Of a stretch of DNA of 64,000 nucleotides, positions 1 to 64,000 are shown one piece after another; within the stretch, counting starts at the first letter, position 1, and every line of letters starts with the position of its first letter. The notes beneath the pieces are model-generated. The model was given only the letters and a program-made list of their open reading frames with translations, was not told the DNA's origin and ran no database searches. Both the position numbers and the translations under genes were made by a program. Origin of the DNA: Thermoflexus hugenholtzii (lineage in GTDB: Bacteria; Chloroflexota; Anaerolineae; Thermoflexales; Thermoflexaceae); contig NZ_CP076326.1 in NCBI RefSeq assembly GCF_018771565.1, positions 1,364,001 to 1,428,000 of the forward strand, written 5' to 3'.

Positions 1-329
1 GACGTGACCGCTCCAGGTGAGCCAGGCCAGCAGGAAGGCCTGGAACATCATCAGCGACTGAGTGATCACAATGAGCCAGCGCCGCGGGAAGCGATCCGCC
101 AAGCTGCCACCGAACAATGCCAGAGGGAAGAGCGGCAGGATCGAGAGGCCGTTCATGATGCCCAGCCCGGCCGGCGACCCGGTGAGCCGGTAGACCAGCC
201 AGTTCTGGGCGATGGTCTGCATCCAGGTCCCGCTGAGCGAGATCAGCTGGCCGATGAAATAGAGCCGGTAGTTCCAGTGACGAAGCGCCCGGAAAGGGTG
301 GCGGGGCCGATGGGTCGACATCGCCGGCC

Positions 330-333
<4 letters not shown>
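1..333 (-). CDS. MFS transporter, N-terminal part (cut by window edge)
   Basis: The first 111 codons of a major facilitator superfamily permease; the rest lies left of the window. The N-terminus reads RALRHWNYRLYFIGQLISLS, then GTWMQTIAQNWLVYRLT and GGSLADRFPRRW. The last is the conserved cytoplasmic loop between TM2 and TM3. This arrangement is typical of the MFS_3/EntS-like drug or siderophore exporters. The ATG at 333 overlaps the galK stop in an ATGA arrangement, so translation is probably coupled to galK. A second in-frame ATG at 321 is also possible. The substrate cannot be read from this fragment. The pairing with galK might suggest sugar transport, but the subfamily points to efflux. 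Confidence 0.85.
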
Positions 334-1523
<1,190 letters not shown>

Positions 1524-1646
1524 GGCTTCCGCTCCGGAGGGATCGTGCAAAACCCGCCAACCCCGAATTGTAGCCCCATCCCATCGCTGGGAAGGATCCG
1601 GCAACCGATTGGGGTGTGTCCCGGTTTTGTCGGGCCTGGCCGCCTT

Positions 1647-1674
1647 GTAGGACAACTGCAAGCAGTTGTCCTAC
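1647..1674. repeat. GTAG-headed palindrome, family 1
   Basis: Perfect 13-bp arms GTAGGACAACTGC / GCAGTTGTCCTAC around a 2-base loop. Related copies sit at 38863-38890 and 61879-61906. GTGTGTCCC lies upstream (1614-1622) and GATTTTGG downstream, both shared with the 61.9 kb copy. Confidence 0.9.
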
Positions 1675-1713
1675 GATTTTGGAAGCCTCCCATCTGTCCT
1701 CAAGGCGGCGAGA

Positions 1714-1735
1714 TCGCGGCGAAAGCCGCTCCTAC
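1714..1735 (-). repeat. REP-like stem, family 2
   Basis: On the minus strand it reads GTAGGAGCGGCTTTCGCC followed by GCGA: a GTAG head and a GC-rich stem. A second, slightly degenerate copy lies at 1873-1891. The same unit recurs at 46.7-47.0 kb and 55.4-55.65 kb. Confidence 0.8.
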
Positions 1736-1745
1736 TAAAACGAAT

Positions 1746-1786
1746 CTCCCATTCGTGTATTCGTGTTCTGATTCGTGGACGGCCCT
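1746..1786. repeat. Spacer module shared with 46.85 kb
   Basis: The stretch containing TTCGTGTATTCGTG followed by a TCGTGGACGGCCC-like sequence is about 85% identical to the reverse complement of 46852-46890. In both places it lies beside REP-like stems, so it seems to travel with them. Confidence 0.6.
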
Positions 1787-1842
1787 CCCCATATGAAGGT
1801 CACGGCGAGGGCCGCTCCTGCAGATGCGGATGAGGAGGATAC

Positions 1843-1866
1843 AGGCCGAAATGAATTCCGGCCTAC
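1843..1866 (-). repeat. GTAG-headed hairpin, family 3
   Basis: AGGCCG and CGGCCT arms enclose AAATGAATTC; the minus-strand form starts GTAGGCCGG. A relative with perfect 8-bp arms GCCGAAAT / ATTTCGGC lies at 46774-46791. Confidence 0.6.
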
Positions 1867-1977
1867 GTCAAGTCGCGGCGAAAGCCGCTCCGATGACAAT
1901 AGGTCTCCTGATGGAATGGAGGCCTCCGATCTCCGGCCGGGCGCACCGCACCGCCCGGAGGATCGAACTGGTTGCCC

Positions 1978-1983
1978 TATAAT
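1978..1983 (+). promoter_or_regulatory. -10 box (TATAAT) for the hydrolase-tilS pair
   Basis: A consensus TATAAT 38 bp before the ATG at 2021. No good -35 is seen at 16-18 bp upstream. Confidence 0.5.
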
Positions 1984-2020
1984 GAATCTCGGTGACCATC
2001 CTCCGGATCAGGAGGCTGCG

Positions 2021-2815
2021 ATGCCGTTCGCCACCGTTCAGGGCATCCGTCTGGTGTATGACCTCCGTGGCCGGGGCATCCCGGTGCTCTGGATCCACGG
2101 GTTCCCCCTGGGCCGCTGGCTGTGGGATCCGCAGGTCGAGGCCCTGGGGGATGTGGCCTGGTCTATCGCCGTGGACCTGCGCGGGTTCGGAGGAAGCAGC
2201 GCCCCCGAAGGTCCCTACACCATGGAAACCTACGCGGAGGATCTGCGCGGGCTGCTGGACCTCCTGGGGATCGATCGGGTGGTCCTGGCCGGGCTCTCCA
2301 TGGGCGGATACGTCTCCTTCGCCTTTTACGCCGCCTACCCCGAGCGGGTTCGTGGGCTCATCCTGGCGGATACCCGACATCAGGCGGACACACCGGAGGC
2401 CCGGGCAAACCGTTACGCGCTGATCGAACGGATCCGCCAGGAGGGGGCAGCCGCCGCGGTGGAGGCCTTCCTCCCCCGTCTGCTGGGAGCCACCACCCGA
2501 CGGGAGCATCCGGACCGGGTGGAGCGGCTGCGGCGCAAGATGATGACCAACCCGGCCGCCGGGCTCATCGGCGCCCTCCAGGCCATGGCCGAACGCCCGG
2601 ATCGAACGGAGCTCCTCCCCCGGATCCAGGTCCCCACGCTGGTGATCGTCGGCGAGGAGGATGAGGTGACCCCACCTGAGGTGGCCCGCCAGATGGCGGA
2701 GGCCATCCCCAACGCCCGGCTCGTGGTGCTCCCCTCGGCCGGCCACCTCGCGAACGTCGAGGCGCCCGAAGCCTTCAACGAGGCCGTGCGGACGTTCCTG
2801 GGCCAGCTCCCGTGA
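2021..2815 (+). CDS. Alpha/beta hydrolase
   Basis: A 264-aa alpha/beta-hydrolase fold protein. Visible features are the oxyanion region HGFPLGR, the nucleophile elbow GLSMGGY (Ser in G-x-S-x-G), a late Asp in VGEEDEVTP and the catalytic His in SAGHLANVE. The frame opens at 1775, but a strong AGGAGG at 2010-2015, five bases before the ATG at 2021, sets the start. The family includes esterases, haloperoxidase-like enzymes and 3-oxoadipate enol-lactonase (PcaD), which this resembles in length and pattern; substrate unknown. It is followed after 22 bp by tilS, probably in the same transcript. Confidence 0.88.
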   Translation: MPFATVQGIRLVYDLRGRGIPVLWIHGFPLGRWLWDPQVEALGDVAWSIAVDLRGFGGSSAPEGPYTMETYAEDLRGLLDLLGIDRVVLAGLSMGGYVSFAFYAAYPERVRGLILADTRHQADTPEARANRYALIERIRQEGAAAAVEAFLPRLLGATTRREHPDRVERLRRKMMTNPAAGLIGALQAMAERPDRTELLPRIQVPTLVIVGEEDEVTPPEVARQMAEAIPNARLVVLPSAGHLANVEAPEAFNEAVRTFLGQLP

Positions 2816-2837
2816 ACGCCGCGCGGCCTGCCCGGAG

Positions 2838-4361
2838 GTGAGGGCTCTGGATCCGCTCGCTCGGGGGAAGATCGTGTCGGCCGAGAAACGCGCCATCGCG
2901 CGGGTGCTCCGGGCGGTCCGGGAGGCCGCCCGTCGCTTCTCCCTCTTTCCCCCCGGGGAGACCGTGGTGGTCGGGGTCTCGGGGGGGCCGGACTCCCTGT
3001 GCCTGATGGACGCCCTGCACACCCTGGCTCCGGAGCTGGGGATCGCGCTCCACATCGCGCATCTCCACCACGGCCTGCGGGGAGCGGAGGCCGACGCCGA
3101 CGCCGCGTTCGTGGCCGAGCAGGCGACGGCGCGCGGGCTCCCTTACACCGTGGAGCATCTCGAGGTCCGGGCCCTGGCGGAGCGGGAAGGCCTTTCCCTG
3201 GAAGAGGCTGCCCGTCAGGCGCGCTACACGTTCCTGGCGGAGGTGGCCGCTCGGGTGGGCAGCCGGACCATCGCCGTGGCCCATCATGCGGATGATCAGG
3301 TGGAGACCGTGCTGATGCATCTCCTGCGTGGGAGCGGCCTGGCCGGGCTGCGGGGGATGCGCCCGTCCATGCCCCTCACGGAATACCACGGGCTGTTGCG
3401 CCGGCCTCCGGAGGGGCTCCGGCTGGTGCGGCCGCTCCTCAGCGTCTGGCGGAGCGAGATCGAGGCCTACTTGCGGGCCCGGGGGCTGACCCCGCGTTTC
3501 GACCGCTTGAACCTGGACCTCACCTTCTTCCGCAACCGGCTGCGCCATGAGGTGTTGCCGTTCCTGGAACGCCTCAATCCTCGCCTGCGGGAGATCTGGT
3601 GGCGGATGGCGGAGACCCTCGCGGCCGACTACGAGTTCCTGGAACAAACCCTCCGCCAGGCCTGGCCCACCTTCGTGGCCCTCGAGGAGCCGGGGCGGAT
3701 CGTTTTCGATCTCGCCCGCTGGCGCGAGCTCCCCCTCAGCCTGCGGCGCATGGCCCTGCGGGAGGCCGCCTTCCGCCTGGCCCATCGCCTGCGGGACCTG
3801 CGGTTCGAGCACGTGGAAGAGGCGATCCGGATGGCGGAAGAGGGGATGACCGGAGGGATGCTGACCTGGCCGGAGGGCCTGCGGGTCGCCGTTGCCTATG
3901 GAACCCTCATCCTCGCCCAGGAGGGCGCCCTCTGGCCGGAGCCGGACCTGCCGCTGCTGTCGGGAACTCTCCGCTTACAGCCGGGGGAGACGCTCTGGCC
4001 GGACGGCCGGTGGGTCGTGATCTGGGAGGAGCTTCCCGTATGGGATCCCGCCCGGCTCCAGTATACGGATCTGTGGACCCTCTACCTGGATGCGGAGCAA
4101 GCGGGGGAGCCACTGCGCTTCCGGACCCGGCGCCCGGGGGATCGCTTCCACCCGGCGGGGATGCCCGGGCCGGTCCGCTTGAAGACCTTCCTGATCAACC
4201 AGAAGATCCCTCAGCCCTGGCGGGATCGCTGGCCCCTGCTGGTGAACGAGCGGGAGGAGATCCTGTGGGTGGCGGGGGTGCGGCCCGCGGCCACCATCCG
4301 CCCCGGCCCCCACTCCCGCCGCGTGTGGCGGATCGCCATCCGAAGGGCGGCAACCGGGTGA
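2838..4361 (+). CDS. tilS: tRNA(Ile)-lysidine synthetase
   Basis: TilS modifies the wobble cytidine of tRNA-Ile(CAU) to lysidine with ATP and lysine, so that the tRNA reads AUA and is charged with Ile. The N-terminal PP-loop motif GVSGGPDSLCLM is at about residues 46-57. The N-type ATPase domain continues through HLHHGLRG and AHHADDQVETVLMHLLRGSG. The C-terminal TilS domain shows RTRRPGDRFHPAG and LKTFLINQKIP. At about 507 aa it is normal for the long bacterial form. The first possible start is GTG at 2838; another GTG at 2874 follows a GGGGGAAG stretch and may be the real one. It ends 4 bp from the convergent Crp-family gene. Confidence 0.93.
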   Translation: MRALDPLARGKIVSAEKRAIARVLRAVREAARRFSLFPPGETVVVGVSGGPDSLCLMDALHTLAPELGIALHIAHLHHGLRGAEADADAAFVAEQATARGLPYTVEHLEVRALAEREGLSLEEAARQARYTFLAEVAARVGSRTIAVAHHADDQVETVLMHLLRGSGLAGLRGMRPSMPLTEYHGLLRRPPEGLRLVRPLLSVWRSEIEAYLRARGLTPRFDRLNLDLTFFRNRLRHEVLPFLERLNPRLREIWWRMAETLAADYEFLEQTLRQAWPTFVALEEPGRIVFDLARWRELPLSLRRMALREAAFRLAHRLRDLRFEHVEEAIRMAEEGMTGGMLTWPEGLRVAVAYGTLILAQEGALWPEPDLPLLSGTLRLQPGETLWPDGRWVVIWEELPVWDPARLQYTDLWTLYLDAEQAGEPLRFRTRRPGDRFHPAGMPGPVRLKTFLINQKIPQPWRDRWPLLVNEREEILWVAGVRPAATIRPGPHSRRVWRIAIRRAATG

Positions 4362-4365
4362 CCGC

Positions 4366-5073
4366 TCAGCGATCGCCGTGCGCTTCCCCCTCGCTGTGCG
4401 CCAGCTCCCGCAGCGTATCCAGATCCCGGATCCAGATGTATCCTCCCCGCTCCGTGCGGATCCATCCGGCCCGGGTCCAGCGGCTCAGGATCCGGATGGC
4501 CGTCTCCAGGGTGGTGCCCGCCATACGGGCGATATCTTCCCGGGAGAGGGGGATCGTGATCCGAAAGCCCTCGGCTTCGGGCTGGCCGGCGCGCTCCGCC
4601 AGGGTCAGCAGCACATAGGCGATGCGGTTCTCCACCCGCTCCAGGACCAGCGTCCGAATGGCCATGGCCCGCTCCAGACGCTGACCCAGCATCTGGAGCA
4701 ACCGGACCGCCACACGGGGGTAGCGCTCCAGGAGCTCCAGATAGGCGGCCCGAGGGATCCGCAAGACGGTGACGGGGGTGGCGGCCTGAGCAGTGGCAGG
4801 GTTACGGCTGAGCAGGAGGGTTGCCCCGCCGAACACCTCCCCCGGCCCCAGGATCTCCAGGATCACCTCCTTGCCCGGGGAGGCCTGACGCAACATCCGG
4901 ACCCGTCCCTCGGCCACGATCCAAACTGCGTCGGCCTCATCGCCCTGATGGAAAATATAACGTTCCGCCGGAAAGGAGAGCACCTCCGTCCAGTGGCCGA
5001 TCTCGTGATAGGCGTCTACGTCCAGGCCCGCGAACAGAGGGGCTTTCTGCAGGATCTCGATCAGGGAACCCAT
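4366..5073 (-). CDS. Crp/Fnr-family transcriptional regulator
   Basis: A 235-aa one-component regulator. The N-terminal cyclic-nucleotide-binding fold (about residues 10-125) includes GEVFGGATLLLSRNPATAQA. A long dimer helix follows, then a C-terminal winged helix in which LSREDIARMAGTTLETAIRI carries the recognition helix. There is no cysteine in the protein, so it is not an Fe-S-sensing Fnr. The ligand might be a cyclic nucleotide or, as in Dnr-like members, heme. The frame runs on to 5478, but the ATG at 5073 after GGGGA fits family length. A target could be the Crp-like palindrome at 8010-8027, but that link is inference. Confidence 0.88.
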   Translation of the reverse strand: MGSLIEILQKAPLFAGLDVDAYHEIGHWTEVLSFPAERYIFHQGDEADAVWIVAEGRVRMLRQASPGKEVILEILGPGEVFGGATLLLSRNPATAQAATPVTVLRIPRAAYLELLERYPRVAVRLLQMLGQRLERAMAIRTLVLERVENRIAYVLLTLAERAGQPEAEGFRITIPLSREDIARMAGTTLETAIRILSRWTRAGWIRTERGGYIWIRDLDTLRELAHSEGEAHGDR

Positions 5074-5108
5074 CCATCGATCCCCGGGACCAATCATCCG
5101 ACTTCCCC

Positions 5109-5114
5109 AGTATA
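5109..5114 (-). promoter_or_regulatory. Possible -10 box (TATACT) for the Crp-family gene
   Basis: TATACT on the minus strand, 36 bp before the start at 5073. The -35 region (5132-5137, TTTCGT) is weak. Confidence 0.4.
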
Positions 5115-5187
5115 ACGGGAGGCGGAGGAACACGAAAACGCCACATCTGACCACCGGCAGGGACCATCCAGCGGGCTGCCCCTGCGA

Positions 5188-5193
5188 TAAAAT
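5188..5193 (+). promoter_or_regulatory. Possible -10 box (TAAAAT) for the his genes
   Basis: TAAAAT followed by G, 34 bp before the hisG start. TA(A/T)AAT-type boxes recur before other genes here (1978, 10663, 55689, and 34640 on the minus strand). No clear -35. Confidence 0.4.
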
Positions 5194-5227
5194 GGGGGAA
5201 AACCAGTGGTCTGCAAGGAGGCACGCG

Positions 5228-6289
5228 TTGCAGGCGCATGGCCTGTGGCAACCGGGCGCGCGGCGCCCCGGGGAGATTCGGATCGCGCTGCCCAGCAAGG
5301 GGCGACTGGAGGAGCCCACGCTGGCCTTCCTGGCCGCATGCGGCCTGGCGGTGGAGAAGACCAACCCCCGCCAGTATGTCGCCCGCATCCCCGCCCTGCC
5401 CGGCGTCACTGTCCTCTTCCAGCGGGCCGGCGATATCCCCCTGAGCGTCCGGGACGGCGGGGTCGACTTCGGCATCACCGGCTACGATGTGGTGATGGAG
5501 CGCCTGGATCACGACCCCAGCGTTCTCATCCTCCACGACGCTCTCCACTACGGCCACTGTGATCTGGTCCTGGCTGTGCCCGAATCCTGGCCCGTGGAGA
5601 CGGTGGAGGAGCTGGCTGCCCTCGCCCAATCCCGGGCCCGGGAGGGCCATCCTCTACGCATCGCCACCCGCTTCCCCCGCCTGGTGGGCCGCTTCCTGCA
5701 GGAGCGGGGGATCCCCGCCTTCCAGCTGGTGGTCTCCGAGGGCACCCTGGAGGTTGCCCCCAGCATCGGCTATGCCGACCTGATCGCCGACCTCACCACC
5801 ACCGGGACCACGCTCCACGACAACCGCTTGAAGCCCCTGCGGGACGGCATCATCCTCCACGCTCAGGCCTGCCTGATCGCCAACCGCGAGGCCCTGCGTT
5901 CCCGGCCGGAGGTCCTGGCCGTGGCGCGGCAGCTGGTGGAGTTCTTCGAGGCCCACCTGCGGGCGGAAGGCCACTACATGCTCTTCGCCAACATGCGCGG
6001 GGAGTCCGCTGAGGCCATCGCCCGCCGCCTGTTCGCCCAGACGGATCTGGGTGGCCTCCAGGGCCCCACGATCTCCCGCGTCTACGTGCGCGAGGAGGAC
6101 CCCGGCTGGTTCGCCATCCACATCATCGTGCGCAAGGATCGCCTGAACGAGGCCATCCGGCAGCTGCGGGCCATCGGCGGAAGCGGCGTGGTGGTGGCCC
6201 CGGTGACCTACATCTTCGAGGAAGAACCTCCCCGCTGGCAGCGGGTGCTGGACCAGCTGCGCGAGGCCGAGAAGGCCTCTCCCTTTTAA
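5228..6289 (+). CDS. hisG: ATP phosphoribosyltransferase (long form)
   Basis: Catalyses the first step of histidine synthesis, ATP plus PRPP to phosphoribosyl-ATP. The N-terminal catalytic region shows IRIALPSKGRLEEPTLAFL, and SEGTLEVAPSIGYADLIADL leads into the PRPP loop TTTGTTLHDNRL. The C-terminal part (VREEDPGWFAIHIIVRKDRL onward) is the ACT-like regulatory domain, so this is the hexameric, histidine-inhibited form that needs no HisZ. The start is most likely TTG at 5228, six bases after a perfect AAGGAGG at 5215-5221, giving 353 aa. An upstream in-frame ATG at 5192 would lie before that ribosome site. First gene of hisG-hisC-hisB. Confidence 0.93.
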   Translation: MQAHGLWQPGARRPGEIRIALPSKGRLEEPTLAFLAACGLAVEKTNPRQYVARIPALPGVTVLFQRAGDIPLSVRDGGVDFGITGYDVVMERLDHDPSVLILHDALHYGHCDLVLAVPESWPVETVEELAALAQSRAREGHPLRIATRFPRLVGRFLQERGIPAFQLVVSEGTLEVAPSIGYADLIADLTTTGTTLHDNRLKPLRDGIILHAQACLIANREALRSRPEVLAVARQLVEFFEAHLRAEGHYMLFANMRGESAEAIARRLFAQTDLGGLQGPTISRVYVREEDPGWFAIHIIVRKDRLNEAIRQLRAIGGSGVVVAPVTYIFEEEPPRWQRVLDQLREAEKASPF

Positions 6290-6314
6290 AACCCGCACAC
6301 CAGGAGCGATCCGC

Positions 6315-7415
6315 ATGGAACGATGGATCCGACCGGATCTCCGGGACCTCTTGACCTATAGCATGGCGGTCTCCCCGGAGGAGCTGGCCGCCGCTTACGG
6401 CATCCGGCCGGACCGGCTGATCCGCCTGCACGCCAATGAGAACCCTTATGGACCCTCCCCGCGCGCTCGGGAGGCGCTGCGGAACGGGGAATGGCATTGC
6501 TATCCGGATCCCCAGGGACGCGCCCTGCGCCAGGCCCTGGCCGGATACACCGGCTTCGGTCCGGAGTGGATCGCCCTGGGCAACGGGGCCGACGATGTGA
6601 TCGATCTCCTGGCCCGGCTGCTGGTCGGGCCCGGTCGAGCGGCCCTCATCGCCGAGCCCACGTTCGAGATGTATGCCCTCTCCGTCCGCTGGCACGGGGG
6701 CCGCGTCCACATCGTCCAGCGGGATGAGGCGTTCCGCCTTCCCCGCGAGACGCTCCTCGAGGCGATCCGGCAACTACAACCCGCCGCTGTCTTCCTGGCC
6801 TCCCCCAACAACCCGGACGGCCAGCTCCTCCCGGAGGAGACCCTTCAGGCGGCCCTCGAGGAAGGCGTGATGGTCATCGTGGACGAAGCCTACTTCGAGT
6901 TCTCCGGCCGCACCTTCGCCGGCTGGCTCCCCCGATATCCGAACCTGGCCATCGTGCGGACCTTCAGCAAGTGGGCGGGACTGGCGGCCCTTCGCGTGGG
7001 CTACGCTCTGATGCACCCGGACCTGGTCCGGGCCTACGACGAGGTGCGCCCGCCCTTCAACGTCAACCTGGCGGCGCAGCAGGCCGCTCTGGCTTCTTTG
7101 GAGGATCGAGCGTATCTGATGGAGAACGTGGCCCGCCTGGTGGCTGAGCGGGAGCGGCTTTACCGGGCCCTGCAGGCCTTCCCCTTCCTCCGGCCGTTCC
7201 CCAGCCACACCAATTTCATCCTGTGCCGGGTGATCGGGTGGGACGCCCATCGCCTGTGGGAGGCGCTGCTGCGGCGCGGGATCCTGATCCGTCGCTACAC
7301 CGCGCCGGCGCTCCGGGAGCATATCCGCATCTCGGTGGGGCGGCCGGAGCACAGCGAGGCGCTGCTCCGGGCCCTGACGGAGATCGCCGAGGAGATCCCC
7401 CATGGCGCCCCGTGA
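6315..7415 (+). CDS. hisC: Histidinol-phosphate aminotransferase
   Basis: A 366-aa PLP-dependent fold-type I aminotransferase that converts imidazole-acetol phosphate to histidinol phosphate with glutamate. Visible are [13 protein letters not shown] near the N-terminus, the cofactor-binding [30 protein letters not shown], and the PLP-lysine segment [16 protein letters not shown]. The C-terminus has [16 protein letters not shown], the conserved Arg region. The start has AGGAG about 9 bases upstream. It overlaps hisB by 14 bp. Closely related enzymes may also act on aromatic amino acids, but the operon supports HisC. Confidence 0.95.
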
Positions 7416-7998
7416 GGCTCGACGCCAGCGACGCACCGCGGAAACCGAGGTGACGATCTTTCTCCGACTGGACGGGCGGGGAGAAGCCCGGGTGGAGACC
7501 GGCATCGGCTTCCTGGACCACATGCTGCACCTGTTCGCCTTCCACGGGCTCTTCGACCTGGAGGTCCAAGCCCGGGGGGATCTGCACATCGATCCTCATC
7601 ACACGGTGGAGGATGTGGCCATCGTGCTGGGACAGGCTCTGGATGAGGCGTTAGGGGATCGAAAAGGGATCGTGCGGATGGGGCATGCGTATGTGCCGAT
7701 GGACGAGGCGCTGGCTTTCGTGGCGGTGGATCTCTCGGGTCGGCCTTACGCTGTGCTGGATCTCCCCTTCGGCGGACCGATGGTGGGGGCCCTGCCCACC
7801 TCCCTGATCTCCCACTTCCTGGAAAGCCTGGCGGTCCACGCCCGCATGAACCTGCACGCCCGCCTGCTCTCCGGGCGGGACGATCACCATCGGGCGGAGG
7901 CCCTCTTCAAAGCCCTGGGCCGCGCCCTGGAGATGGCCGTGCGGCTGGACCCCCGGCGAGGGGACGTCCCCTCCACGAAGGGAACGCTCAGTTTGTGA
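7402..7998 (+). CDS. hisB: Imidazoleglycerol-phosphate dehydratase
   Basis: A 198-aa monofunctional HisB that dehydrates imidazole-glycerol phosphate to imidazole-acetol phosphate, upstream of HisC in the pathway. The metal-binding histidines are in [14 protein letters not shown] and [15 protein letters not shown], with the second half repeat [14 protein letters not shown] and [19 protein letters not shown]. The protein starts [17 protein letters not shown], a usual N-terminus. It overlaps the end of hisC, which suggests translational coupling. The other his genes are not in the window. Confidence 0.95.
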
Positions 7999-8009
7999 TG
8001 TTTTTCCCA

Positions 8010-8027
8010 ATATGACGGCGATCATAT
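8010..8027. promoter_or_regulatory. Crp/Fnr-type palindrome ahead of the heme-copper operon
   Basis: Perfect 6-bp arms ATATGA and TCATAT separated by 6 bases, in the 127-bp gap between hisB and the small membrane subunit. The half-site spacing equals the TGTGA-N6-TCACA layout of Crp-family operators. A Crp-family gene lies 3 kb upstream. Binding is inferred. Confidence 0.45.
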
Positions 8028-8125
8028 CCTATCCATCCTCCTCCGGGGGAAATTGAAGAGGGGTGAAGTGATCCACCGGTTTCGGCCTTGCGGACATGGA
8101 GGCGATCTCCCGGAGGAGGTGTGCG

Positions 8126-8269
8126 ATGGAGAAAGAACAGGTGCCTCTGGGGCAGGCCCTCTTCGATGAGCTGTTCCTCCTTTTCCTCCTCTCCCTTGTC
8201 ATCAGCCTGATCCTTTACAACATCTGGGGCCTGCTGGATCTGCTGCGAACCCCTGTAGGGATCCCGTGA
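8126..8269 (+). CDS. Small membrane subunit (IIa-like) of heme-copper enzyme
   Basis: A 47-aa ORF with an excellent ribosome site (GGAGGAGGT at 8112-8120). It has a charged N-terminus MEKEQVPLGQALFDEL, one hydrophobic helix (about residues 17-33, FLLFLLSLVISLILYNI) and a short tail. It lies 16 bp before the CuA subunit gene. The position and one-helix design match subunit IIa (CbaD) of Thermus ba3 oxidase, whose gene also precedes subunits II and I. There is no sequence motif to prove homology; the assignment rests on size, topology and order. Confidence 0.75.
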   Translation: MEKEQVPLGQALFDELFLLFLLSLVISLILYNIWGLLDLLRTPVGIP

Positions 8270-8285
8270 GAGAAAGGAGGGCCCG

Positions 8286-8804
8286 ATGTTCGCACCGCCG
8301 CGGGTGTGGTGGAGGCCGCTGGACCGCCTGGAGCGGACCTGGCTGGGGCTGGCCTTCGCCTGGTGCCTGGTGCTCTTTATCATGATGCCGGTCTGGTTGA
8401 TCCTCGGCCGGCATAACGTCCCGGCGACCACTTATCGAGCTGCCCCCACGCAGTTCCAGCAACGGGTGGAGGAATTCGTCCGCAAATATCAGGTCGGCAC
8501 GGAGAAGGGCATCCCGGTCGTGGAGCCCCCTCCCGGGGATGTCTACCTCCTGGCCCGTCAGTGGCAATGGTACCCCATCCTCAAGCTCAAGAAAGGACAG
8601 ACCTATCGCCTCCACGTCTCCTCCATCGACGTTCAGCATGGTTTCTCGATCCAGCCCGTTAACCTGACGTTCCAGATCCTCCCGGAATATGTCTACGTGA
8701 TCACACTGACTCCGCTGACGAGCGGGGAGTTCTCCATCGTCTGCAATGAGTTTTGCTACCTCGGACATCACGTGATGGTCGGGCGCATCCTGGTCACGGA
8801 TTGA
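8286..8804 (+). CDS. Heme-copper enzyme subunit II, CuA type
   Basis: A 172-aa membrane-anchored cupredoxin. One TM helix (about residues 20-42) is followed by the CuA domain. All ligands are present: His118 (DVQHGF) and the cluster CNEFCYLGHHVM, giving Cys153, Glu155 (backbone), Cys157, His161 and Met164. The short length and single helix match B-family (ba3-like) subunit II. It would accept electrons from a soluble c-type cytochrome or copper protein and pass them to subunit I. A ribosome site AAAGGAGG precedes the ATG. It sits between the small subunit gene and subunit I, 14 bp before the latter. Confidence 0.92.
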   Translation: MFAPPRVWWRPLDRLERTWLGLAFAWCLVLFIMMPVWLILGRHNVPATTYRAAPTQFQQRVEEFVRKYQVGTEKGIPVVEPPPGDVYLLARQWQWYPILKLKKGQTYRLHVSSIDVQHGFSIQPVNLTFQILPEYVYVITLTPLTSGEFSIVCNEFCYLGHHVMVGRILVTD

Positions 8805-8818
8805 GAAAGGAGGCTGGC

Positions 8819-10531
8819 ATGGCGGCTCCAGCCATTCCGCTCGGCGAAGAGAAGGCGATCTTCCGCGTTTGCCCGGTGACCCGGTTGCGGGTGGATCTGG
8901 CGGCGGAACGGATGATCATCGCCAACGCCACCGCGGCGGTGATCTTCCTGCTCGTCGGCGGGGTCATGGGGCTGCTGCTGGCCCTGACCCGCTGGGAAGC
9001 CGTCCACCTGTTGCCGGCCACCTGGTATTACCGCTTGGTGACCGGCCACGGCTTCAACATGCTGGTGGCCTGGATCGTCTTCTTTGAAGTGGCTGGGCTT
9101 TATTTCGGGAGCACGGTGCTCCTGAACGCCCGGCTGGCAAGCCCCTGGGCGGCTCGCCTCGCTTTCGCCCTGATGCTCCTGGGCGCCCTGCTGGTGAACG
9201 GGATCGTCCTCGCCGGGCGCGCGGATGTGATGTTCACGGCCTATGTTCCCCTGAAGGCCCATCCCCTCTTCTATCTGGGGGTGATCCTCTTCGCCGTGGG
9301 CGCGTTGATCGCGGTAGCGCTCTTCTTCGCGAACCTCCTCATCGCCCGCCTGGAAGGTCGCTATACGGGCTCCGTGCCCCTGGTGGTCTTCGGGCTGGCG
9401 ACGGCCGCCATCATCGCCACCTACACCCTGCTCTCCGGGGCCATCGCCTTCATCCCCGCCTTCTTCTGGTCCCTGGGATGGCTGCGCACCTACGATCCGG
9501 GCTTCTATCGCAACCTCTTCTGGGGCTTCGGGCACCCGGCTCAGCAGATCAACCTGGCCGCCATGGTGGCGGTGTGGTATGCCCTGGCGGCCATCACCGT
9601 CGGCGCCACGCCGATCAACGAGAAGCTCTGCCGGCTGGCTTTCGTGCTCTACATCCTGTTTATCAACCTGGGCGCCGCTCATCACCTCCTCGTAGATCCC
9701 GGCCTGAGCTTCGCGTGGAAGATGTTCAACACGTCCTATGCGATGTATCTGGCCGTCCTGGGGAGCCTGATCCACGCCTTCTCGATCCCCGCCGCTGTGG
9801 AAGTGGCGTTGCGGCGCCAGGGATATCGCCGGGGGCTCTTCGAGTGGCTACGCCGGGCTCCATGGCAGGAGCCGGGGTTCGCCGCCCTGGTGGTCTCCAT
9901 GGTCCTCTTCGGCTGGCTGGGAGGGGTGAGCGGGGTGATCATCGGCACGGAGCAGCTCAACATGCAATTCCATAACACCCTGGCGGTGCCCGGGCATTTC
10001 CATGCCACAGTGGTCGGGGGCACCACCCTGGCCTTCATGGGTCTGACCTATTACCTCATCCCGCTCATCTTCCGGAGGGAGCTCCGGCTGAAGCGCCTGG
10101 CCTCGTATCAGCCCTATGTGTTCGGTTTCGGGATGTTGCTGCTGATCTTAGGCTTCCTGTTCAGCGGCACCCTGGGGGTTCCCCGCCGGGACTGGGCGGT
10201 CTTCAAAACCCCCGCCGCTTTCTCCACGCTGATCCCGGAATCCGCTCAGCTGACCCTTGCCATGGCGGACATCGGCGGCGTGATCGCCGCCATCGGCGGC
10301 GCCATGTTTATCCTCATCGTCCTGAGCTCCGTGCTCACCGGAACGGTTCAGGAAGCCCGCTCCCTCCGCCTGATGGCCGTGAGCCCGGCGGATCCGCCCG
10401 AAGCAGCGGAAACCGCTCACGAGGAGCCCCGGGGGACCTTCGTGATCGTGCTGGCCTTCCTGGCGTTCTTCATCCTGGTTTACTTCCGGAACTGGTGGTT
10501 GTTGGGGTTCCGGAGCTGGCTGGTGCATTAA
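8819..10531 (+). CDS. Heme-copper enzyme subunit I, B-family, catalytic Tyr replaced by Gln
   Basis: A 570-aa polytopic protein of about 14 TM helices that carries the heme b and heme/CuB centre. Ligands by alignment from memory with Thermus ba3: His77 (VTGHGFNML) and His393/His395 (PGHFHATVV) for the hemes; His239 (GFGHPAQQ) and His288/His289 (GAAHHLLVDPG) for CuB. In oxygen reductases the residue four after the first CuB His is the cross-linked Tyr (HPxVY); here it is Gln243. Loss of this Tyr is a mark of nitric oxide reductase branches, so the product may reduce NO rather than O2. Start at 8819 after AAAGGAGG. Last gene of the operon, followed by a clear terminator. Confidence 0.9.
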   Translation: MAAPAIPLGEEKAIFRVCPVTRLRVDLAAERMIIANATAAVIFLLVGGVMGLLLALTRWEAVHLLPATWYYRLVTGHGFNMLVAWIVFFEVAGLYFGSTVLLNARLASPWAARLAFALMLLGALLVNGIVLAGRADVMFTAYVPLKAHPLFYLGVILFAVGALIAVALFFANLLIARLEGRYTGSVPLVVFGLATAAIIATYTLLSGAIAFIPAFFWSLGWLRTYDPGFYRNLFWGFGHPAQQINLAAMVAVWYALAAITVGATPINEKLCRLAFVLYILFINLGAAHHLLVDPGLSFAWKMFNTSYAMYLAVLGSLIHAFSIPAAVEVALRRQGYRRGLFEWLRRAPWQEPGFAALVVSMVLFGWLGGVSGVIIGTEQLNMQFHNTLAVPGHFHATVVGGTTLAFMGLTYYLIPLIFRRELRLKRLASYQPYVFGFGMLLLILGFLFSGTLGVPRRDWAVFKTPAAFSTLIPESAQLTLAMADIGGVIAAIGGAMFILIVLSSVLTGTVQEARSLRLMAVSPADPPEAAETAHEEPRGTFVIVLAFLAFFILVYFRNWWLLGFRSWLVH

Positions 10532-10579
10532 CCCGGCGCCCCGAACACGAAGGATCGCCTCAAACATCGAGACGAAGAG

Positions 10580-10617
10580 AAAGCACAGGGTGCGGGCAGA
10601 TCCCGGCCCTGTGCTTT
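10580..10617 (+). terminator. Rho-independent-type terminator after the heme-copper operon
   Basis: Perfect 11-bp arms AAAGCACAGGG / CCCTGTGCTTT around a 16-base loop, then GCTTTTC. It lies 49 bp after the subunit I stop. Confidence 0.8.
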
Positions 10618-10662
10618 GCTTTTCATGGTCCCCTTTCAATCACAGGATCCGGATGCATCGAG

Positions 10663-10668
10663 TAAAAT
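10663..10668 (+). promoter_or_regulatory. Possible -10 box (TAAAAT)
   Basis: TAAAATG about 75 bp before the membrane-protein gene at 10744. No good -35. Confidence 0.3.
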
Positions 10669-10743
10669 GATTCAGGAGCCCTGTTCGCTGCAGATCCTCA
10701 ACACCCCGGCCCCCAGCATCCGGCACGAGCGTGGAGAGGGGCC

Positions 10744-11661
10744 ATGGGCGATCGCGCGCTGTTTTCGCGAGCCTGGCGGATCGTGAGCGGCCACAGATCC
10801 CTGTGGCTGTTCGGGTTCATCGCCGGTTTCGGACCTCCCACGGCCCTCTTCCAGTTCAGTGGGAACGCGTTCATCGCTTTCCCCCAATCTCCTGAAGAGC
10901 TCCGGGGGCTCCTCCTCTATTCCTCTCCATGGGTGTGGGCAGGGATTTCCCTTCTGGCCCTCCTCGCCATGGCCGTGTGGCTTCTGATCAACGCATTCGG
11001 CCATGCCGCGCTGATCGCCCTGGTGAATCACGTGGAGGAAGGCGCGGCGCCCACGCTTTCCACAGGCTGGGAGGCCATCCGGCGCTACGGCTGGCGGATC
11101 TTCCTGATCCACGGGCTGCTCCGGCTGCCCATCTTTTTACTCGCGGGAGCCTCCGTGCTCCCGCTGGCGATTCCAATCGGGCAGGCGCTGATTGAAGGTC
11201 GATCGACCATCCCGGGCCCCCAGATCGATCTGGGCCTGTTTTGCTGCTGGGTGGGGTTATTGATCTGGATCCCCGCCTTGATCCTCTTCAGCTGGATCGA
11301 AGCCCTTGCGGATCGGGCATGCATCCTGAACCGCCGTTCGGTCCGGGCGAGCATCGCCTATGGCTGGAACGCCATCCAGCAATATGCCGGCCAAGTGGTT
11401 CCCTTCGCCATGAAGCTGTTTGGGATCGCCGGCTGGATGGAGATGGGGCTGATGGGACCTTTTTATGCGCTGCAGCGAATCGCCGGGCTCGGCGAGATCC
11501 CGGGCATGCCCTTCTATCCCAGCGGACGCGGGTTGCTTCCGGCCGGTCTCTCCATGCTGGAGCTGGGGATCCATACAGGGGTGGCTGCATTCCTGTCCAC
11601 GTGCTGGACTCTGTTCTATCGTCAGCGCTTGAAGGCCGCATCGGAGGCCCGGAGGGAGTGA
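10744..11661 (+). CDS. Polytopic membrane protein of unknown function
   Basis: A 305-aa protein with about six hydrophobic segments (near residues 20-37, 65-90, 110-130, 145-170, 208-235 and 270-290) and no signal peptide. The start MGDRALFSRAWRIVSGHRSL and a mid-protein GHAALIALVNHVEEG recall large families of bacterial integral membrane proteins annotated only as hypothetical, with a repeated-TM layout like the glycerophosphodiesterase-associated membrane domain. I cannot assign a reaction. ATG at 10744 after GGAGAGGGG. It stands alone between two terminator-like regions, convergent with the LysE-type gene. Confidence 0.8.
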   Translation: MGDRALFSRAWRIVSGHRSLWLFGFIAGFGPPTALFQFSGNAFIAFPQSPEELRGLLLYSSPWVWAGISLLALLAMAVWLLINAFGHAALIALVNHVEEGAAPTLSTGWEAIRRYGWRIFLIHGLLRLPIFLLAGASVLPLAIPIGQALIEGRSTIPGPQIDLGLFCCWVGLLIWIPALILFSWIEALADRACILNRRSVRASIAYGWNAIQQYAGQVVPFAMKLFGIAGWMEMGLMGPFYALQRIAGLGEIPGMPFYPSGRGLLPAGLSMLELGIHTGVAAFLSTCWTLFYRQRLKAASEARRE

Positions 11662-11737
11662 GGCCCCTGAGCATCTGAAGTCTCCGATCGCCAGGGCGAC
11701 CGTGGCCTCAGGGACCGCGAGGGGCGGTTCCCCTCGT

Positions 11738-12367
11738 TCACCCCAGCGATGCGAGCAACCGCAGCCCGCTCCATCCACCCATTGCCAGCAACGTCAGCCC
11801 GCACAGGAGGGTCAGCGCCCGCAACACCGGAGGCGAAAGCCTTCGGACCCCGCCGTGGGCCACCAGGCCCAGCAGACCCACCCAGAGGAGGCTCCCTGCG
11901 GTGAAGCCGCCGTAGAACACCGCCACCGCGGTCGGCGTGACCTCCGGGATCCCCAGGCGGAGCATGGTGGAGGCGATGGCGGCGAACCAGAGAAGGACCA
12001 TCGGGTTGGTCAGGGTGATGGCCAGGCCGGTCAGGAACAGCCGAGAGGAGGAAGCTCCCGCCTCCCAGGAGACAGACATCCCTCGCCACGCATCCCGCAA
12101 CGTCAACATCCCCAGCCCGATCAGCAACACAGCCCCCGCCGCCGCCATGGCCGTCCCCAGCGCCGGCCACCGCACCAGCAGGGTCGCCGCCCCTGCCAGG
12201 CTCAGGGTGAAATAGGTAAGATCCCCGGCCACGGTCCCCAGACCGGTGAGGACCGCCCCTCTCCATCCGCTGCGCAGGCCCGCCCGCAGGATGGCCAGGT
12301 TCCCCGGCCCCAGAGGGACCGAGAGGGAGAGGCTGAGCAGCAGACCGCGCAGGAAAATCCCGATCAT
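11738..12367 (-). CDS. LysE/RhtB-family amino-acid exporter
   Basis: A 209-aa inner-membrane protein with six predicted helices. The N-terminus MIGIFLRGLLLSLSLSVPLG followed by PGNLAILRAGLRSGWRG matches the LysE translocator signature, and NPMVLLWFAAIAS is the conserved mid-protein motif. These carriers export amino acids or related metabolites by proton antiport. The frame continues upstream to 12505, and a second ATG at 12379 is possible, but GGAGGG just before 12367 favours this start. It is downstream of glnA on the same strand, separated by a strong hairpin, so it is probably transcribed separately. Confidence 0.85.
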   Translation of the reverse strand: MIGIFLRGLLLSLSLSVPLGPGNLAILRAGLRSGWRGAVLTGLGTVAGDLTYFTLSLAGAATLLVRWPALGTAMAAAGAVLLIGLGMLTLRDAWRGMSVSWEAGASSSRLFLTGLAITLTNPMVLLWFAAIASTMLRLGIPEVTPTAVAVFYGGFTAGSLLWVGLLGLVAHGGVRRLSPPVLRALTLLCGLTLLAMGGWSGLRLLASLG

Positions 12368-12396
12368 ACGGCCCTCCATACAGAGTCTCGGAAACA

Positions 12397-12433
12397 GACA
12401 GGGGGCCGAGGGGCTTCCCCTCCGCCCCCTGTC
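12397..12433 (-). terminator. Terminator downstream of glnA
   Basis: On the minus strand, GACAGGGGGC and GCCCCCTGTC arms enclose an inner GAGGGG/CCCCTC hairpin, followed by TGTTTCC. It starts 17 bp after the glnA stop. Confidence 0.65.
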
Positions 12434-12449
12434 CGATGAGGCCGCTCCC

Positions 12450-13940
<1,491 letters not shown>

Positions 13941-14360
13941 CGCCACCTCCTCACACGGCATGGAAATTCCCCCCGATTGTAAAAAGAGGCACGAGCCCTG
14001 GCTACGGGCGGGGAGACCAAAATCCTCCACCTCTATGTTGTGCATCATACACAAAGCCCCCCCATCCGGAGATCTCCCGACGGAAGATCGCAAGCCTTCG
14101 GGATGCCCTCCCGAGCCCGGGGAGCCGTGCGAATCGGCGTTATATGGTTATAGCCGATTAACAAATTTAACCATAAAATTGACCGATTTTGACTATGAAT
14201 TGGTCTTTATATGAGAAGAAAGTTTCTTTAAAATGGCAGTGAAAGGAGGGATGGCTGATGGGGCAGGAACATGGGGAGACAAGGATCTATGCAGGACCGT
14301 GTTCCCGATCGACCTCAGCATCCATTTCACCTCCTAATCCTAAATCTGGAGGAGGTCTCC
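13941..14360. promoter_or_regulatory. AT-rich divergent regulatory region, glnA / secreted protein
   Basis: About 420 bp with no gene I can support. Next to glnA is TTGTG-N7-CACAA (14038-14054), a possible operator. The middle is strikingly AT-rich, with a long-range inverted repeat TATGGTTA (14143-14150) / TAACCATA (14168-14175), then TTGACC and TTGACT (14179-14194) and TAAAAT at 14229-14234, candidates for promoter elements of the secreted-protein gene. Two strong ribosome sites follow; the second (14347-14355) serves the ATG at 14361. Confidence 0.5.
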
Positions 14361-15293
14361 ATGAAGATGAAGCGCTTCAGCTATTGGAGCATCGCGCTAT
14401 TGCTTCTGATCGGGGTCAGGGCAGCTCTGGCTGGCGCAGCTTTTGCCGTGAGCGGAGCGGGTTACACGACCGTCAATGAAGCGGTGGACGGGTCCAACCA
14501 CTGCAAGAACGGCAACCCCGGCGTCAACTGCAATATCTACGATGGCAAGGAGTTTGTCTGGCTGAACGGCGGGCCGGCGGCCAATGGCCTCGGCCCCGAT
14601 GGTCGTTACTTCTTCGCTGTTCTGGAGCCGGGCGGCCAGCCGAACCCTAATGACGGCGGGGTCAAGAACCTCTCGGATGACTTCGATCCCTTCACGAACC
14701 GCACGTTCACCGTGACCGGCGGAGAGGTTAGCGCCTACGGCGGGACTCACGATGCTTCCATCCCGCTGATCCGCCTCTTCCCTTACGCCGATACAGGCAA
14801 CCCCGGCGGCGTTTACATCCTGGCGATCTGCTCTCTGGACAAGGGCTATCCCGTCGAGCCCCGAGATTGTAAATATGACGCCTTCAAGGTCCGGAAGGGT
14901 GTGGGGAAGGTGCAGGCTTTTCTGAGCGGCAAGAAGTATGAAGACGCCCATACCTTGGGGCGGTTCGATGGGGAGAACGGCTTGGCCAGCTGGCAGATCC
15001 AGATCCAGTGCACGGATGGCACCAACACCACCGTCACCACCGATGCGAACGGCGACTGGTCCTTCGCCACGCCGCTACGCTTCCCCACCACCGGCACGAC
15101 CACCTGTACCGTGCGCGAGGTGCAACAGCCGGACTGGCTGCAAACCGGGAACACCGTTGACCAGTCGGTGGCGACCGGCGGCGCGACGGTGAGCCTGAGC
15201 AACTTCGCCTACACCGTGGCCCTGCCGAACGACCGCGTGAGCACCGTCGATGGGCTATACTTCGGCAACGTCTGCAAGTTCAACCTTCAGTAA
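14361..15293 (+). CDS. Secreted protein with C-terminal beta-sandwich-like domain
   Basis: A 310-aa protein with a signal peptide (basic MKMKRFSYW, hydrophobic IALLLLIGV, likely cleavage after the ALAGAAFA region). The mature N-terminal half has GYTTVNEAVDGSNHC and NIYDGKEFVWLNGGPAANG, rich in Gly, Asn and aromatics. The C-terminal half, TDANGDWSFATPLRFP and TCTVREVQQPDWLQTG, resembles SdrD/Cna-B-like prealbumin folds found in surface proteins. The role is unknown; a cell-surface or matrix protein is plausible. The start is set by GGAGGAGG just upstream of 14361. The long AT-rich leader suggests regulated expression. Confidence 0.75.
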   Translation: MKMKRFSYWSIALLLLIGVRAALAGAAFAVSGAGYTTVNEAVDGSNHCKNGNPGVNCNIYDGKEFVWLNGGPAANGLGPDGRYFFAVLEPGGQPNPNDGGVKNLSDDFDPFTNRTFTVTGGEVSAYGGTHDASIPLIRLFPYADTGNPGGVYILAICSLDKGYPVEPRDCKYDAFKVRKGVGKVQAFLSGKKYEDAHTLGRFDGENGLASWQIQIQCTDGTNTTVTTDANGDWSFATPLRFPTTGTTTCTVREVQQPDWLQTGNTVDQSVATGGATVSLSNFAYTVALPNDRVSTVDGLYFGNVCKFNLQ

Positions 15294-15395
15294 GCGACAC
15301 CGGGGGCTGGTCTCTCCCTCCTGCCCTCCTTCTGCCGCCGCGAAACGGTCGGAGGAAGAAAGCCGTTCAGGAGGACCTGTCCCTCCAGAGGATGC

Positions 15396-15424
15396 GGAGC
15401 CGGACGCCTTTGGTGTCCGGCTCC
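15396..15424. terminator. Bidirectional hairpin between convergent genes
   Basis: GGAGCCGGACGCC and GGTGTCCGGCTCC arms (13 bp, one mismatch) with a 3-base loop, between the secreted protein and the STAND ATPase. No long T-run. Confidence 0.5.
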
Positions 15425-15456
15425 GTGCCGGAAATCCCCGATCAGGGCACAGAGTC

Positions 15457-17538
15457 TTACACCGAAGCCGATCCGATTTCCCACTCCCAGAGCCGCTGGC
15501 AGAGGCGCGCGATTCCATGCTTCAAATGGCGACGATATGTGCTGAAGGGAAGGTTCAGACGCTCAGCGGCCTGCTCCTGCGTGGGCGCGGGATGCAAGTA
15601 GGTCACACGCAACGCCTCGTAAAGTTTCCGATCCCGCGGCGTCTTTTCCCAGGCCGCCAGCGCTTTCCCCATGAGATCCTGAAGGGCCATGATCCGGTCG
15701 CTCAACGAAGCGTCCAGGCCTGTCCGATGGAGCACGAGCCGGGTATGGAGCAGCGGATTTGCCTGCAGGATCTCGGGACGGCCGAACCCGCGTAACGCCT
15801 CACGGACCGCCTCATCGAATTCTGAGCGGCTGAGCACACGGATATGAGGAAGGGTCCAATCCATGGAGGAAAAGGGACGAGGTTCGAAGCTGACTTCCTG
15901 CTCCGCCATCCAGCTCAGCCATGCGACTGCAGGCATAACGCGCCAGTCATGGCCATGAACCCCATACCGGCGTCCCTCCACCTCGAAATCCGCCGCCGGG
16001 ATCCGTTTCATTCCCATATAGGCAAACACCGGCTCCCAGAACTCTGGATCCGCGCACGGGAAGAACGAGAAGGCTAGCCCTGGGGTGCTCAGATGGTGCT
16101 GCACGGCGCAAATGAAGCAGAGGGTCTGGACCTCCGAGACGGCCTGATAGGACTCCCGGGCCATCCAGAAGCGGAACAGTGTGGCCCGCTCCCCCGGCCG
16201 CAAAGGGGCTTCCTGTTCCAGATAGGCGCGGGCCGCCTGCATCGCAGGATCCCACAGTGGATCCTCCGGTCCGGTTGAATACAGCGTGATCCACAACAGG
16301 AAGCCATGCACCTTGCCATCGGAAGCCCGAAAGACCGTCACGCCCTGAGGTTGCTGTTTCAGCCATCCGGCGGCCAGCGCCGCGGAGGCCTGGCCTTCAT
16401 GGCGCTCCACCATCGCCACCAGTTGAGGAACATCCTCCTCGCGCAAGCGATCTGCCCACATGGAGCCTACAGTTTCCCAGCGGAGAAACGGGCGGAGCTT
16501 CGGATTCGTTCGATGCAGATAGATACAATCCAGCAGGAAACGGGGCTGCCATGCGCGAGGCCCATACTGAAGGCGATGGATGTAGGCGGAGCGGATCCGC
16601 CGGTGGAGCTCAACGAATCGGTCCGGATTGCGCCAGCACAGATCTGCGCCCAGGACCTCCCGGACCGCATCATCCAGCACCAGGCCCTGGGGACGGGATT
16701 CCACAAAGGGAAGTCTTTGTAACCAGGCAAAAAGCTCACGCGCATCCTCCGGGGAATCCAGCAGGTCGCTGAGCAAATCCTCCGTGAGCGCCCGCACCAC
16801 GGCGCAGGCCTCCAGCGCCGCCCGATGCGCCGGCCCGGGGATCTGGGGGCAAAACAGCTCCCGCAACGCCTGAACCACCTCTGGAGCTGCCATGGGGTGG
16901 AAGGGCTGATCCGGGTGCTGGAGCGCCCAATCCGCTGTAAGGCGCAGCGCAAGGGGATGCCCATGGGCGAACTCCATGATCGGTGGCTTCCGCTCCTTCG
17001 GGATCCCCCGTTTCTCCAGGTAATCACTCGCCTCTTCCCGACTCAGACTCCTGAGCCGGATCAGGAAGATGAGGCTGGACCAGCCAGGATCCCCGGGCCA
17101 TATCCGGGAAGGGGGATCCCGGCTCGCCAGGAGGAGCAGCATGGATTGGGGAAGTTGAGGGAAAAAGGTATTGCGCAACCAGAGGTCAATGGACATCAGC
17201 TGCTCGTAATGATCGAGGAGGAAAACCGCCCGTGGGGATCCCGAGGAACCATTCTGCGCTTCGCGGAGGAGGGGCTGTAAAGCCTGGAGGAAAGCGATCG
17301 GCTGGGCGTCCAGCGTCCGGGCATCCACTTCTACAATGGGGATTCCAGCCTCCCGGCAGAGCTGGGCGTATCCCTGCAGGAGAGCGGTCTTCCCGATCCC
17401 CGGGGGCCCGGTCACCATCCACACCGGGAACGGCCACGCTGGAGCCGTCAGAGATTCCTGAAACCAAGCCAGTTCAGTTGTTCGTCCCACCCATTCCTGC
17501 CGCCACGCCGCCAGACGATCCTGCCAGAGAGAGGTCAT
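15457..17538 (-). CDS. STAND-type ATPase with C-terminal sigma-4-like HTH
   Basis: A 693-aa protein. The N-terminal P-loop domain has Walker A TGPPGIGKTALL (residues 43-54) and a Walker B-like AVFLLDHYEQL, then a sensor-like LLLLASRDPPSR and a GHPLALRL motif, the GxP of STAND NTPases. The middle 400 residues are unrecognised. The last 50 residues, PTQEQAAERLNLPFSTYRRH, form a sigma-region-4/LuxR-like helix-turn-helix. This architecture recurs in Chloroflexota as large ATP-dependent transcriptional regulators. Its target and trigger are unknown; the convergent secreted protein and the adjacent cassettes give no clear partner. Confidence 0.8.
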   Translation of the reverse strand: MTSLWQDRLAAWRQEWVGRTTELAWFQESLTAPAWPFPVWMVTGPPGIGKTALLQGYAQLCREAGIPIVEVDARTLDAQPIAFLQALQPLLREAQNGSSGSPRAVFLLDHYEQLMSIDLWLRNTFFPQLPQSMLLLLASRDPPSRIWPGDPGWSSLIFLIRLRSLSREEASDYLEKRGIPKERKPPIMEFAHGHPLALRLTADWALQHPDQPFHPMAAPEVVQALRELFCPQIPGPAHRAALEACAVVRALTEDLLSDLLDSPEDARELFAWLQRLPFVESRPQGLVLDDAVREVLGADLCWRNPDRFVELHRRIRSAYIHRLQYGPRAWQPRFLLDCIYLHRTNPKLRPFLRWETVGSMWADRLREEDVPQLVAMVERHEGQASAALAAGWLKQQPQGVTVFRASDGKVHGFLLWITLYSTGPEDPLWDPAMQAARAYLEQEAPLRPGERATLFRFWMARESYQAVSEVQTLCFICAVQHHLSTPGLAFSFFPCADPEFWEPVFAYMGMKRIPAADFEVEGRRYGVHGHDWRVMPAVAWLSWMAEQEVSFEPRPFSSMDWTLPHIRVLSRSEFDEAVREALRGFGRPEILQANPLLHTRLVLHRTGLDASLSDRIMALQDLMGKALAAWEKTPRDRKLYEALRVTYLHPAPTQEQAAERLNLPFSTYRRHLKHGIARLCQRLWEWEIGSASV

Positions 17539-17610
17539 TTTTTCACGCCTTTCATATGGGGGTCAAGGTCTACCCCTAACCCGCCGGGTCATCCCCATGA
17601 TCGCCCCGCC

Positions 17611-17660
17611 GGAGCAAAAAAGCAAAAAGAGCTCATCGAAAATAGCGGCCGCTTTGCTCC
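17611..17660 (-). terminator. Hairpin with T-rich loop
   Basis: GGAGCAAA and TTTGCTCC arms 34 bases apart. The minus-strand loop has runs of five and six T. It is placed to end transcription of the small cassette ORF before the STAND gene. Confidence 0.4.
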
Positions 17661-17694
17661 CACTTTCCGAACTCCGCACAGAAAATCAGCGTTC

Positions 17695-17907
17695 CTAATT
17701 TAGCGGTTCGGACGGAGCTGCCCCAAAGAGCTGGCTGTCAGTTTGCTGCGAGATGAAGATGGCGCTACGTCCGAATTCTGAGTTGACAAAGATCGGCGTG
17801 AGTGTCCCGATCAGGAGATGAACAACTCCCGACACGGGAAAGCAAATCACACTCACCCCGAGTGGGGATGCCCAGTGGAACGTGGCTGCCGTCTGAGACT
17901 GATCCAC
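17695..17907 (-). CDS. Small hypothetical protein, probable cassette ORF
   Basis: A 70-aa ORF starting GTG (17907) with AAGGA seven bases upstream. It has one hydrophobic stretch (SVICFPVSGVVHLLIGTLTP) and no family I recognise. Its base composition is less GC-rich than the surrounding chromosome. It begins about 40 bp beyond the core end (GTTAGGC on the minus strand) of the degenerate attC-like element at 17948-18022, as the next gene in an integron cassette array would. It could also be a chance ORF. Confidence 0.45.
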   Translation of the reverse strand: MDQSQTAATFHWASPLGVSVICFPVSGVVHLLIGTLTPIFVNSEFGRSAIFISQQTDSQLFGAAPSEPLN

Positions 17908-17947
17908 AGTAAGTTCCTTTCGCCAAAAGTTTCTGTTGTCCTGCGCC

Positions 17948-18022
17948 GCCTAACGCTGTTTGGGTCCGCGGTTCACTTCCTCCACCAGATATCGCTCCTC
18001 CACCACATGTCGAGCGTTATGA
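17948..18022 (-). other. Degenerate attC-like recombination site
   Basis: On the minus strand it ends in GCGTTAGGC, matching the core site GTTRRRY, and begins near CATAACGCTC. TAACGCT / AGCGTTA arms are 55 bases apart. The left simple site is imperfect. It lies at the 3' end of the broken cupin gene, where an attC is expected. Confidence 0.5.
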
Positions 18023-18635
18023 GGGACAAGCGGCTGTCCCTGCCTTCTGGGAGCGTTTCTTCGCCTATTCGCCATCCCGAGCCGAAGGCAGGATCCCGAG
18101 CCGAAGGCAGGCGCTGGCCGAGCAACCGGCCGAGCGGACCCAGCACGGCAAACGTGAACCACTGGACCCATATGGGTGGCCGCGTGAGGCGCACGGTCGA
18201 CCAGAACGACTGTCCGAACACGCCGAGGAGCAGGACCGGCGGCATCCCACTCCGGCTCAACCGCCCGGCCTGTGCGAGACCGAAGAGAGCCTCAAAGAAG
18301 GCTTCCGTGTTCAGGGCCGGTTCGAATTCCTGCCGGTACTCGGCGGGCTCGCTGCCCTCAACCCAGAAGTGATGCGGCGTGCCCGGCGGGATGCTCACTT
18401 CCTCGCCGGCGGCCACGACGCGCTCGCGACCAGCAATGCGGAAACGGAGCGCGCCGCGATGCACCGCGAACCGATTGGTCTGATACGGGTGCACATGCTC
18501 GGGCTCGCGTTCCTCGCTGGGCAGGCTCACGCACTCGAGGACGAGCCGCGCACCGGCGGACGCACTCGCCGTTTCAACGAACCGGACGCGTCACCCGGTC
18601 CGGGGGTTTGTGATCTCCTGTCCGATCTGTGCCAT
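17973..18635 (-). pseudogene. Cupin-domain gene with nonsense codon and frameshifting duplication
   Basis: The reading frame starts ATG at 18635 (MAQIGQEITNPRTG), hits TGA at 18591-18593 (codon 15), then continues in the same frame through RVRFVETASASAG and a clear cupin core: EPEHVHPYQTNRFAVHRGAL and SIPPGTPHHFWVEG. A GTG at 18530 could restart translation. At the 3' end a 19-bp tandem duplication (18074-18111) shifts the frame past the likely native end LPSARDGE-stop (TAG at 18065-18067) and extends the protein into the attC-like site. Two lesions make a decayed gene likely. The intact family consists of small cupins that bind a metal or ligand, often with a C-terminal hydrophobic tail. Confidence 0.75.
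18074..18111. repeat. 19-bp perfect tandem duplication in the cupin gene
   Basis: The unit atcccgagccgaaggcagg occurs twice (18074-18092, 18093-18111). Because 19 is not a multiple of three, it changes the frame of the cupin C-terminus. Confidence 0.95.
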
Positions 18636-18678
18636 GTCACAGCTCCCTCACACCAGATGACCCTGCGGTCCGCCCGCG

Positions 18679-18739
18679 GCCCAACGCCCAGCATCAGCAG
18701 CGGCGCGAAGCGCCGTCCGATGCATGCTGGGCGTTGGGC
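18679..18739 (-). other. Integron attC recombination site
   Basis: A 61-bp element with perfect 16-bp arms. The outer ends are GCCCAAC and GTTGGGC, matching the RYYYAAC and GTTRRRY attC boundaries. The inside holds CAGCAGCGGCGCGAAGCGCC, an imperfect inner stem of the kind attC sites have. It begins 13 bp after the stop of the FAD oxidoreductase gene, the normal place for attC at the 3' end of a cassette gene. No integrase is seen in the window. Confidence 0.8.
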
Positions 18740-18752
18740 GCATGACCTTCCG

Positions 18753-20138
18753 TCACGCCGGCTTGATGTTCTGGTTCATCCGGAAGAAGTTCGTCGGGTC
18801 GTACTTCTTCTTGAGCTCCACCAGCCGCTTATACGTCGCACCGTAGGCGAACGCGACGCGGTCGCTCTCGTCTTGGGTGAGGAAGTTGATGTACGCGCCG
18901 CCGCTGGCGAATGGCTGTGATTTGGCGAAGAATTCGCGCGCCCAGCCGATGCAACGCTCGTCCTCGGCAGCCGACTCCCACCGGCCATGCACGTTGAGCA
19001 CGTAGTTGGCGTCCCGACTCGAATAGGCCATCGCTTCGGGCGCGACGCGCGCCGCCTGGCCGCCAAGAACCGCGATGAAGATCTCGCACTGCGGCGATGG
19101 CAGCTTGCCGGCGTATTCAATGACGGTGTCAATCGTGCCGTCGCTGAGCCGCGAGAAGTTGTGCGACTTCCAGTAGTTGCGCGCACCCTTCGTCAGGAGC
19201 GGATCGAAAGCCTGCTGCCAGGCGGTGTACGGCTGCACGCCAATGTACTCGCCGTGCGCCGTACCAAAGCCGCGCAGCGGCTCAATCAACTTCTCGCCCT
19301 TAGCGGGATCGCCCGGATAGAAGATAGCGAGCACGACGACCTCTTTGCCGTGGACCTTCTCGGGCAGGAAGGGCAGTGGGGGCGCCTTCCGGGCGACCAC
19401 CCAGACGGTGAGTTCGTCCGGCATCGTTTCAGTGAAGCGGGCGAACTGCGTGAGCACGGACTTCGCTTGCTCGAACGGGAAGACGATGAGCCCAGTCAGC
19501 ACATCTGGGCCGACGGGATGGAGCTGGAACTCAAAGCGGGTGACGATGCCGAAGTTCCCGCCACCACCGCGTAGCCCCCAGAAGAGGTCGTCGTTTTCCC
19601 TCGCGCTCGCGTGCACTTGACTGCCATCCGCGGTGACGACATCTGCGGAGAGCAGGTTATCGACGGTCATGCCGTACTTCCGGCTAAGCCAGCCGAAGCC
19701 GCCGCCGAGCGTCAGGCCGGCCACACCCGTGGTCGAGTTGATGCCCAGTGGGGTGGCGAGGCCGTGCGCCTGCGCCGCCGCGTCGAAGTCGCCGAGGGTG
19801 CAGCCGGGCTCGACCGTCGCGCGGCGGGCTTTCGCGTCCACCCGGACGCCCTTCATCGCCGAGAGGTCGATCATGAGGCCATCATCGCAGACAGCATTGC
19901 CCGCGATGTTGTGCCCGCCTCCGCGGATCGAGACGAGCAGGCTTTCCTTGCGCGCGAACTTGACGGCCTGGACCACATCTTCCGGCCGCGTGCAGCGGGC
20001 GATTAGCGCGGGCCTGCGGTCAATCATGGCGTTCCAGATCTGTCGCACCTCGTCGTAGCCAGTGTCGCCAGGAAGAACTACATCCCCCTGGAACTGCGTT
20101 TTGAACTCGTCAATCTTTGCTTTTGTAATGGCAGACAT
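18753..20138 (-). CDS. FAD-linked oxidoreductase, berberine-bridge-enzyme-like
   Basis: A 461-aa PCMH-type flavoprotein. The FAD-binding segment IRGGGHNIAG contains His76, the usual 8-alpha-linked histidine. GINSTTGVAGLTLGGGFGWL and WGLRGGGGNFGIVTRFEFQL are further FAD-domain motifs. The C-terminal BBE motif is YDPTNFFRMNQNIKP. Such enzymes oxidise sugars, alkaloids or other small molecules with O2; the substrate here is unknown. ATG at 20138 follows AAGGAG. Codon choice (GCG, CGC, AAG) differs from the neighbouring core genes, and an attC follows the stop, so it is probably an acquired integron cassette gene. Confidence 0.9.
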   Translation of the reverse strand: MSAITKAKIDEFKTQFQGDVVLPGDTGYDEVRQIWNAMIDRRPALIARCTRPEDVVQAVKFARKESLLVSIRGGGHNIAGNAVCDDGLMIDLSAMKGVRVDAKARRATVEPGCTLGDFDAAAQAHGLATPLGINSTTGVAGLTLGGGFGWLSRKYGMTVDNLLSADVVTADGSQVHASARENDDLFWGLRGGGGNFGIVTRFEFQLHPVGPDVLTGLIVFPFEQAKSVLTQFARFTETMPDELTVWVVARKAPPLPFLPEKVHGKEVVVLAIFYPGDPAKGEKLIEPLRGFGTAHGEYIGVQPYTAWQQAFDPLLTKGARNYWKSHNFSRLSDGTIDTVIEYAGKLPSPQCEIFIAVLGGQAARVAPEAMAYSSRDANYVLNVHGRWESAAEDERCIGWAREFFAKSQPFASGGAYINFLTQDESDRVAFAYGATYKRLVELKKKYDPTNFFRMNQNIKPA

Positions 20139-20177
20139 GGCAGTTTCTCCTTGTGTGATTGGTATGCGCCTTACAGC

Positions 20178-20504
20178 TTAATGGCGCAACCCGGATGTGG
20201 ACGCAATGCGGATCACGACCTCCCCATCGTGCCATTCGGGATCGCTCTCCATAAGCGCCCGCATCTTACGGTAATAGGCATCCTGCCCCGGGCTTTCCGC
20301 ATTGGATATATAGGTGGCTCGATCCTGAAAGAGCACAACCATATAGTATTCCTGGGGATCACTATCCATTCGATACAGATACGTCATGATGAACCCCGGC
20401 ACTTTCAAGCCCTCGAAAGCCCGAAGCTGCTCCATCAACGCGTTCTCCATGCCCGGCTTAAGGCGAAAGCGCGCAATGGTCCCATACATGGTTGTTTGCC
20501 ACAT
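20178..20504 (-). CDS. ABM-domain (antibiotic biosynthesis monooxygenase-like) protein
   Basis: A ferredoxin-like alpha/beta protein of about 108 aa. It starts MWQTTMYGTIARFRLKPGME and continues ENALMEQLRAFEGLKVPGFI and QEYYMVVLFQDRATYISNAE. This pattern (two beta-alpha-beta units with a fluctuating, often heme-binding cleft) fits the ABM/Dabb-like group, which includes small monooxygenases and stress proteins. The frame opens at 20567; GGAGG six bases before 20504 favours that ATG, with another ATG directly before it. It is upstream of the FAD oxidoreductase on the same strand, but no attC separates them, so its cassette status is unclear. Confidence 0.75.
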   Translation of the reverse strand: MWQTTMYGTIARFRLKPGMENALMEQLRAFEGLKVPGFIMTYLYRMDSDPQEYYMVVLFQDRATYISNAESPGQDAYYRKMRALMESDPEWHDGEVVIRIASTSGLRH

Positions 20505-20590
20505 CATCAGCCTCCAGGGCGGAAATTTTTCAGACCGGGCCACATTCTTCGACTTGCTGCCGATCATCCATCCTGTGCCTGTGGAGTCCG

Positions 20591-21160
20591 CTAATGTCGG
20601 ATGAAGAGAGTGAACCCGCTGACAGTTTGTTGAAAGTTCAGAACCCCCGGGACGTTCAATCGAATTCCTTCTTCTGGTCCTTGAGGGATCTTATCCCCCA
20701 GGAGACAGTACACCCAGAGGATCGCAGGAAACCGTGCTCCCCCAGGCTCTCCAGGATCCATCAGAACCCGAAGCATCAGCTGACCGCCCTCGAACTCCTG
20801 GGGAAGCCCCTGCACTGCCCCGCTGCCATAGCTGTGGAAGCTCAGGACCTCAACAGCTGTCCAGGTGCCGGTGAACAGCACATGGCCTGCTGCATCCTTA
20901 TGAGCGAAGGATCCCCCTCCATGCACCGTGTCCGGATGAATGGTAAAGGTCCCTGCACCAGTGATCTCAACGGTATCTCCGTTCTCAGCCATCGCGATAG
21001 CCGGGCACGCCGATGGCTCCAAACCGCAGAGAAAATCGCTGGCGATCAGGAAATCATAGGTCCGCGCGCCGCTATCCGCCCTTGCCCTGGGAACGCCGCC
21101 CGGGAGCAACCCCAGGGCCAGAAGCCCAATGATGACTCCGAAGCGCATCCACCGGTTCAT
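20591..21160 (-). CDS. Secreted protein of unknown function
   Basis: A 189-aa protein with a clear signal peptide (MNRWMRFGVIIGLLALGLLP, cleavage probably after ARA before DSGART). The mature part reads NGDTVEITGAGTFTIHPDTV and GGGSFAHKDAAGHVLFTGTW, beta-rich, with Cys residues in FLCGLEPSACP that could form a disulfide. I do not recognise a family. A strong GGAGGGAGG precedes the ATG. The upstream gap is AT-rich and probably holds the promoter. It resembles the 14.4 kb secreted protein only in being an exported beta-rich protein. Confidence 0.7.
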   Translation of the reverse strand: MNRWMRFGVIIGLLALGLLPGGVPRARADSGARTYDFLIASDFLCGLEPSACPAIAMAENGDTVEITGAGTFTIHPDTVHGGGSFAHKDAAGHVLFTGTWTAVEVLSFHSYGSGAVQGLPQEFEGGQLMLRVLMDPGEPGGARFPAILWVYCLLGDKIPQGPEEGIRLNVPGVLNFQQTVSGFTLFIRH

Positions 21161-21496
21161 TGCCTCCCTCCTCTCTGAGAGCGCAGTCTGTCCGCACCAC
21201 GCAAATTCTCCAGAGGTCTTGACTTTCCTCCCCAGAATGCCACCGGGGGAGCACGTCAGCCGGTGAGCCGATCACCCTTATTTTTGCTTATCATGATGAT
21301 CGTTGTCCAGACCAAGAAATGATCAAAACAGGCTCAATTTCTGTTCTTCAGCGCGCTTTAGTGGTTTCCAGACTCTTACCTTCCTTGTATGATAATCAGC
21401 AGGTGGGCAACAGCCCGATTCCCCCTGGGGATGAAACCCGATAGGGAGCTCCCTGGCGAAGGGATGGCCCCGGAGGAGCGTGCTGGGCCGGAGCGT
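21161..21496. other. Intergenic region, 336 bp
   Basis: Less GC-rich than the surroundings, with no gene I can support. The minus strand has a weak promoter-like TTGGTC-N16-TGATAA around 21290-21325 that could serve the secreted protein at 20591-21160. The plus strand has TATGATAAT near 21388 with no gene behind it. Confidence 0.4.
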
Positions 21497-22189
21497 TTAC
21501 TTCTGTGCAGGCTGGCGGGGCTGGCGCCGGGTGAGCTGTGGGCGCTGGATGGGTGGTTCGAGCGCTTCCATCGCCTTCACCCACTCGACGCGAAGGGAGG
21601 CAGGGATGGTGCACCAGAACACCACACTCTGACCGGCGAGGATCTCCACCACACGGGGCTCCATCACGCCTTCCTTCCCAACCATCACCCGGGTCACCTG
21701 ATCCGGACGGTATCGTTCCTTCCCGGGAAGCCGAACGTGAATCTCGCCCTCACCCCGGCCTCCCACCTGGAGCACACGGTAGATGCCCGGGCGCACCAGG
21801 GTGACGGCGAAGAGATCGCCTTCGGGGATGACGTGGCCGCTATCTAACCTGACGATCTTCTCCTGATGGGTGAGTTGAACGATCTCCACCCGGTAACGTC
21901 CGATCCCCCGCGAGACACAAAACCCCATCACACCGCCTGATGCCAGAAGGTAAGATTCCCTGATCCCCTCCAGCGCGGCGAGGTCCAGGTGGAGCTGTAA
22001 AGGTCCCCCCTCCATACTCACACGCACATGAGCCCGATGGACCATCCGCTCGTCCCGCCAGATGGTCAGCTCATAATCCCCTGCCTCCGGGAACCGATGG
22101 AACAGGGTGGTGAGCACGGTGAGCGACCGGCTATCGAAGACCTGCTGAGCGAAGACCGGGCGGTTCAAGACCACGTTTTTGCGTTTCAT
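21497..22189 (-). CDS. Unknown protein, third gene of a three-gene cluster
   Basis: A 230-aa protein of no family I recognise. It starts MKRKNVVLNRPVFAQQVFDS and appears beta-rich: DYELTIWRDERMVHRAHVRV, YRVEIVQLTHQEKIVRLD and GEGEIHVRLPGKERYRP. No signal peptide or TM helix is seen. The C-terminus is basic and low-complexity (RPQLTRRQPRQPAQK). It follows the 305-aa gene with a 2-bp gap, so the two are almost certainly cotranscribed. The EL(T/H)-rich strand pattern could mean an Ig-like or carbohydrate-binding fold, but this is a guess. Confidence 0.7.
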   Translation of the reverse strand: MKRKNVVLNRPVFAQQVFDSRSLTVLTTLFHRFPEAGDYELTIWRDERMVHRAHVRVSMEGGPLQLHLDLAALEGIRESYLLASGGVMGFCVSRGIGRYRVEIVQLTHQEKIVRLDSGHVIPEGDLFAVTLVRPGIYRVLQVGGRGEGEIHVRLPGKERYRPDQVTRVMVGKEGVMEPRVVEILAGQSVVFWCTIPASLRVEWVKAMEALEPPIQRPQLTRRQPRQPAQK

Positions 22190-22191
22190 GG

Positions 22192-23109
22192 TTAAGCTCC
22201 CACATCCGCTTGCACGACCATCTCCGCATCGTTCACGCTGACACTGAGATTCCGAACCGGGATGCGCACCGCGATCAGCCCGTTCGAAGCCGGCATGATC
22301 TCCAGGGGATCATCCATGCGATAGAGCGGGTTGCAACGGCTGAAGAAATCCAGGATCACCGTGCCGATGGAATCGAGCAGGCCGAAGCTGACATTGAAGA
22401 GATCGCTCAGCCATTCCTCGATCTCATCCGGGATATCGAGGATGGTGCGGATCAGGTCGGCGACGCTCCCGATGATGGCCAGGATGAGATCGCGCACCCA
22501 GCCGCCAGGGATCAGGGCCTTCACGGCATCGGTGAGGGTGTCCTCGATCAGGTCGCCCACGATATCCGGGAAATCGAACAGATCTACATCGATGGTCTCG
22601 GGATCGATATGGATGTGCCACTGGTTATGGGCGGGGGGTGGCTCAACCCGCAACGGCGCGCAGAGATCCGGTGAAGGGAGCGGCAGCGCGGCGTCGAAAT
22701 AGCGCACCACGAGGCGCGCGGTGAAGCTGACCTCCTGAGCGACGAAGGCAGCCAGATCGGGCGAGATCGAGATATCAGGATCGCCGCTGAAAATGCATAC
22801 GCGGGGAAGGCAGATGTCCGGGATCGGCCATGGCATATCGACGCAGCCGCCGCCCACGCAGAGCTCCGGGATGTTCAGTCCCAGCGTGAACCGCAGCCGG
22901 TCCCATCGGAGATCCAGCTCCTTCACCCGGATCGTCCCATCCGCACGCAGGTCGACGGAGCCGCCCTCCAGATGCGCCTTCACATCATACCCGGCGGTGA
23001 AGCCCCCGAAGCTCGCAGAATCCGCCTTCTCGAAAACCAGGTTGCGCTGGAGGAGGTCAAAGGATCGCCGGAAGACGCCTTCGGAAACCGCAACGGTCAT
23101 GTGGGCCAT
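22192..23109 (-). CDS. Unknown protein, possible lipid-binding fold
   Basis: A 305-aa protein with no family I recognise. The first half has long amphipathic strands (GFTAGYDVKAHLEGGSVDLR, VKELDLRWDRLRFTLGLNIP) and paired Cys (CVGGGC, CLPRVC). The second half has acidic-amphipathic helices (DLFDFPDIVGDLIEDTLTDA, LILAIIGSVADLIRTILDIP). Long curved strands plus an amphipathic helix recall TULIP-type lipid-binding proteins, but that is inference from pattern only. No signal peptide. It starts 2 bp after the interrupted gene upstream and ends 2 bp before the next gene, a very tight operon. Confidence 0.7.
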   Translation of the reverse strand: MAHMTVAVSEGVFRRSFDLLQRNLVFEKADSASFGGFTAGYDVKAHLEGGSVDLRADGTIRVKELDLRWDRLRFTLGLNIPELCVGGGCVDMPWPIPDICLPRVCIFSGDPDISISPDLAAFVAQEVSFTARLVVRYFDAALPLPSPDLCAPLRVEPPPAHNQWHIHIDPETIDVDLFDFPDIVGDLIEDTLTDAVKALIPGGWVRDLILAIIGSVADLIRTILDIPDEIEEWLSDLFNVSFGLLDSIGTVILDFFSRCNPLYRMDDPLEIMPASNGLIAVRIPVRNLSVSVNDAEMVVQADVGA

Positions 23110-23111
23110 GA

Positions 23112-24005
23112 TCAGAGCTCCTCCACCACCAGGTTGATGAAGGCCATCAGCTGATCCGATTCCACTGTCGGGTTATGGGGGACAGCTGCGGGTGCCGGAG
23201 CAGGCTGCAGGGTGACCCGCTGGCCGATGGTCAAGCCCTGTTTCCTTAATAGATCCGTGAGATTCAGGACCATCGATTCGATCGGCTGGCTCAGCCGCGG
23301 CAGGAGGCCGAGGCGCAGCACGGTCCGCGTGTAGCATTCGACCAGATCCTCCATCTCCGCCGGCTCAAGGTCTACAACCTCCAGCCCATCGAGCCGCAGC
23401 TTGAGCCACTGGGAATCCGGGGCGCCGATGGCCCCTCACTCGAAGTGGGCGACGGCGAAGAGCTCCAGGCAAAAGCAGGTCAGTTTCCGCGTCGGGAGGA
23501 TGACCGGTGTCCATGGAGGGGCACCGCGGGAGGGGGTAACGGCATGGGAGGGATCCTGCCGCCCTGAAGCGGTAGCGAGGACCTCCACCGCGGAGAGCAG
23601 ATCCCGGATGAGATCCTCCGACGGGCAATCCAGTCCGAAGCACCCCTTCATCCGTAGCGCAAGACGCTGTTCCGGCAACGCGCCCAGCTCCGGTGGCAAT
23701 CCGATCGCGTTCCCAGGGTGGAAGTCGATGCGCACATCAGTGATCTGGAAGCACCAGTTCAATCCGATAGGGGTTGGAGCGCCGAACACCGGGAGGGGAT
23801 CCTGCTCTGTAAACAGGGGATTGCCTGCGGCTCTCACCTCCGGGGCGACCTCAATGGGCACGCAAAACAGGTCATGGCGTCTCGAGAAAAAGGCAGTGGC
23901 GTAGTTGAACAGCGAGGGACGCTGTCGCATCACATGACGGACGAGGCGGTTGATCCCCTCCTCATGGATGCTGCCGTAGAGATCGCTCAGATCCGTGAAC
24001 GGCAT
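23112..24005 (-). pseudogene. Unknown gene interrupted by in-frame TGA
   Basis: One continuous frame of 298 codons split by TGA at 23436-23438 (codon 190). Before it: MPFTDLSDLYGSIHEEGINR through LTCFCLELFAVAHFE. After it, in the same frame: GAIGAPDSQWLKLRLDGLEV and MEDLVECYTRTVLRLG, to VVEEL at the end. Sense on both sides is smooth, so the stop is recent, read through, or recoded. A GGGGC-N7-GCCCC hairpin starts immediately after the TGA. Family unknown; like the next gene it is beta-strand rich with paired cysteines. If the TGA ends translation, the products are 189 aa and perhaps an 80-aa restart at 23354. Confidence 0.65.
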
Positions 24006-24031
24006 AGGCCCTCCGGGTTCAGGGAAAGGAT

Positions 24032-24070
24032 GTCCGGCATGGCGCGAACCTCGTTGCCTCCATGCCGGAC
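24032..24070. terminator. Hairpin between NTF2-like gene and unknown cluster
   Basis: GTCCGGCATGG and CCATGCCGGAC arms (11 bp, perfect) around a 17-base loop. It could end or attenuate transcription from the gene at 24102-24497. No T-run. Confidence 0.4.
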
Positions 24071-24101
24071 GACTGCCTATTCCGGGATCACCATCCTCCG
24101 C

Positions 24102-24497
24102 TTAGCGTGAAAGAGGAGGCGGGAAGATCTTGGGATGGGTCTCCAGCATGAGCCAGCGCCCCTCCCTCTTTTCCCACAAATCCACGGCATAACCCTTCCA
24201 CATCGAGCCATCCGGAAGCACGATCTCGAACTCACCTTGCGTGAGCGCAAACTCCGGGGAGAGCATGCGGATCGGACCCGGCTGCACCCGGAGGCGCACC
24301 CCAGGCATAGTGTGGTGGAGGAACATGTCCAGAGCTCCCGCGATGGCATCCCGCCCGTGCTGGATGTCTCCGAAAGCCCCCACGCGGACGGCATCTGCTG
24401 CGAAGAAGGCAGCCGCCTTGGCGACATCCCCCGCATTCCAGGCCCGGATGAAACCCTCTATTTCGCTTCGGATGGCACGCTCTTCATTGATATCCAT
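24102..24497 (-). CDS. SnoaL/NTF2-like protein
   Basis: A 131-aa cone-shaped alpha+beta barrel of the SnoaL/DUF4440 group. It starts MDINEERAIRSEIEGFIRAW, continues NAGDVAKAAAFFAADAVRVG with DIQHGRDAIAGALDMFL, and ends with GRWLMLETHPKIFPPP. Members act as isomerases, hydratases or ligand-binding domains; the reaction here is unknown. GAGGAGG six bases before the ATG at 24497 sets the start. It is the first minus-strand gene after a less GC-rich 200-bp gap and may lead the unknown cluster, although a hairpin separates them. Confidence 0.8.
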   Translation of the reverse strand: MDINEERAIRSEIEGFIRAWNAGDVAKAAAFFAADAVRVGAFGDIQHGRDAIAGALDMFLHHTMPGVRLRVQPGPIRMLSPEFALTQGEFEIVLPDGSMWKGYAVDLWEKREGRWLMLETHPKIFPPPLSR

Positions 24498-24660
24498 GGC
24501 AGTCCTCCTCAGGGATTCCATCTTAGAAACGCCCTTCTCTCATCCAAATCCATTATGCCCCAAACATGCAAGATCTTACAGGCCAAAATGTGCTCAAATT
24601 TTATCCAAAAACATGCCATCCCGGGGAGAGATTTCAAAACCATAGTGGGTAAACTCCGAG

Positions 24661-24694
24661 ATGGGGATCCCGGTTAAGAGGGGAACCTCCCCAT
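24661..24694 (-). terminator. Possible terminator of the purine operon
   Basis: ATGGGGA and TCCCCAT arms 20 bases apart, with an inner GGGGAGGTTCCCC stem, directly after the purN stop. No T-run. Confidence 0.35.
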
Positions 24695-24695
24695 G

Positions 24696-25370
24696 TTAGA
24701 AGCCGCGCGACCGGATGCGCTCCAGGGCGCGCTGGATCCCCTCGAGGAGGATGCGATGCTCGGCCTCGTGCATGCGGGCCTCGAAGCGCTCGAGGGTATC
24801 GTCGGGGAAGATGGGGACGACGGCCTGGGCCAGCACCGGCCCGGCATCGACCTCCGGAGTGACCTCATGCACCATGCAGCCGCTACAGGAGATCTCCCCC
24901 CGCTGGTAGGCTTCGAAGGCCCGTCGGATCGCATCGCGACCGGGGAACATCCCCGGCAAAGCCGGATGAAGGTTGATCACCCGGCCGGGGAACCGATCCA
25001 GAAAGGCCGAGCTCAGGATGTGCATCCACCCGGCCAGGACGATGAGATCCGGGCGGTAGGGCGCGATCCGCTCAGCCAGATCTCGATCATAATCGGTGCG
25101 GTCCAGCCCCCGCTCCCGATAGGGACGCAGGGGGAAATACAGCGTGGGCACGCCCGCCCGGGCTGCCCGAACCAGTCCGTATGCGTCCTTGCGGTTGGAG
25201 ACCACCAGCACCACCTCCGCCCACAGGCGGCCCGCCGCACAGGCATCCAGGATCGCCTGCAGGTTGCTCCCAAACCCGGAGATCATCACCACCAGCCGGC
25301 TTCGCGCTTCGGGCAAGGGTTTCCACCTCCTCTGCGCTTGCCCTCGAGGATATAGGCGCCGACGGCTCAC
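24696..25370 (-). CDS. purN: Phosphoribosylglycinamide formyltransferase
   Basis: GAR transformylase, 224 aa, which transfers a formyl group from 10-formyl-THF to GAR. The N-terminal fold is RLVVMISGFGSNLQAILDAC. The catalytic region is INLHPALPGMFPGRDAI, with the conserved His, and the Asp-containing CMVHEVTPEVDAGPVLAQ. It starts GTG at 25370, overlapping the purM stop as GTGA, so it is coupled. The N-terminus has about 25 extra residues before the usual start, so a later start is possible. Last gene of purL-C-E-F-D-M-N. Confidence 0.94.
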   Translation of the reverse strand: MSRRRLYPRGQAQRRWKPLPEARSRLVVMISGFGSNLQAILDACAAGRLWAEVVLVVSNRKDAYGLVRAARAGVPTLYFPLRPYRERGLDRTDYDRDLAERIAPYRPDLIVLAGWMHILSSAFLDRFPGRVINLHPALPGMFPGRDAIRRAFEAYQRGEISCSGCMVHEVTPEVDAGPVLAQAVVPIFPDDTLERFEARMHEAEHRILLEGIQRALERIRSRGF

Positions 25371-26389
25371 GCCTCGACTCGGACTGTCCGGTCTCCTTCC
25401 ACGATCTCTCCCACAAGCCAGACTTCTCCGGGCAGGACAGCCTGCGCAGGCTCCACATCGCAGGGGGGGACCACCAGGAGCATGCCCAGCCCCATGTTGA
25501 ACACGTGGAACATCTCCTCATCGGGGATCCCCCCGAGGCGCTGGATGAGCCCGAAGATCGGCGGCTCCGGCCAGGTCCCCCGACGGAGGACGGCCGCGGT
25601 GCCAGGGGGCAGAACCCGCGGCAGGTTCTCATACACGCCCCCTCCTGTGATGTGACACAGTCCTTTCAGATCGATGCCTGCAGCCTCCAGACGCCGAATC
25701 GGCTCCAGATAACAGCGATGCGGGGCCAGGAGAGCCTCTCCGATGGAGGTCCCCAGCTCCGGCAGAGGCCGCTCCCAGTTCTGGTCCGCGAGCACCCTGC
25801 GGGCCAAGCTGTAGCCGTTGGTGTGAAGACCGCTGGAGGGGAGCGCCAGCAAGCGGTCCCCCGGACGGATGCGGGAACCATCCCGGATCCGCGGACGCTC
25901 CACGACGCCGACAATGGTGCCCACCAGGTCCAGCTCCCCCGGCGCGTAGACCCCTGGAAGCTCAGCCGTCTCTCCTCCCAGCAACGCGCAACCCACCTCT
26001 CGACAGGCGGCCGCCACGCTCTCCACCACACGGACGATCACCTCGGGGTCCAGACGGGCCGCCGCGATGTAATCCAGGAAAAAGAGAGGGCGGGCGCCGT
26101 GCACCAAGATGTCGTTGACACAGTGATGGACCAGATCGTAGCCGACGGTCTCCCAACGGTTCAGACGAGCCGCAACCTTCAGCTTGGTGCCCACCCCATC
26201 CGTGGAAGCGACCAGGACCGGCTCCTCCATTCCCCGAAGGGCATCCGCCCGGTAGAGGCCTGCGAAGGCCCCTATCCCGGCGATCACCTCCGAGCCGTAA
26301 GTCGAGCGAACGGCGTCCGCGATCCGCCTTCGAATGTCCCGGGCGACATCCAGGCGCACCCCAGCCTGCGCGTAGGCCTCCGCTGGCAT
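25367..26389 (-). CDS. purM: Phosphoribosylformylglycinamidine cyclo-ligase
   Basis: AIR synthetase, 340 aa, closes the imidazole ring using ATP. It starts MPAEAYAQAGVRLDVARDIR. The ATP/substrate region is VASTDGVGTKLKVA and DLVHHCVNDILVHGARPLFF, with ALLGGETAELPGVY and GLHTNGYSLARRVL. HITGGGVYENLPRVLP is the C-terminal motif. GAGGGGAGG lies just upstream of the ATG. It overlaps purN by 4 bp and follows purD after 12 bp. Confidence 0.95.
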   Translation of the reverse strand: MPAEAYAQAGVRLDVARDIRRRIADAVRSTYGSEVIAGIGAFAGLYRADALRGMEEPVLVASTDGVGTKLKVAARLNRWETVGYDLVHHCVNDILVHGARPLFFLDYIAAARLDPEVIVRVVESVAAACREVGCALLGGETAELPGVYAPGELDLVGTIVGVVERPRIRDGSRIRPGDRLLALPSSGLHTNGYSLARRVLADQNWERPLPELGTSIGEALLAPHRCYLEPIRRLEAAGIDLKGLCHITGGGVYENLPRVLPPGTAAVLRRGTWPEPPIFGLIQRLGGIPDEEMFHVFNMGLGMLLVVPPCDVEPAQAVLPGEVWLVGEIVEGDRTVRVEA

Positions 26390-26401
26390 TTCCCCCTCCC
26401 C

Positions 26402-27727
26402 TCATAGGATCGCGGGGGACGATCGGCCGATGTCCCGGCGATAATGCATCCCCTCAAAGTGGATGCGCTCCGCCGCCGCGTAGGCGCGGGCGGCGGCCTC
26501 AGGCAGATGCCCGCCGATCGCGCTGACGGCCAGGACCCGCCCGCCGGCCGTGAGCACCCGATCCCCTTCCCGTCGTGTGCCGGCGTGGAAGATCAGCACC
26601 CCTTCCTGGGCCGCCGCCTCCTCCAGGCCGGCGATGGGAAGCCCCTCCGGGACTGAGCCGGGATATCCCGGGGCCGCCAGGACCACCGTGACACAGGCGC
26701 CAGGGCGCCAGCGCAGCTCGACATCGCCGAGACGGCCCTCCACGCAAGCCTCCAGCGCCGCCAGCAAATCCGTCTCCAACAACGGGAGGATGGCCTGGGC
26801 CTCCGGATCGCCGAAGCGGGCGTTGAACTCCAGCACGAAAGGCCCTCGCTCGGTCCACATCAGGCCGGCGTAGAGGACGCCCACAAAGGGGGTTCCCTGG
26901 CGGGCCAGCGCCTGCAGCACGGGCTCCATGATCTCCCGAACCACCCGATCGACGGCGTCGGGACCCACTTCGGGCACCGGGGCATAGGCGCCCATCCCCC
27001 CCGTATTGGGGCCTCGATCTCCGTCCAGCAGCCGCTTGTGGTCTCGAGCCGGCAGCAACGGCCGGGCCGTCCGCCCATCGCTGAAGGCCAGCAAGGAGAG
27101 CTCAGACCCATACAGCCGCTCCTCGATGACCACCGTTTCCCCGGCCTCCCCGAAGATGCGCTCGCGCATGAGGCGATACAGCGCCTCCTCAGCCTCCTCT
27201 GAGCTCTCGCATACAAAGGCGCCCTTGCCGCCCGCCAGACCGCTGGCCTTGACCACCACCGGACCCGGACGGGCACGCAGATAAGCTCGCGCTTTCTCGA
27301 AGTCATGGAACACGGCATAATCAGGGGTGGGGATGCCACACGAGCGCATGAGCGCTTTGGCGAAGGCCTTTGAGGTCTCGATGCGAGCGGCCGCACGGCT
27401 GGGTCCGAAGATCCGAAGGCCGGCCGTCCGGAAAGCATCCACAATCCCCCGAGCCAGCGGGGCCTCCGGGCCCACCACCGTCAGGTCGATCCCCTGCTCA
27501 CGCACAAAATCGATCAGCGCCTGAATGTCATCCGAGCGAATGGGCACCGAACGCGCAGGGGCCCGCGGCTGCAGATCGGAAGCCTCCGGGGAAGGTGGCC
27601 AGCTCGTCCCCCCGTTGCCCGGCGCGACATAAACCGCTTCGACTTCCGCGGACCGGGCCAGCGCCCATGCCAGGGCGTGTTCCCGGCCGCCGGACCCTAC
27701 CACCAGAACCCGTTTCCCCTTCTTCAT
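26402..27727 (-). CDS. purD: Phosphoribosylamine-glycine ligase
   Basis: GAR synthetase, 441 aa, an ATP-grasp enzyme joining glycine to phosphoribosylamine. Motifs are VLVVGSGGREHALAWALARS at the N-terminus, the ATP-grasp segments VVVKASGLAGGKGAFVCES and LDGDRGPNTGGMGAYAPVPE, and the metal-site VLEFNARFGDPEAQAILP. The residues RVLAVSAIGGHLPEAAARAY near the C-terminus are typical. It overlaps the purF stop as ATGA. The insertion around residues 38-52 (PPSPEASDLQPRAPARS) is longer than usual. Confidence 0.95.
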   Translation of the reverse strand: MKKGKRVLVVGSGGREHALAWALARSAEVEAVYVAPGNGGTSWPPSPEASDLQPRAPARSVPIRSDDIQALIDFVREQGIDLTVVGPEAPLARGIVDAFRTAGLRIFGPSRAAARIETSKAFAKALMRSCGIPTPDYAVFHDFEKARAYLRARPGPVVVKASGLAGGKGAFVCESSEEAEEALYRLMRERIFGEAGETVVIEERLYGSELSLLAFSDGRTARPLLPARDHKRLLDGDRGPNTGGMGAYAPVPEVGPDAVDRVVREIMEPVLQALARQGTPFVGVLYAGLMWTERGPFVLEFNARFGDPEAQAILPLLETDLLAALEACVEGRLGDVELRWRPGACVTVVLAAPGYPGSVPEGLPIAGLEEAAAQEGVLIFHAGTRREGDRVLTAGGRVLAVSAIGGHLPEAAARAYAAAERIHFEGMHYRRDIGRSSPAIL

Positions 27728-29220
27728 CGCACGCTCCGGATCCCCTCGAAGGCGAGCTTTGGCGAGGGATCGCGCCAGATCTCCTCAGGGAGGGGAACAG
27801 GATATCGGCCGGAGAAGCAGGCGGTGCAATATCCTCCCTCCGGGACCGGCATCGTCTCCCGGATCGCCCGGCGCATCCCCTCCAGGCTGAGAAAGGCCAG
27901 GCTGTCCGCGCCGGCGAAACGACGGATCCCCTCCTCATCCAGGCGATGGGCGATCAGCTCCTCGTAAGTCGCCATATCGATCCCCATAAAGCAGGGGTGG
28001 CGGATCGGCGGGGAGGCAATGCGCAGGTGAACCTCCAAAGCGCCCCCCTCCCGGAGGAGCTGGACCAGCTGGCGAGTGGTGTGACCACGGACGACGGAGT
28101 CGTCGACCAACACCACCCGACGGCCCTGGAGCACCTCGCGCAGAGGACTGTATTTCAAACGGACCCCCCATCGTCGGGCCTGATCGTCGGGCTGGATGAA
28201 GGTGCGGCCGATGTAGCGGTTCTTCAATAAGCCTTCCACGAAGGGGATCCCGCTCTCCAGGCTGTAGCCGATGGCGTGAGCGGTGGCGGAATCCGGCACC
28301 CCGATGACCAGATCCGCCTCTGCCGGAGCCTCCCGGGCCAGCTGACGTCCCAGGGCCAGGCGCGCCGAATACACGGTTCCCCCTTCCCGTTCAGAGTCGG
28401 GGCGCATGAAGTAGACATACTCAAAGATGCAAAAGGCAGGGGAAGAGGGGACGCCTCCGGCGAAGGACGTTATCCCCCGTGGATCCAAACGCACGATCTC
28501 CCCCGGCGCGATTTCCCGCACATAGCGGGCCCCGATCATAGACAGGGCGCAGGATTCCGAGGCCACCGCATATCCTCCCTCCCATTCCCCCAGGCACAGA
28601 GGGCGGAAGCCATAAGGATCTCGAACGGCATAGATCGCCTCGCGGGTGAGAACGACCAGGGCATAGGCCCCCGGGCTTAAGCGCAACAGGCTCCGGAGAC
28701 GGGAGACCCATGGATCCCCCTCGGGCTCCACAGCCGCCGCAAATCCCCAGGCCTCGGGGGGAGAGGCCAGGATCTGAAGGATCAGTTCGCTGTCGCTGCC
28801 GGAGGAGAGGCCCACACCCCGTTCCAGAAGACGCCGGCGGAGCGGAAGCGCGTTCACCAGGTTGCCGTTGTGGGCAATGCCCAGGGGACCGAGGAGAGTC
28901 TCACTGAGGAAGGGTTGCGCGTTCTGCAGATGGGCAACCCCCGTCGTGGAGTAACGGGTGTGCCCGATAGCCAGATGGCCCCGGAGCGAACGCAGGATCC
29001 CCTCGTGGAAGACCTGGGAAACCAGGCCCATCCCTTTGTGCAGATACGCCACGTGGCCATCGCTGGTGGCGATGCCGGCGCTCTCCTGGCCGCGATGCTG
29101 CAGGGCGCACAGCGCCATCATCGCCAGCGGGGCCGCCGGGCGACCTTCCGAACACAACCCCACGATCCCACACGACTCCCGGGGATGATCCGCCTCGCGT
29201 CGGGCCATCGGGACCCTCAT
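27724..29220 (-). CDS. purF: Amidophosphoribosyltransferase
   Basis: A 498-aa enzyme for the committed purine step, PRPP plus glutamine to phosphoribosylamine. The N-terminal nucleophile glutamine amidotransferase starts at Cys17 (SCGIVGL), so a 16-residue propeptide must be removed. ALQHRGQESAGIATSDG and IAHNGNLVNALPLR follow. The PRPP loop is VVLVDDSVVRGHTTRQLVQL. C-terminal GGYCTACFSGRYP and earlier Cys residues match the Bacillus-type enzyme, which binds a 4Fe-4S cluster. It overlaps purD by 4 bp. Confidence 0.95.
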   Translation of the reverse strand: MRVPMARREADHPRESCGIVGLCSEGRPAAPLAMMALCALQHRGQESAGIATSDGHVAYLHKGMGLVSQVFHEGILRSLRGHLAIGHTRYSTTGVAHLQNAQPFLSETLLGPLGIAHNGNLVNALPLRRRLLERGVGLSSGSDSELILQILASPPEAWGFAAAVEPEGDPWVSRLRSLLRLSPGAYALVVLTREAIYAVRDPYGFRPLCLGEWEGGYAVASESCALSMIGARYVREIAPGEIVRLDPRGITSFAGGVPSSPAFCIFEYVYFMRPDSEREGGTVYSARLALGRQLAREAPAEADLVIGVPDSATAHAIGYSLESGIPFVEGLLKNRYIGRTFIQPDDQARRWGVRLKYSPLREVLQGRRVVLVDDSVVRGHTTRQLVQLLREGGALEVHLRIASPPIRHPCFMGIDMATYEELIAHRLDEEGIRRFAGADSLAFLSLEGMRRAIRETMPVPEGGYCTACFSGRYPVPLPEEIWRDPSPKLAFEGIRSVR

Positions 29221-29231
29221 CGCTCCCTCCT

Positions 29232-29753
29232 TCAGGTGCCCTGAGCCGCGGGACGAAGGGCGCGGATTTCGGCATCATCGGCCAGCAGCCGTTGCCGACC
29301 CCGTGCCTGCAGGGCAGCGACCCGCTCCCGGATGGCGGCGTCGCACAGGCCCAGGATCTTCGCCGCCAGAAGGGCTGCCCCCGCCGGATCCAGCACCACG
29401 GCCGGAGCGATCCCCCCGGGCATCCGCAGGGAGGAGAAGATATCCGCTCCCCCGAAGGCCTCGGAGATCGGCGGGCAGGCGATCACCGGCGCCAGCACCT
29501 GACCATCCACCATCCCGCTGAGGGCGTTGGAGCGCCCGGCAATGGTGATGTAGACCTTAGGACGAGGATCGGCCTCATACCCTCGAAGCAGCTCCAACAG
29601 ATGATCCGGCACCTTGTGAGCAGAGGCGACCCGGAGCTCCCAGTCCAGCCCCAGCTCCTCCAGCGCGCGGATCACCGCCTGGGCGTGCTCCAGATCCGAT
29701 CGCGACCCCATCAGGATGACCACCAATGGCCTCGTCATCGTTACTTCCCTCAT
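29232..29753 (-). CDS. purE: PurE, probably class II AIR carboxylase
   Basis: A 173-aa PurE-fold protein. VVILMGSRSDLEHA is the N-terminal phosphate motif. It has SAHKVPD where class I (N5-CAIR mutase) has SAHRTP. AGRSNALSGMVDG, VIACPPISEAFGGAD and SSLRMPGGIAPAVVLDP follow the pattern of class II enzymes such as the human PAICS carboxylase and the Treponema denticola enzyme. Class II uses CO2 directly, without PurK, and no purK is present in this operon. It starts ATG at 29753, overlapping the purC stop as ATGA; ATG at 29738 is an alternative. Confidence 0.88.
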   Translation of the reverse strand: MREVTMTRPLVVILMGSRSDLEHAQAVIRALEELGLDWELRVASAHKVPDHLLELLRGYEADPRPKVYITIAGRSNALSGMVDGQVLAPVIACPPISEAFGGADIFSSLRMPGGIAPAVVLDPAGAALLAAKILGLCDAAIRERVAALQARGRQRLLADDAEIRALRPAAQGT

Positions 29754-30715
29754 CCGGAGATATTCAAGAAAGCCTGAAGGTTGCGGCGGATCCGCTCGAC
29801 TGCGGGCTGCTCTCCCGGGCGGAAGGGCTCCCCCGTCAGCCGCTCGTAGGCAGCGATGTAGCGGGCGGCCGCCTCCCGGATCAGCTCCGCCGGCATCTGA
29901 GGTGGTTCGCCATCCCCCCGGTAGCCCCGAGCGGCGAACCAGGCCCGGACGAACTCCTTGTCCATGGACTCGGGCTCCTGACCGGGCCGGTAGCTCTCCG
30001 CCAGCCAGTAGCGGCTGGAATCCGGCGTGTGCAGCTCATCGATGAGAACCAGCTCGCCGTCCATCAGGCCGAATTCATACTTGGTGTCGACCAGGATCAG
30101 GCCGGCTTGCCGGGCGATCTCCTGGCCGCGGGCGAAAAGGGCCAGGGCGATCGCTTCAATCCGCTCCCAGAGATCCGCCGGCACCAGGCCCCGCCGCAGG
30201 ATCTCGTCACGGGTCAGGACCTCATCGTGCGCCCCGGAAGGCGCTTTCGTGGTGGGCGTGAGGATGGGATGCGGCAGCGGATCGTTCTTCCGCAAGCCAT
30301 CGGGGAGCGGGATCCCGTAGGGGCGACGCTCCCCCTGGGCATACAGGGTCCAGAGGGAAGTGCGCGTCACCCCGGTGATATACCCTCGCACCACTACTTC
30401 AACAGGCAGCGGCTGCGCCCGCCGGACCACCATCACGTTAGGATCGGGAACGGCCAGAAGGTGATTGGGGATGAGATCACGGGTCCGCTCGAACCACCAG
30501 GCGCTGAGCTGGTTCAGCACCTGCCCCTTGAAGGGGATCACCCCCAGGACCCGGTCGAAGGCGGAAATACGGTCTGTGGCGATCAGGATCAGGCGATCCC
30601 CCACCTCATAAATATCCCGCACCTTTCCGGCGCGCCGAATCCCCAGCTCCGGGAGCTCCACGGCGGACACTGCCTGCGCCATCGCTTCCTGTAACGGGAA
30701 GTTAAACGCGTTCAT
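29750..30715 (-). CDS. purC: SAICAR synthetase
   Basis: A 321-aa enzyme joining aspartate to CAIR with ATP. RAGKVRDIYEVGDRLILIAT, SAFDRVLGVIPFKG, VVRGYITGV, LVDTKYEFGLMDGELVLIDE and HTPDSSRYW are the conserved segments. The length, with a C-terminal extension beyond the 240-aa bacterial form, is like yeast Ade1. It starts 3 bp after the purL stop and overlaps purE. Start MNAFNFPLQEAM; a second ATG 11 codons in is possible. Confidence 0.95.
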   Translation of the reverse strand: MNAFNFPLQEAMAQAVSAVELPELGIRRAGKVRDIYEVGDRLILIATDRISAFDRVLGVIPFKGQVLNQLSAWWFERTRDLIPNHLLAVPDPNVMVVRRAQPLPVEVVVRGYITGVTRTSLWTLYAQGERRPYGIPLPDGLRKNDPLPHPILTPTTKAPSGAHDEVLTRDEILRRGLVPADLWERIEAIALALFARGQEIARQAGLILVDTKYEFGLMDGELVLIDELHTPDSSRYWLAESYRPGQEPESMDKEFVRAWFAARGYRGDGEPPQMPAELIREAAARYIAAYERLTGEPFRPGEQPAVERIRRNLQAFLNISG

Positions 30716-30718
30716 TAA

Positions 30719-33700
30719 TCAGCACCTCCTGATCGCGTTCTGGAAGAGGACCCGACACAGTCCGCCTTGCTCCCCGCGATGCCAGCGGGGATGCTGCCAG
30801 GGGAAGATGTGGTCCTCCGGATGGGGCATCAAGCCCAGGACGTTGCCGGCCGGGTTGCAGAGGCCGGCCACGTTTCGCTGGGATCCGTTGGGATTGAAGG
30901 GGTAGCCAGCGGGGCTGCCGGAGGCGTCCACATACGTGAGGGCGATGAGCCCCCGCGCCTCCAGGGTCTGCAGCACGGACTCATCCCGCGCCATGAACCG
31001 TCCCTCCCCATGGGCGACGGGACAATACAGCAATTCCTCGATCCCCTCGGTGAACAGACACGGGCTTCGCGGATCCGCGCGCAGGTAAACCCAGCGGCAC
31101 TCGAAACGTCCCGACGCGTTCGGGGCCAGAGTGATCGTCCGCCGGCCGTCCGGTTCAAGGAACTCGGGACCAGGAAGCAAGCCGGCCCGGACCAGGGCCT
31201 GGAACCCGTTGCAGATCCCCAACACCGGCCGCCCGCTTTCAATGAACTGCTCCAGCGCGCCCTGTAATCCCTCCATCAGCTCCAGCGCCCAGAGGGTCCC
31301 CGCTCCCAGGTCATCCCCATAGGAAAAGCCTCCGGGAAGCACCAGCATGGCATAATCCCGCAGATCCCGCTCCCCGCGCAGCAGAGCAGACAGAGGGACG
31401 ATCTCCGGCTCTCCGCCAGCCTGCTGACAGGCCCAGGCGGCTTCGCGATCCCGATTGGTCCCGGGAGCCTGGAGGATGAGCACGCGGGGGCGCCGGGAAA
31501 TCCACGGGGAGGATGCCCGTTGGGATAAGGGAAGCCGGGAAGGCGGTGGAGGAGAGGGCGCGAGGGTGCCTCGCCAAGCCCGCTCCAGCGCCTCCACGGG
31601 CAGCCGGATCCGCTCCCGGCCATCCAGCCCCACCACCCGGAGCAGGCCGTCCTCGCTCACCCGGCCGATGCGCGCGATGGGATGTCCCTCCAGCATGGCC
31701 TCGAAAGCGGACGCATCCTCCGGGCGCACCTCGACGAGGAACCGACAGAGGGATTCGGAGAACAGGAGAACGTCATCCTCGCTGGCCACCTCCGGGCAGG
31801 GGACCTTGCGCAGGTCCACCTCTGCGCCCAGCCGGCCGGCCAGACACATCTCCGCCAGGGCCACCCCCAGACCGCCCTCCGAAAGGTCATGGCAAGCCCG
31901 GACGAGCCCGGCGGCGATGGCGCGGTGCAGGGCGCGCAGGCGCGCCAGGGCGTGGGGAACCGGCTGAGGCAGCCGTTCCGCGCCCGGCCGTCCGCCGGGC
32001 CGGATCTGTAGATAGTGGCTTCCCGCCAGCTCCGCCCGTGTCTCCCCTACCAGATAGAGCCAGGACCCCGGCGACTTCAGGTCCATGGTGACCGTGCGAG
32101 AGAGGTCCGGCACGATCCCGAGCCCGGTGATGAGCAGGGTGCCGGGGATCGAGCGGCGCCTCCCCAGGGCATCCAGGTGGAAATTGTTCAGGCTGTCCTT
32201 GCCGGAGATAAATGGGGCCTGATAGGCGAGGGCGGCATCGCGACAACCCTGGGCGCACCGGACCAGGGCGCCCAGCTGCTCAGGGTCCTCGACATCTCCC
32301 CAACAGAAATTGTCCAGCAGGGCCACCCGGTCGGGGTCCGCGCCCACCGCCACCAGGTTCCGGAACGCCTCATCCACCGCCGCCCATGCCATCCCATAGG
32401 GATCCCATTCGCCATACAGCGGGGCCAGGCCCACGCTGAGAGCCACTCCGGGCGCAGAGCCCTTGCCCGCCCCGACCTCCAGAGGGGCCAGGACGGGAGC
32501 GTCCCCCGGTCCATGGGAAGCCGCCCCCACCAGGGGCTTGACCGCCGTGGCCCCCTGCACCTCGTGATCGTAGCGGCGGAGGATCTCTTCGCGGCTCCGG
32601 ATGTTGGGATGGGCCAGCAGCGCGAGCAGGATCTCCTCCAGGTCCTCCGGGGGCACGATGGGGATGAGCGCCGGCGGGGCGGGAGGGGACCAGCGGGCCT
32701 CCAGGATCCGCTGCGGACGTCCGTTATGGAGGAAGTCCAGGTCAAGCTCGCCGACAATCCGGCTGCGGTAGCGCAGGCGCAGCTTCCCCGTGGGCTCGAG
32801 GACGCCGATGATCGCGGCCTCCACGCCGTGCCGGTTGCAGATCTCCTCAAAACGAGGCCAGCATGCCGGCGGGATGGCCAGCACCATGCGCTCCTGGGAT
32901 TCGCTCAACCAGATCTCCCATGGCTGCAGACGCGCGTCCCGGAGGGGCACCCGATCCAGGTCGACCTGAGCGCCCAGGTCGCGGGCCATCTCCCCGACGG
33001 CCGAGGAGAGGCCGCCTGCCCCGCAATCCCAGACGGCGTGGTAAAGTCCCTCATCCCGGGCCTGAAGGATCACCTCCAGGATCTGCTTCTCCAGGATGGG
33101 GTTGGGGATCTGAACCGCTCCGCGGGCTGCGGAGGGGGCCTCGGGATCCAGGCCCGCGCTGGAGAAGGTGGCTCCGCCCAGGCCATCGCGCCCTGTCCGG
33201 TTGCCGATCACCACGATCAGATCCCCGGGCTGCGGGGCGGCCGCTGACGCCTGATGGGGAAGCAGCCCGAGACAGCCGCAGAACACCAGGGGGTTGGCCG
33301 CGTATCCCGGATGGTAGAACACAGCCCCGCACACGTTCGGGATCCCCATCTTGTTCCCATAATCCTCGATGCCGTGGATGACCCCCTCGGCGATCCGTTG
33401 TGGGTGAAGGGCCCCGGGCGGCAGCGCCGAGGCCGGCAGATCCGGCGGGCCGAAACACAGGACATCCAGCAGCGCGATAGGGCGCGCGCCCACCGCGAGG
33501 ATATCCCGGATCACCCCGCCCACCCCGGTGCTGGCCCCGCCGAAGGGCTCCACGGCGGAGGGATGGTTGTGGGTCTCCACCTTGAGGGCCAGATCCCAGC
33601 GCCCATCGAGGGCGATGATCCCCGCGTGGTCCACGAGGGCCGAGCGGAGCCACGGCCGGCCCACCTGCGCGGTCACAGCCCGGATGCAGGCGTCCAGCAG

Positions 33701-34558
33701 GCCATTGATCTCCACAGTCTGAGGAGGAGCGTCCGATGAAGCGCCGGGAGGCGGGCCGGTGTAGCGGATACGGGCCTTAAAGGTCTTATGCGCGCAGTGT
33801 TCGCTCCACGTTTGGGCGATGGCCTCCAGCTCGACGTCGGTGGGATCCCGGCCTCGGGCGCGGAAATGGTCCTGGATCGCCCGCAGCTCCTCTATGCTCA
33901 AGGACAAACGGCGGCGCGCGTTTAAAGCGCGGAGGGCCTCCTCGTCTGCCTCCTGAAGCGGGATAACCTCCACCACGGCGGGAGTGGGAACCTCGTTATC
34001 AAAGGGCGGGGCAACGCAGCGATCGATGGCATAGCGATGGATCAGCGGGTTCGCGCAATGCTCCACCGCCAATCGCTGCAGATCGCGCTCTTCCAGTTCC
34101 CCCCATAGACGGAAGATCCAACCCCATGCGGCGCGCTCCAGCCCAGTGAAGCCGAGCCGATGGGCCGCACGGATCAGGTTCTCCACCGAGGGATCCCGCA
34201 GACCGGGAAGAAGAGTGACTTCGATGCGGTGCGCATCCCTCTTCTCCGGGAGGACATCCAGGGGCTCGAAGGGATCTTCCAGCGGCAGGATCTGAAAGGT
34301 TTCAAGGATCGGATCGGCCAGGAGCAGGCGGGCGAGGCGTTCGACTTCGGGGAGAGAGAGGGGGCCGTGCAAGAAGCACACGCGATCCCGTCGGCAGGCC
34401 CGCAGGCGCTCAAAACCCTGCGCGCGGGCCGTTTGCACCAGCCGGCTGCCCTCCGGATCCTCCGGCGATCTGCTTCGGATCTCCACCCGAAACCACCTCC
34501 GGACCGGACCCAGGGGCAGCGGGGAAATCTCCTCCGTGGGAGCCGCCTCCTGTTCCAT
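30719..34558 (-). CDS. purL: Fused phosphoribosylformylglycinamidine synthase (PurS-PurL-PurQ)
   Basis: A 1279-aa single-chain FGAM synthase. The first 190 residues look like two successive PurS-type ferredoxin units: FRVEIRSRSPEDPEGSRLVQ, then HRIEVTLLPGLRDPSVENLI. The PurL ATPase core spans about 200-1000 (WSEHCAHKTFKARI, KVETHNHPSAVEPFGGASTG). The C-terminal PurQ glutaminase begins near 1020 (VLILQAPGTNRDREAA), with nucleophile Cys1116 in GICNGFQAL and GGFSYGDDLGAG. The fused form removes the need for separate purS and purQ genes. GGAGG precedes the ATG. First gene of the operon, 82 bp after a strong promoter. Confidence 0.95.
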   Translation of the reverse strand: MEQEAAPTEEISPLPLGPVRRWFRVEIRSRSPEDPEGSRLVQTARAQGFERLRACRRDRVCFLHGPLSLPEVERLARLLLADPILETFQILPLEDPFEPLDVLPEKRDAHRIEVTLLPGLRDPSVENLIRAAHRLGFTGLERAAWGWIFRLWGELEERDLQRLAVEHCANPLIHRYAIDRCVAPPFDNEVPTPAVVEVIPLQEADEEALRALNARRRLSLSIEELRAIQDHFRARGRDPTDVELEAIAQTWSEHCAHKTFKARIRYTGPPPGASSDAPPQTVEINGLLDACIRAVTAQVGRPWLRSALVDHAGIIALDGRWDLALKVETHNHPSAVEPFGGASTGVGGVIRDILAVGARPIALLDVLCFGPPDLPASALPPGALHPQRIAEGVIHGIEDYGNKMGIPNVCGAVFYHPGYAANPLVFCGCLGLLPHQASAAAPQPGDLIVVIGNRTGRDGLGGATFSSAGLDPEAPSAARGAVQIPNPILEKQILEVILQARDEGLYHAVWDCGAGGLSSAVGEMARDLGAQVDLDRVPLRDARLQPWEIWLSESQERMVLAIPPACWPRFEEICNRHGVEAAIIGVLEPTGKLRLRYRSRIVGELDLDFLHNGRPQRILEARWSPPAPPALIPIVPPEDLEEILLALLAHPNIRSREEILRRYDHEVQGATAVKPLVGAASHGPGDAPVLAPLEVGAGKGSAPGVALSVGLAPLYGEWDPYGMAWAAVDEAFRNLVAVGADPDRVALLDNFCWGDVEDPEQLGALVRCAQGCRDAALAYQAPFISGKDSLNNFHLDALGRRRSIPGTLLITGLGIVPDLSRTVTMDLKSPGSWLYLVGETRAELAGSHYLQIRPGGRPGAERLPQPVPHALARLRALHRAIAAGLVRACHDLSEGGLGVALAEMCLAGRLGAEVDLRKVPCPEVASEDDVLLFSESLCRFLVEVRPEDASAFEAMLEGHPIARIGRVSEDGLLRVVGLDGRERIRLPVEALERAWRGTLAPSPPPPSRLPLSQRASSPWISRRPRVLILQAPGTNRDREAAWACQQAGGEPEIVPLSALLRGERDLRDYAMLVLPGGFSYGDDLGAGTLWALELMEGLQGALEQFIESGRPVLGICNGFQALVRAGLLPGPEFLEPDGRRTITLAPNASGRFECRWVYLRADPRSPCLFTEGIEELLYCPVAHGEGRFMARDESVLQTLEARGLIALTYVDASGSPAGYPFNPNGSQRNVAGLCNPAGNVLGLMPHPEDHIFPWQHPRWHRGEQGGLCRVLFQNAIRRC

Positions 34559-34639
34559 CGCGTGGATCCTCCGTGCGGTCCAGGGCGCTTTCGGCCCCGG
34601 CTCGATCCCGCACCGCTCACCCGGAGATTTTGAGGCGAG

Positions 34640-34668
34640 ATTTTAACCTGCTCGATTCATGCTGTCAA
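34640..34668 (-). promoter_or_regulatory. Sigma-A promoter of the purine operon
   Basis: On the minus strand TTGACA (34663-34668), a 17-base spacer, and TAAAAT (34640-34645). This is the best promoter match in the window and lies 82 bp before purL. Confidence 0.85.
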
Positions 34669-34720
34669 GGATGAACGAAACCGGGATGTAGCCCGGGATC
34701 GTCGCCAGCTCAAGCATAGA

Positions 34721-34745
34721 GGGGCGAGGGCAATCCCCTCGCCCC
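34721..34745 (-). terminator. GC-rich hairpin after the flotillin gene
   Basis: GGGGCGAGGG and CCCTCGCCCC arms around a 5-base loop, 65 bp after the flotillin stop. No T-run, so a Rho-independent role is uncertain. Confidence 0.45.
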
Positions 34746-34810
34746 CCACTCGGCAACACGAGGACGCCCTGGGATCCGGGGGAAAAACAAGAGGTCTTCT
34801 CCGGACCTGC

Positions 34811-36100
34811 TCAATCGGAACGTTCGACGGCCTGTTGGGAGAGACCTTGCGGCAAGCGGGAGGTCAGGCGCACGCCTGTGAGGGCTTCCACCAAGGCGGG
34901 GAGCTGAGCCATCGCCTGGGCAAGGTCCCCGGTGAAGCGGCTGATCCCTCCATGCCCATCCCCGATGAGGATGATCCGCTCCGCCCGCGACAAGGGCTCC
35001 GCCAGGGCCTTCGCCAGCGCCGGCAGAATGTCCACCACCATCTGGGCCATGGCCGCCTCGTTGTATTCCCGCCACGCCGCGGCCTTGGCCCGCATGGCCT
35101 CCGCCTCCGCCCGGCCGGTGGCCCGGATGCCCTCCGCCTGACCCGCCGCCTCGGCCTCCAGCCGGTAACGCTCCGCATCCGCCAGGGCCAGGATGCGTTG
35201 CTTCTCCGCCTCCGCCGGCAGCTCGACCGTCGCCGCGAGCTCCCGCCGCTTGCGCTCGATCTCCTTCTCCTCGATCTCAATGGCCAGCTCCTTCTCCACC
35301 CGGCGGACCGCCATCTCCTCCCGCTTGACGGCCTGGGCGACGCGGTGCCGATGCAGCTCGTAAGCCATGTCCGCTTCCGCGCGCCGGGCCTCCAGCTCCC
35401 GGCGAGCCTCCTCCACCGCGCGGTCGGCCTCCAGGCGGGCGATGCGGGCCACCCGGTCGGCCTCGGCCTCGGCGACGGCCGCCTGCTGACGCACCTGGGC
35501 GATCCGCGGCCGGCCGATGGCCTCCAGATAGCCCTGCTCGTCGGCGATGTGCCGCACGGTGAGGGAGAGGATGTCCAGGCCCATGCGTTCCAGATCCTGC
35601 CGGGCCGCCTCGCGGACCTGGCGGGCGAACTCCGCCCGGCGCAGGTAGAGGTCTTCCACGCTCATCGTCCCCAGCACTGCCCGCAGATGCCCTTCGATCA
35701 CCTGCAGGGCCACCCGCCGGATGTCGTCCTTAGACTTGGAGAGAAACTGCTCCGCGGCCAGGGCGATGGAGGCCTCGTCGCCTTTCACCTTCACCTGGGC
35801 GACGGCGTCCACCACCATGCGCACACCCTGCGTGGTGTAGGCATCCGCGGTCTGGATCTCGATGGTGAGCAGCTCCAGGGAGAGCCGCTGCACCCGCTCC
35901 AGGATGGGCCAGACGAAGGCGCCGCCGCGCACCAGCCGGTAGCCCACCACCCGCTTGCGTCCATCGGGATCGACCACCTTGCGCTTGCGGCCGGAGATGA
36001 TCAGCACCTCGTTGGGACCGGCCTTGGTGTAACGCCACGCCCAGAGGGCGATCAGCCCGGCCAACACCGCCAGAGCCAGCATCCCGATCGCCAGCATCAT
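34811..36100 (-). CDS. Flotillin-like SPFH protein
   Basis: A 429-aa membrane scaffold protein. An N-terminal TM helix (residues 3-22) is followed by the SPFH domain (KAGPNEVLIISGRKR, GGAFVWPILERVQRLSLELL, TIEIQTADAYTTQGVRMVVD) and a long Ala/Glu/Arg coiled coil (about 190-340, with repeated AEAD/EARR patterns). The glycine-rich C-terminus is ERIILIGDGHGGISRF. Flotillins organise membrane microdomains and are often cotranscribed with NfeD; here the partner is instead a membrane-anchored unknown 3 bp upstream and an ammonium transporter. It may cluster that transporter, but this is inference from context. Confidence 0.92.
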   Translation of the reverse strand: MMLAIGMLALAVLAGLIALWAWRYTKAGPNEVLIISGRKRKVVDPDGRKRVVGYRLVRGGAFVWPILERVQRLSLELLTIEIQTADAYTTQGVRMVVDAVAQVKVKGDEASIALAAEQFLSKSKDDIRRVALQVIEGHLRAVLGTMSVEDLYLRRAEFARQVREAARQDLERMGLDILSLTVRHIADEQGYLEAIGRPRIAQVRQQAAVAEAEADRVARIARLEADRAVEEARRELEARRAEADMAYELHRHRVAQAVKREEMAVRRVEKELAIEIEEKEIERKRRELAATVELPAEAEKQRILALADAERYRLEAEAAGQAEGIRATGRAEAEAMRAKAAAWREYNEAAMAQMVVDILPALAKALAEPLSRAERIILIGDGHGGISRFTGDLAQAMAQLPALVEALTGVRLTSRLPQGLSQQAVERSD

Positions 36101-36103
36101 CGT

Positions 36104-37330
36104 TCACCTCCTCAGATCCGGAAATGCGCGCTCAGCCTGTGCAGGCTTCTCCATCCGTTTCATCTCCAGGCGCAGCGCCTGGGGATCCGCCAGGCAGCCC
36201 GCCGCGTGAAGGGCCTCGCCGACCCGTCGCCACAGATCCGCCGGATCGCCGCCCACGAAGATCGTCCATCGATCCTCCTCGGCGTAAACGGCCATCCAGC
36301 GGTCTTCATACCGGTAGACCGGGAGGAGGACCGCGCGGAACCGCGGTCCGCTCGCATAGAACCGAAGCCCGGCCATCGCCTCCGGCAGGGCGCTCGCGAG
36401 GACCTCCCACGCCGCTGCCGACCAGACCTCCAGGGCCAGATCCTCCGGGACGCGAAGCCATCCGCGCTCCAGGCCCCGGGCGGCTACGACTTTCCACAGC
36501 GACCAGATCCCCGCTCCATCGCCGGGGGCCGACAGCGGGGCGCCGGCCAGATGCAGGCGCCAGCTGGTCCCGCTCCAGGCCACCGGCATCCAGGGGCCCC
36601 ATCCGACGGCCGGCCGGAAGACGGCGGCGGGCGGGACCCACGCCAGCTCCTCCGATAGCACCCGCACCTGAACAGCTTCCACGGGCAGGCCGTGCGCATC
36701 CGCCACGCGCCGGCGCAGGGTCCCCAGGTCCATCGCCTCCAGGATCGGGCCGTCCGGCTCGTGGACCCGCCATCCCTCTCCCCAGGGATAGATCGGGATC
36801 AGCGCGGGATCGTGAGGTTCGGAGCGCTGGAGGGCATAGAGGGGAAGCTGGCCTGCATATTCGAGCGCCCGGAAGACGTCCTCCGCCTGCTCACGGAAAT
36901 CGGGGATCGCGGTCGCCTCGCAGCGGCAGCCCCAGATCCGTGCCCGATAGCGCTCCCGGAGCGTCCCGTTGATCCGAACCTGCTCGAAGAACACCGGAAC
37001 CCGAAACCCCCATCCGCCGATCTGTCCCTCCAACACCCCCCAAGGCCCGCCGTTCCGGGAGGAGTTGGGAAGCACGCGAAGATGGAAGAGCCGGTCGTCC
37101 ACCGATAACCCGGCGGGCGATCGAACGGATGGGACGCGGACGACGCGGTTTGCTTCGGCCTTCACCCCCTCGGCCTCAACGCGTAACGCTTCGACCTGGT
37201 GCGGGGAGGGGATGGATCCGTCGCTGTTCGATCGACGGGCCTGATGGATCCGGTGCGGGAGGATCCCCCACAGGAGCAGGAAGAAGGCGAACCCCAGGCC
37301 TCCGAGGATGACCTCCATCTCCCATCCCAT
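36104..37330 (-). CDS. Membrane-anchored protein of unknown function
   Basis: A 408-aa protein with a single N-terminal TM helix (MEVILGGLGFAFFLLLWGIL) and a large soluble part rich in Trp and Arg. Recognisable pieces: ALRVEAEGVKAEANRVVRVP, RLFHLRVLPNSSRNGGPWGV and the C-terminal LEMKRMEKPAQAERAFPDLR. No family is recognised. The frame opens at 37348, but AAAGGAGG (37337-37344) with ATG at 37330 is a better start than the upstream ATG overlapping the amt stop. It lies between amt and flotillin with almost no spacing, so the three form one operon. Confidence 0.8.
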   Translation of the reverse strand: MGWEMEVILGGLGFAFFLLLWGILPHRIHQARRSNSDGSIPSPHQVEALRVEAEGVKAEANRVVRVPSVRSPAGLSVDDRLFHLRVLPNSSRNGGPWGVLEGQIGGWGFRVPVFFEQVRINGTLRERYRARIWGCRCEATAIPDFREQAEDVFRALEYAGQLPLYALQRSEPHDPALIPIYPWGEGWRVHEPDGPILEAMDLGTLRRRVADAHGLPVEAVQVRVLSEELAWVPPAAVFRPAVGWGPWMPVAWSGTSWRLHLAGAPLSAPGDGAGIWSLWKVVAARGLERGWLRVPEDLALEVWSAAAWEVLASALPEAMAGLRFYASGPRFRAVLLPVYRYEDRWMAVYAEEDRWTIFVGGDPADLWRRVGEALHAAGCLADPQALRLEMKRMEKPAQAERAFPDLRR

Positions 37331-37344
37331 GGCTTTCCCTCCTT

Positions 37345-38769
37345 TCACATCGCTTCAACGGGAAGCCGGCGGCCGGAGGGGTAGGCCTCGGCCCCGTGCT
37401 CGGTGAGATCCAGGCCGATGCGCTCCTCCTCCGGGCTCACCCGCAACCCGATGGTCGAACGGATCAGCCAGAAGACCAGGAAGCCCGTTCCCAGGGACCA
37501 CGCGGTCACCGTGAGGATGCTGACGAGCTGGGCGACCAGCTGCGCCCATTCCCCTACGATCAGACCCCGGACCCCTCCATAGGTCCCATCGGCGAAGATC
37601 CCGACAGTTAGCAGGCCCCACAGGCCAGCGAACCCGTGTACCGCCGAAGCTCCGACCACGTCATCCACGCGGAGGACGCGCTCGACGAAGGCGGAGGCGC
37701 CGATCATCACCAGGGCCGCGATCCCCCCGATGAGCACCGCCGCCCATGGAGCCACGTAGGCGCACGGGGCGGTGATCCCCACCAGGCCGGCGAGGGCCCC
37801 GTTGCACGCCAGGGCGAGGTCCAGCTTGCCGGTGCGGAAGAAAGCGAAGTAAATCGCCACCACCGCCCCGGCGGCCCCGGCCAGGAAGGTGTTGACCGCG
37901 ATCATGGCGATCCGAAGATCCGTCGCCGCCAGGGTGGAGCCAGGATTGAATCCGAACCAGCCGAAGAACAGGATGAAGGTGCCCAGGGTCACCAGGGTCA
38001 GGCTGTGCCCCGGGATCACGTTGGGCGTGCCGTCGCGATTGAAGCGGCCCAGGCGGGGGCCCACCATGGCCGCTCCCACCAGGGCCACGAACCCGCCCAC
38101 CGCATGCACCACCCCGGATCCAGCGAAATCCCGCGCCCCGACCCCTTCCCCCAGGAACGGCAGGTAAGCGGAGAGGTTTCCCAACCAGCCCCCGCCCCAT
38201 ACCCAGTGGCCGTAGATGGGATAGATCAGCGCGGAAATGAGGAAGCTGTAGGCCAGGTAGGCCGTGGTGCGGGTCCGCTCCGCCATGGCGCCGGAGACGA
38301 TGGTGGCCGCTGTGGCAGCGAAGACCATCTGGAAGAACCAGAGCATGGCCGTCTGATCCTGGTAAGCGGATCCGGCGAGGAAGAAGCCGGAGAGGCCGAT
38401 GAGCGGCGTGCCGCGCTCCAGACCGGGGGCCAGGCCCGACCCTCCGAACATCAGCGCGAACCCGAAGGCCCAGAACGCCAGCCCTCCGATCAAAGCATCC
38501 ATGAAGTTTTTAGTCAGAACCGCGACGACGTTTTTCGCGCGGGAGAACCCCGCTTCCACCATCGCAAACCCGGCCTGCATGAAGAACACCAGGAAAGCGG
38601 CGATCAGCGTCCAGGCGAAGTTGATCGCACGGCCCAGCTCCTCCTTCGCCGCCTCCACCGCCTCGCTCTCCGGGCCGGACCCCTGCGCCAGCGCCGGAGA
38701 GGACATCACGGCTCCGATCAGGATGGCCGCGATCAATGCGATGGCGATCCGTCGACACCGCCGATACAT
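37345..38769 (-). CDS. amt: Ammonium transporter
   Basis: A 474-aa Amt/Rh channel. It has a signal peptide (MYRRCRRIAIALIAAILIGA ending SSPALAQG), then eleven predicted helices. Amt motifs are FFMQAGFAMVEAGFSRAKN, FAGSGVVHAVGGFVALVGA, FGWFGFNPGSTLA and VHGFAGLWGLLTVGIFADG; the last two carry pore residues. It imports ammonia when nitrogen is scarce. The frame extends upstream to 38871; GGAGG before 38769 decides the start. No glnK is adjacent, unusual for amt; the downstream partners are an unknown protein and a flotillin. A palindromic repeat (38863-38890) lies in the upstream gap. Confidence 0.95.
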   Translation of the reverse strand: MYRRCRRIAIALIAAILIGAVMSSPALAQGSGPESEAVEAAKEELGRAINFAWTLIAAFLVFFMQAGFAMVEAGFSRAKNVVAVLTKNFMDALIGGLAFWAFGFALMFGGSGLAPGLERGTPLIGLSGFFLAGSAYQDQTAMLWFFQMVFAATAATIVSGAMAERTRTTAYLAYSFLISALIYPIYGHWVWGGGWLGNLSAYLPFLGEGVGARDFAGSGVVHAVGGFVALVGAAMVGPRLGRFNRDGTPNVIPGHSLTLVTLGTFILFFGWFGFNPGSTLAATDLRIAMIAVNTFLAGAAGAVVAIYFAFFRTGKLDLALACNGALAGLVGITAPCAYVAPWAAVLIGGIAALVMIGASAFVERVLRVDDVVGASAVHGFAGLWGLLTVGIFADGTYGGVRGLIVGEWAQLVAQLVSILTVTAWSLGTGFLVFWLIRSTIGLRVSPEEERIGLDLTEHGAEAYPSGRRLPVEAM

Positions 38770-38862
38770 TGGAGCACCTCCTTCGCGCCGGTTTTGCCTC
38801 CAACCGCGTTCAACACCGGGGCCTTCCAGCTGGGCAGGTGATCCCTTTCGGCCACAGGATAT

Positions 38863-38890
38863 GTAGGGCAACTGCGAGCAGTTGCCCTAC
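38863..38890. repeat. GTAG-headed palindrome, family 1
   Basis: Perfect 13-bp arms GTAGGGCAACTGC / GCAGTTGCCCTAC, loop GA. Compared with 1647-1674, an A-T pair is replaced by G-C on both arms, keeping the pairing. Confidence 0.9.
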
Positions 38891-38914
38891 TGCGGAAAAA
38901 CTGGAAAGCCCTGG
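38891..38914 (+). repeat. 24-bp repeat, copy 1
   Basis: tgcggaaaaactggaaagcc plus ctgg, identical to 44536-44559. It abuts the family 1 palindrome and ends next to the antiporter stop codon. Confidence 0.85.
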
Positions 38915-38915
38915 T

Positions 38916-40148
38916 TCAACGCCGGGATGCTTGCAGACGAACAGCGTCCTCCCCCATCCCATGGGACGCCGGGGCCCAGGGGTTCCGAATCCGGAGCGAG
39001 AAAGGCCAGGGCCTCTTCAGGAAGGTCAGACGGAGCAGAAGAGGCGTCAGCACGGTGGTCAGCATCGTCATCAGGAGGATATCCGTATAAAGCCCCGGCC
39101 CCAGGATCCCTATCTGACGGCCCAGCGTTGCGATCACCAGGGCCACCTCCCCTCGGGAGACCATCCCGGCGCCTGTCTGGATCGCCTCCCGAGGCGTCAG
39201 CCCGCCCAGCCATGCGCCGAACCCGCTGCCCAGCCACTTGCTCAGCACCGCCAGAAGGAACAGCGCCATCCCAAAGAGGGACAGCATCCCCCGGTCCGGA
39301 GGTTGGGCTTCCAGGCCCACGGCCACAAAGAAGATGGGGATCATCAGGCCGTATCCGAGAGCCTGGACCCCCTGGGGGATGTGTTCCCGCAGGGGCGTGC
39401 GGGCGATCCACAGTCCGGTCAGGTAAGCGCCGGTGATCGCCGCCACCCCACCCCATGCCGCCGCGGCCCAGCTCATCCCCATGACCAGCGCCACCACCAG
39501 GGCCAGCCCTCCTTCGTTCGGATAACGCCGGGCGATCCAGCGGGCGATCGGGGGGAGAAGCCAGCGGCCGATCCCGAAGGAGAAGACCAGGAAACCGACC
39601 ATCCGCAATAGCGAGGGCAGGGGTTGTCCCAGCCCGACCAGCCCCGTCACGATGGCCAGCAGCCCCATCGCCAGGATGTCATCCATGACGGCGGCACCCA
39701 GGATCGTCATCCCCACCCGGCTCTGCGCGCACCCGAGATCGCGAAGGGTCCGCACGGAGAGGCCCACGCTGGTGGCCGTGAGGGCGGCCCCGAGGAAGAG
39801 CCCTTCATGCCAGGGGAGCCCCGCGAGGAGCCCCAGGGCCAGAGCGCTGATGAAGGGCAAGAGCACACCGCCCAGGGCCGCCATCAGCGCCCCTCGCCCC
39901 GTCTCCCGGAGATCCTGAGGATCCGTCTCCAGACCGGTCAGGAACATGAGGAGCAACACGCCGAGGAGGGCCGCTGCCCGGAGCTCCTCCCCGGGATGAA
40001 GCCAGCCCAGGCCGGCTGGGCCCAGGAGGAACCCCGCCAGGAGCTCCCCGAACACCGGCGGCAATCCCAGGCGGGCGCAAAGCTCTCCCCCCAATCGGGC
40101 GCTGAGGAGGATGAGCGCCAGCCCGGGCAGCACCGAGAGTTCCCTCAT
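38916..40148 (-). CDS. CPA2-type cation/proton antiporter
   Basis: A 410-aa Kef/NapA-like Na+/H+ exchanger. The N-terminal segments are LGLPPVFGELLAGFLLGPAG and FLTGLETDPQDLRETG; ALTATSVGLSVRTLRDLG and GAAVMDDILAMGLLAIV follow. The Asp pair in VMDDIL is the ion-binding centre of electrogenic CPA2 members. About 11-12 TM helices. There is no RCK/TrkA_N domain, so it is not a Kef K+ efflux system with a soluble gate. The C-terminus ends in a short Arg-rich tail. GAGGGAG precedes the ATG at 40148. Confidence 0.92.
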   Translation of the reverse strand: MRELSVLPGLALILLSARLGGELCARLGLPPVFGELLAGFLLGPAGLGWLHPGEELRAAALLGVLLLMFLTGLETDPQDLRETGRGALMAALGGVLLPFISALALGLLAGLPWHEGLFLGAALTATSVGLSVRTLRDLGCAQSRVGMTILGAAVMDDILAMGLLAIVTGLVGLGQPLPSLLRMVGFLVFSFGIGRWLLPPIARWIARRYPNEGGLALVVALVMGMSWAAAAWGGVAAITGAYLTGLWIARTPLREHIPQGVQALGYGLMIPIFFVAVGLEAQPPDRGMLSLFGMALFLLAVLSKWLGSGFGAWLGGLTPREAIQTGAGMVSRGEVALVIATLGRQIGILGPGLYTDILLMTMLTTVLTPLLLRLTFLKRPWPFSLRIRNPWAPASHGMGEDAVRLQASRR

Positions 40149-40286
40149 CTATCTCCCTCTGGCTATCGGTTTGCGCCGATTGTAGGGAAAGCCGGGGAAG
40201 CTCCGCTACAGTTGGGAGGAACGAAAACCGCGAGGCCGGTTTTGGGCGGGGCGCACAAATCCGTCGCCGGACAGGGGTCCAAACCA

Positions 40287-40314
40287 GGGGGTGGACATGG
40301 GGACGTCCACCCCC
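40287..40314 (-). terminator. Terminator-like hairpin after GSI-alpha gene
   Basis: GGGGGTGGAC and GTCCACCCCC arms (10 bp) around an 8-base loop, 8 bp after the stop at 40322. Weak T content. Confidence 0.5.
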
Positions 40315-40321
40315 AACCGTC

Positions 40322-41668
40322 TCAATACACGTGGAAATACCGCTCGATCTCCCAGGGGCTGACGTGGCGGCAGTAGGCTTCCCATTCCAGCCGCTTGGCT
40401 TCGAGGAAGCGCTCCGCCGCCAGCGGGCCCAGGGCCTCCTGGATCACCTCGTCGGCCTCCAGGGCCTCCAGGGCCTCCCCCAGGGTGGCCGGCAGGCGCT
40501 GGATCCCCCGCGCCTCCAGCTCCGCCGCCTCCATCGGGAACAGCTCCTCCTCCACCGGCGGCGGAAGCGGCAGCCGCCGCTCGATGCCATCCAGCCCGGC
40601 CGCCAGCATGGCCGCGAAAGCCAGGTAAGGGTTGCAGGCCGGATCGACGCTCCGCAGCTCGATGCGGGTGGATTGATAGCGCCCGGGCTTGATGGCCGGG
40701 ATGCGGATGAGGGCGGAGCGGTTGATGCGGGCCCAACTGACGTAAGGCGGCGCCTCAAAGCCGCCCAGCAGCCGCTTGTAGGAGTTGACCAGCGGGCAGA
40801 GCACCGCGCACATCCCCCGAGCGTGGGCGATCTGCCCCGCCAGGAAGGCCTTGGCCAGGGGCGAAAGGCCGTAATCGTCCTCCGGATCCGCGAAGGCGTT
40901 CCCCCCGTCCTCCAGGCGGAGCAGGCTCTGATGGGTGTGCATCCCGGATCCCGCCCGCCCCTCCAGGGGCTTGGGCATGAAGGTGGCATGGAGGCCATGG
41001 GCCTGAGCGATGTGCTTGATGACCAGCCGGGCGGTGACAAGGTAATCGGCCATGCGCAGGGCGTCCGCCGGCTGGAAGTCGATCTCATGCTGGCCAGGGG
41101 AGATCTCGTGATGGCCCGGCCCGGCCGGGATACCCAGCGCCCGCAGGGTCTCCACCATCTCGCAGCGAACCCGATAAGCCAGATCCGTGGCCAGATCGAA
41201 GTAGCCGATCTCGTCGTGGGGGGCCGGGGCGAACCGCTCCCCTTCGGCGCGGAAGAGGTAGAACTCCAGCTCCGGGCTCACCACGTAGGTGTAGCCCATG
41301 CGGGCCGCCCGCTCCATCACCCGGGCCAGCACCGCCCGGGGATCCCCGGCGAAGCGCTCCCCGCGCCGGTTCACCACCCAGCAGATCACGTGGGCCGTCG
41401 TCCCCTGCCCCCGGGTCCACGGCAGGACGGTGAACGTGTTGAGATCGGGCTTGAGATAGAGATCCGACTCCGCCACGCGGGCGAACCCCTCGATGGCTGA
41501 TCCATCGAACCACTTCCCGGTCTCGATGGCCTCCGGGAGATCCTCCAGGGGGATGGTCACCCCCTTAGGGGCCCCCAGGATGTCCGTGAAGCGCAGGATG
41601 ACGAAGCGGACACCCGCCTGGCGGGCTTCCTCAAGCACGCGGTTCGGATCCACCGCCGGGCTGTGCAT
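40322..41668 (-). CDS. glnA: Glutamine synthetase type I (GSI-alpha-like)
   Basis: A 448-aa type I enzyme, shorter than the 12.4 kb paralog and without the LYELPPEE adenylylation loop. Motifs: [60 protein letters not shown], and [18 protein letters not shown]. The absence of a modifiable Tyr suggests GSI-alpha, usually controlled by feedback and transcription. Some members are gamma-glutamylpolyamine or related synthetases, so glutamine formation is likely but not certain. Its 5' end lies inside the 3' end of the PucR-family gene (38-bp overlap), implying coupled expression. Confidence 0.88.
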   Translation of the reverse strand: MHSPAVDPNRVLEEARQAGVRFVILRFTDILGAPKGVTIPLEDLPEAIETGKWFDGSAIEGFARVAESDLYLKPDLNTFTVLPWTRGQGTTAHVICWVVNRRGERFAGDPRAVLARVMERAARMGYTYVVSPELEFYLFRAEGERFAPAPHDEIGYFDLATDLAYRVRCEMVETLRALGIPAGPGHHEISPGQHEIDFQPADALRMADYLVTARLVIKHIAQAHGLHATFMPKPLEGRAGSGMHTHQSLLRLEDGGNAFADPEDDYGLSPLAKAFLAGQIAHARGMCAVLCPLVNSYKRLLGGFEAPPYVSWARINRSALIRIPAIKPGRYQSTRIELRSVDPACNPYLAFAAMLAAGLDGIERRLPLPPPVEEELFPMEAAELEARGIQRLPATLGEALEALEADEVIQEALGPLAAERFLEAKRLEWEAYCRHVSPWEIERYFHVY

Positions 41669-43280
41669 GGGACCTCCTCAACATGGGTCGGATTTTGAGG
41701 GCCAGCTGCAGCCGGAAACAATCCTCCCAGCGTCGCAAATCCATCCCGGTGATCTCCTGGATCCGCCGGAGCCGATAGGCCAGGGAGTTGCGGTGCAGGA
41801 ACAGGCGCTCGGCCGTGCGCTGCAGGTTCCCATCGCAGGCGAAGAAGGCCTCCAAAGTGGGGATCAGCTCGGCGTGATGCTCCCGGTCATATCGCTCCAG
41901 AGGGCCGAGGACCTGCTCGTAGAACTCCTCCAGGAGCTCGCTCTCCCGCAGGGGGTAAAGGATACGGTAGACGTCAAGCCGCGCGTAGGCCAGGGTGCGG
42001 TTCCCTCCCAGCAGAGCCTCCACCATCTGCACGGACTGGACCGCCTCGCGGAAGGAACGGGCCAGGCCGGCGGGGCCGGCGTAGACCCCGCCCACCCCGG
42101 CCGCCAGGCGCGAGAGGCCCAGGGCGCGGACCAGCTCTGCCCGCAGGCCCTCCACCACCGTCTCCGGATCCGCCTCCCCGCCCGGAGGCGGGAACACGAA
42201 GGCGATCCCCTCGGCCATCGGCTGGACCCGACAGCGGGGAAAGCGGGCGGTGAGGCGGCGGATGGCCTCGGCGAGGCGCTCCGTGTCCCCTTCCGCCTCC
42301 GGCGCCCGGAACACCGCCACCGCCATGGGCTCCTCGATGGGCTCGTTGAGGATGCGAGCCCGACGGCGGGCCTCCGCCTCCGGGAGCTCCCCGCGCAACA
42401 CCTGGGCCAGGAACTCCCCCCGGACCCGGGCCTCCGCCGACCACAGCGAGCGCTCCCGGATCAGCACCAAAGCGCAGGCCGCGGCCGCCTGGGCCACCGC
42501 CAAGCGGTCCCGCTCGGTGATCCTCCCGGTGGTCCCAAGCAGACAAACCGCCCCGACCGGCCGCCGCTCCAGGAGCACCGCCCCGGCCAGGCAGATCCGC
42601 CCCGCGGCGTCCGGGCCGAACAGGGCCACCGGAGGCTCCCCCCCTTCCTCCCGCAGGGGCAGGCGCCGCAACCAGGCCCGACGCTCCATCTGGCCCGGTG
42701 GAGGTTCCGGAGGTCCGGGGAGATCCGGCCAGGGGCTCCCCTGGGCGTCCTCCAGCCATACAGGCTTCCCCGTCGCCTCCTCCAGCGTCCGCAGGATGGC
42801 CGGGAGACCCTCGCCGGTCAGGGCCGCCTGCTGAAACCGGCGCTGGAGCTCCCGTTCGATCTCATAGAGGGCCTCCCGGCGGGCCGTGATGAAGCGGGCG
42901 ATCTGATTGGCCAGATCCGCCAGGCTGATCCCCTCCGGCAACGCCAGGAGCGGAAGGCCGGCCTCATCGGCCAGCGGGCCCCAGTCCTCCGGGGCCGGCC
43001 CGACCACCGCCAGTCCAGCTGCCTCCCGCTCCAGGGCCACCTCCAGGAGGGCGGGGAACGAGAGGGGGGGTTCCCGCATGAAGAGCAGGTCGACCGAGAA
43101 GAGGAGGAGGTCCCCGCGCTGGATCGCCGTCCGCGCGGGGAGGGTGCGGAGCAAGGTGGCCCACGTCACCTCGCGGTCCAGCCCGTCCCTGCCGCCGAGC
43201 ACCCGCGTCCCCGGCGGCAGGGTGGTCTCCACCAGCTCCCGTAACGGAACCCCACGCATAGACCGTTCGTTCTTCTCCAT
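41631..43280 (-). CDS. PucR-family transcriptional regulator
   Basis: A 549-aa activator-type regulator. The N-terminal PucR domain (residues 10-130) starts VPLRELVETTLPPGTRVLGG. A central GAF-like region with RPVGAVCLLGTTGRITERDR is followed by the GGDEF-like linker typical of CdaR/PucR proteins. The C-terminal HTH_30 reads FFACDGNLQRTAERLFLHRN plus SLAYRLRRIQEITG. Homologs control purine catabolism, sugar diacids and amino-acid use. Here the overlapping downstream glutamine synthetase is the obvious target. The first ATG (43280) is used; ATG at 43259 is an alternative. Confidence 0.9.
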   Translation of the reverse strand: MEKNERSMRGVPLRELVETTLPPGTRVLGGRDGLDREVTWATLLRTLPARTAIQRGDLLLFSVDLLFMREPPLSFPALLEVALEREAAGLAVVGPAPEDWGPLADEAGLPLLALPEGISLADLANQIARFITARREALYEIERELQRRFQQAALTGEGLPAILRTLEEATGKPVWLEDAQGSPWPDLPGPPEPPPGQMERRAWLRRLPLREEGGEPPVALFGPDAAGRICLAGAVLLERRPVGAVCLLGTTGRITERDRLAVAQAAAACALVLIRERSLWSAEARVRGEFLAQVLRGELPEAEARRRARILNEPIEEPMAVAVFRAPEAEGDTERLAEAIRRLTARFPRCRVQPMAEGIAFVFPPPGGEADPETVVEGLRAELVRALGLSRLAAGVGGVYAGPAGLARSFREAVQSVQMVEALLGGNRTLAYARLDVYRILYPLRESELLEEFYEQVLGPLERYDREHHAELIPTLEAFFACDGNLQRTAERLFLHRNSLAYRLRRIQEITGMDLRRWEDCFRLQLALKIRPMLRRSHAQPGGGSEPRA

Positions 43281-43310
43281 CGAAGGAAGAAAGGAGATCC
43301 ATCTACATCC

Positions 43311-43338
43311 AGTTTACGAAGCCGGACTTGCCTTTCAA
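43311..43338 (-). promoter_or_regulatory. Promoter of pucR-glnA
   Basis: On the minus strand TTGAAA (43333-43338), 16-base spacer, TAAACT (43311-43316). It lies 31 bp before the start at 43280. Confidence 0.65.
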
Positions 43339-43522
43339 CTTCGCGCCCACAAAGAGATCCCGAAAGGTGGAGAAGAACGCCTTCTCCCTGCTCACTGCTA
43401 TCTCCCGTTCCGGCCGGGGGTGAAGCCACGAGGAACGCCGGAAGACTCCCGTTTCAAGCGCCGCGACCATCGGTATTATAGCCGCGGCCGTCCTCCGGAG
43501 GCCCGAGCGACGGGGTGAGACC

Positions 43523-44449
43523 TTAGGGAGAGCTGAACAGACGCCGCTCCACCTGATCCCAGGCCGTTTCCAGTTCCGGCAACGGCGCCTCCTCCCCGGT
43601 CAGCCGTCGTTCAGCGGCCTGCCGCTCCAGCGGGATGAGCGTCTCCCGAGCGGCCCGGAGCATCTCTTGCAACGCCGCCCGCACCGCCGCCGGATCCCGC
43701 TGCAGGGCCCGCTCGGAGCGGGCGAAGGCGTCCGCGTAATCGAAGGCACCCCGGAAGAACTCCTCCAGCCGGGCCTCCAAAGCCGGCCCCGCCTCCGGAG
43801 ACCGCAGCTCCCGCAGCAACGGACAGAGATCCTCTCCCGGGAGCAGGTCCGCGCAGCCGAGCTCCTGCGAAGCAGGAGGACGCCAGGCCGCGACGGCCGC
43901 CCGCAACAGGCCCCATTCCGAAGCCAGATAATACCGGGCCCAGCGGGAAGGCGGATCCTCCATACGGGGCCGGGAAGGCGGGGCCACCGTGGTGCGCACC
44001 GACAGGGAGATCCTCCGAAACCGTTCCGGGATCGCGTCCAGGGCGGATCGCAGGCGCGCTCGGCGCTCGCCATCCGGGGATCGGGCCATCGCCAGGATCA
44101 GCACGCCGGCCGTCTGCTCCGGCCGCTGGGCATATCCCCCCAGGATGTTCGCCACATACGGCGCATCGATCCCCCGCTCCTCCTTCAGACGGGCCGCCTC
44201 CTCCACCACCCGCTCTGTCAGCGAAGGCCGGATCCCCCGCAAGCATCCGCCGGGATCCGGGACCATTTCCCCACACGCGAGGGCCTGAGGCATCCACGCG
44301 GACCACGCCGCCGGAAAGGCCGCCTCCCACAACGCCTGGAAGGGGATCCCCTCCAGGGGGGAGGAAGATGGCGTCGGGGATGGGTGAAAGCGACACCCAC
44401 CGATCAGCAGAAGCGTTCCCAACAACCCCCACCTCAGGGCTTTCGACAT
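43523..44449 (-). CDS. Lipoprotein of unknown function
   Basis: A 308-aa protein with a lipoprotein signal: MSKALRWGLLGTLLLIGGC, lipobox LIGGC at residues 15-19, and a Ser/Pro-rich linker. The mature part is helical: VANILGGYAQRPEQTAGVLI, RYYLASEWGLLRAAVAAW and, near the end, LERQAAERRLTGEEAPLPEL. Four or more Cys occur (ACGEM, GGCLRG, LGCADL, DLCPLL) that could form disulfides. No family is recognised. The frame opens at 44920, but GGGAGGG before the ATG at 44449 and the signal peptide fix the start. Divergent from the AcoR-like regulator. Confidence 0.8.
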   Translation of the reverse strand: MSKALRWGLLGTLLLIGGCRFHPSPTPSSSPLEGIPFQALWEAAFPAAWSAWMPQALACGEMVPDPGGCLRGIRPSLTERVVEEAARLKEERGIDAPYVANILGGYAQRPEQTAGVLILAMARSPDGERRARLRSALDAIPERFRRISLSVRTTVAPPSRPRMEDPPSRWARYYLASEWGLLRAAVAAWRPPASQELGCADLLPGEDLCPLLRELRSPEAGPALEARLEEFFRGAFDYADAFARSERALQRDPAAVRAALQEMLRAARETLIPLERQAAERRLTGEEAPLPELETAWDQVERRLFSSP

Positions 44450-44535
44450 CGATGCCCTCCCGAAACACCTGGAATCGCCGTCGGCCCGGATGTCCTCCAT
44501 GGTATCCGGTTCGGGGGATCCGATGGAGCCGACAT

Positions 44536-44559
44536 TGCGGAAAAACTGGAAAGCCCTGG
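44536..44559 (+). repeat. 24-bp repeat, copy 2
   Basis: Identical to 38891-38914, here without an adjacent palindrome, in the gap between the divergent lipoprotein and regulator genes. Confidence 0.85.
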
Positions 44560-44592
44560 CGCGCCGGGCCGCTCCCTTGCCTTTTCCCTCTG

Positions 44593-44613
44593 GAGAAGGC
44601 AATATTGCTTCTC
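44593..44613. promoter_or_regulatory. Inverted repeat upstream of the AcoR-like regulator
   Basis: GAGAAGGCAAT and ATTGCTTCTC (one-base bulge) centred on AATATT, 59 bp before the regulator ATG. Possible autoregulatory site. Confidence 0.4.
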
Positions 44614-44671
44614 TGGATAGAGTGGTGCGGGATGCGCAGCCGGGTGGGTGGCGCGACGTAAGGAGGCAGCG

Positions 44672-46681
44672 ATGCAACCCTGGGCGTATCCGGTGGACCT
44701 CCCTCGGATCCGATCCTGGTGGCAACGGTTCGTGGAGCGCCGGGAGCTGAACCCGGCCCTGGACCCGCTGGTGGCGGCCTCGTGGGCGCGATGCGCCCCT
44801 CGCATGAACCCCCACGCCCCCCCAGCCCTCCCCTGTCTGGATGAGGGAACCCTGGAGCGGGTGCGGCTCACCCTTTTCGATCTGATCGCCACCGCCCGAC
44901 CGCTGATGGAGGACCTCCATCAGTTCACCGAGGGCTCGGGGCTGGCCATCGCCCTCTTCGACCCCGCCGCATGCGTGCTGGACGTCCTGGGGGACCCGGG
45001 GATCGTCCGTGCGGCGGAGGCGGTGGGGCTACGGCCCGGGGTTTACTGGAGCGAGGGCCACGTGGGCACCAACGCCTTCGCCCTCGCTCTCCTGGAGCGC
45101 ACCCCTGCACAGGTCGTCGGAGCCGAACACTTCGTTGCCCTCTACCACGACTGGGTGACCACGGCCGCTCCTGTTTACGGCCTGGACGGTCAGCCCCTGG
45201 GGGCGATCGGCGTGATGGCGCCGGCGGAACGCGCCCAGCCGGACACGCTGGGGATGGTGATGGCCGCCGCCCGGGCCATCGAAAACCAGATCCAGGCCGC
45301 GGCGAACCTTCAGGAGAGCCATCAGCATCTCGCCGAGCTCCAGGCCATCCTGGAAGCCATCGATCAGGTGGTGATGGTCCTGAACACCCGGGGGGAGATC
45401 GTCCGCCTCAACCGCACGGCGGCCCGCGTGCTGGGCCTGGATCCCTCCGGGATCCTGGGACGCCCGCTGAGCAGCCACATCCAGCTCCCCCCTGCCCTCC
45501 AGAACGCCCTCATGGACCCCCAGGTCCACCTGGAGACCGAGGCCACGCTGCTCATCGATGGGGCACCCCTGGAAGGCTGGCTGACCCTCCACGCCGTTGC
45601 GGAAGGCCGGCATCATCTGGGGTGTGTGCTCACCTTCCGCCGGAGCGAGCAGATCCACCGCATGGTCGTCCGACTGGTGGGGGCGCAGGCGCTGATGACC
45701 CTGGCCGACATCCCCGGCCGTTCCCGGGCCATCCAGCAGGTCCGCCAGCAAGCGCGGGCGGCCGCGCGCACCAGCCTCCCGGTCCTCCTGCACGGGGAGC
45801 CGGGGACCGGCAAGGGGGTGCTCGCCCGAGCCATCCACAACGCCAGCACCCGGGCCAGCGGGCCTTTCATCGCCGTCTCATGTCGGGCCATCCCGCGGGA
45901 GCTGCTGGCGATGGAACTGCTGGGCGTGGAGGGCGGGACTTTTCGGAACGGGCCGTCGGAGGGACGGCCGGGGAAGTTCGAGCTGGCCCACGGCGGAACC
46001 CTCTATCTGGACGAGATCGAGGCGCTGCCGCTGGAGCTGCAGGCCGCCATCCGGCGCATCCTGGAGACGGGGGAGGTGATGCGCTTGGGCGGCCTGCGCC
46101 CCATCCCGGTGGACGTGCGTCTGATCGCCTCCTCTTCGGCTCCCCTGGAGCAGCTGGTGGCGGAAGGGCACTTCCGGGCCGATCTCTATCACCTCCTCGC
46201 CAGCATGGCCATTCACATCCCGCCCCTGCGGGAGCGGCCGGAGGACATCCCGCTCATCGCGGAGGCGGTGTTCCGCCGCCTGCGCCGCGGATCCGGGCGA
46301 ACGTATCGGCTCACCGAAGCCGCCCTGCAACAGATGAAAGCCTACTCGTGGCCGGGGAACGTGCGGGAGCTGGAGCACGTCCTGGAGCGGGCTGCGGCGT
46401 TGAGCGAGGACGGATGGATCGACGTCATCCACCTCCCGGAGCGGATCGTGGGCGGAACGGACCCGGAGCGCCCGCCGGATTCCGTCCGGCCGGTGGAGGA
46501 GCTGGAGCGGGAGGCCATCCTGCGGGCTGCGATCCGGTATCGAGGACGGGTGGGGGCGATGGCGGCCGCCCTGGGCCTCAGCCGCACCACCCTGTGGCGC
46601 CGCCTGAAGCGCTACGGCATCGACCCGGCCGCTTTCCGGGACCGCAAGGAGAAGATCCAGCGCTCCCCCGTCCACCCGTAA
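44672..46681 (+). CDS. AcoR/DhaR-like activator lacking the sigma-54 contact motif
   Basis: A 669-aa regulator with GAF (about 60-200), PAS (about 220-330), AAA+ (about 350-580) and a C-terminal Fis-type HTH (RGRVGAMAAALGLSRTTLWR). Walker A is HGEPGTGKGVLARAIH and Walker B is GGTLYLDEIEALPLELQ. The GAFTGA loop, which contacts sigma-54, is GTFRNG here (45935-45952). It may therefore act with the housekeeping sigma factor, as DhaR and TyrR do, on a small-molecule signal bound by GAF or PAS. AAGGAGG five bases before the ATG sets the start. The target is unknown; the divergent lipoprotein is a candidate. Confidence 0.9.
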   Translation: MQPWAYPVDLPRIRSWWQRFVERRELNPALDPLVAASWARCAPRMNPHAPPALPCLDEGTLERVRLTLFDLIATARPLMEDLHQFTEGSGLAIALFDPAACVLDVLGDPGIVRAAEAVGLRPGVYWSEGHVGTNAFALALLERTPAQVVGAEHFVALYHDWVTTAAPVYGLDGQPLGAIGVMAPAERAQPDTLGMVMAAARAIENQIQAAANLQESHQHLAELQAILEAIDQVVMVLNTRGEIVRLNRTAARVLGLDPSGILGRPLSSHIQLPPALQNALMDPQVHLETEATLLIDGAPLEGWLTLHAVAEGRHHLGCVLTFRRSEQIHRMVVRLVGAQALMTLADIPGRSRAIQQVRQQARAAARTSLPVLLHGEPGTGKGVLARAIHNASTRASGPFIAVSCRAIPRELLAMELLGVEGGTFRNGPSEGRPGKFELAHGGTLYLDEIEALPLELQAAIRRILETGEVMRLGGLRPIPVDVRLIASSSAPLEQLVAEGHFRADLYHLLASMAIHIPPLRERPEDIPLIAEAVFRRLRRGSGRTYRLTEAALQQMKAYSWPGNVRELEHVLERAAALSEDGWIDVIHLPERIVGGTDPERPPDSVRPVEELEREAILRAAIRYRGRVGAMAAALGLSRTTLWRRLKRYGIDPAAFRDRKEKIQRSPVHP

Positions 46682-46698
46682 GGCCCGGGCCCGGATGT

Positions 46699-46769
46699 CG
46701 CAGGAGCGGCTTCCGCCGCGACCACTTGCGGGATCGAAACCGAAGGTTCAGGGCTAAAGCCCCTCCTAC
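46699..46769 (+). repeat. REPIN-like double hairpin
   Basis: AGGAGCGGCTTCCGCCGCGA, a linker of about 25 bases, then CAGGGCTAAAGCCCCTCCTA. Two internal stems and complementary outer ends (AGGAG/CTCCT). Confidence 0.8.
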
Positions 46770-46773
46770 GTAA

Positions 46774-46791
46774 GCCGAAATTCATTTCGGC
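46774..46791. repeat. Small perfect hairpin, family 3
   Basis: GCCGAAAT / ATTTCGGC arms with loop TC. Related to 1843-1866. Confidence 0.65.
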
Positions 46792-46851
46792 ACCCACATT
46801 GTAGGAGCCGCGACCCTTTGCCTCCACCGCGACCGGTTGGGGCGAGGGGTG

Positions 46852-46890
46852 GGGCCATCCACGGATGGAAGCACGAATACACGAAGGGAG
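46852..46890 (-). repeat. Spacer module shared with 1746-1786
   Basis: The reverse complement carries TTCGTGTATTCGTG and a CCGTGGATGGCCC end, about 85% identical to 1746-1786. It sits between the two REPIN-like units. Confidence 0.6.
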
Positions 46891-46901
46891 AGATGGATTG
46901 C

Positions 46902-46971
46902 TGGAGGAGCGGCTTCCGCCGCGACCGCTTACGGGATCGAAACGGAGGTTCGGGGCTAAAGCCCCTCCTGC
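46902..46971 (+). repeat. REPIN-like double hairpin
   Basis: Same design as 46699-46769: GGAGCGGCTTCCGCCGCGAC ... TTCGGGGCTAAAGCCCCTCC. It ends 48 bp before the glycosyltransferase start. Confidence 0.8.
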
Positions 46972-47019
46972 AAACAGGAAGATCCCTTTCGACATCCCAG
47001 ACAGAGGGAGCACAGCCCT

Positions 47020-48450
47020 TTGATGACCCGATGGCTTCTCTTTCTGATCTCAGGGCTTTACCTCGTCCTGTCCTGGAGCTTCGCCCGCTGGACGCCGCCA
47101 TGGCAGGTGCCGGATGAGCCCGCGCATTACAACTACATCCGCTTCATCGCGACCACCGGTCGCCTGCCCGTCCTCCGGCCGGGGGATTACAATCAGGAAT
47201 ACCTGAGCGCCATCGTCTCCAGAGGCTTCCCGCCGGAGCTGCCCATCGATCCCCTGCGTTACGAGTTCCACCAGCCCCCGCTTTACTACGTGCTGGCCGC
47301 TCCCCTTTTTTCGCTCTTCGGAGGCCAGCTCTTCCCCCTCCGTTTGTTTTCAGCCTCCCTGGGCCTTCTTCAGGTCCTCCTGGCTTTCGCCGCAACCCGC
47401 CGCCTGTTCCCGGAACGACCGGCATGGGCGCTGGGGGTGGCAGCGGTCTTCGCCTTCCTGCCCCAGCATGTGGCGATGAATAGCGGAGTGAACAACGACG
47501 CCCTGGCGGAGGCCCTGATCCTGGGGCTCTGGGTGCAGCTGGCGAAGGAGCTTCAAGGCCATCGCCCGCGCGCGGCGTGGATCGGCAGCCTGCTCTTAGG
47601 GGCCGGCTTCCTGACCAAGACCACCGTCTACCCGATGGCGCTGGTGGTCCTGGTCGCCGTGGGGGTGCGGATCGCTGCGGATCGCGCCCCGCGGGCGGAG
47701 GCGATGCGACGCCTGGCGCGCTGGCTGCTTCCCGCCCTCCTCCTGGGAGGGCTCTGGTGGGCGCGCAACGCCCTCACCTATGGCTGGCCGGATCTGCTGG
47801 GGCTGCAACAGCACGATCGCGTGGTGGTCGGGCAGCCACGGACGGCGGAGTGGATCGCCCGTTACGGGCTGGCGGCGACCCTGGATCGCTTCCGCGCGTT
47901 CACCTTCCAGAGCTTCTGGGGGCAGTTCGGATGGATGGGGGTGGTGCTGGAGGCCCGATGGTATCTTCTCTTCGCCTGGCTGAGCGCGCTGGGGCTGCTG
48001 GGCCTGGCCCTGCACCTGGGGCGGGAGGGCCGGCGCGCTCCGCTCTGGGGATGGCCCGGGCGGCTTCTGGCGTTTCATCTGTTGCTCACCGTCGCCGCTT
48101 ACATCGGGTATAACCTCTCCTTCGTCCAGCATCAGGGGCGCTATCTCTTCCCGGCCCTGCTGCCCATCGCCCTGGGCCTCACCGTGGGGTGGTTCGCGTG
48201 GCTGGAGCGGCCCGCGGCGGATGGGCTGGCCGGGGCCTGCGGCCTGGGGATCCTGATCCTGGGGCTCGCGGGGATCCTGGGGGGGGATCTTCCGGCCTTC
48301 CCCATCCTCCTGATGATCGGGACCGGGCTGCTCGCTCAGGGGGCGGCGCGATTCCCCGCCCTCCGCCCTGCCCTGGCCCTCCTTGCTTGCCTCGGCGCCT
48401 TCGCCCTGGATCTCTACCTCGCCCTCCGGGTGATCCCCTCGGCGTTTTGA
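47020..48450 (+). CDS. GT39-like membrane glycosyltransferase
   Basis: A 476-aa polytopic protein with about 11 TM helices. The first extracytoplasmic loop carries WQVPDEPAHYNYIRFIATTG, with the acidic DE pair of the PMT/GT39 (GT-C) and DUF2142 group, and YEFHQPPLYYVLAAPLFSLF, the second conserved motif. LPQHVAMNSGVNNDALAEAL is another family segment. These enzymes transfer sugars from polyprenyl phosphates to outer-surface targets. Two ATGs in tandem at 47020 are possible starts; a GGGAG lies rather far upstream. Acceptor unknown. The gene stands alone. Confidence 0.85.
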   Translation: MMTRWLLFLISGLYLVLSWSFARWTPPWQVPDEPAHYNYIRFIATTGRLPVLRPGDYNQEYLSAIVSRGFPPELPIDPLRYEFHQPPLYYVLAAPLFSLFGGQLFPLRLFSASLGLLQVLLAFAATRRLFPERPAWALGVAAVFAFLPQHVAMNSGVNNDALAEALILGLWVQLAKELQGHRPRAAWIGSLLLGAGFLTKTTVYPMALVVLVAVGVRIAADRAPRAEAMRRLARWLLPALLLGGLWWARNALTYGWPDLLGLQQHDRVVVGQPRTAEWIARYGLAATLDRFRAFTFQSFWGQFGWMGVVLEARWYLLFAWLSALGLLGLALHLGREGRRAPLWGWPGRLLAFHLLLTVAAYIGYNLSFVQHQGRYLFPALLPIALGLTVGWFAWLERPAADGLAGACGLGILILGLAGILGGDLPAFPILLMIGTGLLAQGAARFPALRPALALLACLGAFALDLYLALRVIPSAF

Positions 48451-48471
48451 AACGAGCATACCAAGCGCACA

Positions 48472-48771
48472 TCACTCTTCCAGCACCCGGTAGGTGGCGT
48501 CGATGACCTCGCCGCTCCGGGAGGGGGGGCGCTCGGCCGGCGGGGCCAGATCCAGCAACAGGCGAAGGGCCAGCAACGCCAGGACCAGGTCATCCAGGGA
48601 GCCCAGGCCGGGGATCGCCAGATCCGGCACGAAATCAATGGGGGAGAGGATATACAACAACACCAGCAGGGGGAGCGCCTTGACCCATCCCGGCGTCCGG
48701 GGATCCCGCCACAATCGCCAGATCCGCCACAGATCCCGCATGATCCGCCCCAAGGATCCTCCACGGCCCAT
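48472..48771 (-). CDS. YkvA/DUF1232 small membrane protein
   Basis: A 99-aa protein with the DUF1232 core DPRTPGWVKALPLLVLLYIL followed by SPIDFVPDLAIPGLGSLDDL: two short hydrophobic segments around a conserved SPIDxxPD motif. Family function is unknown; members are common in thermophiles and may help membrane integrity. AGGTGAAAGG precedes the ATG. It is convergent with the glycosyltransferase and downstream of the CBS gene after a terminator. Confidence 0.88.
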   Translation of the reverse strand: MGRGGSLGRIMRDLWRIWRLWRDPRTPGWVKALPLLVLLYILSPIDFVPDLAIPGLGSLDDLVLALLALRLLLDLAPPAERPPSRSGEVIDATYRVLEE

Positions 48772-48803
48772 CCTTTCACCTCCTGCGCACCTCGGAAACC
48801 AAA

Positions 48804-48829
48804 GGGGCTGGAGGCGCCTCTCCAGCCCC
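48804..48829 (-). terminator. Terminator of the CBS-domain gene
   Basis: On the minus strand GGGGCTGGAG and CTCCAGCCCC arms with a 6-base loop, then TTTGGTTTCC. It lies 43 bp after the CBS stop. Confidence 0.75.
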
Positions 48830-48871
48830 CGGGGCCGACTCCGATGGTTGGGAGGTCACGTCCGGGTCAGG

Positions 48872-49309
48872 TCACTCCTCCGCGGCCAGGCGGACCACCA
48901 TCTTGAAGATGTCGGACTCGGTGATGATCCCCACCACGCGGCCGTTCTCCACCACCGGGAGGCCGCCGATCTTATGCTCCAGCATGAGGCGCGCCGCCTC
49001 ATAGATCGGCGTGTCCGGCGTGACGGTGATGACCTTGCGGGTCATGATCTTATCGACGGTGAGGCGGGCGAGGAGGTAGTTCAGCTCGAAGATGCTGAGG
49101 GAGGTGGCATCCGAAGGCGAAGCCTCCCGCACATCCCCCAGCGTGACGATCCCCACCAGATGCCCGTTCTCATCCACCACCGGCAGACGGCGGATGCGCT
49201 TCTCCTTCATGATCTGATGGGCTTCGGGCAGGGTCGTGCGCGGGGAGATGGTGATCGGATTCGGGGTCATCCAGTCCCGCACCTTGTATTGCTTGAGGAC
49301 GCTGGCCAT
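48872..49309 (-). CDS. CBS-pair protein
   Basis: A 145-aa protein made of two CBS domains: VRDWMTPNPITISPRTTLPE to LVGIVTLGDVREAS, and VDKIMTRKVITVTPDTPIYE to VGIITESDIFKMV. Stand-alone CBS pairs bind adenosine nucleotides (AMP, ATP, SAM) and regulate partner enzymes or transporters. No partner is visible. CGGAGG lies 6 bases before the ATG. The upstream extended -10 (TGTTATACT, 49342-49350) probably drives it. Confidence 0.93.
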   Translation of the reverse strand: MASVLKQYKVRDWMTPNPITISPRTTLPEAHQIMKEKRIRRLPVVDENGHLVGIVTLGDVREASPSDATSLSIFELNYLLARLTVDKIMTRKVITVTPDTPIYEAARLMLEHKIGGLPVVENGRVVGIITESDIFKMVVRLAAEE

Positions 49310-49341
49310 GGGAAACCTCCGGGCGCAGGATGTCCGTAATC

Positions 49342-49350
49342 AGTATAACA
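49342..49350 (-). promoter_or_regulatory. Extended -10 promoter of the CBS gene
   Basis: TGTTATACT on the minus strand, 33 bp before the start. A TG-type extension compensates for the lack of a -35. Confidence 0.5.
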
Positions 49351-49462
49351 CGATCTGGAAAAGAGGCGGCTCAGACATCAAAAACAGAAGGGCAGTGTCA
49401 AGCAGGTTTCGGGTTATGGGATCCGCCCTTCCCCTCCGCTTTCTGCCTTCGAAACGCATCGC

Positions 49463-50188
49463 TCAGGAGGATGGGGGAGAGACATCCGCCGGGGAGGGAT
49501 GGTAATGGCCTTCGATCCAAAGCTCGCCGTGCGGGCCCCGCTCTTTCTTCCAGATGGGGACGATCTCCTTCAGGCGGTCGATGCCGTAGCGGGCCGCCTC
49601 GAAGATCCCCTCGTGGCGGTGCCCCGCGGAAACGGCCACCGCCACGGTAACCTCCCCCACCCCCATGCGTCCGATCCGCTGGACCAGGGCGATGCCGCGG
49701 ACCAGCGGCCAGCGGGCCCGGATCTCCGCCAGGACCTGGCGCATCTTGGCCTCGGCCATGGGGCGATACGCCTCATACTCCAGAGCCTCCACCTGCCGGT
49801 CGCCCTCCTCCCCGCGCACCACCCCAACGAACAGCGCCACCGCGCCGGTTCGGGGGGTGGTCACCGCCCGCACCAGCGCGTTCAGATCGATGGGCTCCGG
49901 GGTCAACGCGATGACCTCCGGCGGTTCGGGATCCTCCCCGCCCCCGCTCACCGGCGGGAACAGGGCCACCTCGTCCCCGGGTCGGACGTCATCTTCCGGG
50001 AACGCGAACTCGTGGTTGATCGCCACGACCGTGGAGGTCAGGTAAGGCTGAAGGCTGGGGTAGGCCTCGGCCACCGCGCGCAGCAGATCGGCCACAGAAG
50101 CCCCATCCGGGAGCCGTACGGTGATCACCTCCCGGCCCGCGCGATCCTTCAACGTGGCGAACAGGCGCACCTGCACTTCCATCTCCAT
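49463..50188 (-). CDS. moaX: Fused molybdopterin synthase MoaD-MoaE
   Basis: A 241-aa single chain. Residues 1-84 are MoaD (VQVRLFATLKDRAGREVITV to ALFPPVSGGG), and about 95-235 are MoaE (ITLTPEPIDL-like start, AVALFVGVVRGEEGDRQVEA, LEYEAYRPMAEAKM, HRHEGIFEAARYGIDRLKEI, VPIWKKE). Together they insert sulfur into precursor Z to make molybdopterin. MoaD needs a free C-terminal Gly-Gly for thiocarboxylation; here GGG is internal (82-84), so the chain must be cleaved, as described for mycobacterial MoaX. ATG at 50188 follows GGGGGAGG. It is 14 bp after moaC. Confidence 0.93.
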   Translation of the reverse strand: MEMEVQVRLFATLKDRAGREVITVRLPDGASVADLLRAVAEAYPSLQPYLTSTVVAINHEFAFPEDDVRPGDEVALFPPVSGGGEDPEPPEVIALTPEPIDLNALVRAVTTPRTGAVALFVGVVRGEEGDRQVEALEYEAYRPMAEAKMRQVLAEIRARWPLVRGIALVQRIGRMGVGEVTVAVAVSAGHRHEGIFEAARYGIDRLKEIVPIWKKERGPHGELWIEGHYHPSPADVSPPSS

Positions 50189-50202
50189 GGCGGGCCTCCC
50201 CC

Positions 50203-50691
50203 TCACGGTTCCAGGACGAGATCGCCGCTTCGTCCTCCGTGCTTTTCGATCAGGCGGATGTTGGTCAGGCGCATGCGCCGATCCAGCGCCTTGGCCATGT
50301 CGTAGATCGTCAGGGCCGCCACCGCCACCGCCGTGAGCGCCTCCATCTCCACGCCGGTGCGGGCCACCGTCTCCACCTGCGCGGTGATCTCCACCCATGG
50401 AAGAGGATGCGCCTCATCGGGATCGTGAAGGGCGAAATCCACCTGGACCCGGGTGATGGGCAGGGGATGGCACAGGGGAATGAGATCGGGGGTGCGCTTG
50501 GCGGCCATGATGCCCGCAATGCGCGCCGCCGCCAGCACATCCCCCTTAGGGAGACTCCCCTCCCGGATGGCGGCCATGGTCTCCGGAGCCATCCACACCT
50601 CTCCCCGGGCGACCGCCACCCGGTGGGTCTCCGGCTTCTCCCCCACATCGACCATCCGCGCCCGGCCGTGCTCGTCCAGATGCGTGAGCAT
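50203..50691 (-). CDS. moaC: Cyclic pyranopterin monophosphate synthase
   Basis: A 162-aa MoaC, which together with MoaA makes the cyclic precursor of the molybdenum cofactor. Conserved [11 protein letters not shown] and [23 protein letters not shown] are present, with [20 protein letters not shown] upstream. The frame opens at 50736, but ATG at 50691 ([19 protein letters not shown]) after GGGGGGA fits the family N-terminus. It is 13 bp after the Fe-ADH gene and 14 bp before moaD-moaE, so all are probably cotranscribed. moaA is not in the window. Confidence 0.95.
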
Positions 50692-50704
50692 ACATCCCCC
50701 CGGT

Positions 50705-51871
50705 TTAAAAATCCACCATCTTCCCCTCGTAGGCATACAGCAGCAGGTGCTCCACCTCCTCCGCCGTGGGGGACCTCGGGTTGGTTAGCGTGCTGGGGTC
50801 CTCCAGGGCGTATTCCACCAGAGTGGGGAGATCGGCCTCAAAGTCGTCCCTCGGGATCCCGCAGGCGGCGACGGTCTGAGGCTGCTCCAGGGTTTCGAGC
50901 AGCTCCAGGACAGCCCGGGAGAGCTGGAAAGCCGCCTCGGGGCCGTTGGGGCTCGGCCGTCCGATGGCATGGAGGAGGTGGGCGTAACGATCGGCAGCCA
51001 CCCGGGCGTTGAACTCGATCACATAGGGGAGGAAGAGCCCCACCGCCCGGCCGTGGGGGATGTCGAAGCGGGCGCCCAGGGCGTGGCCCAGGCTGTGGGC
51101 CAGGCCCACCATGGCGTTTCCGAAGCCGATGCCGGCCATCGTGGCCGCCAGGTGCATATGGGCGCGGGCCTCCGGATCCCGGGCGCCGTCCCGGTAGGCA
51201 CGAGGAAGGTAAGCGAAGATCAGGCGGGCCGCGTGCAGGCACATCGCATCGCTGAACGGGTTCCGCCAGGTGCTGACGTAGCCCTCCAGGGCATGGCTCA
51301 GGGCGTCCATCCCCGTGTCCGCGGTCAGGCGGGGCGGCAGATCCATGGCCATCGCGGGATCCACGATGGCGATGTCGGGCATGTTCTCCCGGGAGCCCAC
51401 GCCCAGCTTGCGCCGGGCTCGGGGATCTGTGAGGACGATGGCCCAGGTGGCCTCCGAACCGGTGCCGCTGGTGGTGGGGATGGCGACGAGGCGGGCGCGG
51501 CGCCGCAGGCCCAGCGGCTCCATCGGGCTGATGGCCAGCGGATCGAGGTCCGGCCGTTCGAAGAGCACCCAGATCGCTTTCGCGGCGTCGATCACGGAGC
51601 CTCCCCCCACGGCCACGATCCAGTCCGGGTTGAAGGCCCGGATCACATCGGCTCCGATGCGGACCAGGTCGATGGTCGGGTTGGGCTCCACCATATCGAA
51701 CACGTGGACCTCCATCCCGGCCCGGCGCAGGTGCTCCTCGACCTGCCGGACCAGGCCCAGGCGCCGCAGCTGGGCGTCGGTGATCACGAAGGCCCGCTGC
51801 CCCCTCAGCTCCTCCAGATAGAAGAGGGCGTCCTCACCGAAGACGATCTCCGGGGTCTTGAAGAACCACAT
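50705..51871 (-). CDS. Iron-containing alcohol dehydrogenase
   Basis: A 388-aa group III dehydrogenase. The NAD(P)-binding N-terminus has [20 protein letters not shown] and [19 protein letters not shown]. The metal site is built from Asp and His residues in [16 protein letters not shown] and [20 protein letters not shown]. Members oxidise or reduce short alcohols, lactaldehyde or hydroxy acids; the substrate is not clear. It starts ATG at 51871 ([16 protein letters not shown]). It lies 50 bp after an SCP2-domain gene and just before moaC. Confidence 0.93.
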
Positions 51872-51921
51872 CGGTCTTCACCCTCATGCGCCGCGCATGG
51901 GGAAAACGCTTTGAAGCCCTT

Positions 51922-52332
51922 TCAGGCGATGAAGTCGGTCGGCACGCGGGTGCAGCAGAGCACCAGCTCCTTGGCCGCCCGCACGTTCCGCATGATGTTC
52001 ACCATGTTCCCCTTCAGCTTGATGCGACCGGTGACCAGCGCCTGGATCGGATCCAGCTTCCCCTGGATGACCTGCTTCCACACGGAGTAGGGGGCGGACA
52101 TCCGGTAAGCCGGGTTGCGGGCCGACTCATCCGTGACCTCGAAGGCCTCGCGGCACCGCCCGTGCCAGAGGTCCATATACAGCACGACGGGCTTCGTCAT
52201 GGGGCCTTCGGGCTCCACGACGAAGTAGAAATCGCCCTCCCAGTTCTTCGCGGCCTCGGCGTATCCCGGGCTGCGGTTAACCTCCTCCATCAGAGCCTTG
52301 ATCCACGCGTCGGAGGGAAAGGGGATCCCCAT
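51922..52332 (-). CDS. SCP2 sterol-carrier-domain protein
   Basis: A 136-aa single-domain protein. FPSDAWIKALMEEVNRSPGY at the start and MSAPYSVWKQVIQGKLDPIQ ALVTGRIKLKGNMVNIM in the C-terminal half match the SCP2 lipid-binding fold. Bacterial members bind fatty acyl chains and often accompany alcohol/acyl metabolism genes. The neighbouring Fe-ADH fits such a role, but no substrate can be named. It is 58 bp after the EF-G-2 gene on the same strand. Confidence 0.85.
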   Translation of the reverse strand: MGIPFPSDAWIKALMEEVNRSPGYAEAAKNWEGDFYFVVEPEGPMTKPVVLYMDLWHGRCREAFEVTDESARNPAYRMSAPYSVWKQVIQGKLDPIQALVTGRIKLKGNMVNIMRNVRAAKELVLCCTRVPTDFIA

Positions 52333-52390
52333 CGCGAGCCTCCTGACGTTCGGCGTTCCTGAGACCGGGATCTGCCTCCGGCTCGATGCC

Positions 52391-54475
52391 TCAAGCTTTC
52401 TCCTTCGCGGCCTCCCGCTCCCGCCGCGCCTGCTCGATGATGGTCTGGGCGATGTGATGAGGGACCTCCTCGTAGTGGCTGAAGGTCATGCGGAACACGC
52501 CGCGGCCCTGGGTCAGGGAGCGCAGCTGGGTGGCGTAGCGCTGCATCTCCGCCAGAGGGGCCAGGGCGATGATGACGCTCTTGTCGCCCTGCTGCTCGAT
52601 GCCCTGCACCCGGGCCCGGCGCGTGTTGAGGTCGCTGATCACGTCCCCCGTGAACTGCTCCGGCACGATGATGGTGAACTGCATGATCGGCTCCAGGAGG
52701 ACGGGGCCGGCCTGCTGGAAGGCCAGCTTGAACGCCTCGCGCCCGGCGATCTGGAAGGAGATGTCGTTGGAGTCCACCGGGTGCTCCTTGCCGTCGTAGA
52801 CGGCCACGCGGACATCCACGATCGGGTAGCCGGCCAGCAGCCCCTGCTCCATCACGCTCCGGATGCCCTTCTCGATGGAGGGGGCGAAGTTGGAGGAGAT
52901 CGCCCCGCCGAAGACCTCCCAGACGTATTCGAAGCCGCCGTCCCGCGGCAGGGGCTCGATGCGCAGGTGAACCTCGCCGAACTGCCCGGCCCCGCCGGTC
53001 TGCTTCTTGTGGCGATACTGGGCCCGGGCCACCTTGGTGATCGTCTCCCGGTAAGGCACCTTGGGGACGCTGGTCACGATCTCCACGCCGAACTTGGTCG
53101 CCGCCCGACGGACAGCCACGTCGATATGGGCGTCCCCCATGCCCTCCAGGATGGTCTGATGGGTGGAGGGCTCCTGGCGGAGATGGAGGGTGGGATCCTC
53201 CTCGCACAGGCGCTGGAGGGTCGGGATGAGTTTGGCGGAGTCGGCCTTCGTCTTCGGCTCCACCGCCACCGCATAGAGCGGCGTGGGATAGACCGGCGGG
53301 GCGATGCGCACCGGATGGCTGCGATCGCAGAGAGTGTCCCCGTGGCCCGTCACGTTCAGCTTGGGGACCGCCCCGATGTCCCCGGCGACCAGCTCCAGAA
53401 CCGGGATCTGCTCCTTGCCCCGCATCACGAAGATCTGGGCCAGCCGCTCCTCCTGGCCCTTGTTCACGTTGAAGAGATGGGAGTTGGAGCGCACGGTCCC
53501 CCGGAAAACGCGGAAGTAGGCCAGTTTCCCGACGAAGGGATCCGCCGTGATCTTGAACACATAGGCCACGGTCGGCCCGGCCGGATCCGGCTGGATGGCC
53601 TCCGGCTGCCCGTTGGAGACCGGCACCGCCTCGACCGGCTTCGCCTCCAGGGGCGAGGGGGCCAGCTGGACCAGCAGGTCCAGCAGAGGGCCGACGCCGA
53701 TGGTTGAGAAGCCGGCCACATAGACCACCGGGACGATGCGTCCGGTCAGGAAGCCGGCCTTCAGGCCCCGGCGGATCTCCTCCTCCGTCAGCTCGCCGCC
53801 CTCCAGGTATTTCACGATCAGCTCGTCATCGGATTCGGCGGCGGCCTCCATCAGGCGCATCCGGGCCTCCTCCGCCTCCTCCCGCAACGCCGGTGGGATC
53901 TCCCCGGCCTCCCCACGGGGGCCCCGGCGCGCTTTCATGGCGATGAGATCCACCACCCCTTCGAAAGCCGCCTGACTGCCGATGGGCAGCTGGATGGGGA
54001 CGAAGTTCGCCTTGAAGGCCCGCTGCAGGCTCTCCAGGGCTCGCTCGTAGTTCGCGTTCTCCCGATCCATCTTGTTGATCACCGCGATGCGGGGCAGGCC
54101 TCGCTCCTCCAGGGCCGCCCACGCCTGCTCAGTGCCCACCTCCACGCCCGCCACGCTGTCCACGACCACCAGCGCGCAATCCGCCACGTGAACCGCGCTC
54201 TTCATCTCGCCCACGAAATCCAGGTATCCGGGAGCATCCAGGAAGTTGAGCTTGTGGTCGGACCATTCGATGGGGATCAGGGAGGTGTAGATGGAGAGGC
54301 GGCGACGGATCTCCTCCTCATCGAAATCGGAGACGGTGTTGCCTTCCTCCACGCGGCCCATGCGGGTGGTCGCCCCGCTGATGAACAGCATCGCCTCTGC
54401 CAGGGTGGTCTTGCCGGATCCGTTGTGGCCAACCAGCACGATGTTCCGCAGGTTCTCAGTGCGATACGTCTTCAT
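52391..54475 (-). CDS. Elongation factor G-like protein (EF-G-2 type)
   Basis: A 694-aa five-domain translational GTPase. G1 is VLVGHNGSGKTTLAEAM (residues 13-29), differing from the GHVDHGKT of ordinary EF-G. Switch II is DAPGYLDFVGE (80-90): the catalytic His of DTPGH is Tyr84. G4 is NKMD. Domain IV has HKKQTGGAGQFGEVHLRIEP. This matches the second EF-G class (Thermus EF-G-2, mycobacterial FusA2), whose role is not the main elongation cycle. Its genomic partners here (HD protein upstream, SCP2 downstream) give no clue. A leader of over 150 bp precedes it. Confidence 0.9.
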   Translation of the reverse strand: MKTYRTENLRNIVLVGHNGSGKTTLAEAMLFISGATTRMGRVEEGNTVSDFDEEEIRRRLSIYTSLIPIEWSDHKLNFLDAPGYLDFVGEMKSAVHVADCALVVVDSVAGVEVGTEQAWAALEERGLPRIAVINKMDRENANYERALESLQRAFKANFVPIQLPIGSQAAFEGVVDLIAMKARRGPRGEAGEIPPALREEAEEARMRLMEAAAESDDELIVKYLEGGELTEEEIRRGLKAGFLTGRIVPVVYVAGFSTIGVGPLLDLLVQLAPSPLEAKPVEAVPVSNGQPEAIQPDPAGPTVAYVFKITADPFVGKLAYFRVFRGTVRSNSHLFNVNKGQEERLAQIFVMRGKEQIPVLELVAGDIGAVPKLNVTGHGDTLCDRSHPVRIAPPVYPTPLYAVAVEPKTKADSAKLIPTLQRLCEEDPTLHLRQEPSTHQTILEGMGDAHIDVAVRRAATKFGVEIVTSVPKVPYRETITKVARAQYRHKKQTGGAGQFGEVHLRIEPLPRDGGFEYVWEVFGGAISSNFAPSIEKGIRSVMEQGLLAGYPIVDVRVAVYDGKEHPVDSNDISFQIAGREAFKLAFQQAGPVLLEPIMQFTIIVPEQFTGDVISDLNTRRARVQGIEQQGDKSVIIALAPLAEMQRYATQLRSLTQGRGVFRMTFSHYEEVPHHIAQTIIEQARREREAAKEKA

Positions 54476-54708
54476 CGTGCCTCCCTCTCTTTAGAGGATG
54501 TCCCCAATCCGCCCTCGAGGCGGAAGGTTTCTCACCGCCTCCTGCTTTTTCCGACCTCCGCCCGTTCCTTCCGCACCGGCGAAGTCCGATCCCTGAGCCG
54601 ACGAGCGCGCGTTCAGAGGAAACCTTTCCTCAAGCCCATCTATAGTTTAACCCAGAGCGCCATCCCTGGGGTTCCGCTGCCCCCGGCCGGGCCCTTTCGG
54701 GACCGCTC

Positions 54709-55242
54709 TCAATTCCGTCCATCCGCTTCCTGCAACCGGCGGAGCAGACGGGTCTCCAGATCCTCCTCCGGCTGGGGAGGGCCGAGAGGCTCCTGGTGAC
54801 GCCGGATCAACGCCACCGTGAGGGGATCGCACCCGGCCGCCTGAGCCCAGGCCGCCCCGATCTCCGGATGGGCCCGATACCGCTGGACCCGCGCGGCCCA
54901 GCGGCGGAGCAACGGGAGCTGCCGGAGGATCCGTCGCCAGGAGGGCGGGCACAGGGCCTCCGTCAGCACCAGCAGGGCCCGCTCCCAGGGAGAGAGGGGC
55001 GCGGCGGCTTTCCCCACATCGTGAAGCAACGCCGCCTGCAACAGCGCCGGGTGCGTCTCCCCCCACTCCAGCAAGGTTCGCAACACTGCCAGGCTGTGAC
55101 GCTGGTCGCCGCGCGGCATCCGCCGGAACAGGGCCTGGGCCTCCGGAGGCAGGAACCGGGCCACCAGGGCCCGATCCTCCTCCCGGATCCGCGCCCCCAG
55201 CGCCCAGCGGAACTGCCGCCACCGATAACGCCATCCACCCAT
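54709..55242 (-). CDS. HD-domain phosphohydrolase-like protein
   Basis: A 177-aa HD-superfamily protein. Metal-ligand residues are His49 (DQRHSLAVL), the His74-Asp75 pair in ALLHDVGKAAAPLS, and a later Asp in CDPLTVALIRRHQEP. HD proteins cleave phosphate esters, often of nucleotides. The frame opens at 55335, but MGGWRYRWRQFRWALGARIR at 55242 is a common start for this Chloroflexota family. The reaction and substrate are unknown. The upstream gap is full of repeats. Confidence 0.85.
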   Translation of the reverse strand: MGGWRYRWRQFRWALGARIREEDRALVARFLPPEAQALFRRMPRGDQRHSLAVLRTLLEWGETHPALLQAALLHDVGKAAAPLSPWERALLVLTEALCPPSWRRILRQLPLLRRWAARVQRYRAHPEIGAAWAQAAGCDPLTVALIRRHQEPLGPPQPEEDLETRLLRRLQEADGRN

Positions 55243-55396
55243 CTTCGCTGGACTCGCCTGCCTGGCCTGAAGCCGGAGGTTGAAGTCTTGAACGATTGGC
55301 TCTTCCCCTCCAATGATTCGGAGATTTTGATGCAAGTCAACTGCCTGCGGTTGCCCTGCTGGAACCAGTGGCGCAGCGGCGAGAAAGATCGATGCG

Positions 55397-55464
55397 GTAG
55401 GCGCGGCTTCCGCCGCGACCTTTGCGTCATCGAAGACAGCGGTTCGGGGCTAAAGCCCCTCCTA
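55397..55464 (+). repeat. REPIN-like double hairpin
   Basis: GTAGGCGCGGCTTCCGCC start and CGGGGCTAAAGCCCCTCCTA end. Complementary tips and two internal stems, about 68 bp. Confidence 0.85.
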
Positions 55465-55504
55465 CAGAAACCGTCTTTTTGTAGGAGCGGCTTCCGCCGC
55501 GACC
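55429..55504 (+). repeat. 76-bp direct repeat, copy 1
   Basis: Unit from catcgaagacagcggttcgg to the ttccgccgcgacc end, repeated at 55569-55643 with about 90% identity. Two direct repeats about 140 bp apart, each containing one half of two neighbouring REP hairpins. Confidence 0.8.
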
Positions 55505-55568
55505 CTTTGCGCCATCGAGAGCCAGAAGCTCGGGGTTGCCGGAGCAGCCTTCATTGCAACCCCTGCGC

Positions 55569-55643
55569 CATCGAAGACAGCGGTTCGGGGCTAAAGCCCC
55601 TCCTACAGAAACGGATTTTCGTAGGAACGGCTTTCGCCGCGAC
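55569..55643 (+). repeat. 76-bp direct repeat, copy 2
   Basis: Second copy of the unit at 55429-55504, with changes including gaaacggattttcgtagg and ggctttcgccg. The TTC/TTT change in the stem loop keeps the hairpin. Confidence 0.8.
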
Positions 55644-55769
55644 CTCAGCGGCGGCCTCCCGGGAACGGCCCGTCCCCCTCGATGCGGGTAAAATGGAGCC
55701 AGGCCTGAAACGTGGCGAGCGCGGAAACGCCCGCCCGTCTCGATCCCTCGAAGGTGGTCCATCAACGCC

Positions 55770-56891
55770 ATGGGTTCATCCGAAGGAAGGGGCATCCGTC
55801 CGCCCCGCGTGTTGATCGTGGAAGATAACCCGAACGAGGCCCGGGCGCTGCATGATCTGCTGGTCTGGAACGGGTTTGAGGTCGCCCTGGCGGCCACCGC
55901 CCGCCAGGGATGGAGCCGGCTGCGCTCCTGGGGTCCTGACGCGGTGGTCCTCGACCTGGGGCTGCCGGATGCGGACGGCTTGACCCTTTGCCGGGCGATC
56001 AAATCCGACGCCCAGCTCCGGGACCTCCCGGTGCTCATCCTCACCGGCCGCTCCGCGGTCCGGGAGCTGGTGGAAGGCCTGCGGGCGGGGGCGGAGGATT
56101 ACGTCGCCAAGCCCTACGATCCGCGGGAGGTCCTGGCCCGGCTGCAGGCCCTCCTGCGCCGCGGCCAGCGCATTGCCTCCCTCAAAACCTATCACTTGCA
56201 ATGGTGGAATTTCCTCCGAGCCTTCGTCCCCTCCCCGGTCCTGCAGGCGCTCCAGAAGGCCCCGCAGGAAGTGGTGGGCCCCGTCCGGATGCGACCCCTC
56301 AGCATCCTCACGGTGACATGGGGCGGGCTCCGGGAGCGGCTTCGCGAGGCGGCCCAGGATGGCCGGCTCCCGGCCGGGACGCTGGGCCAGGCGCTGAACC
56401 GGCATCTGGAGGTATTCCACACGAGCATCCACGCCGAGGGAGGATCCCCTGCGCCCATGGTGGACGAGGTGACGATGGCCTGGTTCAACATCCCCCTCCC
56501 CTGCCCGGATCACGCGGTGCGGGCCCTGCGGGCCGCCCTGGTCCTCCGGGAACGGATCCGCCGGCTCCACTCGGAGCTTCCCCCCGGCCTGCGTTTCGTC
56601 CCCGGGATCCTGCTGCACCGGGGGAACGCCCTGGTGGGGCTGATGGGAGGCGCGAGTTACCGGCACTACGGCGCCCTGGGGGAAGCGGTGGAAGCCGCCC
56701 GGCGGCTGGCGTTGATCGCTCCCCCCGGGGAGATCCTCCTCACCCCCGCGTTCTACGAGGCCGTCCAGGGCCTTCTCCCCGCCCAGCCCTGGACCGAGGC
56801 CCCCGCTTTCCTCCGGATCCCCCTTTACCGGGTTTCCACCGGAAGCCATCCGCTCTCCCCCTCGTCCTCGACGGAGAAGGGAGGAAGGTGA
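55770..56891 (+). CDS. Response regulator with degenerate cyclase-like domain
   Basis: A 373-aa protein. The receiver domain (13-130) has the acidic pair ED19-20 of IVEDNPNEA, the phosphoacceptor Asp62 (VVLDLGLPD), Thr92 and Lys114 (VAKPYDP). The C-terminal 200 residues align with class III nucleotidyl cyclases, but the metal Asp (ADIRGFT) is replaced by VTWGGLRER, and GDxxMAxFG by VDEVTMAWF. It probably no longer makes cyclic nucleotides and serves as an interaction domain. ATG at 55770 is 3 bp from mutL at the other end, so they are cotranscribed. No histidine kinase is nearby. Confidence 0.85.
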   Translation: MGSSEGRGIRPPRVLIVEDNPNEARALHDLLVWNGFEVALAATARQGWSRLRSWGPDAVVLDLGLPDADGLTLCRAIKSDAQLRDLPVLILTGRSAVRELVEGLRAGAEDYVAKPYDPREVLARLQALLRRGQRIASLKTYHLQWWNFLRAFVPSPVLQALQKAPQEVVGPVRMRPLSILTVTWGGLRERLREAAQDGRLPAGTLGQALNRHLEVFHTSIHAEGGSPAPMVDEVTMAWFNIPLPCPDHAVRALRAALVLRERIRRLHSELPPGLRFVPGILLHRGNALVGLMGGASYRHYGALGEAVEAARRLALIAPPGEILLTPAFYEAVQGLLPAQPWTEAPAFLRIPLYRVSTGSHPLSPSSSTEKGGR

Positions 56892-56894
56892 ACG

Positions 56895-58541
56895 ATGCCG
56901 GCCGGCGCGTCCTCCCGCATCGAAGTCCTGCCTCCGGAAGTGGCCGCCCGGATCGCGGCGGGGGAGGTGATCGAACGGCCGGCCTCCGTGGTGAAGGAGC
57001 TGATCGAGAACGCCCTGGACGCGGGTGCCACCGCGATCCAGGTCGAGCTCCGGGAAGGGGGCTTCGCCTGGATCCGGGTGGCCGATAACGGGACCGGCAT
57101 CCCCCGGGATCAGCTCCCGCTGGCCCTGGCCCGCTTCGCCACGAGCAAAATCCGCAGCGTGGAAGATCTGACCCGCGTGCGCACCCTGGGATTCCGCGGC
57201 GAGGCCCTGCCCAGCATCGCCGCCGTGGCGCGGGTGGAGATCCTCACCCGCACGGCCGAGGAGACCGAGGGCACCCGTCTGCTCGCGGAGGAAGGGCGGA
57301 TCACGATGCAGCCGGCGGCCAGCCCGGTGGGGACGGTGGTCACCGTGCGGGACCTTTTCTACAACACGCCGGCCCGCCGGCGCTTCCTGAAATCCCCTTT
57401 GCGGGAAGCCGAGCGGGTCCGCGAGACGGTTTATCGCTACGCCCTGGGCTATCCCGAGGTCGCCTTCCGCCTCCTGGTGGACGGCCGGGAGGTTCTGATC
57501 GCGCCCCCAGGGACCGCCCGTGAGCGGGCGGCGCTGATCTGGGGACGGGAGGTGGCGGAGGAGCTGATCCCGGTCTTCTGGGAGGCGGCGGACCTGCGCA
57601 TCACCGGCCTGATCTCCCGGCCCACCCTGGGTCGCTCCTCGCGGGCCTTTCAATACTTCTACGTTAACGGGCGCCCGGTGCGCAGCGGGCTGCTGGCCGT
57701 GGCCCTGGAGCGCCCCTATGCCGGGCGGCTCCCGCCGGGGCGCTATCCCCTGGCGATCCTGCACATCGAGCTGCCCCCCGCCTTCGTGGACGTCAACGTC
57801 CATCCGCAGAAGGCGGAGGTGCGCTTCTCCCAGGAGCGCTCGGTTTACTGGGGCGTGAGCCGGGCGGTGGAAACCGCCCTATCCGGGTTCCCCCCGCCGG
57901 AGGTCCCGCCCGGCTTCTGGCCCGGGGGGATGCCGGAGCTCCCCGCCCGGCCTCTGGCGGAGCCCCTGGAAGGATACCGGCCCGCCTCCCGCTGGCGCGC
58001 CCTGGGGCAGCTGTTCCAGAGCTACATCCTGGCCCAGAGCGAGGAGGGCCTGATCGTGGTGGACCAGCACGCTGCTCACGAGCAGGTGCTCTTCGAACGG
58101 CTATGGTCCGGAAGCCCACCGGTGGCCCTCCCCACCCCTGCCGTCCTCTCGTTCTCCGCCCGCGAGGCGGAGCGGCTGGAGGCGGAGCTGGACGGGATCC
58201 GAAGCCTGGGCTTTGACATCGAGCCCTTCGGGGGGAACGCCTTCGTGGTCCGCGCCGTGCCGGCCCCGCTCTCCGGGCAGCCGGTGGAGGGATTGCTTTC
58301 GGCGATCCTGGAGGAGCTGCAGGCCGCCCGGCGGGACGCGGGGGATCTGCGCGAACGGCTGGCGATGCGGCTGGCCTGCACGGCCGCCGTGAAAGCGGGG
58401 GACGGCCTCTCCCCGGAGGAGATGCAGGCCCTGCTCGACGCGCTCCAGGAAGCCTGGTCCCCCAGCACGTGCCCCCACGGCCGCCCCGCCTGGTTCCTGC
58501 TGGATCGAGATGAGATCGAGCGCCGTTTCCTTCGCCGGTGA
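56895..58541 (+). CDS. mutL: DNA mismatch repair protein MutL
   Basis: A 548-aa MutL. The N-terminal GHKL ATPase has VIERPASVVKELIENALDAG, VADNGTGIPRDQL, and TLGFRGEALPSIAAVARVE. The C-terminal dimerisation/nuclease part shows DQHAAHEQVLFE from residue 390, matching DQHA(X)2E(X)4E, plus ACTAAVKAGDGL and CPHGRP. So it has the latent nicking endonuclease found in organisms without MutH. GGAGGAAGGTG precedes the ATG. It follows the response-regulator gene by 3 bp, an unusual partner. Confidence 0.95.
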   Translation: MPAGASSRIEVLPPEVAARIAAGEVIERPASVVKELIENALDAGATAIQVELREGGFAWIRVADNGTGIPRDQLPLALARFATSKIRSVEDLTRVRTLGFRGEALPSIAAVARVEILTRTAEETEGTRLLAEEGRITMQPAASPVGTVVTVRDLFYNTPARRRFLKSPLREAERVRETVYRYALGYPEVAFRLLVDGREVLIAPPGTARERAALIWGREVAEELIPVFWEAADLRITGLISRPTLGRSSRAFQYFYVNGRPVRSGLLAVALERPYAGRLPPGRYPLAILHIELPPAFVDVNVHPQKAEVRFSQERSVYWGVSRAVETALSGFPPPEVPPGFWPGGMPELPARPLAEPLEGYRPASRWRALGQLFQSYILAQSEEGLIVVDQHAAHEQVLFERLWSGSPPVALPTPAVLSFSAREAERLEAELDGIRSLGFDIEPFGGNAFVVRAVPAPLSGQPVEGLLSAILEELQAARRDAGDLRERLAMRLACTAAVKAGDGLSPEEMQALLDALQEAWSPSTCPHGRPAWFLLDRDEIERRFLRR

Positions 58542-58545
58542 GGGC

Positions 58546-60453
58546 TCAGGAGGCGGAGGTCTTCGATCCCGGATCCCCGCCCGATTCGGCCCCCCACACG
58601 CGCACATCCCCCACGCGCCGGGTGATCCCCAGGGCGTCCATCTGTTCCAGCAGGGCGACGGCGACCCGCCGGCTGGTCCCCAGCAGATCCCGGGCCTCGG
58701 CCGCGGAGATGGTGCCGTGGGCCTGCAGGTGCTCCCGGATCCGCGCCACGGCCTCGTTCCAGGTCTCCGTCGGCATCACGAGCTCCTCGCCGAGCCGGAT
58801 CAGGCGTCCTTCATCGAGCAGGGCCTGCAGGAGCTCTCGGCCCAGGACGGCCTCCGCCTCCTTCCAGGTGGGGGGATGCCACGGATCCCGGCGGAGCCCT
58901 GTTAGCCACGTTTCCACCTGTTGACGCTGCGTCTCGGTCAGGCGGATGGTGAAGCCGGGGCGCCGGATCAGCGGGCCGATCTCCTCGATTTGACCCTCCC
59001 GCAGGGCCGCCTGCAGCACGGCCTCGAAGATCGGGGCCGGCCAGCCGAGGCGGCTGCGGGCTTCCTCCCGGGGCATTCCCCGCCGGAGAGGGTTCTCCCG
59101 ATGGTAGGCCTCCACCCGCTCCACCAGCTGCCCCACGGCCCGGGCCTGCCAGTCGAGGGCCGCCCAGAGGTCCCCGGCGAGCGGGATGGCCTCCCCGCGT
59201 TCGGCCAGGGCCTCGAACCACCGCCGCACGGTCTCCGGCGGCAGGGCCAGGCGCCGGGAGGCCTCCGGGAGGGCGAGGGATCCGGCCTCCTGCAACCAGA
59301 CCCGCAGCCGGGACGCGGGGTCCGCGCGGTGGAGGGCCCGGAGGGTCGTGAGGACCTCCGGGCGGAGCCGGCGGTGGCGGCGAGCCGGATGGGCGTCCAG
59401 GATCTCCCCGCCGCCCAGGGTGATGGAGGGCGAAGGCCAGCGGAGGATGAAACGATCCCCCGGCGCGACCACCGTGGGACGGCTCAGCACCAGCTGGACG
59501 AACCCCATCTCCCCGGGAGGCAGGATCTCCCGATCCAGGAGGCGGACCCGGGCCATGATCTGGGCCGCCCCGTGGAAAAATTTCACCTCGGCGAAATGGG
59601 GAAGCGGCCGCGGGGATCCCTCCCAGTGGATCAGCGCGGCGTCGAGGAGGGCGGTGGGCGCGAACCGTCCGGGGACCGTCACCCAATCTCCCCGGCGGAG
59701 CTCCTCCGGTGAGACGCCGCTCAGGTTGATGGCCACCCGGGAGCCCGGGAGGGCCTGCTCCACCCGCCGTCGGTAGGATTGCAGCCCCCGGATGCGCGCG
59801 CGGCGGCCGGAGGGCCAGATCTCGACCTCATCCCCAACGCGAAAGCATCCGTCCCGCAGGGTGCCGGTCACCACCGTCCCGAAGCCGGGCATGGTGAAGA
59901 CCCGATCGATGGAGAGACGAGCCCGGCCCAGGTCCGGCGGGGGCGGCTGGCCCTCCAGGGCCTGCTGCAGGGCCGCCACCAGCGCCTCCAGGCCGGCCCG
60001 GGTGCGGGCGGAGACCGGGACGATGGGCGCGGCCTCCCAGCAGGTCCCCTGAAGCAGGGCGCGGATCTCCTCTTCTACCAGGGCCAGCCACTCCGGGTCC
60101 ACCAGATCGATCTTGTTCAGGGCGACGACGCCCCGACAGACCTCGAGGAGGGTGAGGATGGCGAAGTGCTCCCGGGTCTGGGGCATCACGCCCTCGTCGG
60201 CGGCCACCACCAGCAGGGCGGCGTCGATGCCGCCCACGCCCGCGAGCATGTTCTCGATGAAATCCAGGTGGCCGGGCACGTCCACGATCCCCACCGTCTC
60301 CCCGTTCGGCAGGGTCAGCCAGGCGAAGCCCAGGTCGATGGTCATCTCCCGGATCTGCTCCTCCTTCAGGCGATCCGGGTGGATGCCCGTCAGCGCCTCT
60401 ACCAGCGCGGATTTCCCGTGGTCGACGTGGCCTGCGGTGGCGATCACCGGCAT
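58546..60453 (-). CDS. selB: Selenocysteine-specific elongation factor
   Basis: A 635-aa SelB. It delivers Sec-tRNA to UGA codons followed by a SECIS hairpin. The GTPase has GHVDHGKSALVEALTGIHPD, EMTIDLGFAWL and DVPGHLDFIENMLAGVGG, the SelB-specific pattern, with domain II (VFTMPGFGTVVTGTL) and a C-terminal winged-helix array (RLTETQRQQVETWLTGLRRD, GTISAAEARDLLGTSRRVAV, ALLEQMDALGITRRVGDVR). It implies that the organism decodes UGA as selenocysteine. No selA, selC or selD is visible in the window. It is convergent with mutL, 4 bp away. Confidence 0.93.
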   Translation of the reverse strand: MPVIATAGHVDHGKSALVEALTGIHPDRLKEEQIREMTIDLGFAWLTLPNGETVGIVDVPGHLDFIENMLAGVGGIDAALLVVAADEGVMPQTREHFAILTLLEVCRGVVALNKIDLVDPEWLALVEEEIRALLQGTCWEAAPIVPVSARTRAGLEALVAALQQALEGQPPPPDLGRARLSIDRVFTMPGFGTVVTGTLRDGCFRVGDEVEIWPSGRRARIRGLQSYRRRVEQALPGSRVAINLSGVSPEELRRGDWVTVPGRFAPTALLDAALIHWEGSPRPLPHFAEVKFFHGAAQIMARVRLLDREILPPGEMGFVQLVLSRPTVVAPGDRFILRWPSPSITLGGGEILDAHPARRHRRLRPEVLTTLRALHRADPASRLRVWLQEAGSLALPEASRRLALPPETVRRWFEALAERGEAIPLAGDLWAALDWQARAVGQLVERVEAYHRENPLRRGMPREEARSRLGWPAPIFEAVLQAALREGQIEEIGPLIRRPGFTIRLTETQRQQVETWLTGLRRDPWHPPTWKEAEAVLGRELLQALLDEGRLIRLGEELVMPTETWNEAVARIREHLQAHGTISAAEARDLLGTSRRVAVALLEQMDALGITRRVGDVRVWGAESGGDPGSKTSAS

Positions 60454-60479
60454 GGCGGCTCACCCGATCCCGAAGAGGG

Positions 60480-61718
60480 TCACGGAGAGGATCCCGGGGA
60501 GGGGGATCCGCGGCCCGGGGTTTCTTTGAGGTGCTGCTTCAAGCGCTGGAGCCGCTGCTCGTGGCCCTGGCTCCACGCGCGGGCGGCGTCGCGCAGGTGG
60601 CGGGCCCATTCCTCCTGCTCCTCCAGCAGCCCGCGGAGGAGCTGCTCCAGGCGCGGCCCCTGCCGCTCCAGCTCCTCGATGCGCCCGTCCAGCTCCCGGT
60701 GCTCCCGCTCGTGGGCGGCCCATCGCTCCTCCCGCAGGAGGTTCAACTGGTGGAAGCGCCGCTCCTGGGCCGCCTGCCACTCGTCCCACTCCTGCCGCAG
60801 ACGCGCCTCGCTCAGCCGGAGGACCTCCCCCATCTCCCGCAGCCGGTTCTCCCATCCCTCGCGCAGGGCCCCCAGCTCCGTCAGGGCCTGCCGGCTCTCC
60901 CGGGCCAGATCCTGGAGCTGGCGCAGGGCGGCGTGGTAGTCCTCGATGCGGGCCAGGCGCTCCTCCACATGCTGCTCCAGGCGACGGAAGGCCTGGAGAT
61001 GCTGGAGGTCGGCCAGGCGCAGCGCCTCGGTCTGGGCGGCGATCTCCTCCAGGCGGGCCTCGATGGGCTCGAAGCGCCGGGGCTGCTTGCGGAGCTCCTC
61101 CTCCAGAAGGGGAAAGCGCTGGGCCAGCTCCTCCACCCGCCGCCGCTGATCCACCTGCCCCTGCTCCAGGTCGGCGATCCGCTTGAGGGTCTGCCGGCCT
61201 TGCTCCTCGAGGTAGGTGAGGCGGGGGCGGGTCTCCTCCAGCCCGCGGCCGATCTCCTCCAGGCGTCGGGACTGGGCCTGCAGGAGGGCGCTCAGGCGGT
61301 CCTGCTCCGCGCGCCGGGAGGCCAGCTCCTGCTCCGCCCGCTCCAGACGGGGGAGGGCCTCCCGGAGCTCCCCCATCGCGCGCTGGAGCTCACCGATCTG
61401 GAGCTGCAGCGCGGCCTGTCCTTCGCGGAGCTGGCGCTCCATCTCGTCCAGGCGCCGCTGGATCAGGGCGGTCAGCTCCTCCCGCAGGCGGGCGAAGGCG
61501 GGCTCCGCCGGCGCCGGGCGGGCGGCCTGGGCCTGGGCGGCGGCCAGGGCCGCGGCCAGCTGACGGATCTGCTCCCGGGCCTGCTCCAGGAGGGCGGTCA
61601 GCTGGTCCACCCGTTGCTGAAGCAAGGCGATGGTCTCTTTGTCCTTCCGGCGCTCCTGCTCCAGCCAGAGGACGGTCTGGCGGGTCTGCGCGAGCTCCAT
61701 CTCGATCTCCGGCCGCAC
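60480..61718 (-). CDS. Long coiled-coil protein of unknown function
   Basis: A 412-aa protein almost entirely of charged heptads, e.g. MELAQTRQTVLWLEQERRKD, LQQRVDQLTALLEQAREQIR, ERLARIEDYHAALRQLQDLA. It begins GTG (GTG CGG CCG) with GGGAGG six bases upstream. There is no TM helix or catalytic motif. The C-terminus is Gly/Ser/Pro-rich. Such proteins act as spacers or scaffolds (SMC-like or membrane-bound partners). It starts at 61718 and ends 27 bp before selB on the same strand, so the two may be cotranscribed. The function is not deducible. Confidence 0.8.
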   Translation of the reverse strand: MRPEIEMELAQTRQTVLWLEQERRKDKETIALLQQRVDQLTALLEQAREQIRQLAAALAAAQAQAARPAPAEPAFARLREELTALIQRRLDEMERQLREGQAALQLQIGELQRAMGELREALPRLERAEQELASRRAEQDRLSALLQAQSRRLEEIGRGLEETRPRLTYLEEQGRQTLKRIADLEQGQVDQRRRVEELAQRFPLLEEELRKQPRRFEPIEARLEEIAAQTEALRLADLQHLQAFRRLEQHVEERLARIEDYHAALRQLQDLARESRQALTELGALREGWENRLREMGEVLRLSEARLRQEWDEWQAAQERRFHQLNLLREERWAAHEREHRELDGRIEELERQGPRLEQLLRGLLEEQEEWARHLRDAARAWSQGHEQRLQRLKQHLKETPGRGSPSPGSSP

Positions 61719-61860
61719 GGGGCACCTCCCGGCAGAGATTCAGGGGTTCGACGAGCACAGTTCGGTCCGCTCCGGGACGGGACGCCGGGGGATCTCTCCG
61801 GCGCCCGCTGCGGGTTCAGTCTACACGGTTTCCGAAAGCGGGGCCACGGGCTCCGCCTCG

Positions 61861-61923
61861 GGGCGTGTCCCCATTCTGGTAGGACAACTGCTCGCAGTTG
61901 TCCTGCGATTTTGGGACACACCC
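61861..61923. repeat. Extended family 1 palindrome
   Basis: Outer arms GGGCGTGTCCC / GGGACACACCC (one mismatch) surround the family 1 core GTAGGACAACTGC (61879-61891), loop TC, GCAGTTGTCCTGC (61894-61906, one G-T pair). The 1647 copy has GGGTGTGTCCC at the matching upstream position. Confidence 0.85.
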
Positions 61924-61937
61924 CACCTCGGGCCCCC

Positions 61938-61967
61938 TTGACGGGATCCGACGCGAAGGGCCATCAT
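61938..61967 (+). promoter_or_regulatory. Weak promoter candidate for the STAND gene
   Basis: TTGACG, an 18-base spacer and CATCAT, 68 bp before the ATG at 62035. The -10 is poor. Confidence 0.3.
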
Positions 61968-62034
61968 AAGGTCAACCGCGCCGCTCCGGTGGGGTTCGCC
62001 CTTTCCCCTTCCGATCCGTTCGGGGGGCACAGGC

Positions 62035-64000
62035 ATGGCGGAGTTGACGTGGACAGGGTTTGTGTTGAGCAGCATCGTGGCGGGCATCCTCGGCAACCGG
62101 GCCGACGCCGTTTTCTGCAGCCTCTGGCGAACGATTTACGACCGCCTGCGTCGAGGGGATCGTCCGGTCCGCGACCTGCAACAGGCGATCCGCAGAGCCC
62201 TCCTTCAAGCTACCCGGAGCCTGCTCTCCGACGCCCTGAGGGAACGGGGCGTGGATGTCCAAAATTTGGTCTCCCGCTTTTCGCGTCGCCTTCCCTTCGG
62301 TCAACCGAGAGACGAGGAGAGCCGATGGCTCTGGCGGGCCTATCACGAACTCACCGCCGAGCTGGGCAGGGTTTCCGATGCCGAATATGTGCCGCCGTCG
62401 TCGGTTGCGGAAAGCCGGCTGGCCTTCTTGCTGCAACCGCAAGGCGTCGCCGCCGAGGAACGGGGGAAGGAGCTGCGCGAGCGCCTGACGAACGAGTGGC
62501 TGCAGGAGCTGAGGGGATGGTTCGGCGAGCCGCCGGAGGTTTTCATCAAGCGGCTGCGGGAGGGATGGCAGCCGCCCGAGGGGGCCGGGCGGGTTTCCTG
62601 GTTCGACCTGGTTTGCGCCTTCTTCGCCCATGAAGTCAAACACAACGACGTCGTCTTCCGCATCGTCACCGCGAAGCTGCTGGCGGGCCTGGAGGTGGAC
62701 GGACGATCCCTGGGCGACGCGTTCCTCGATTACCTGGAAAGGCAGTTCGCGCCTGTTCTGGAACGCCTGGAGGCCGTTCAACGGCAACTGGAGGAGCTGG
62801 GGCGGCAGCAGCGGGAGGGCTTCGAGGAGCTGAAAGCGCGACAGGCGGAGCTGACCGCCATCCTGCTGCCGATGCGGGAAACGCAACAGGCGCTGCAGGC
62901 GCTGCTCGCGGATGCAGCCGGATGGGTTCGCTGGATCGCGGAGCGCTTCGGCGTCAGCCACGTCGCCGCCTACTTAGACCGCGCGACGCGCCGGTTCCTG
63001 TGGGAGAAGTGGGCGCAGGGCTTCGTCGGCCGGAAGGGGGCGATGGAGCGCCTGAACCGCTTCATCGCCGCCAATCCGAACGGGGTCGCCGTCGTCTACG
63101 CCCCTGCCGGCTACGGCAAGACCGCTTTCCTGGCCCGCTGGATCCGGCAGGTGGAAGGAAGGTGGATCGGGCCGGCCGGGGATGGCGAGGCCCTCGTGGA
63201 AGCCGTTTGCCACTTCTTCAGCACCGCCGTAGCGAAGTCAACGGAGCCGCCCAACGCTTACGCTCACCTGCTCGCCCAGCTGGCCCGCCTGTCCAACTCG
63301 CCCTTCCCCATTCCCGACCGGGACGACGAGCGGTGGGCGGCCCTGCACAACCTCCTCGCCGACCGGCGATGGCCCCCGGGCGTCAAAGCGGTCCTCGTCC
63401 TGGACGGCCTGGACGAGGCGGAAGGAAAAGTCGAGCCCTTCGTCCCCCGCCCCATCCCCGACGGTCTTTTCGTCATCGTCTCGGGGCGGTGGGACGGCAA
63501 GGGCAAGCCGCCCCCTTACCTGAAGGAGTGGGCGAGGTTCGCCGAGTTCATCCCGCTGGAGGCCCTCTCGGAGGAGGAAATCCGGGAGTGGCTGCGGACG
63601 ACGGGCGAGGGCGAGCTGGCCCAACTGGCCGAAAAAGCGGACTTCGTCCGGACGCTGTGGGAGAAGACCGGCGGGTTCCCGCTGTTCATCCGCTATCTGA
63701 TGGAAGACCTCGCGCAGGCGGTCCGGCACGGGCGATCGCCCGAGCAGGTCCTGGAGCAAACGCCTTCCGGCTTCTCGGAGTATGTTCAGGAGCAATTCGG
63801 ACAGCTGGCGAAACTGGTTCGCAACGAAAAGGGGGTTCGGGACTTGTTCGCCTTGTTGACGGTGGCGAAAGGCGCTTTGCGTCAGGACGAGGCGGAGGAG
63901 TTGACGGGGCTCTCCGTCTGGGATTTGGAGGGTCTCCCGTATTCAGTCATCCGCTGGTTCTCCATCGGCCGGGACGAGGAACAGGAGACCTACGCCTTCG
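62035..64000 (+). CDS. Large STAND NTPase, N-terminal part (cut by window edge)
   Basis: An open frame of 655 codons running off the window. The first 350 residues are unrecognised: a hydrophobic start (MAELTWTGFVLSSIVAGILG), helical EEL-rich segments, and a coiled coil (ERLEAVQRQLEELGRQQREG). The P-loop is VVYAPAGYGKTAFLARW (Lys362), and the Walker B-like motif is AVLVLDGLDEAEG near residue 457, with TGGFPLFIRYLMEDLAQAV, the STAND GxP region. C-terminal repeats would lie outside the window. STAND proteins with a helical N-terminus often act in antiphage defence or signalling. The G+C and codon style is close to the host's but with more GCG and TTC. Start inferred from the first ATG with a clear frame; no strong ribosome site. 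Confidence 0.8.
   Translation, partial: MAELTWTGFVLSSIVAGILGNRADAVFCSLWRTIYDRLRRGDRPVRDLQQAIRRALLQATRSLLSDALRERGVDVQNLVSRFSRRLPFGQPRDEESRWLWRAYHELTAELGRVSDAEYVPPSSVAESRLAFLLQPQGVAAEERGKELRERLTNEWLQELRGWFGEPPEVFIKRLREGWQPPEGAGRVSWFDLVCAFFAHEVKHNDVVFRIVTAKLLAGLEVDGRSLGDAFLDYLERQFAPVLERLEAVQRQLEELGRQQREGFEELKARQAELTAILLPMRETQQALQALLADAAGWVRWIAERFGVSHVAAYLDRATRRFLWEKWAQGFVGRKGAMERLNRFIAANPNGVAVVYAPAGYGKTAFLARWIRQVEGRWIGPAGDGEALVEAVCHFFSTAVAKSTEPPNAYAHLLAQLARLSNSPFPIPDRDDERWAALHNLLADRRWPPGVKAVLVLDGLDEAEGKVEPFVPRPIPDGLFVIVSGRWDGKGKPPPYLKEWARFAEFIPLEALSEEEIREWLRTTGEGELAQLAEKADFVRTLWEKTGGFPLFIRYLMEDLAQAVRHGRSPEQVLEQTPSGFSEYVQEQFGQLAKLVRNEKGVRDLFALLTVAKGALRQDEAEELTGLSVWDLEGLPYSVIRWFSIGRDEEQETYAF

Follow-up and report, generated by a model that had tools for sequence, protein, structure and literature searches.

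The NO reductase eNOR, known since 2008 (Hemp and Gennis 2008) and in Chloroflexi since 2015, is defined by three features: a Gln where oxygen reductases have the cross-linked Tyr, a relationship to the B-family, and a gene for a cupredoxin subunit II immediately upstream (PMC8756737, PMC4653789). It is described as a two-subunit enzyme for which one proton channel is predicted (PMC8756737), has been reported from archaea and Chloroflexi (PMC8756737, PMC4653789), and is counted in a 2024 paper among four biochemically characterised NO reductases (PMC11388526). In Ardenticatena maritima, nirK and the eNOR genes form part of one operon (PMC4653789). The cNOR and qNOR enzymes belong to the same superfamily and share the reaction inferred here (2 NO to N2O), but have an active-site Glu, and their second subunit carries heme c or is quinol-oxidising and fused (PMC8756737), while the protein described below has Gln243 and CuA. 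The NO reductases bNOR (the CuA-NOR of Bacillus), sNOR, gNOR and nNOR are also derived from the B-family, and bNOR likewise has CuA; at the active site, however, an Asn (CuA-NOR, sNOR) or an Asp (gNOR) is found (PMC8756737, Table A4) rather than a Gln.

Active-site residues and fold of subunit I

The locus analysed lies in a 64,000-nucleotide stretch (the window) of the single-contig, 3.3-Mb genome of Thermoflexus hugenholtzii. An open reading frame at positions 8819-10531 (+) of the window translates into 570 residues plus a stop and matches the Pfam family COX1 with E = 6e-66; its ATG, at 8819, is preceded by AAAGGAGG. All six metal-binding His are present (H77, H239, H288, H289, H393 and H395, numbered via alignments). 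The alignments place Gln243 four residues after the first CuB His, in the stretch F237-G-H-P-A-Q-Q243-I-N-L; the motif HPxVY, with its catalytic Tyr, is absent from the protein, which has HPAQQ instead. Gln243 is no sequencing or chance effect, since all 44 diverse homologues in the alignment have Q242 and Q243, while all 15 ba3 sequences have Val and Tyr at the corresponding positions. The initial annotation had claimed that the six metal ligands are present and that Gln243 replaces the catalytic Tyr, and both the translation and the alignments bear this out. Altogether, residues E90, Q242, Q243, N245, Y278, N304, Y307 and H319 were invariant in the eNOR clade and missing from ba3 sequences. 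In two other eNORs, encoded on a Thermus thermophilus plasmid (L117:7983-9668) and in a member of the Aquificota (L103:7007-8671), a Lys replaces the second His of HFH (position 395, a ligand of the low-spin heme), the remaining ligands being retained.

Sequence comparison of subunit I with solved proteins (PDB) identified ba3-type (B-family) oxidases as the closest, and gave no match at E ≤ 0.001 to a cNOR or qNOR of known structure. An AlphaFold2 model (mean pLDDT 82, pTM 0.87) has the fold of the superfamily, with Z values of about 34 to ba3 and aa3 oxidases in a structural search whose best 50 matches were taken up by A- and B-family chains. The ba3 O2 reductases (that of Thermus thermophilus and the genome's own, at L002) share with this protein the fold, the six metal-binding His and a CuA subunit II, but differ in having HPxVY where HPAQQ is found here, in an identity of about 33%, and in forming a separate clade. 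The K-channel analogue is partly common to both: Tyr254 and Ser316 are retained, whereas Val250 stands in place of ba3 Tyr244, and His319 occupies the position of ba3 Thr312 and A-family Lys362. The roles of these residues we take to be those they have in the K-channels of ba3 and aa3 oxidases. Since part of a K-channel-like path is kept, the protons probably come from the cytoplasm, a plausible route in eNOR judging from these residues, and the reaction may conserve energy.

Placement among heme-copper enzymes

About 110 homologous loci (49-97% identity) were fetched from Chloroflexota, other bacterial phyla and archaeal MAGs, all of which have H-x-x-Q-Q at the Tyr site. An orthologue scoring at least 495 bits was found in 20 of 301 Chloroflexota genomes, in which the ba3 paralogues with HPxVY reached 211 bits at most, leaving a gap between the two groups. 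A scan of named genome contigs provided 80 further loci from Chloroflexota and other phyla. Copies were found on plasmids of Thermomicrobium roseum, Thermus thermophilus and Defluviimonas, again with H-x-x-Q-Q in every case; the homologues on haloarchaeal plasmids all have the Tyr, and were used as ba3 rows. Searches of phages and of viral contigs found no eNOR in either. Among named organisms, Candidatus Thermoflexus japonica and Candidatus T. tengchongensis come closest, with 91% identity in subunit I, and another genome of the genus Thermoflexus encodes a protein with 97% identity. The expectation of a Chloroflexota-like genome, also part of the initial annotation, agrees with the origin of the window.

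A maximum-likelihood tree was built with 68 rows (44 eNOR, 15 ba3, A-family and the second COX1-like proteins described below). The 44 eNOR rows occupied one side of a branch with support 99/97, recovered in 98% of the bootstrap trees, apart from the A-family rows and from the 15 ba3 rows, which formed a branch of their own (100/99). Subunit I was placed outside the O2-reducing clade and within the monophyletic Gln clade, so that the tree position named in the initial annotation as a refutation, inside the O2-reducing oxidases, was not recovered. The connection to the biochemically characterised eNOR, reportedly the Rhodothermus marinus enzyme studied by Murali et al. in 2024, runs via the published definition of the family, and it is the published active-site residues that set subunit I apart from bNOR, sNOR and gNOR.

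The locus shows the published marks of eNOR, namely the Gln at the Tyr site, the B-family relationship, the cupredoxin subunit II immediately upstream and all the heme and CuB ligands. With the family as represented by Ardenticatena maritima, SURF MAG 42 and Rhodothermus marinus it has in common a subunit I of B-family origin in which Gln occupies the Tyr site, a CuA-type cupredoxin subunit II directly upstream, and occurrence in Chloroflexota. Taken together, the COX1 match, the tree, the residues and the fold make it very probable that the gene at 8819-10531 encodes an eNOR-type catalytic subunit, and that the three-gene operon specifies a CuA-containing NO reductase of B-family (ba3-like) descent, with NO as the substrate to be expected from the family. 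The kind of enzyme is already known, and the interpretation originally put forward, a CuA-containing, B-family-derived NO reductase with its own small subunit, appears right: the B-family-like sequence, the superfamily fold, the Gln clade and the complete CuA site (see below) support it.

Many loci of other lineages encode, beside eNOR, a second COX1-like protein of 420-530 aa (L094, L095, L098, L099, L102, L106, L107, L108, L110, L112, L114, L129 and others; for example L106:4382-5788 and L102:8724-10202). It has lost the CuB His pair (HH replaced by FLYDP or similar) and kept G-H-x-x-Q and P-x-H-Y-H; seven such proteins formed one clade sister to eNOR, with support 100/100 and long branches. 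No CuB-less partner of this kind was seen in the genome to which the window belongs. A 134-aa frame (L004; G000:C1:563175-563345 and the surrounding frame, P0002) gave a weak, 23.5-bit match to the C-terminal part of COX1, and looks like a short relative or a fragment of a heme-copper subunit I.

Subunit II and a conserved small gene

Subunit I is the last of three genes on the forward strand, each preceded by a good ribosome-binding site. The first (8126-8269) specifies a small hydrophobic single-helix protein of 47 aa, MEKEQVPLGQALFDELFLLFLLSLVISLILYNIWGLLDLLRTPVGIP, and its ATG follows GGAGGAGG; after 16 bp comes the gene for subunit II (8286-8804), which is separated by 14 bp from that for subunit I. 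Subunit II (172 aa) consists of one N-terminal membrane helix and a CuA cupredoxin domain, and matches ba3 subunit II with E = 5e-14 (phmmer). Its CuA motif is complete (CNEFCYLGHHVM plus an upstream His), the ligands being provided by the His of HGF and then by C-N-E-F-C-Y-L-G-H-H-V-M; with the pattern used, the motif was retained in 106 of 107 partner subunits II. The genes for the two subunits are adjacent in 107 of the 109 loci, and contig ends truncate the other two. Neither a heme c subunit (NorC) nor a fused N-terminal domain was found: the partner is a CuA cupredoxin, and subunit I is unfused.

In 84 of 107 eNOR loci (a count in which some places were fetched twice), the gene just before subunit II is a relative of the small gene, with the motif Q..fDniwLLf..sl.Is...Yn.WG (consensus gQ..fDniwLLfllsl.Is...Yn.WGl). 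A scan of 18,041 frames from eNOR loci and related ones gave 59 occurrences of a strict form of the motif, at most one per locus, and the 47-aa protein had no Pfam match. It is probably a third subunit of eNOR, comparable to subunit IIa of ba3 oxidases. Whereas the published eNOR has two subunits (PMC8756737), a third, single-helix gene precedes subunit II here and in most relatives.

No promoter stood out near the operon, the lone sigma-70-like site being located after the gene, and terminator-like sites in the vicinity were at chance level. A gene for a Crp/Fnr-family regulator lies on the other strand 3 kb before the operon (4369-5103, -), with hisG, hisC and hisB-like open reading frames in between.

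In the mechanism proposed for the enzyme, electrons from a soluble carrier would enter at CuA in subunit II and pass through the low-spin heme (H77/H395) to the heme-CuB site (H393; H239, H288 and H289), where, by analogy with the family, two NO would be converted into N2O. Gln243 replaces the redox Tyr, and the usual Tyr of helix VI is therefore unusable for breaking an O-O bond.

Nitrogen-oxide genes and the role of the enzyme

The same genome encodes NirK (314.8 bits against a curated cut-off of 296.3), a Sec-dependent type NosZ (884 bits, cut-off 625) and NrfA. NarG was under its cut-off, which gives no grounds for proposing a nitrate reductase; NirS is considered absent, its lone match covering 56 residues and scoring at about the cut-off. 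Separate A-family and ba3-type oxidases are also present, and no further strong COX1 match was found in the genome. Since NirK, eNOR and NosZ are all encoded, the path from nitrite through NO and N2O to N2 looks complete; eNOR would take NO from NirK and hand N2O to NosZ, and so would supply the NO step between them. The proposal of an NO reductase fits this setting, NO reduction itself being assigned from the family. The operon stands about 540 kb from nirK, unlike that of Ardenticatena maritima, in which the two are together (PMC4653789). In four relatives' contigs nirK is near eNOR (L128, L097, L129 and L094), and among these relatives genome G088 has the gene row nirK, small gene, subunit II, subunit I and heme O synthase. 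Among Chloroflexota, NirK above the cut-off was found in 12 of 20 eNOR genomes and in 27 of 281 others (Fisher p = 3e-7, uncorrected for kinship); of the eight eNOR genomes in which it was not found, one (G064) has NirS. Just upstream of nirK, a 360-aa membrane protein without a Pfam or NCBIfam match is encoded in the T. hugenholtzii genome (L130:7251-8330, -).

Two readings would make the protein an O2 reductase. Tyr307, in helix VIII, might replace the Tyr of helix VI, NO perhaps being reduced as well: it was invariant in 44 of 44 eNOR rows, was never a Tyr in the 15 ba3 rows and neighbours the site at which ba3 sequences have an invariant Thr (Thr302 by our own count), and helix VIII of eNOR has a one-residue insertion. 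A catalytic Tyr displaced to helix VII is found in the C-family cbb3 oxidases. In the alignments, however, Tyr307 never falls exactly on the position of the active-site Thr; moreover, two ordinary oxidases already exist in the genome, nirK both co-occurs and co-localises with eNOR, and eNOR is counted as a biochemically characterised NO reductase (PMC11388526), all of which makes this reading very unlikely. That Tyr307 reaches the heme-CuB site and stands in for the helix VI Tyr in an enzyme reducing both NO and O2 is likewise judged improbable. The other possibility is a standard ba3-type O2 reductase that has suffered a loss-of-function substitution in its lineage; it would agree with public records, in which the relatives are annotated as cbb3-type or ba3-type cytochrome c oxidase. 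This reading is barely credible, since the Gln and further residues specific to the clade are fixed in all of it, in the archaeal MAGs as well as in the Chloroflexota, and nearly all members retain the metal ligands; with the Gln fixed and the ligands retained, the protein is under selection as an enzyme.

A different matter is whether the same NO reductase serves only to remove toxic NO rather than taking part in energy-conserving denitrification. The absence of NirK above the cut-off from eight of 20 eNOR genomes would suit such a role. On the Thermus plasmid (L117), genes for an Rrf2-type regulator and a DUF542 protein, which are typical of NO stress, come after that for eNOR (L117:9718-10385). 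In culture, T. hugenholtzii left N2O unconsumed, and its anaerobic growth was not stimulated by nitrite (PMC8129789). The culture results and the eight genomes, like the distance between nirK and the operon, also count against the eNOR reading itself. Set against this are the presence of NirK and NosZ in the same genome, the conservation of K-channel-like residues and the one proton channel predicted for eNOR (PMC8756737), and a purely detoxifying role, while possible, is considered rather unlikely.

The earlier study of Thermoflexus genomes reported nos and nrfHA and predicted nitrite and N2O as electron acceptors; neither an NO-forming nitrite reductase nor an NO reductase is named in it, and its main text makes no mention of nitric oxide or NirK (PMC8129789). 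The gain is modest: an NO step for Thermoflexus, which had been missing, and a third gene that is conserved. This gene, together with the invariant residues specific to eNOR, offers targets for structural and mutational work. Since eNOR is annotated as a cytochrome c oxidase, annotation misses denitrifiers of this kind. From the T. hugenholtzii genome, with its NirK, eNOR and NosZ, the conversion of nitrite to N2 can now be expected, which corrects the earlier reading of Thermoflexus, an abundant hot-spring lineage.
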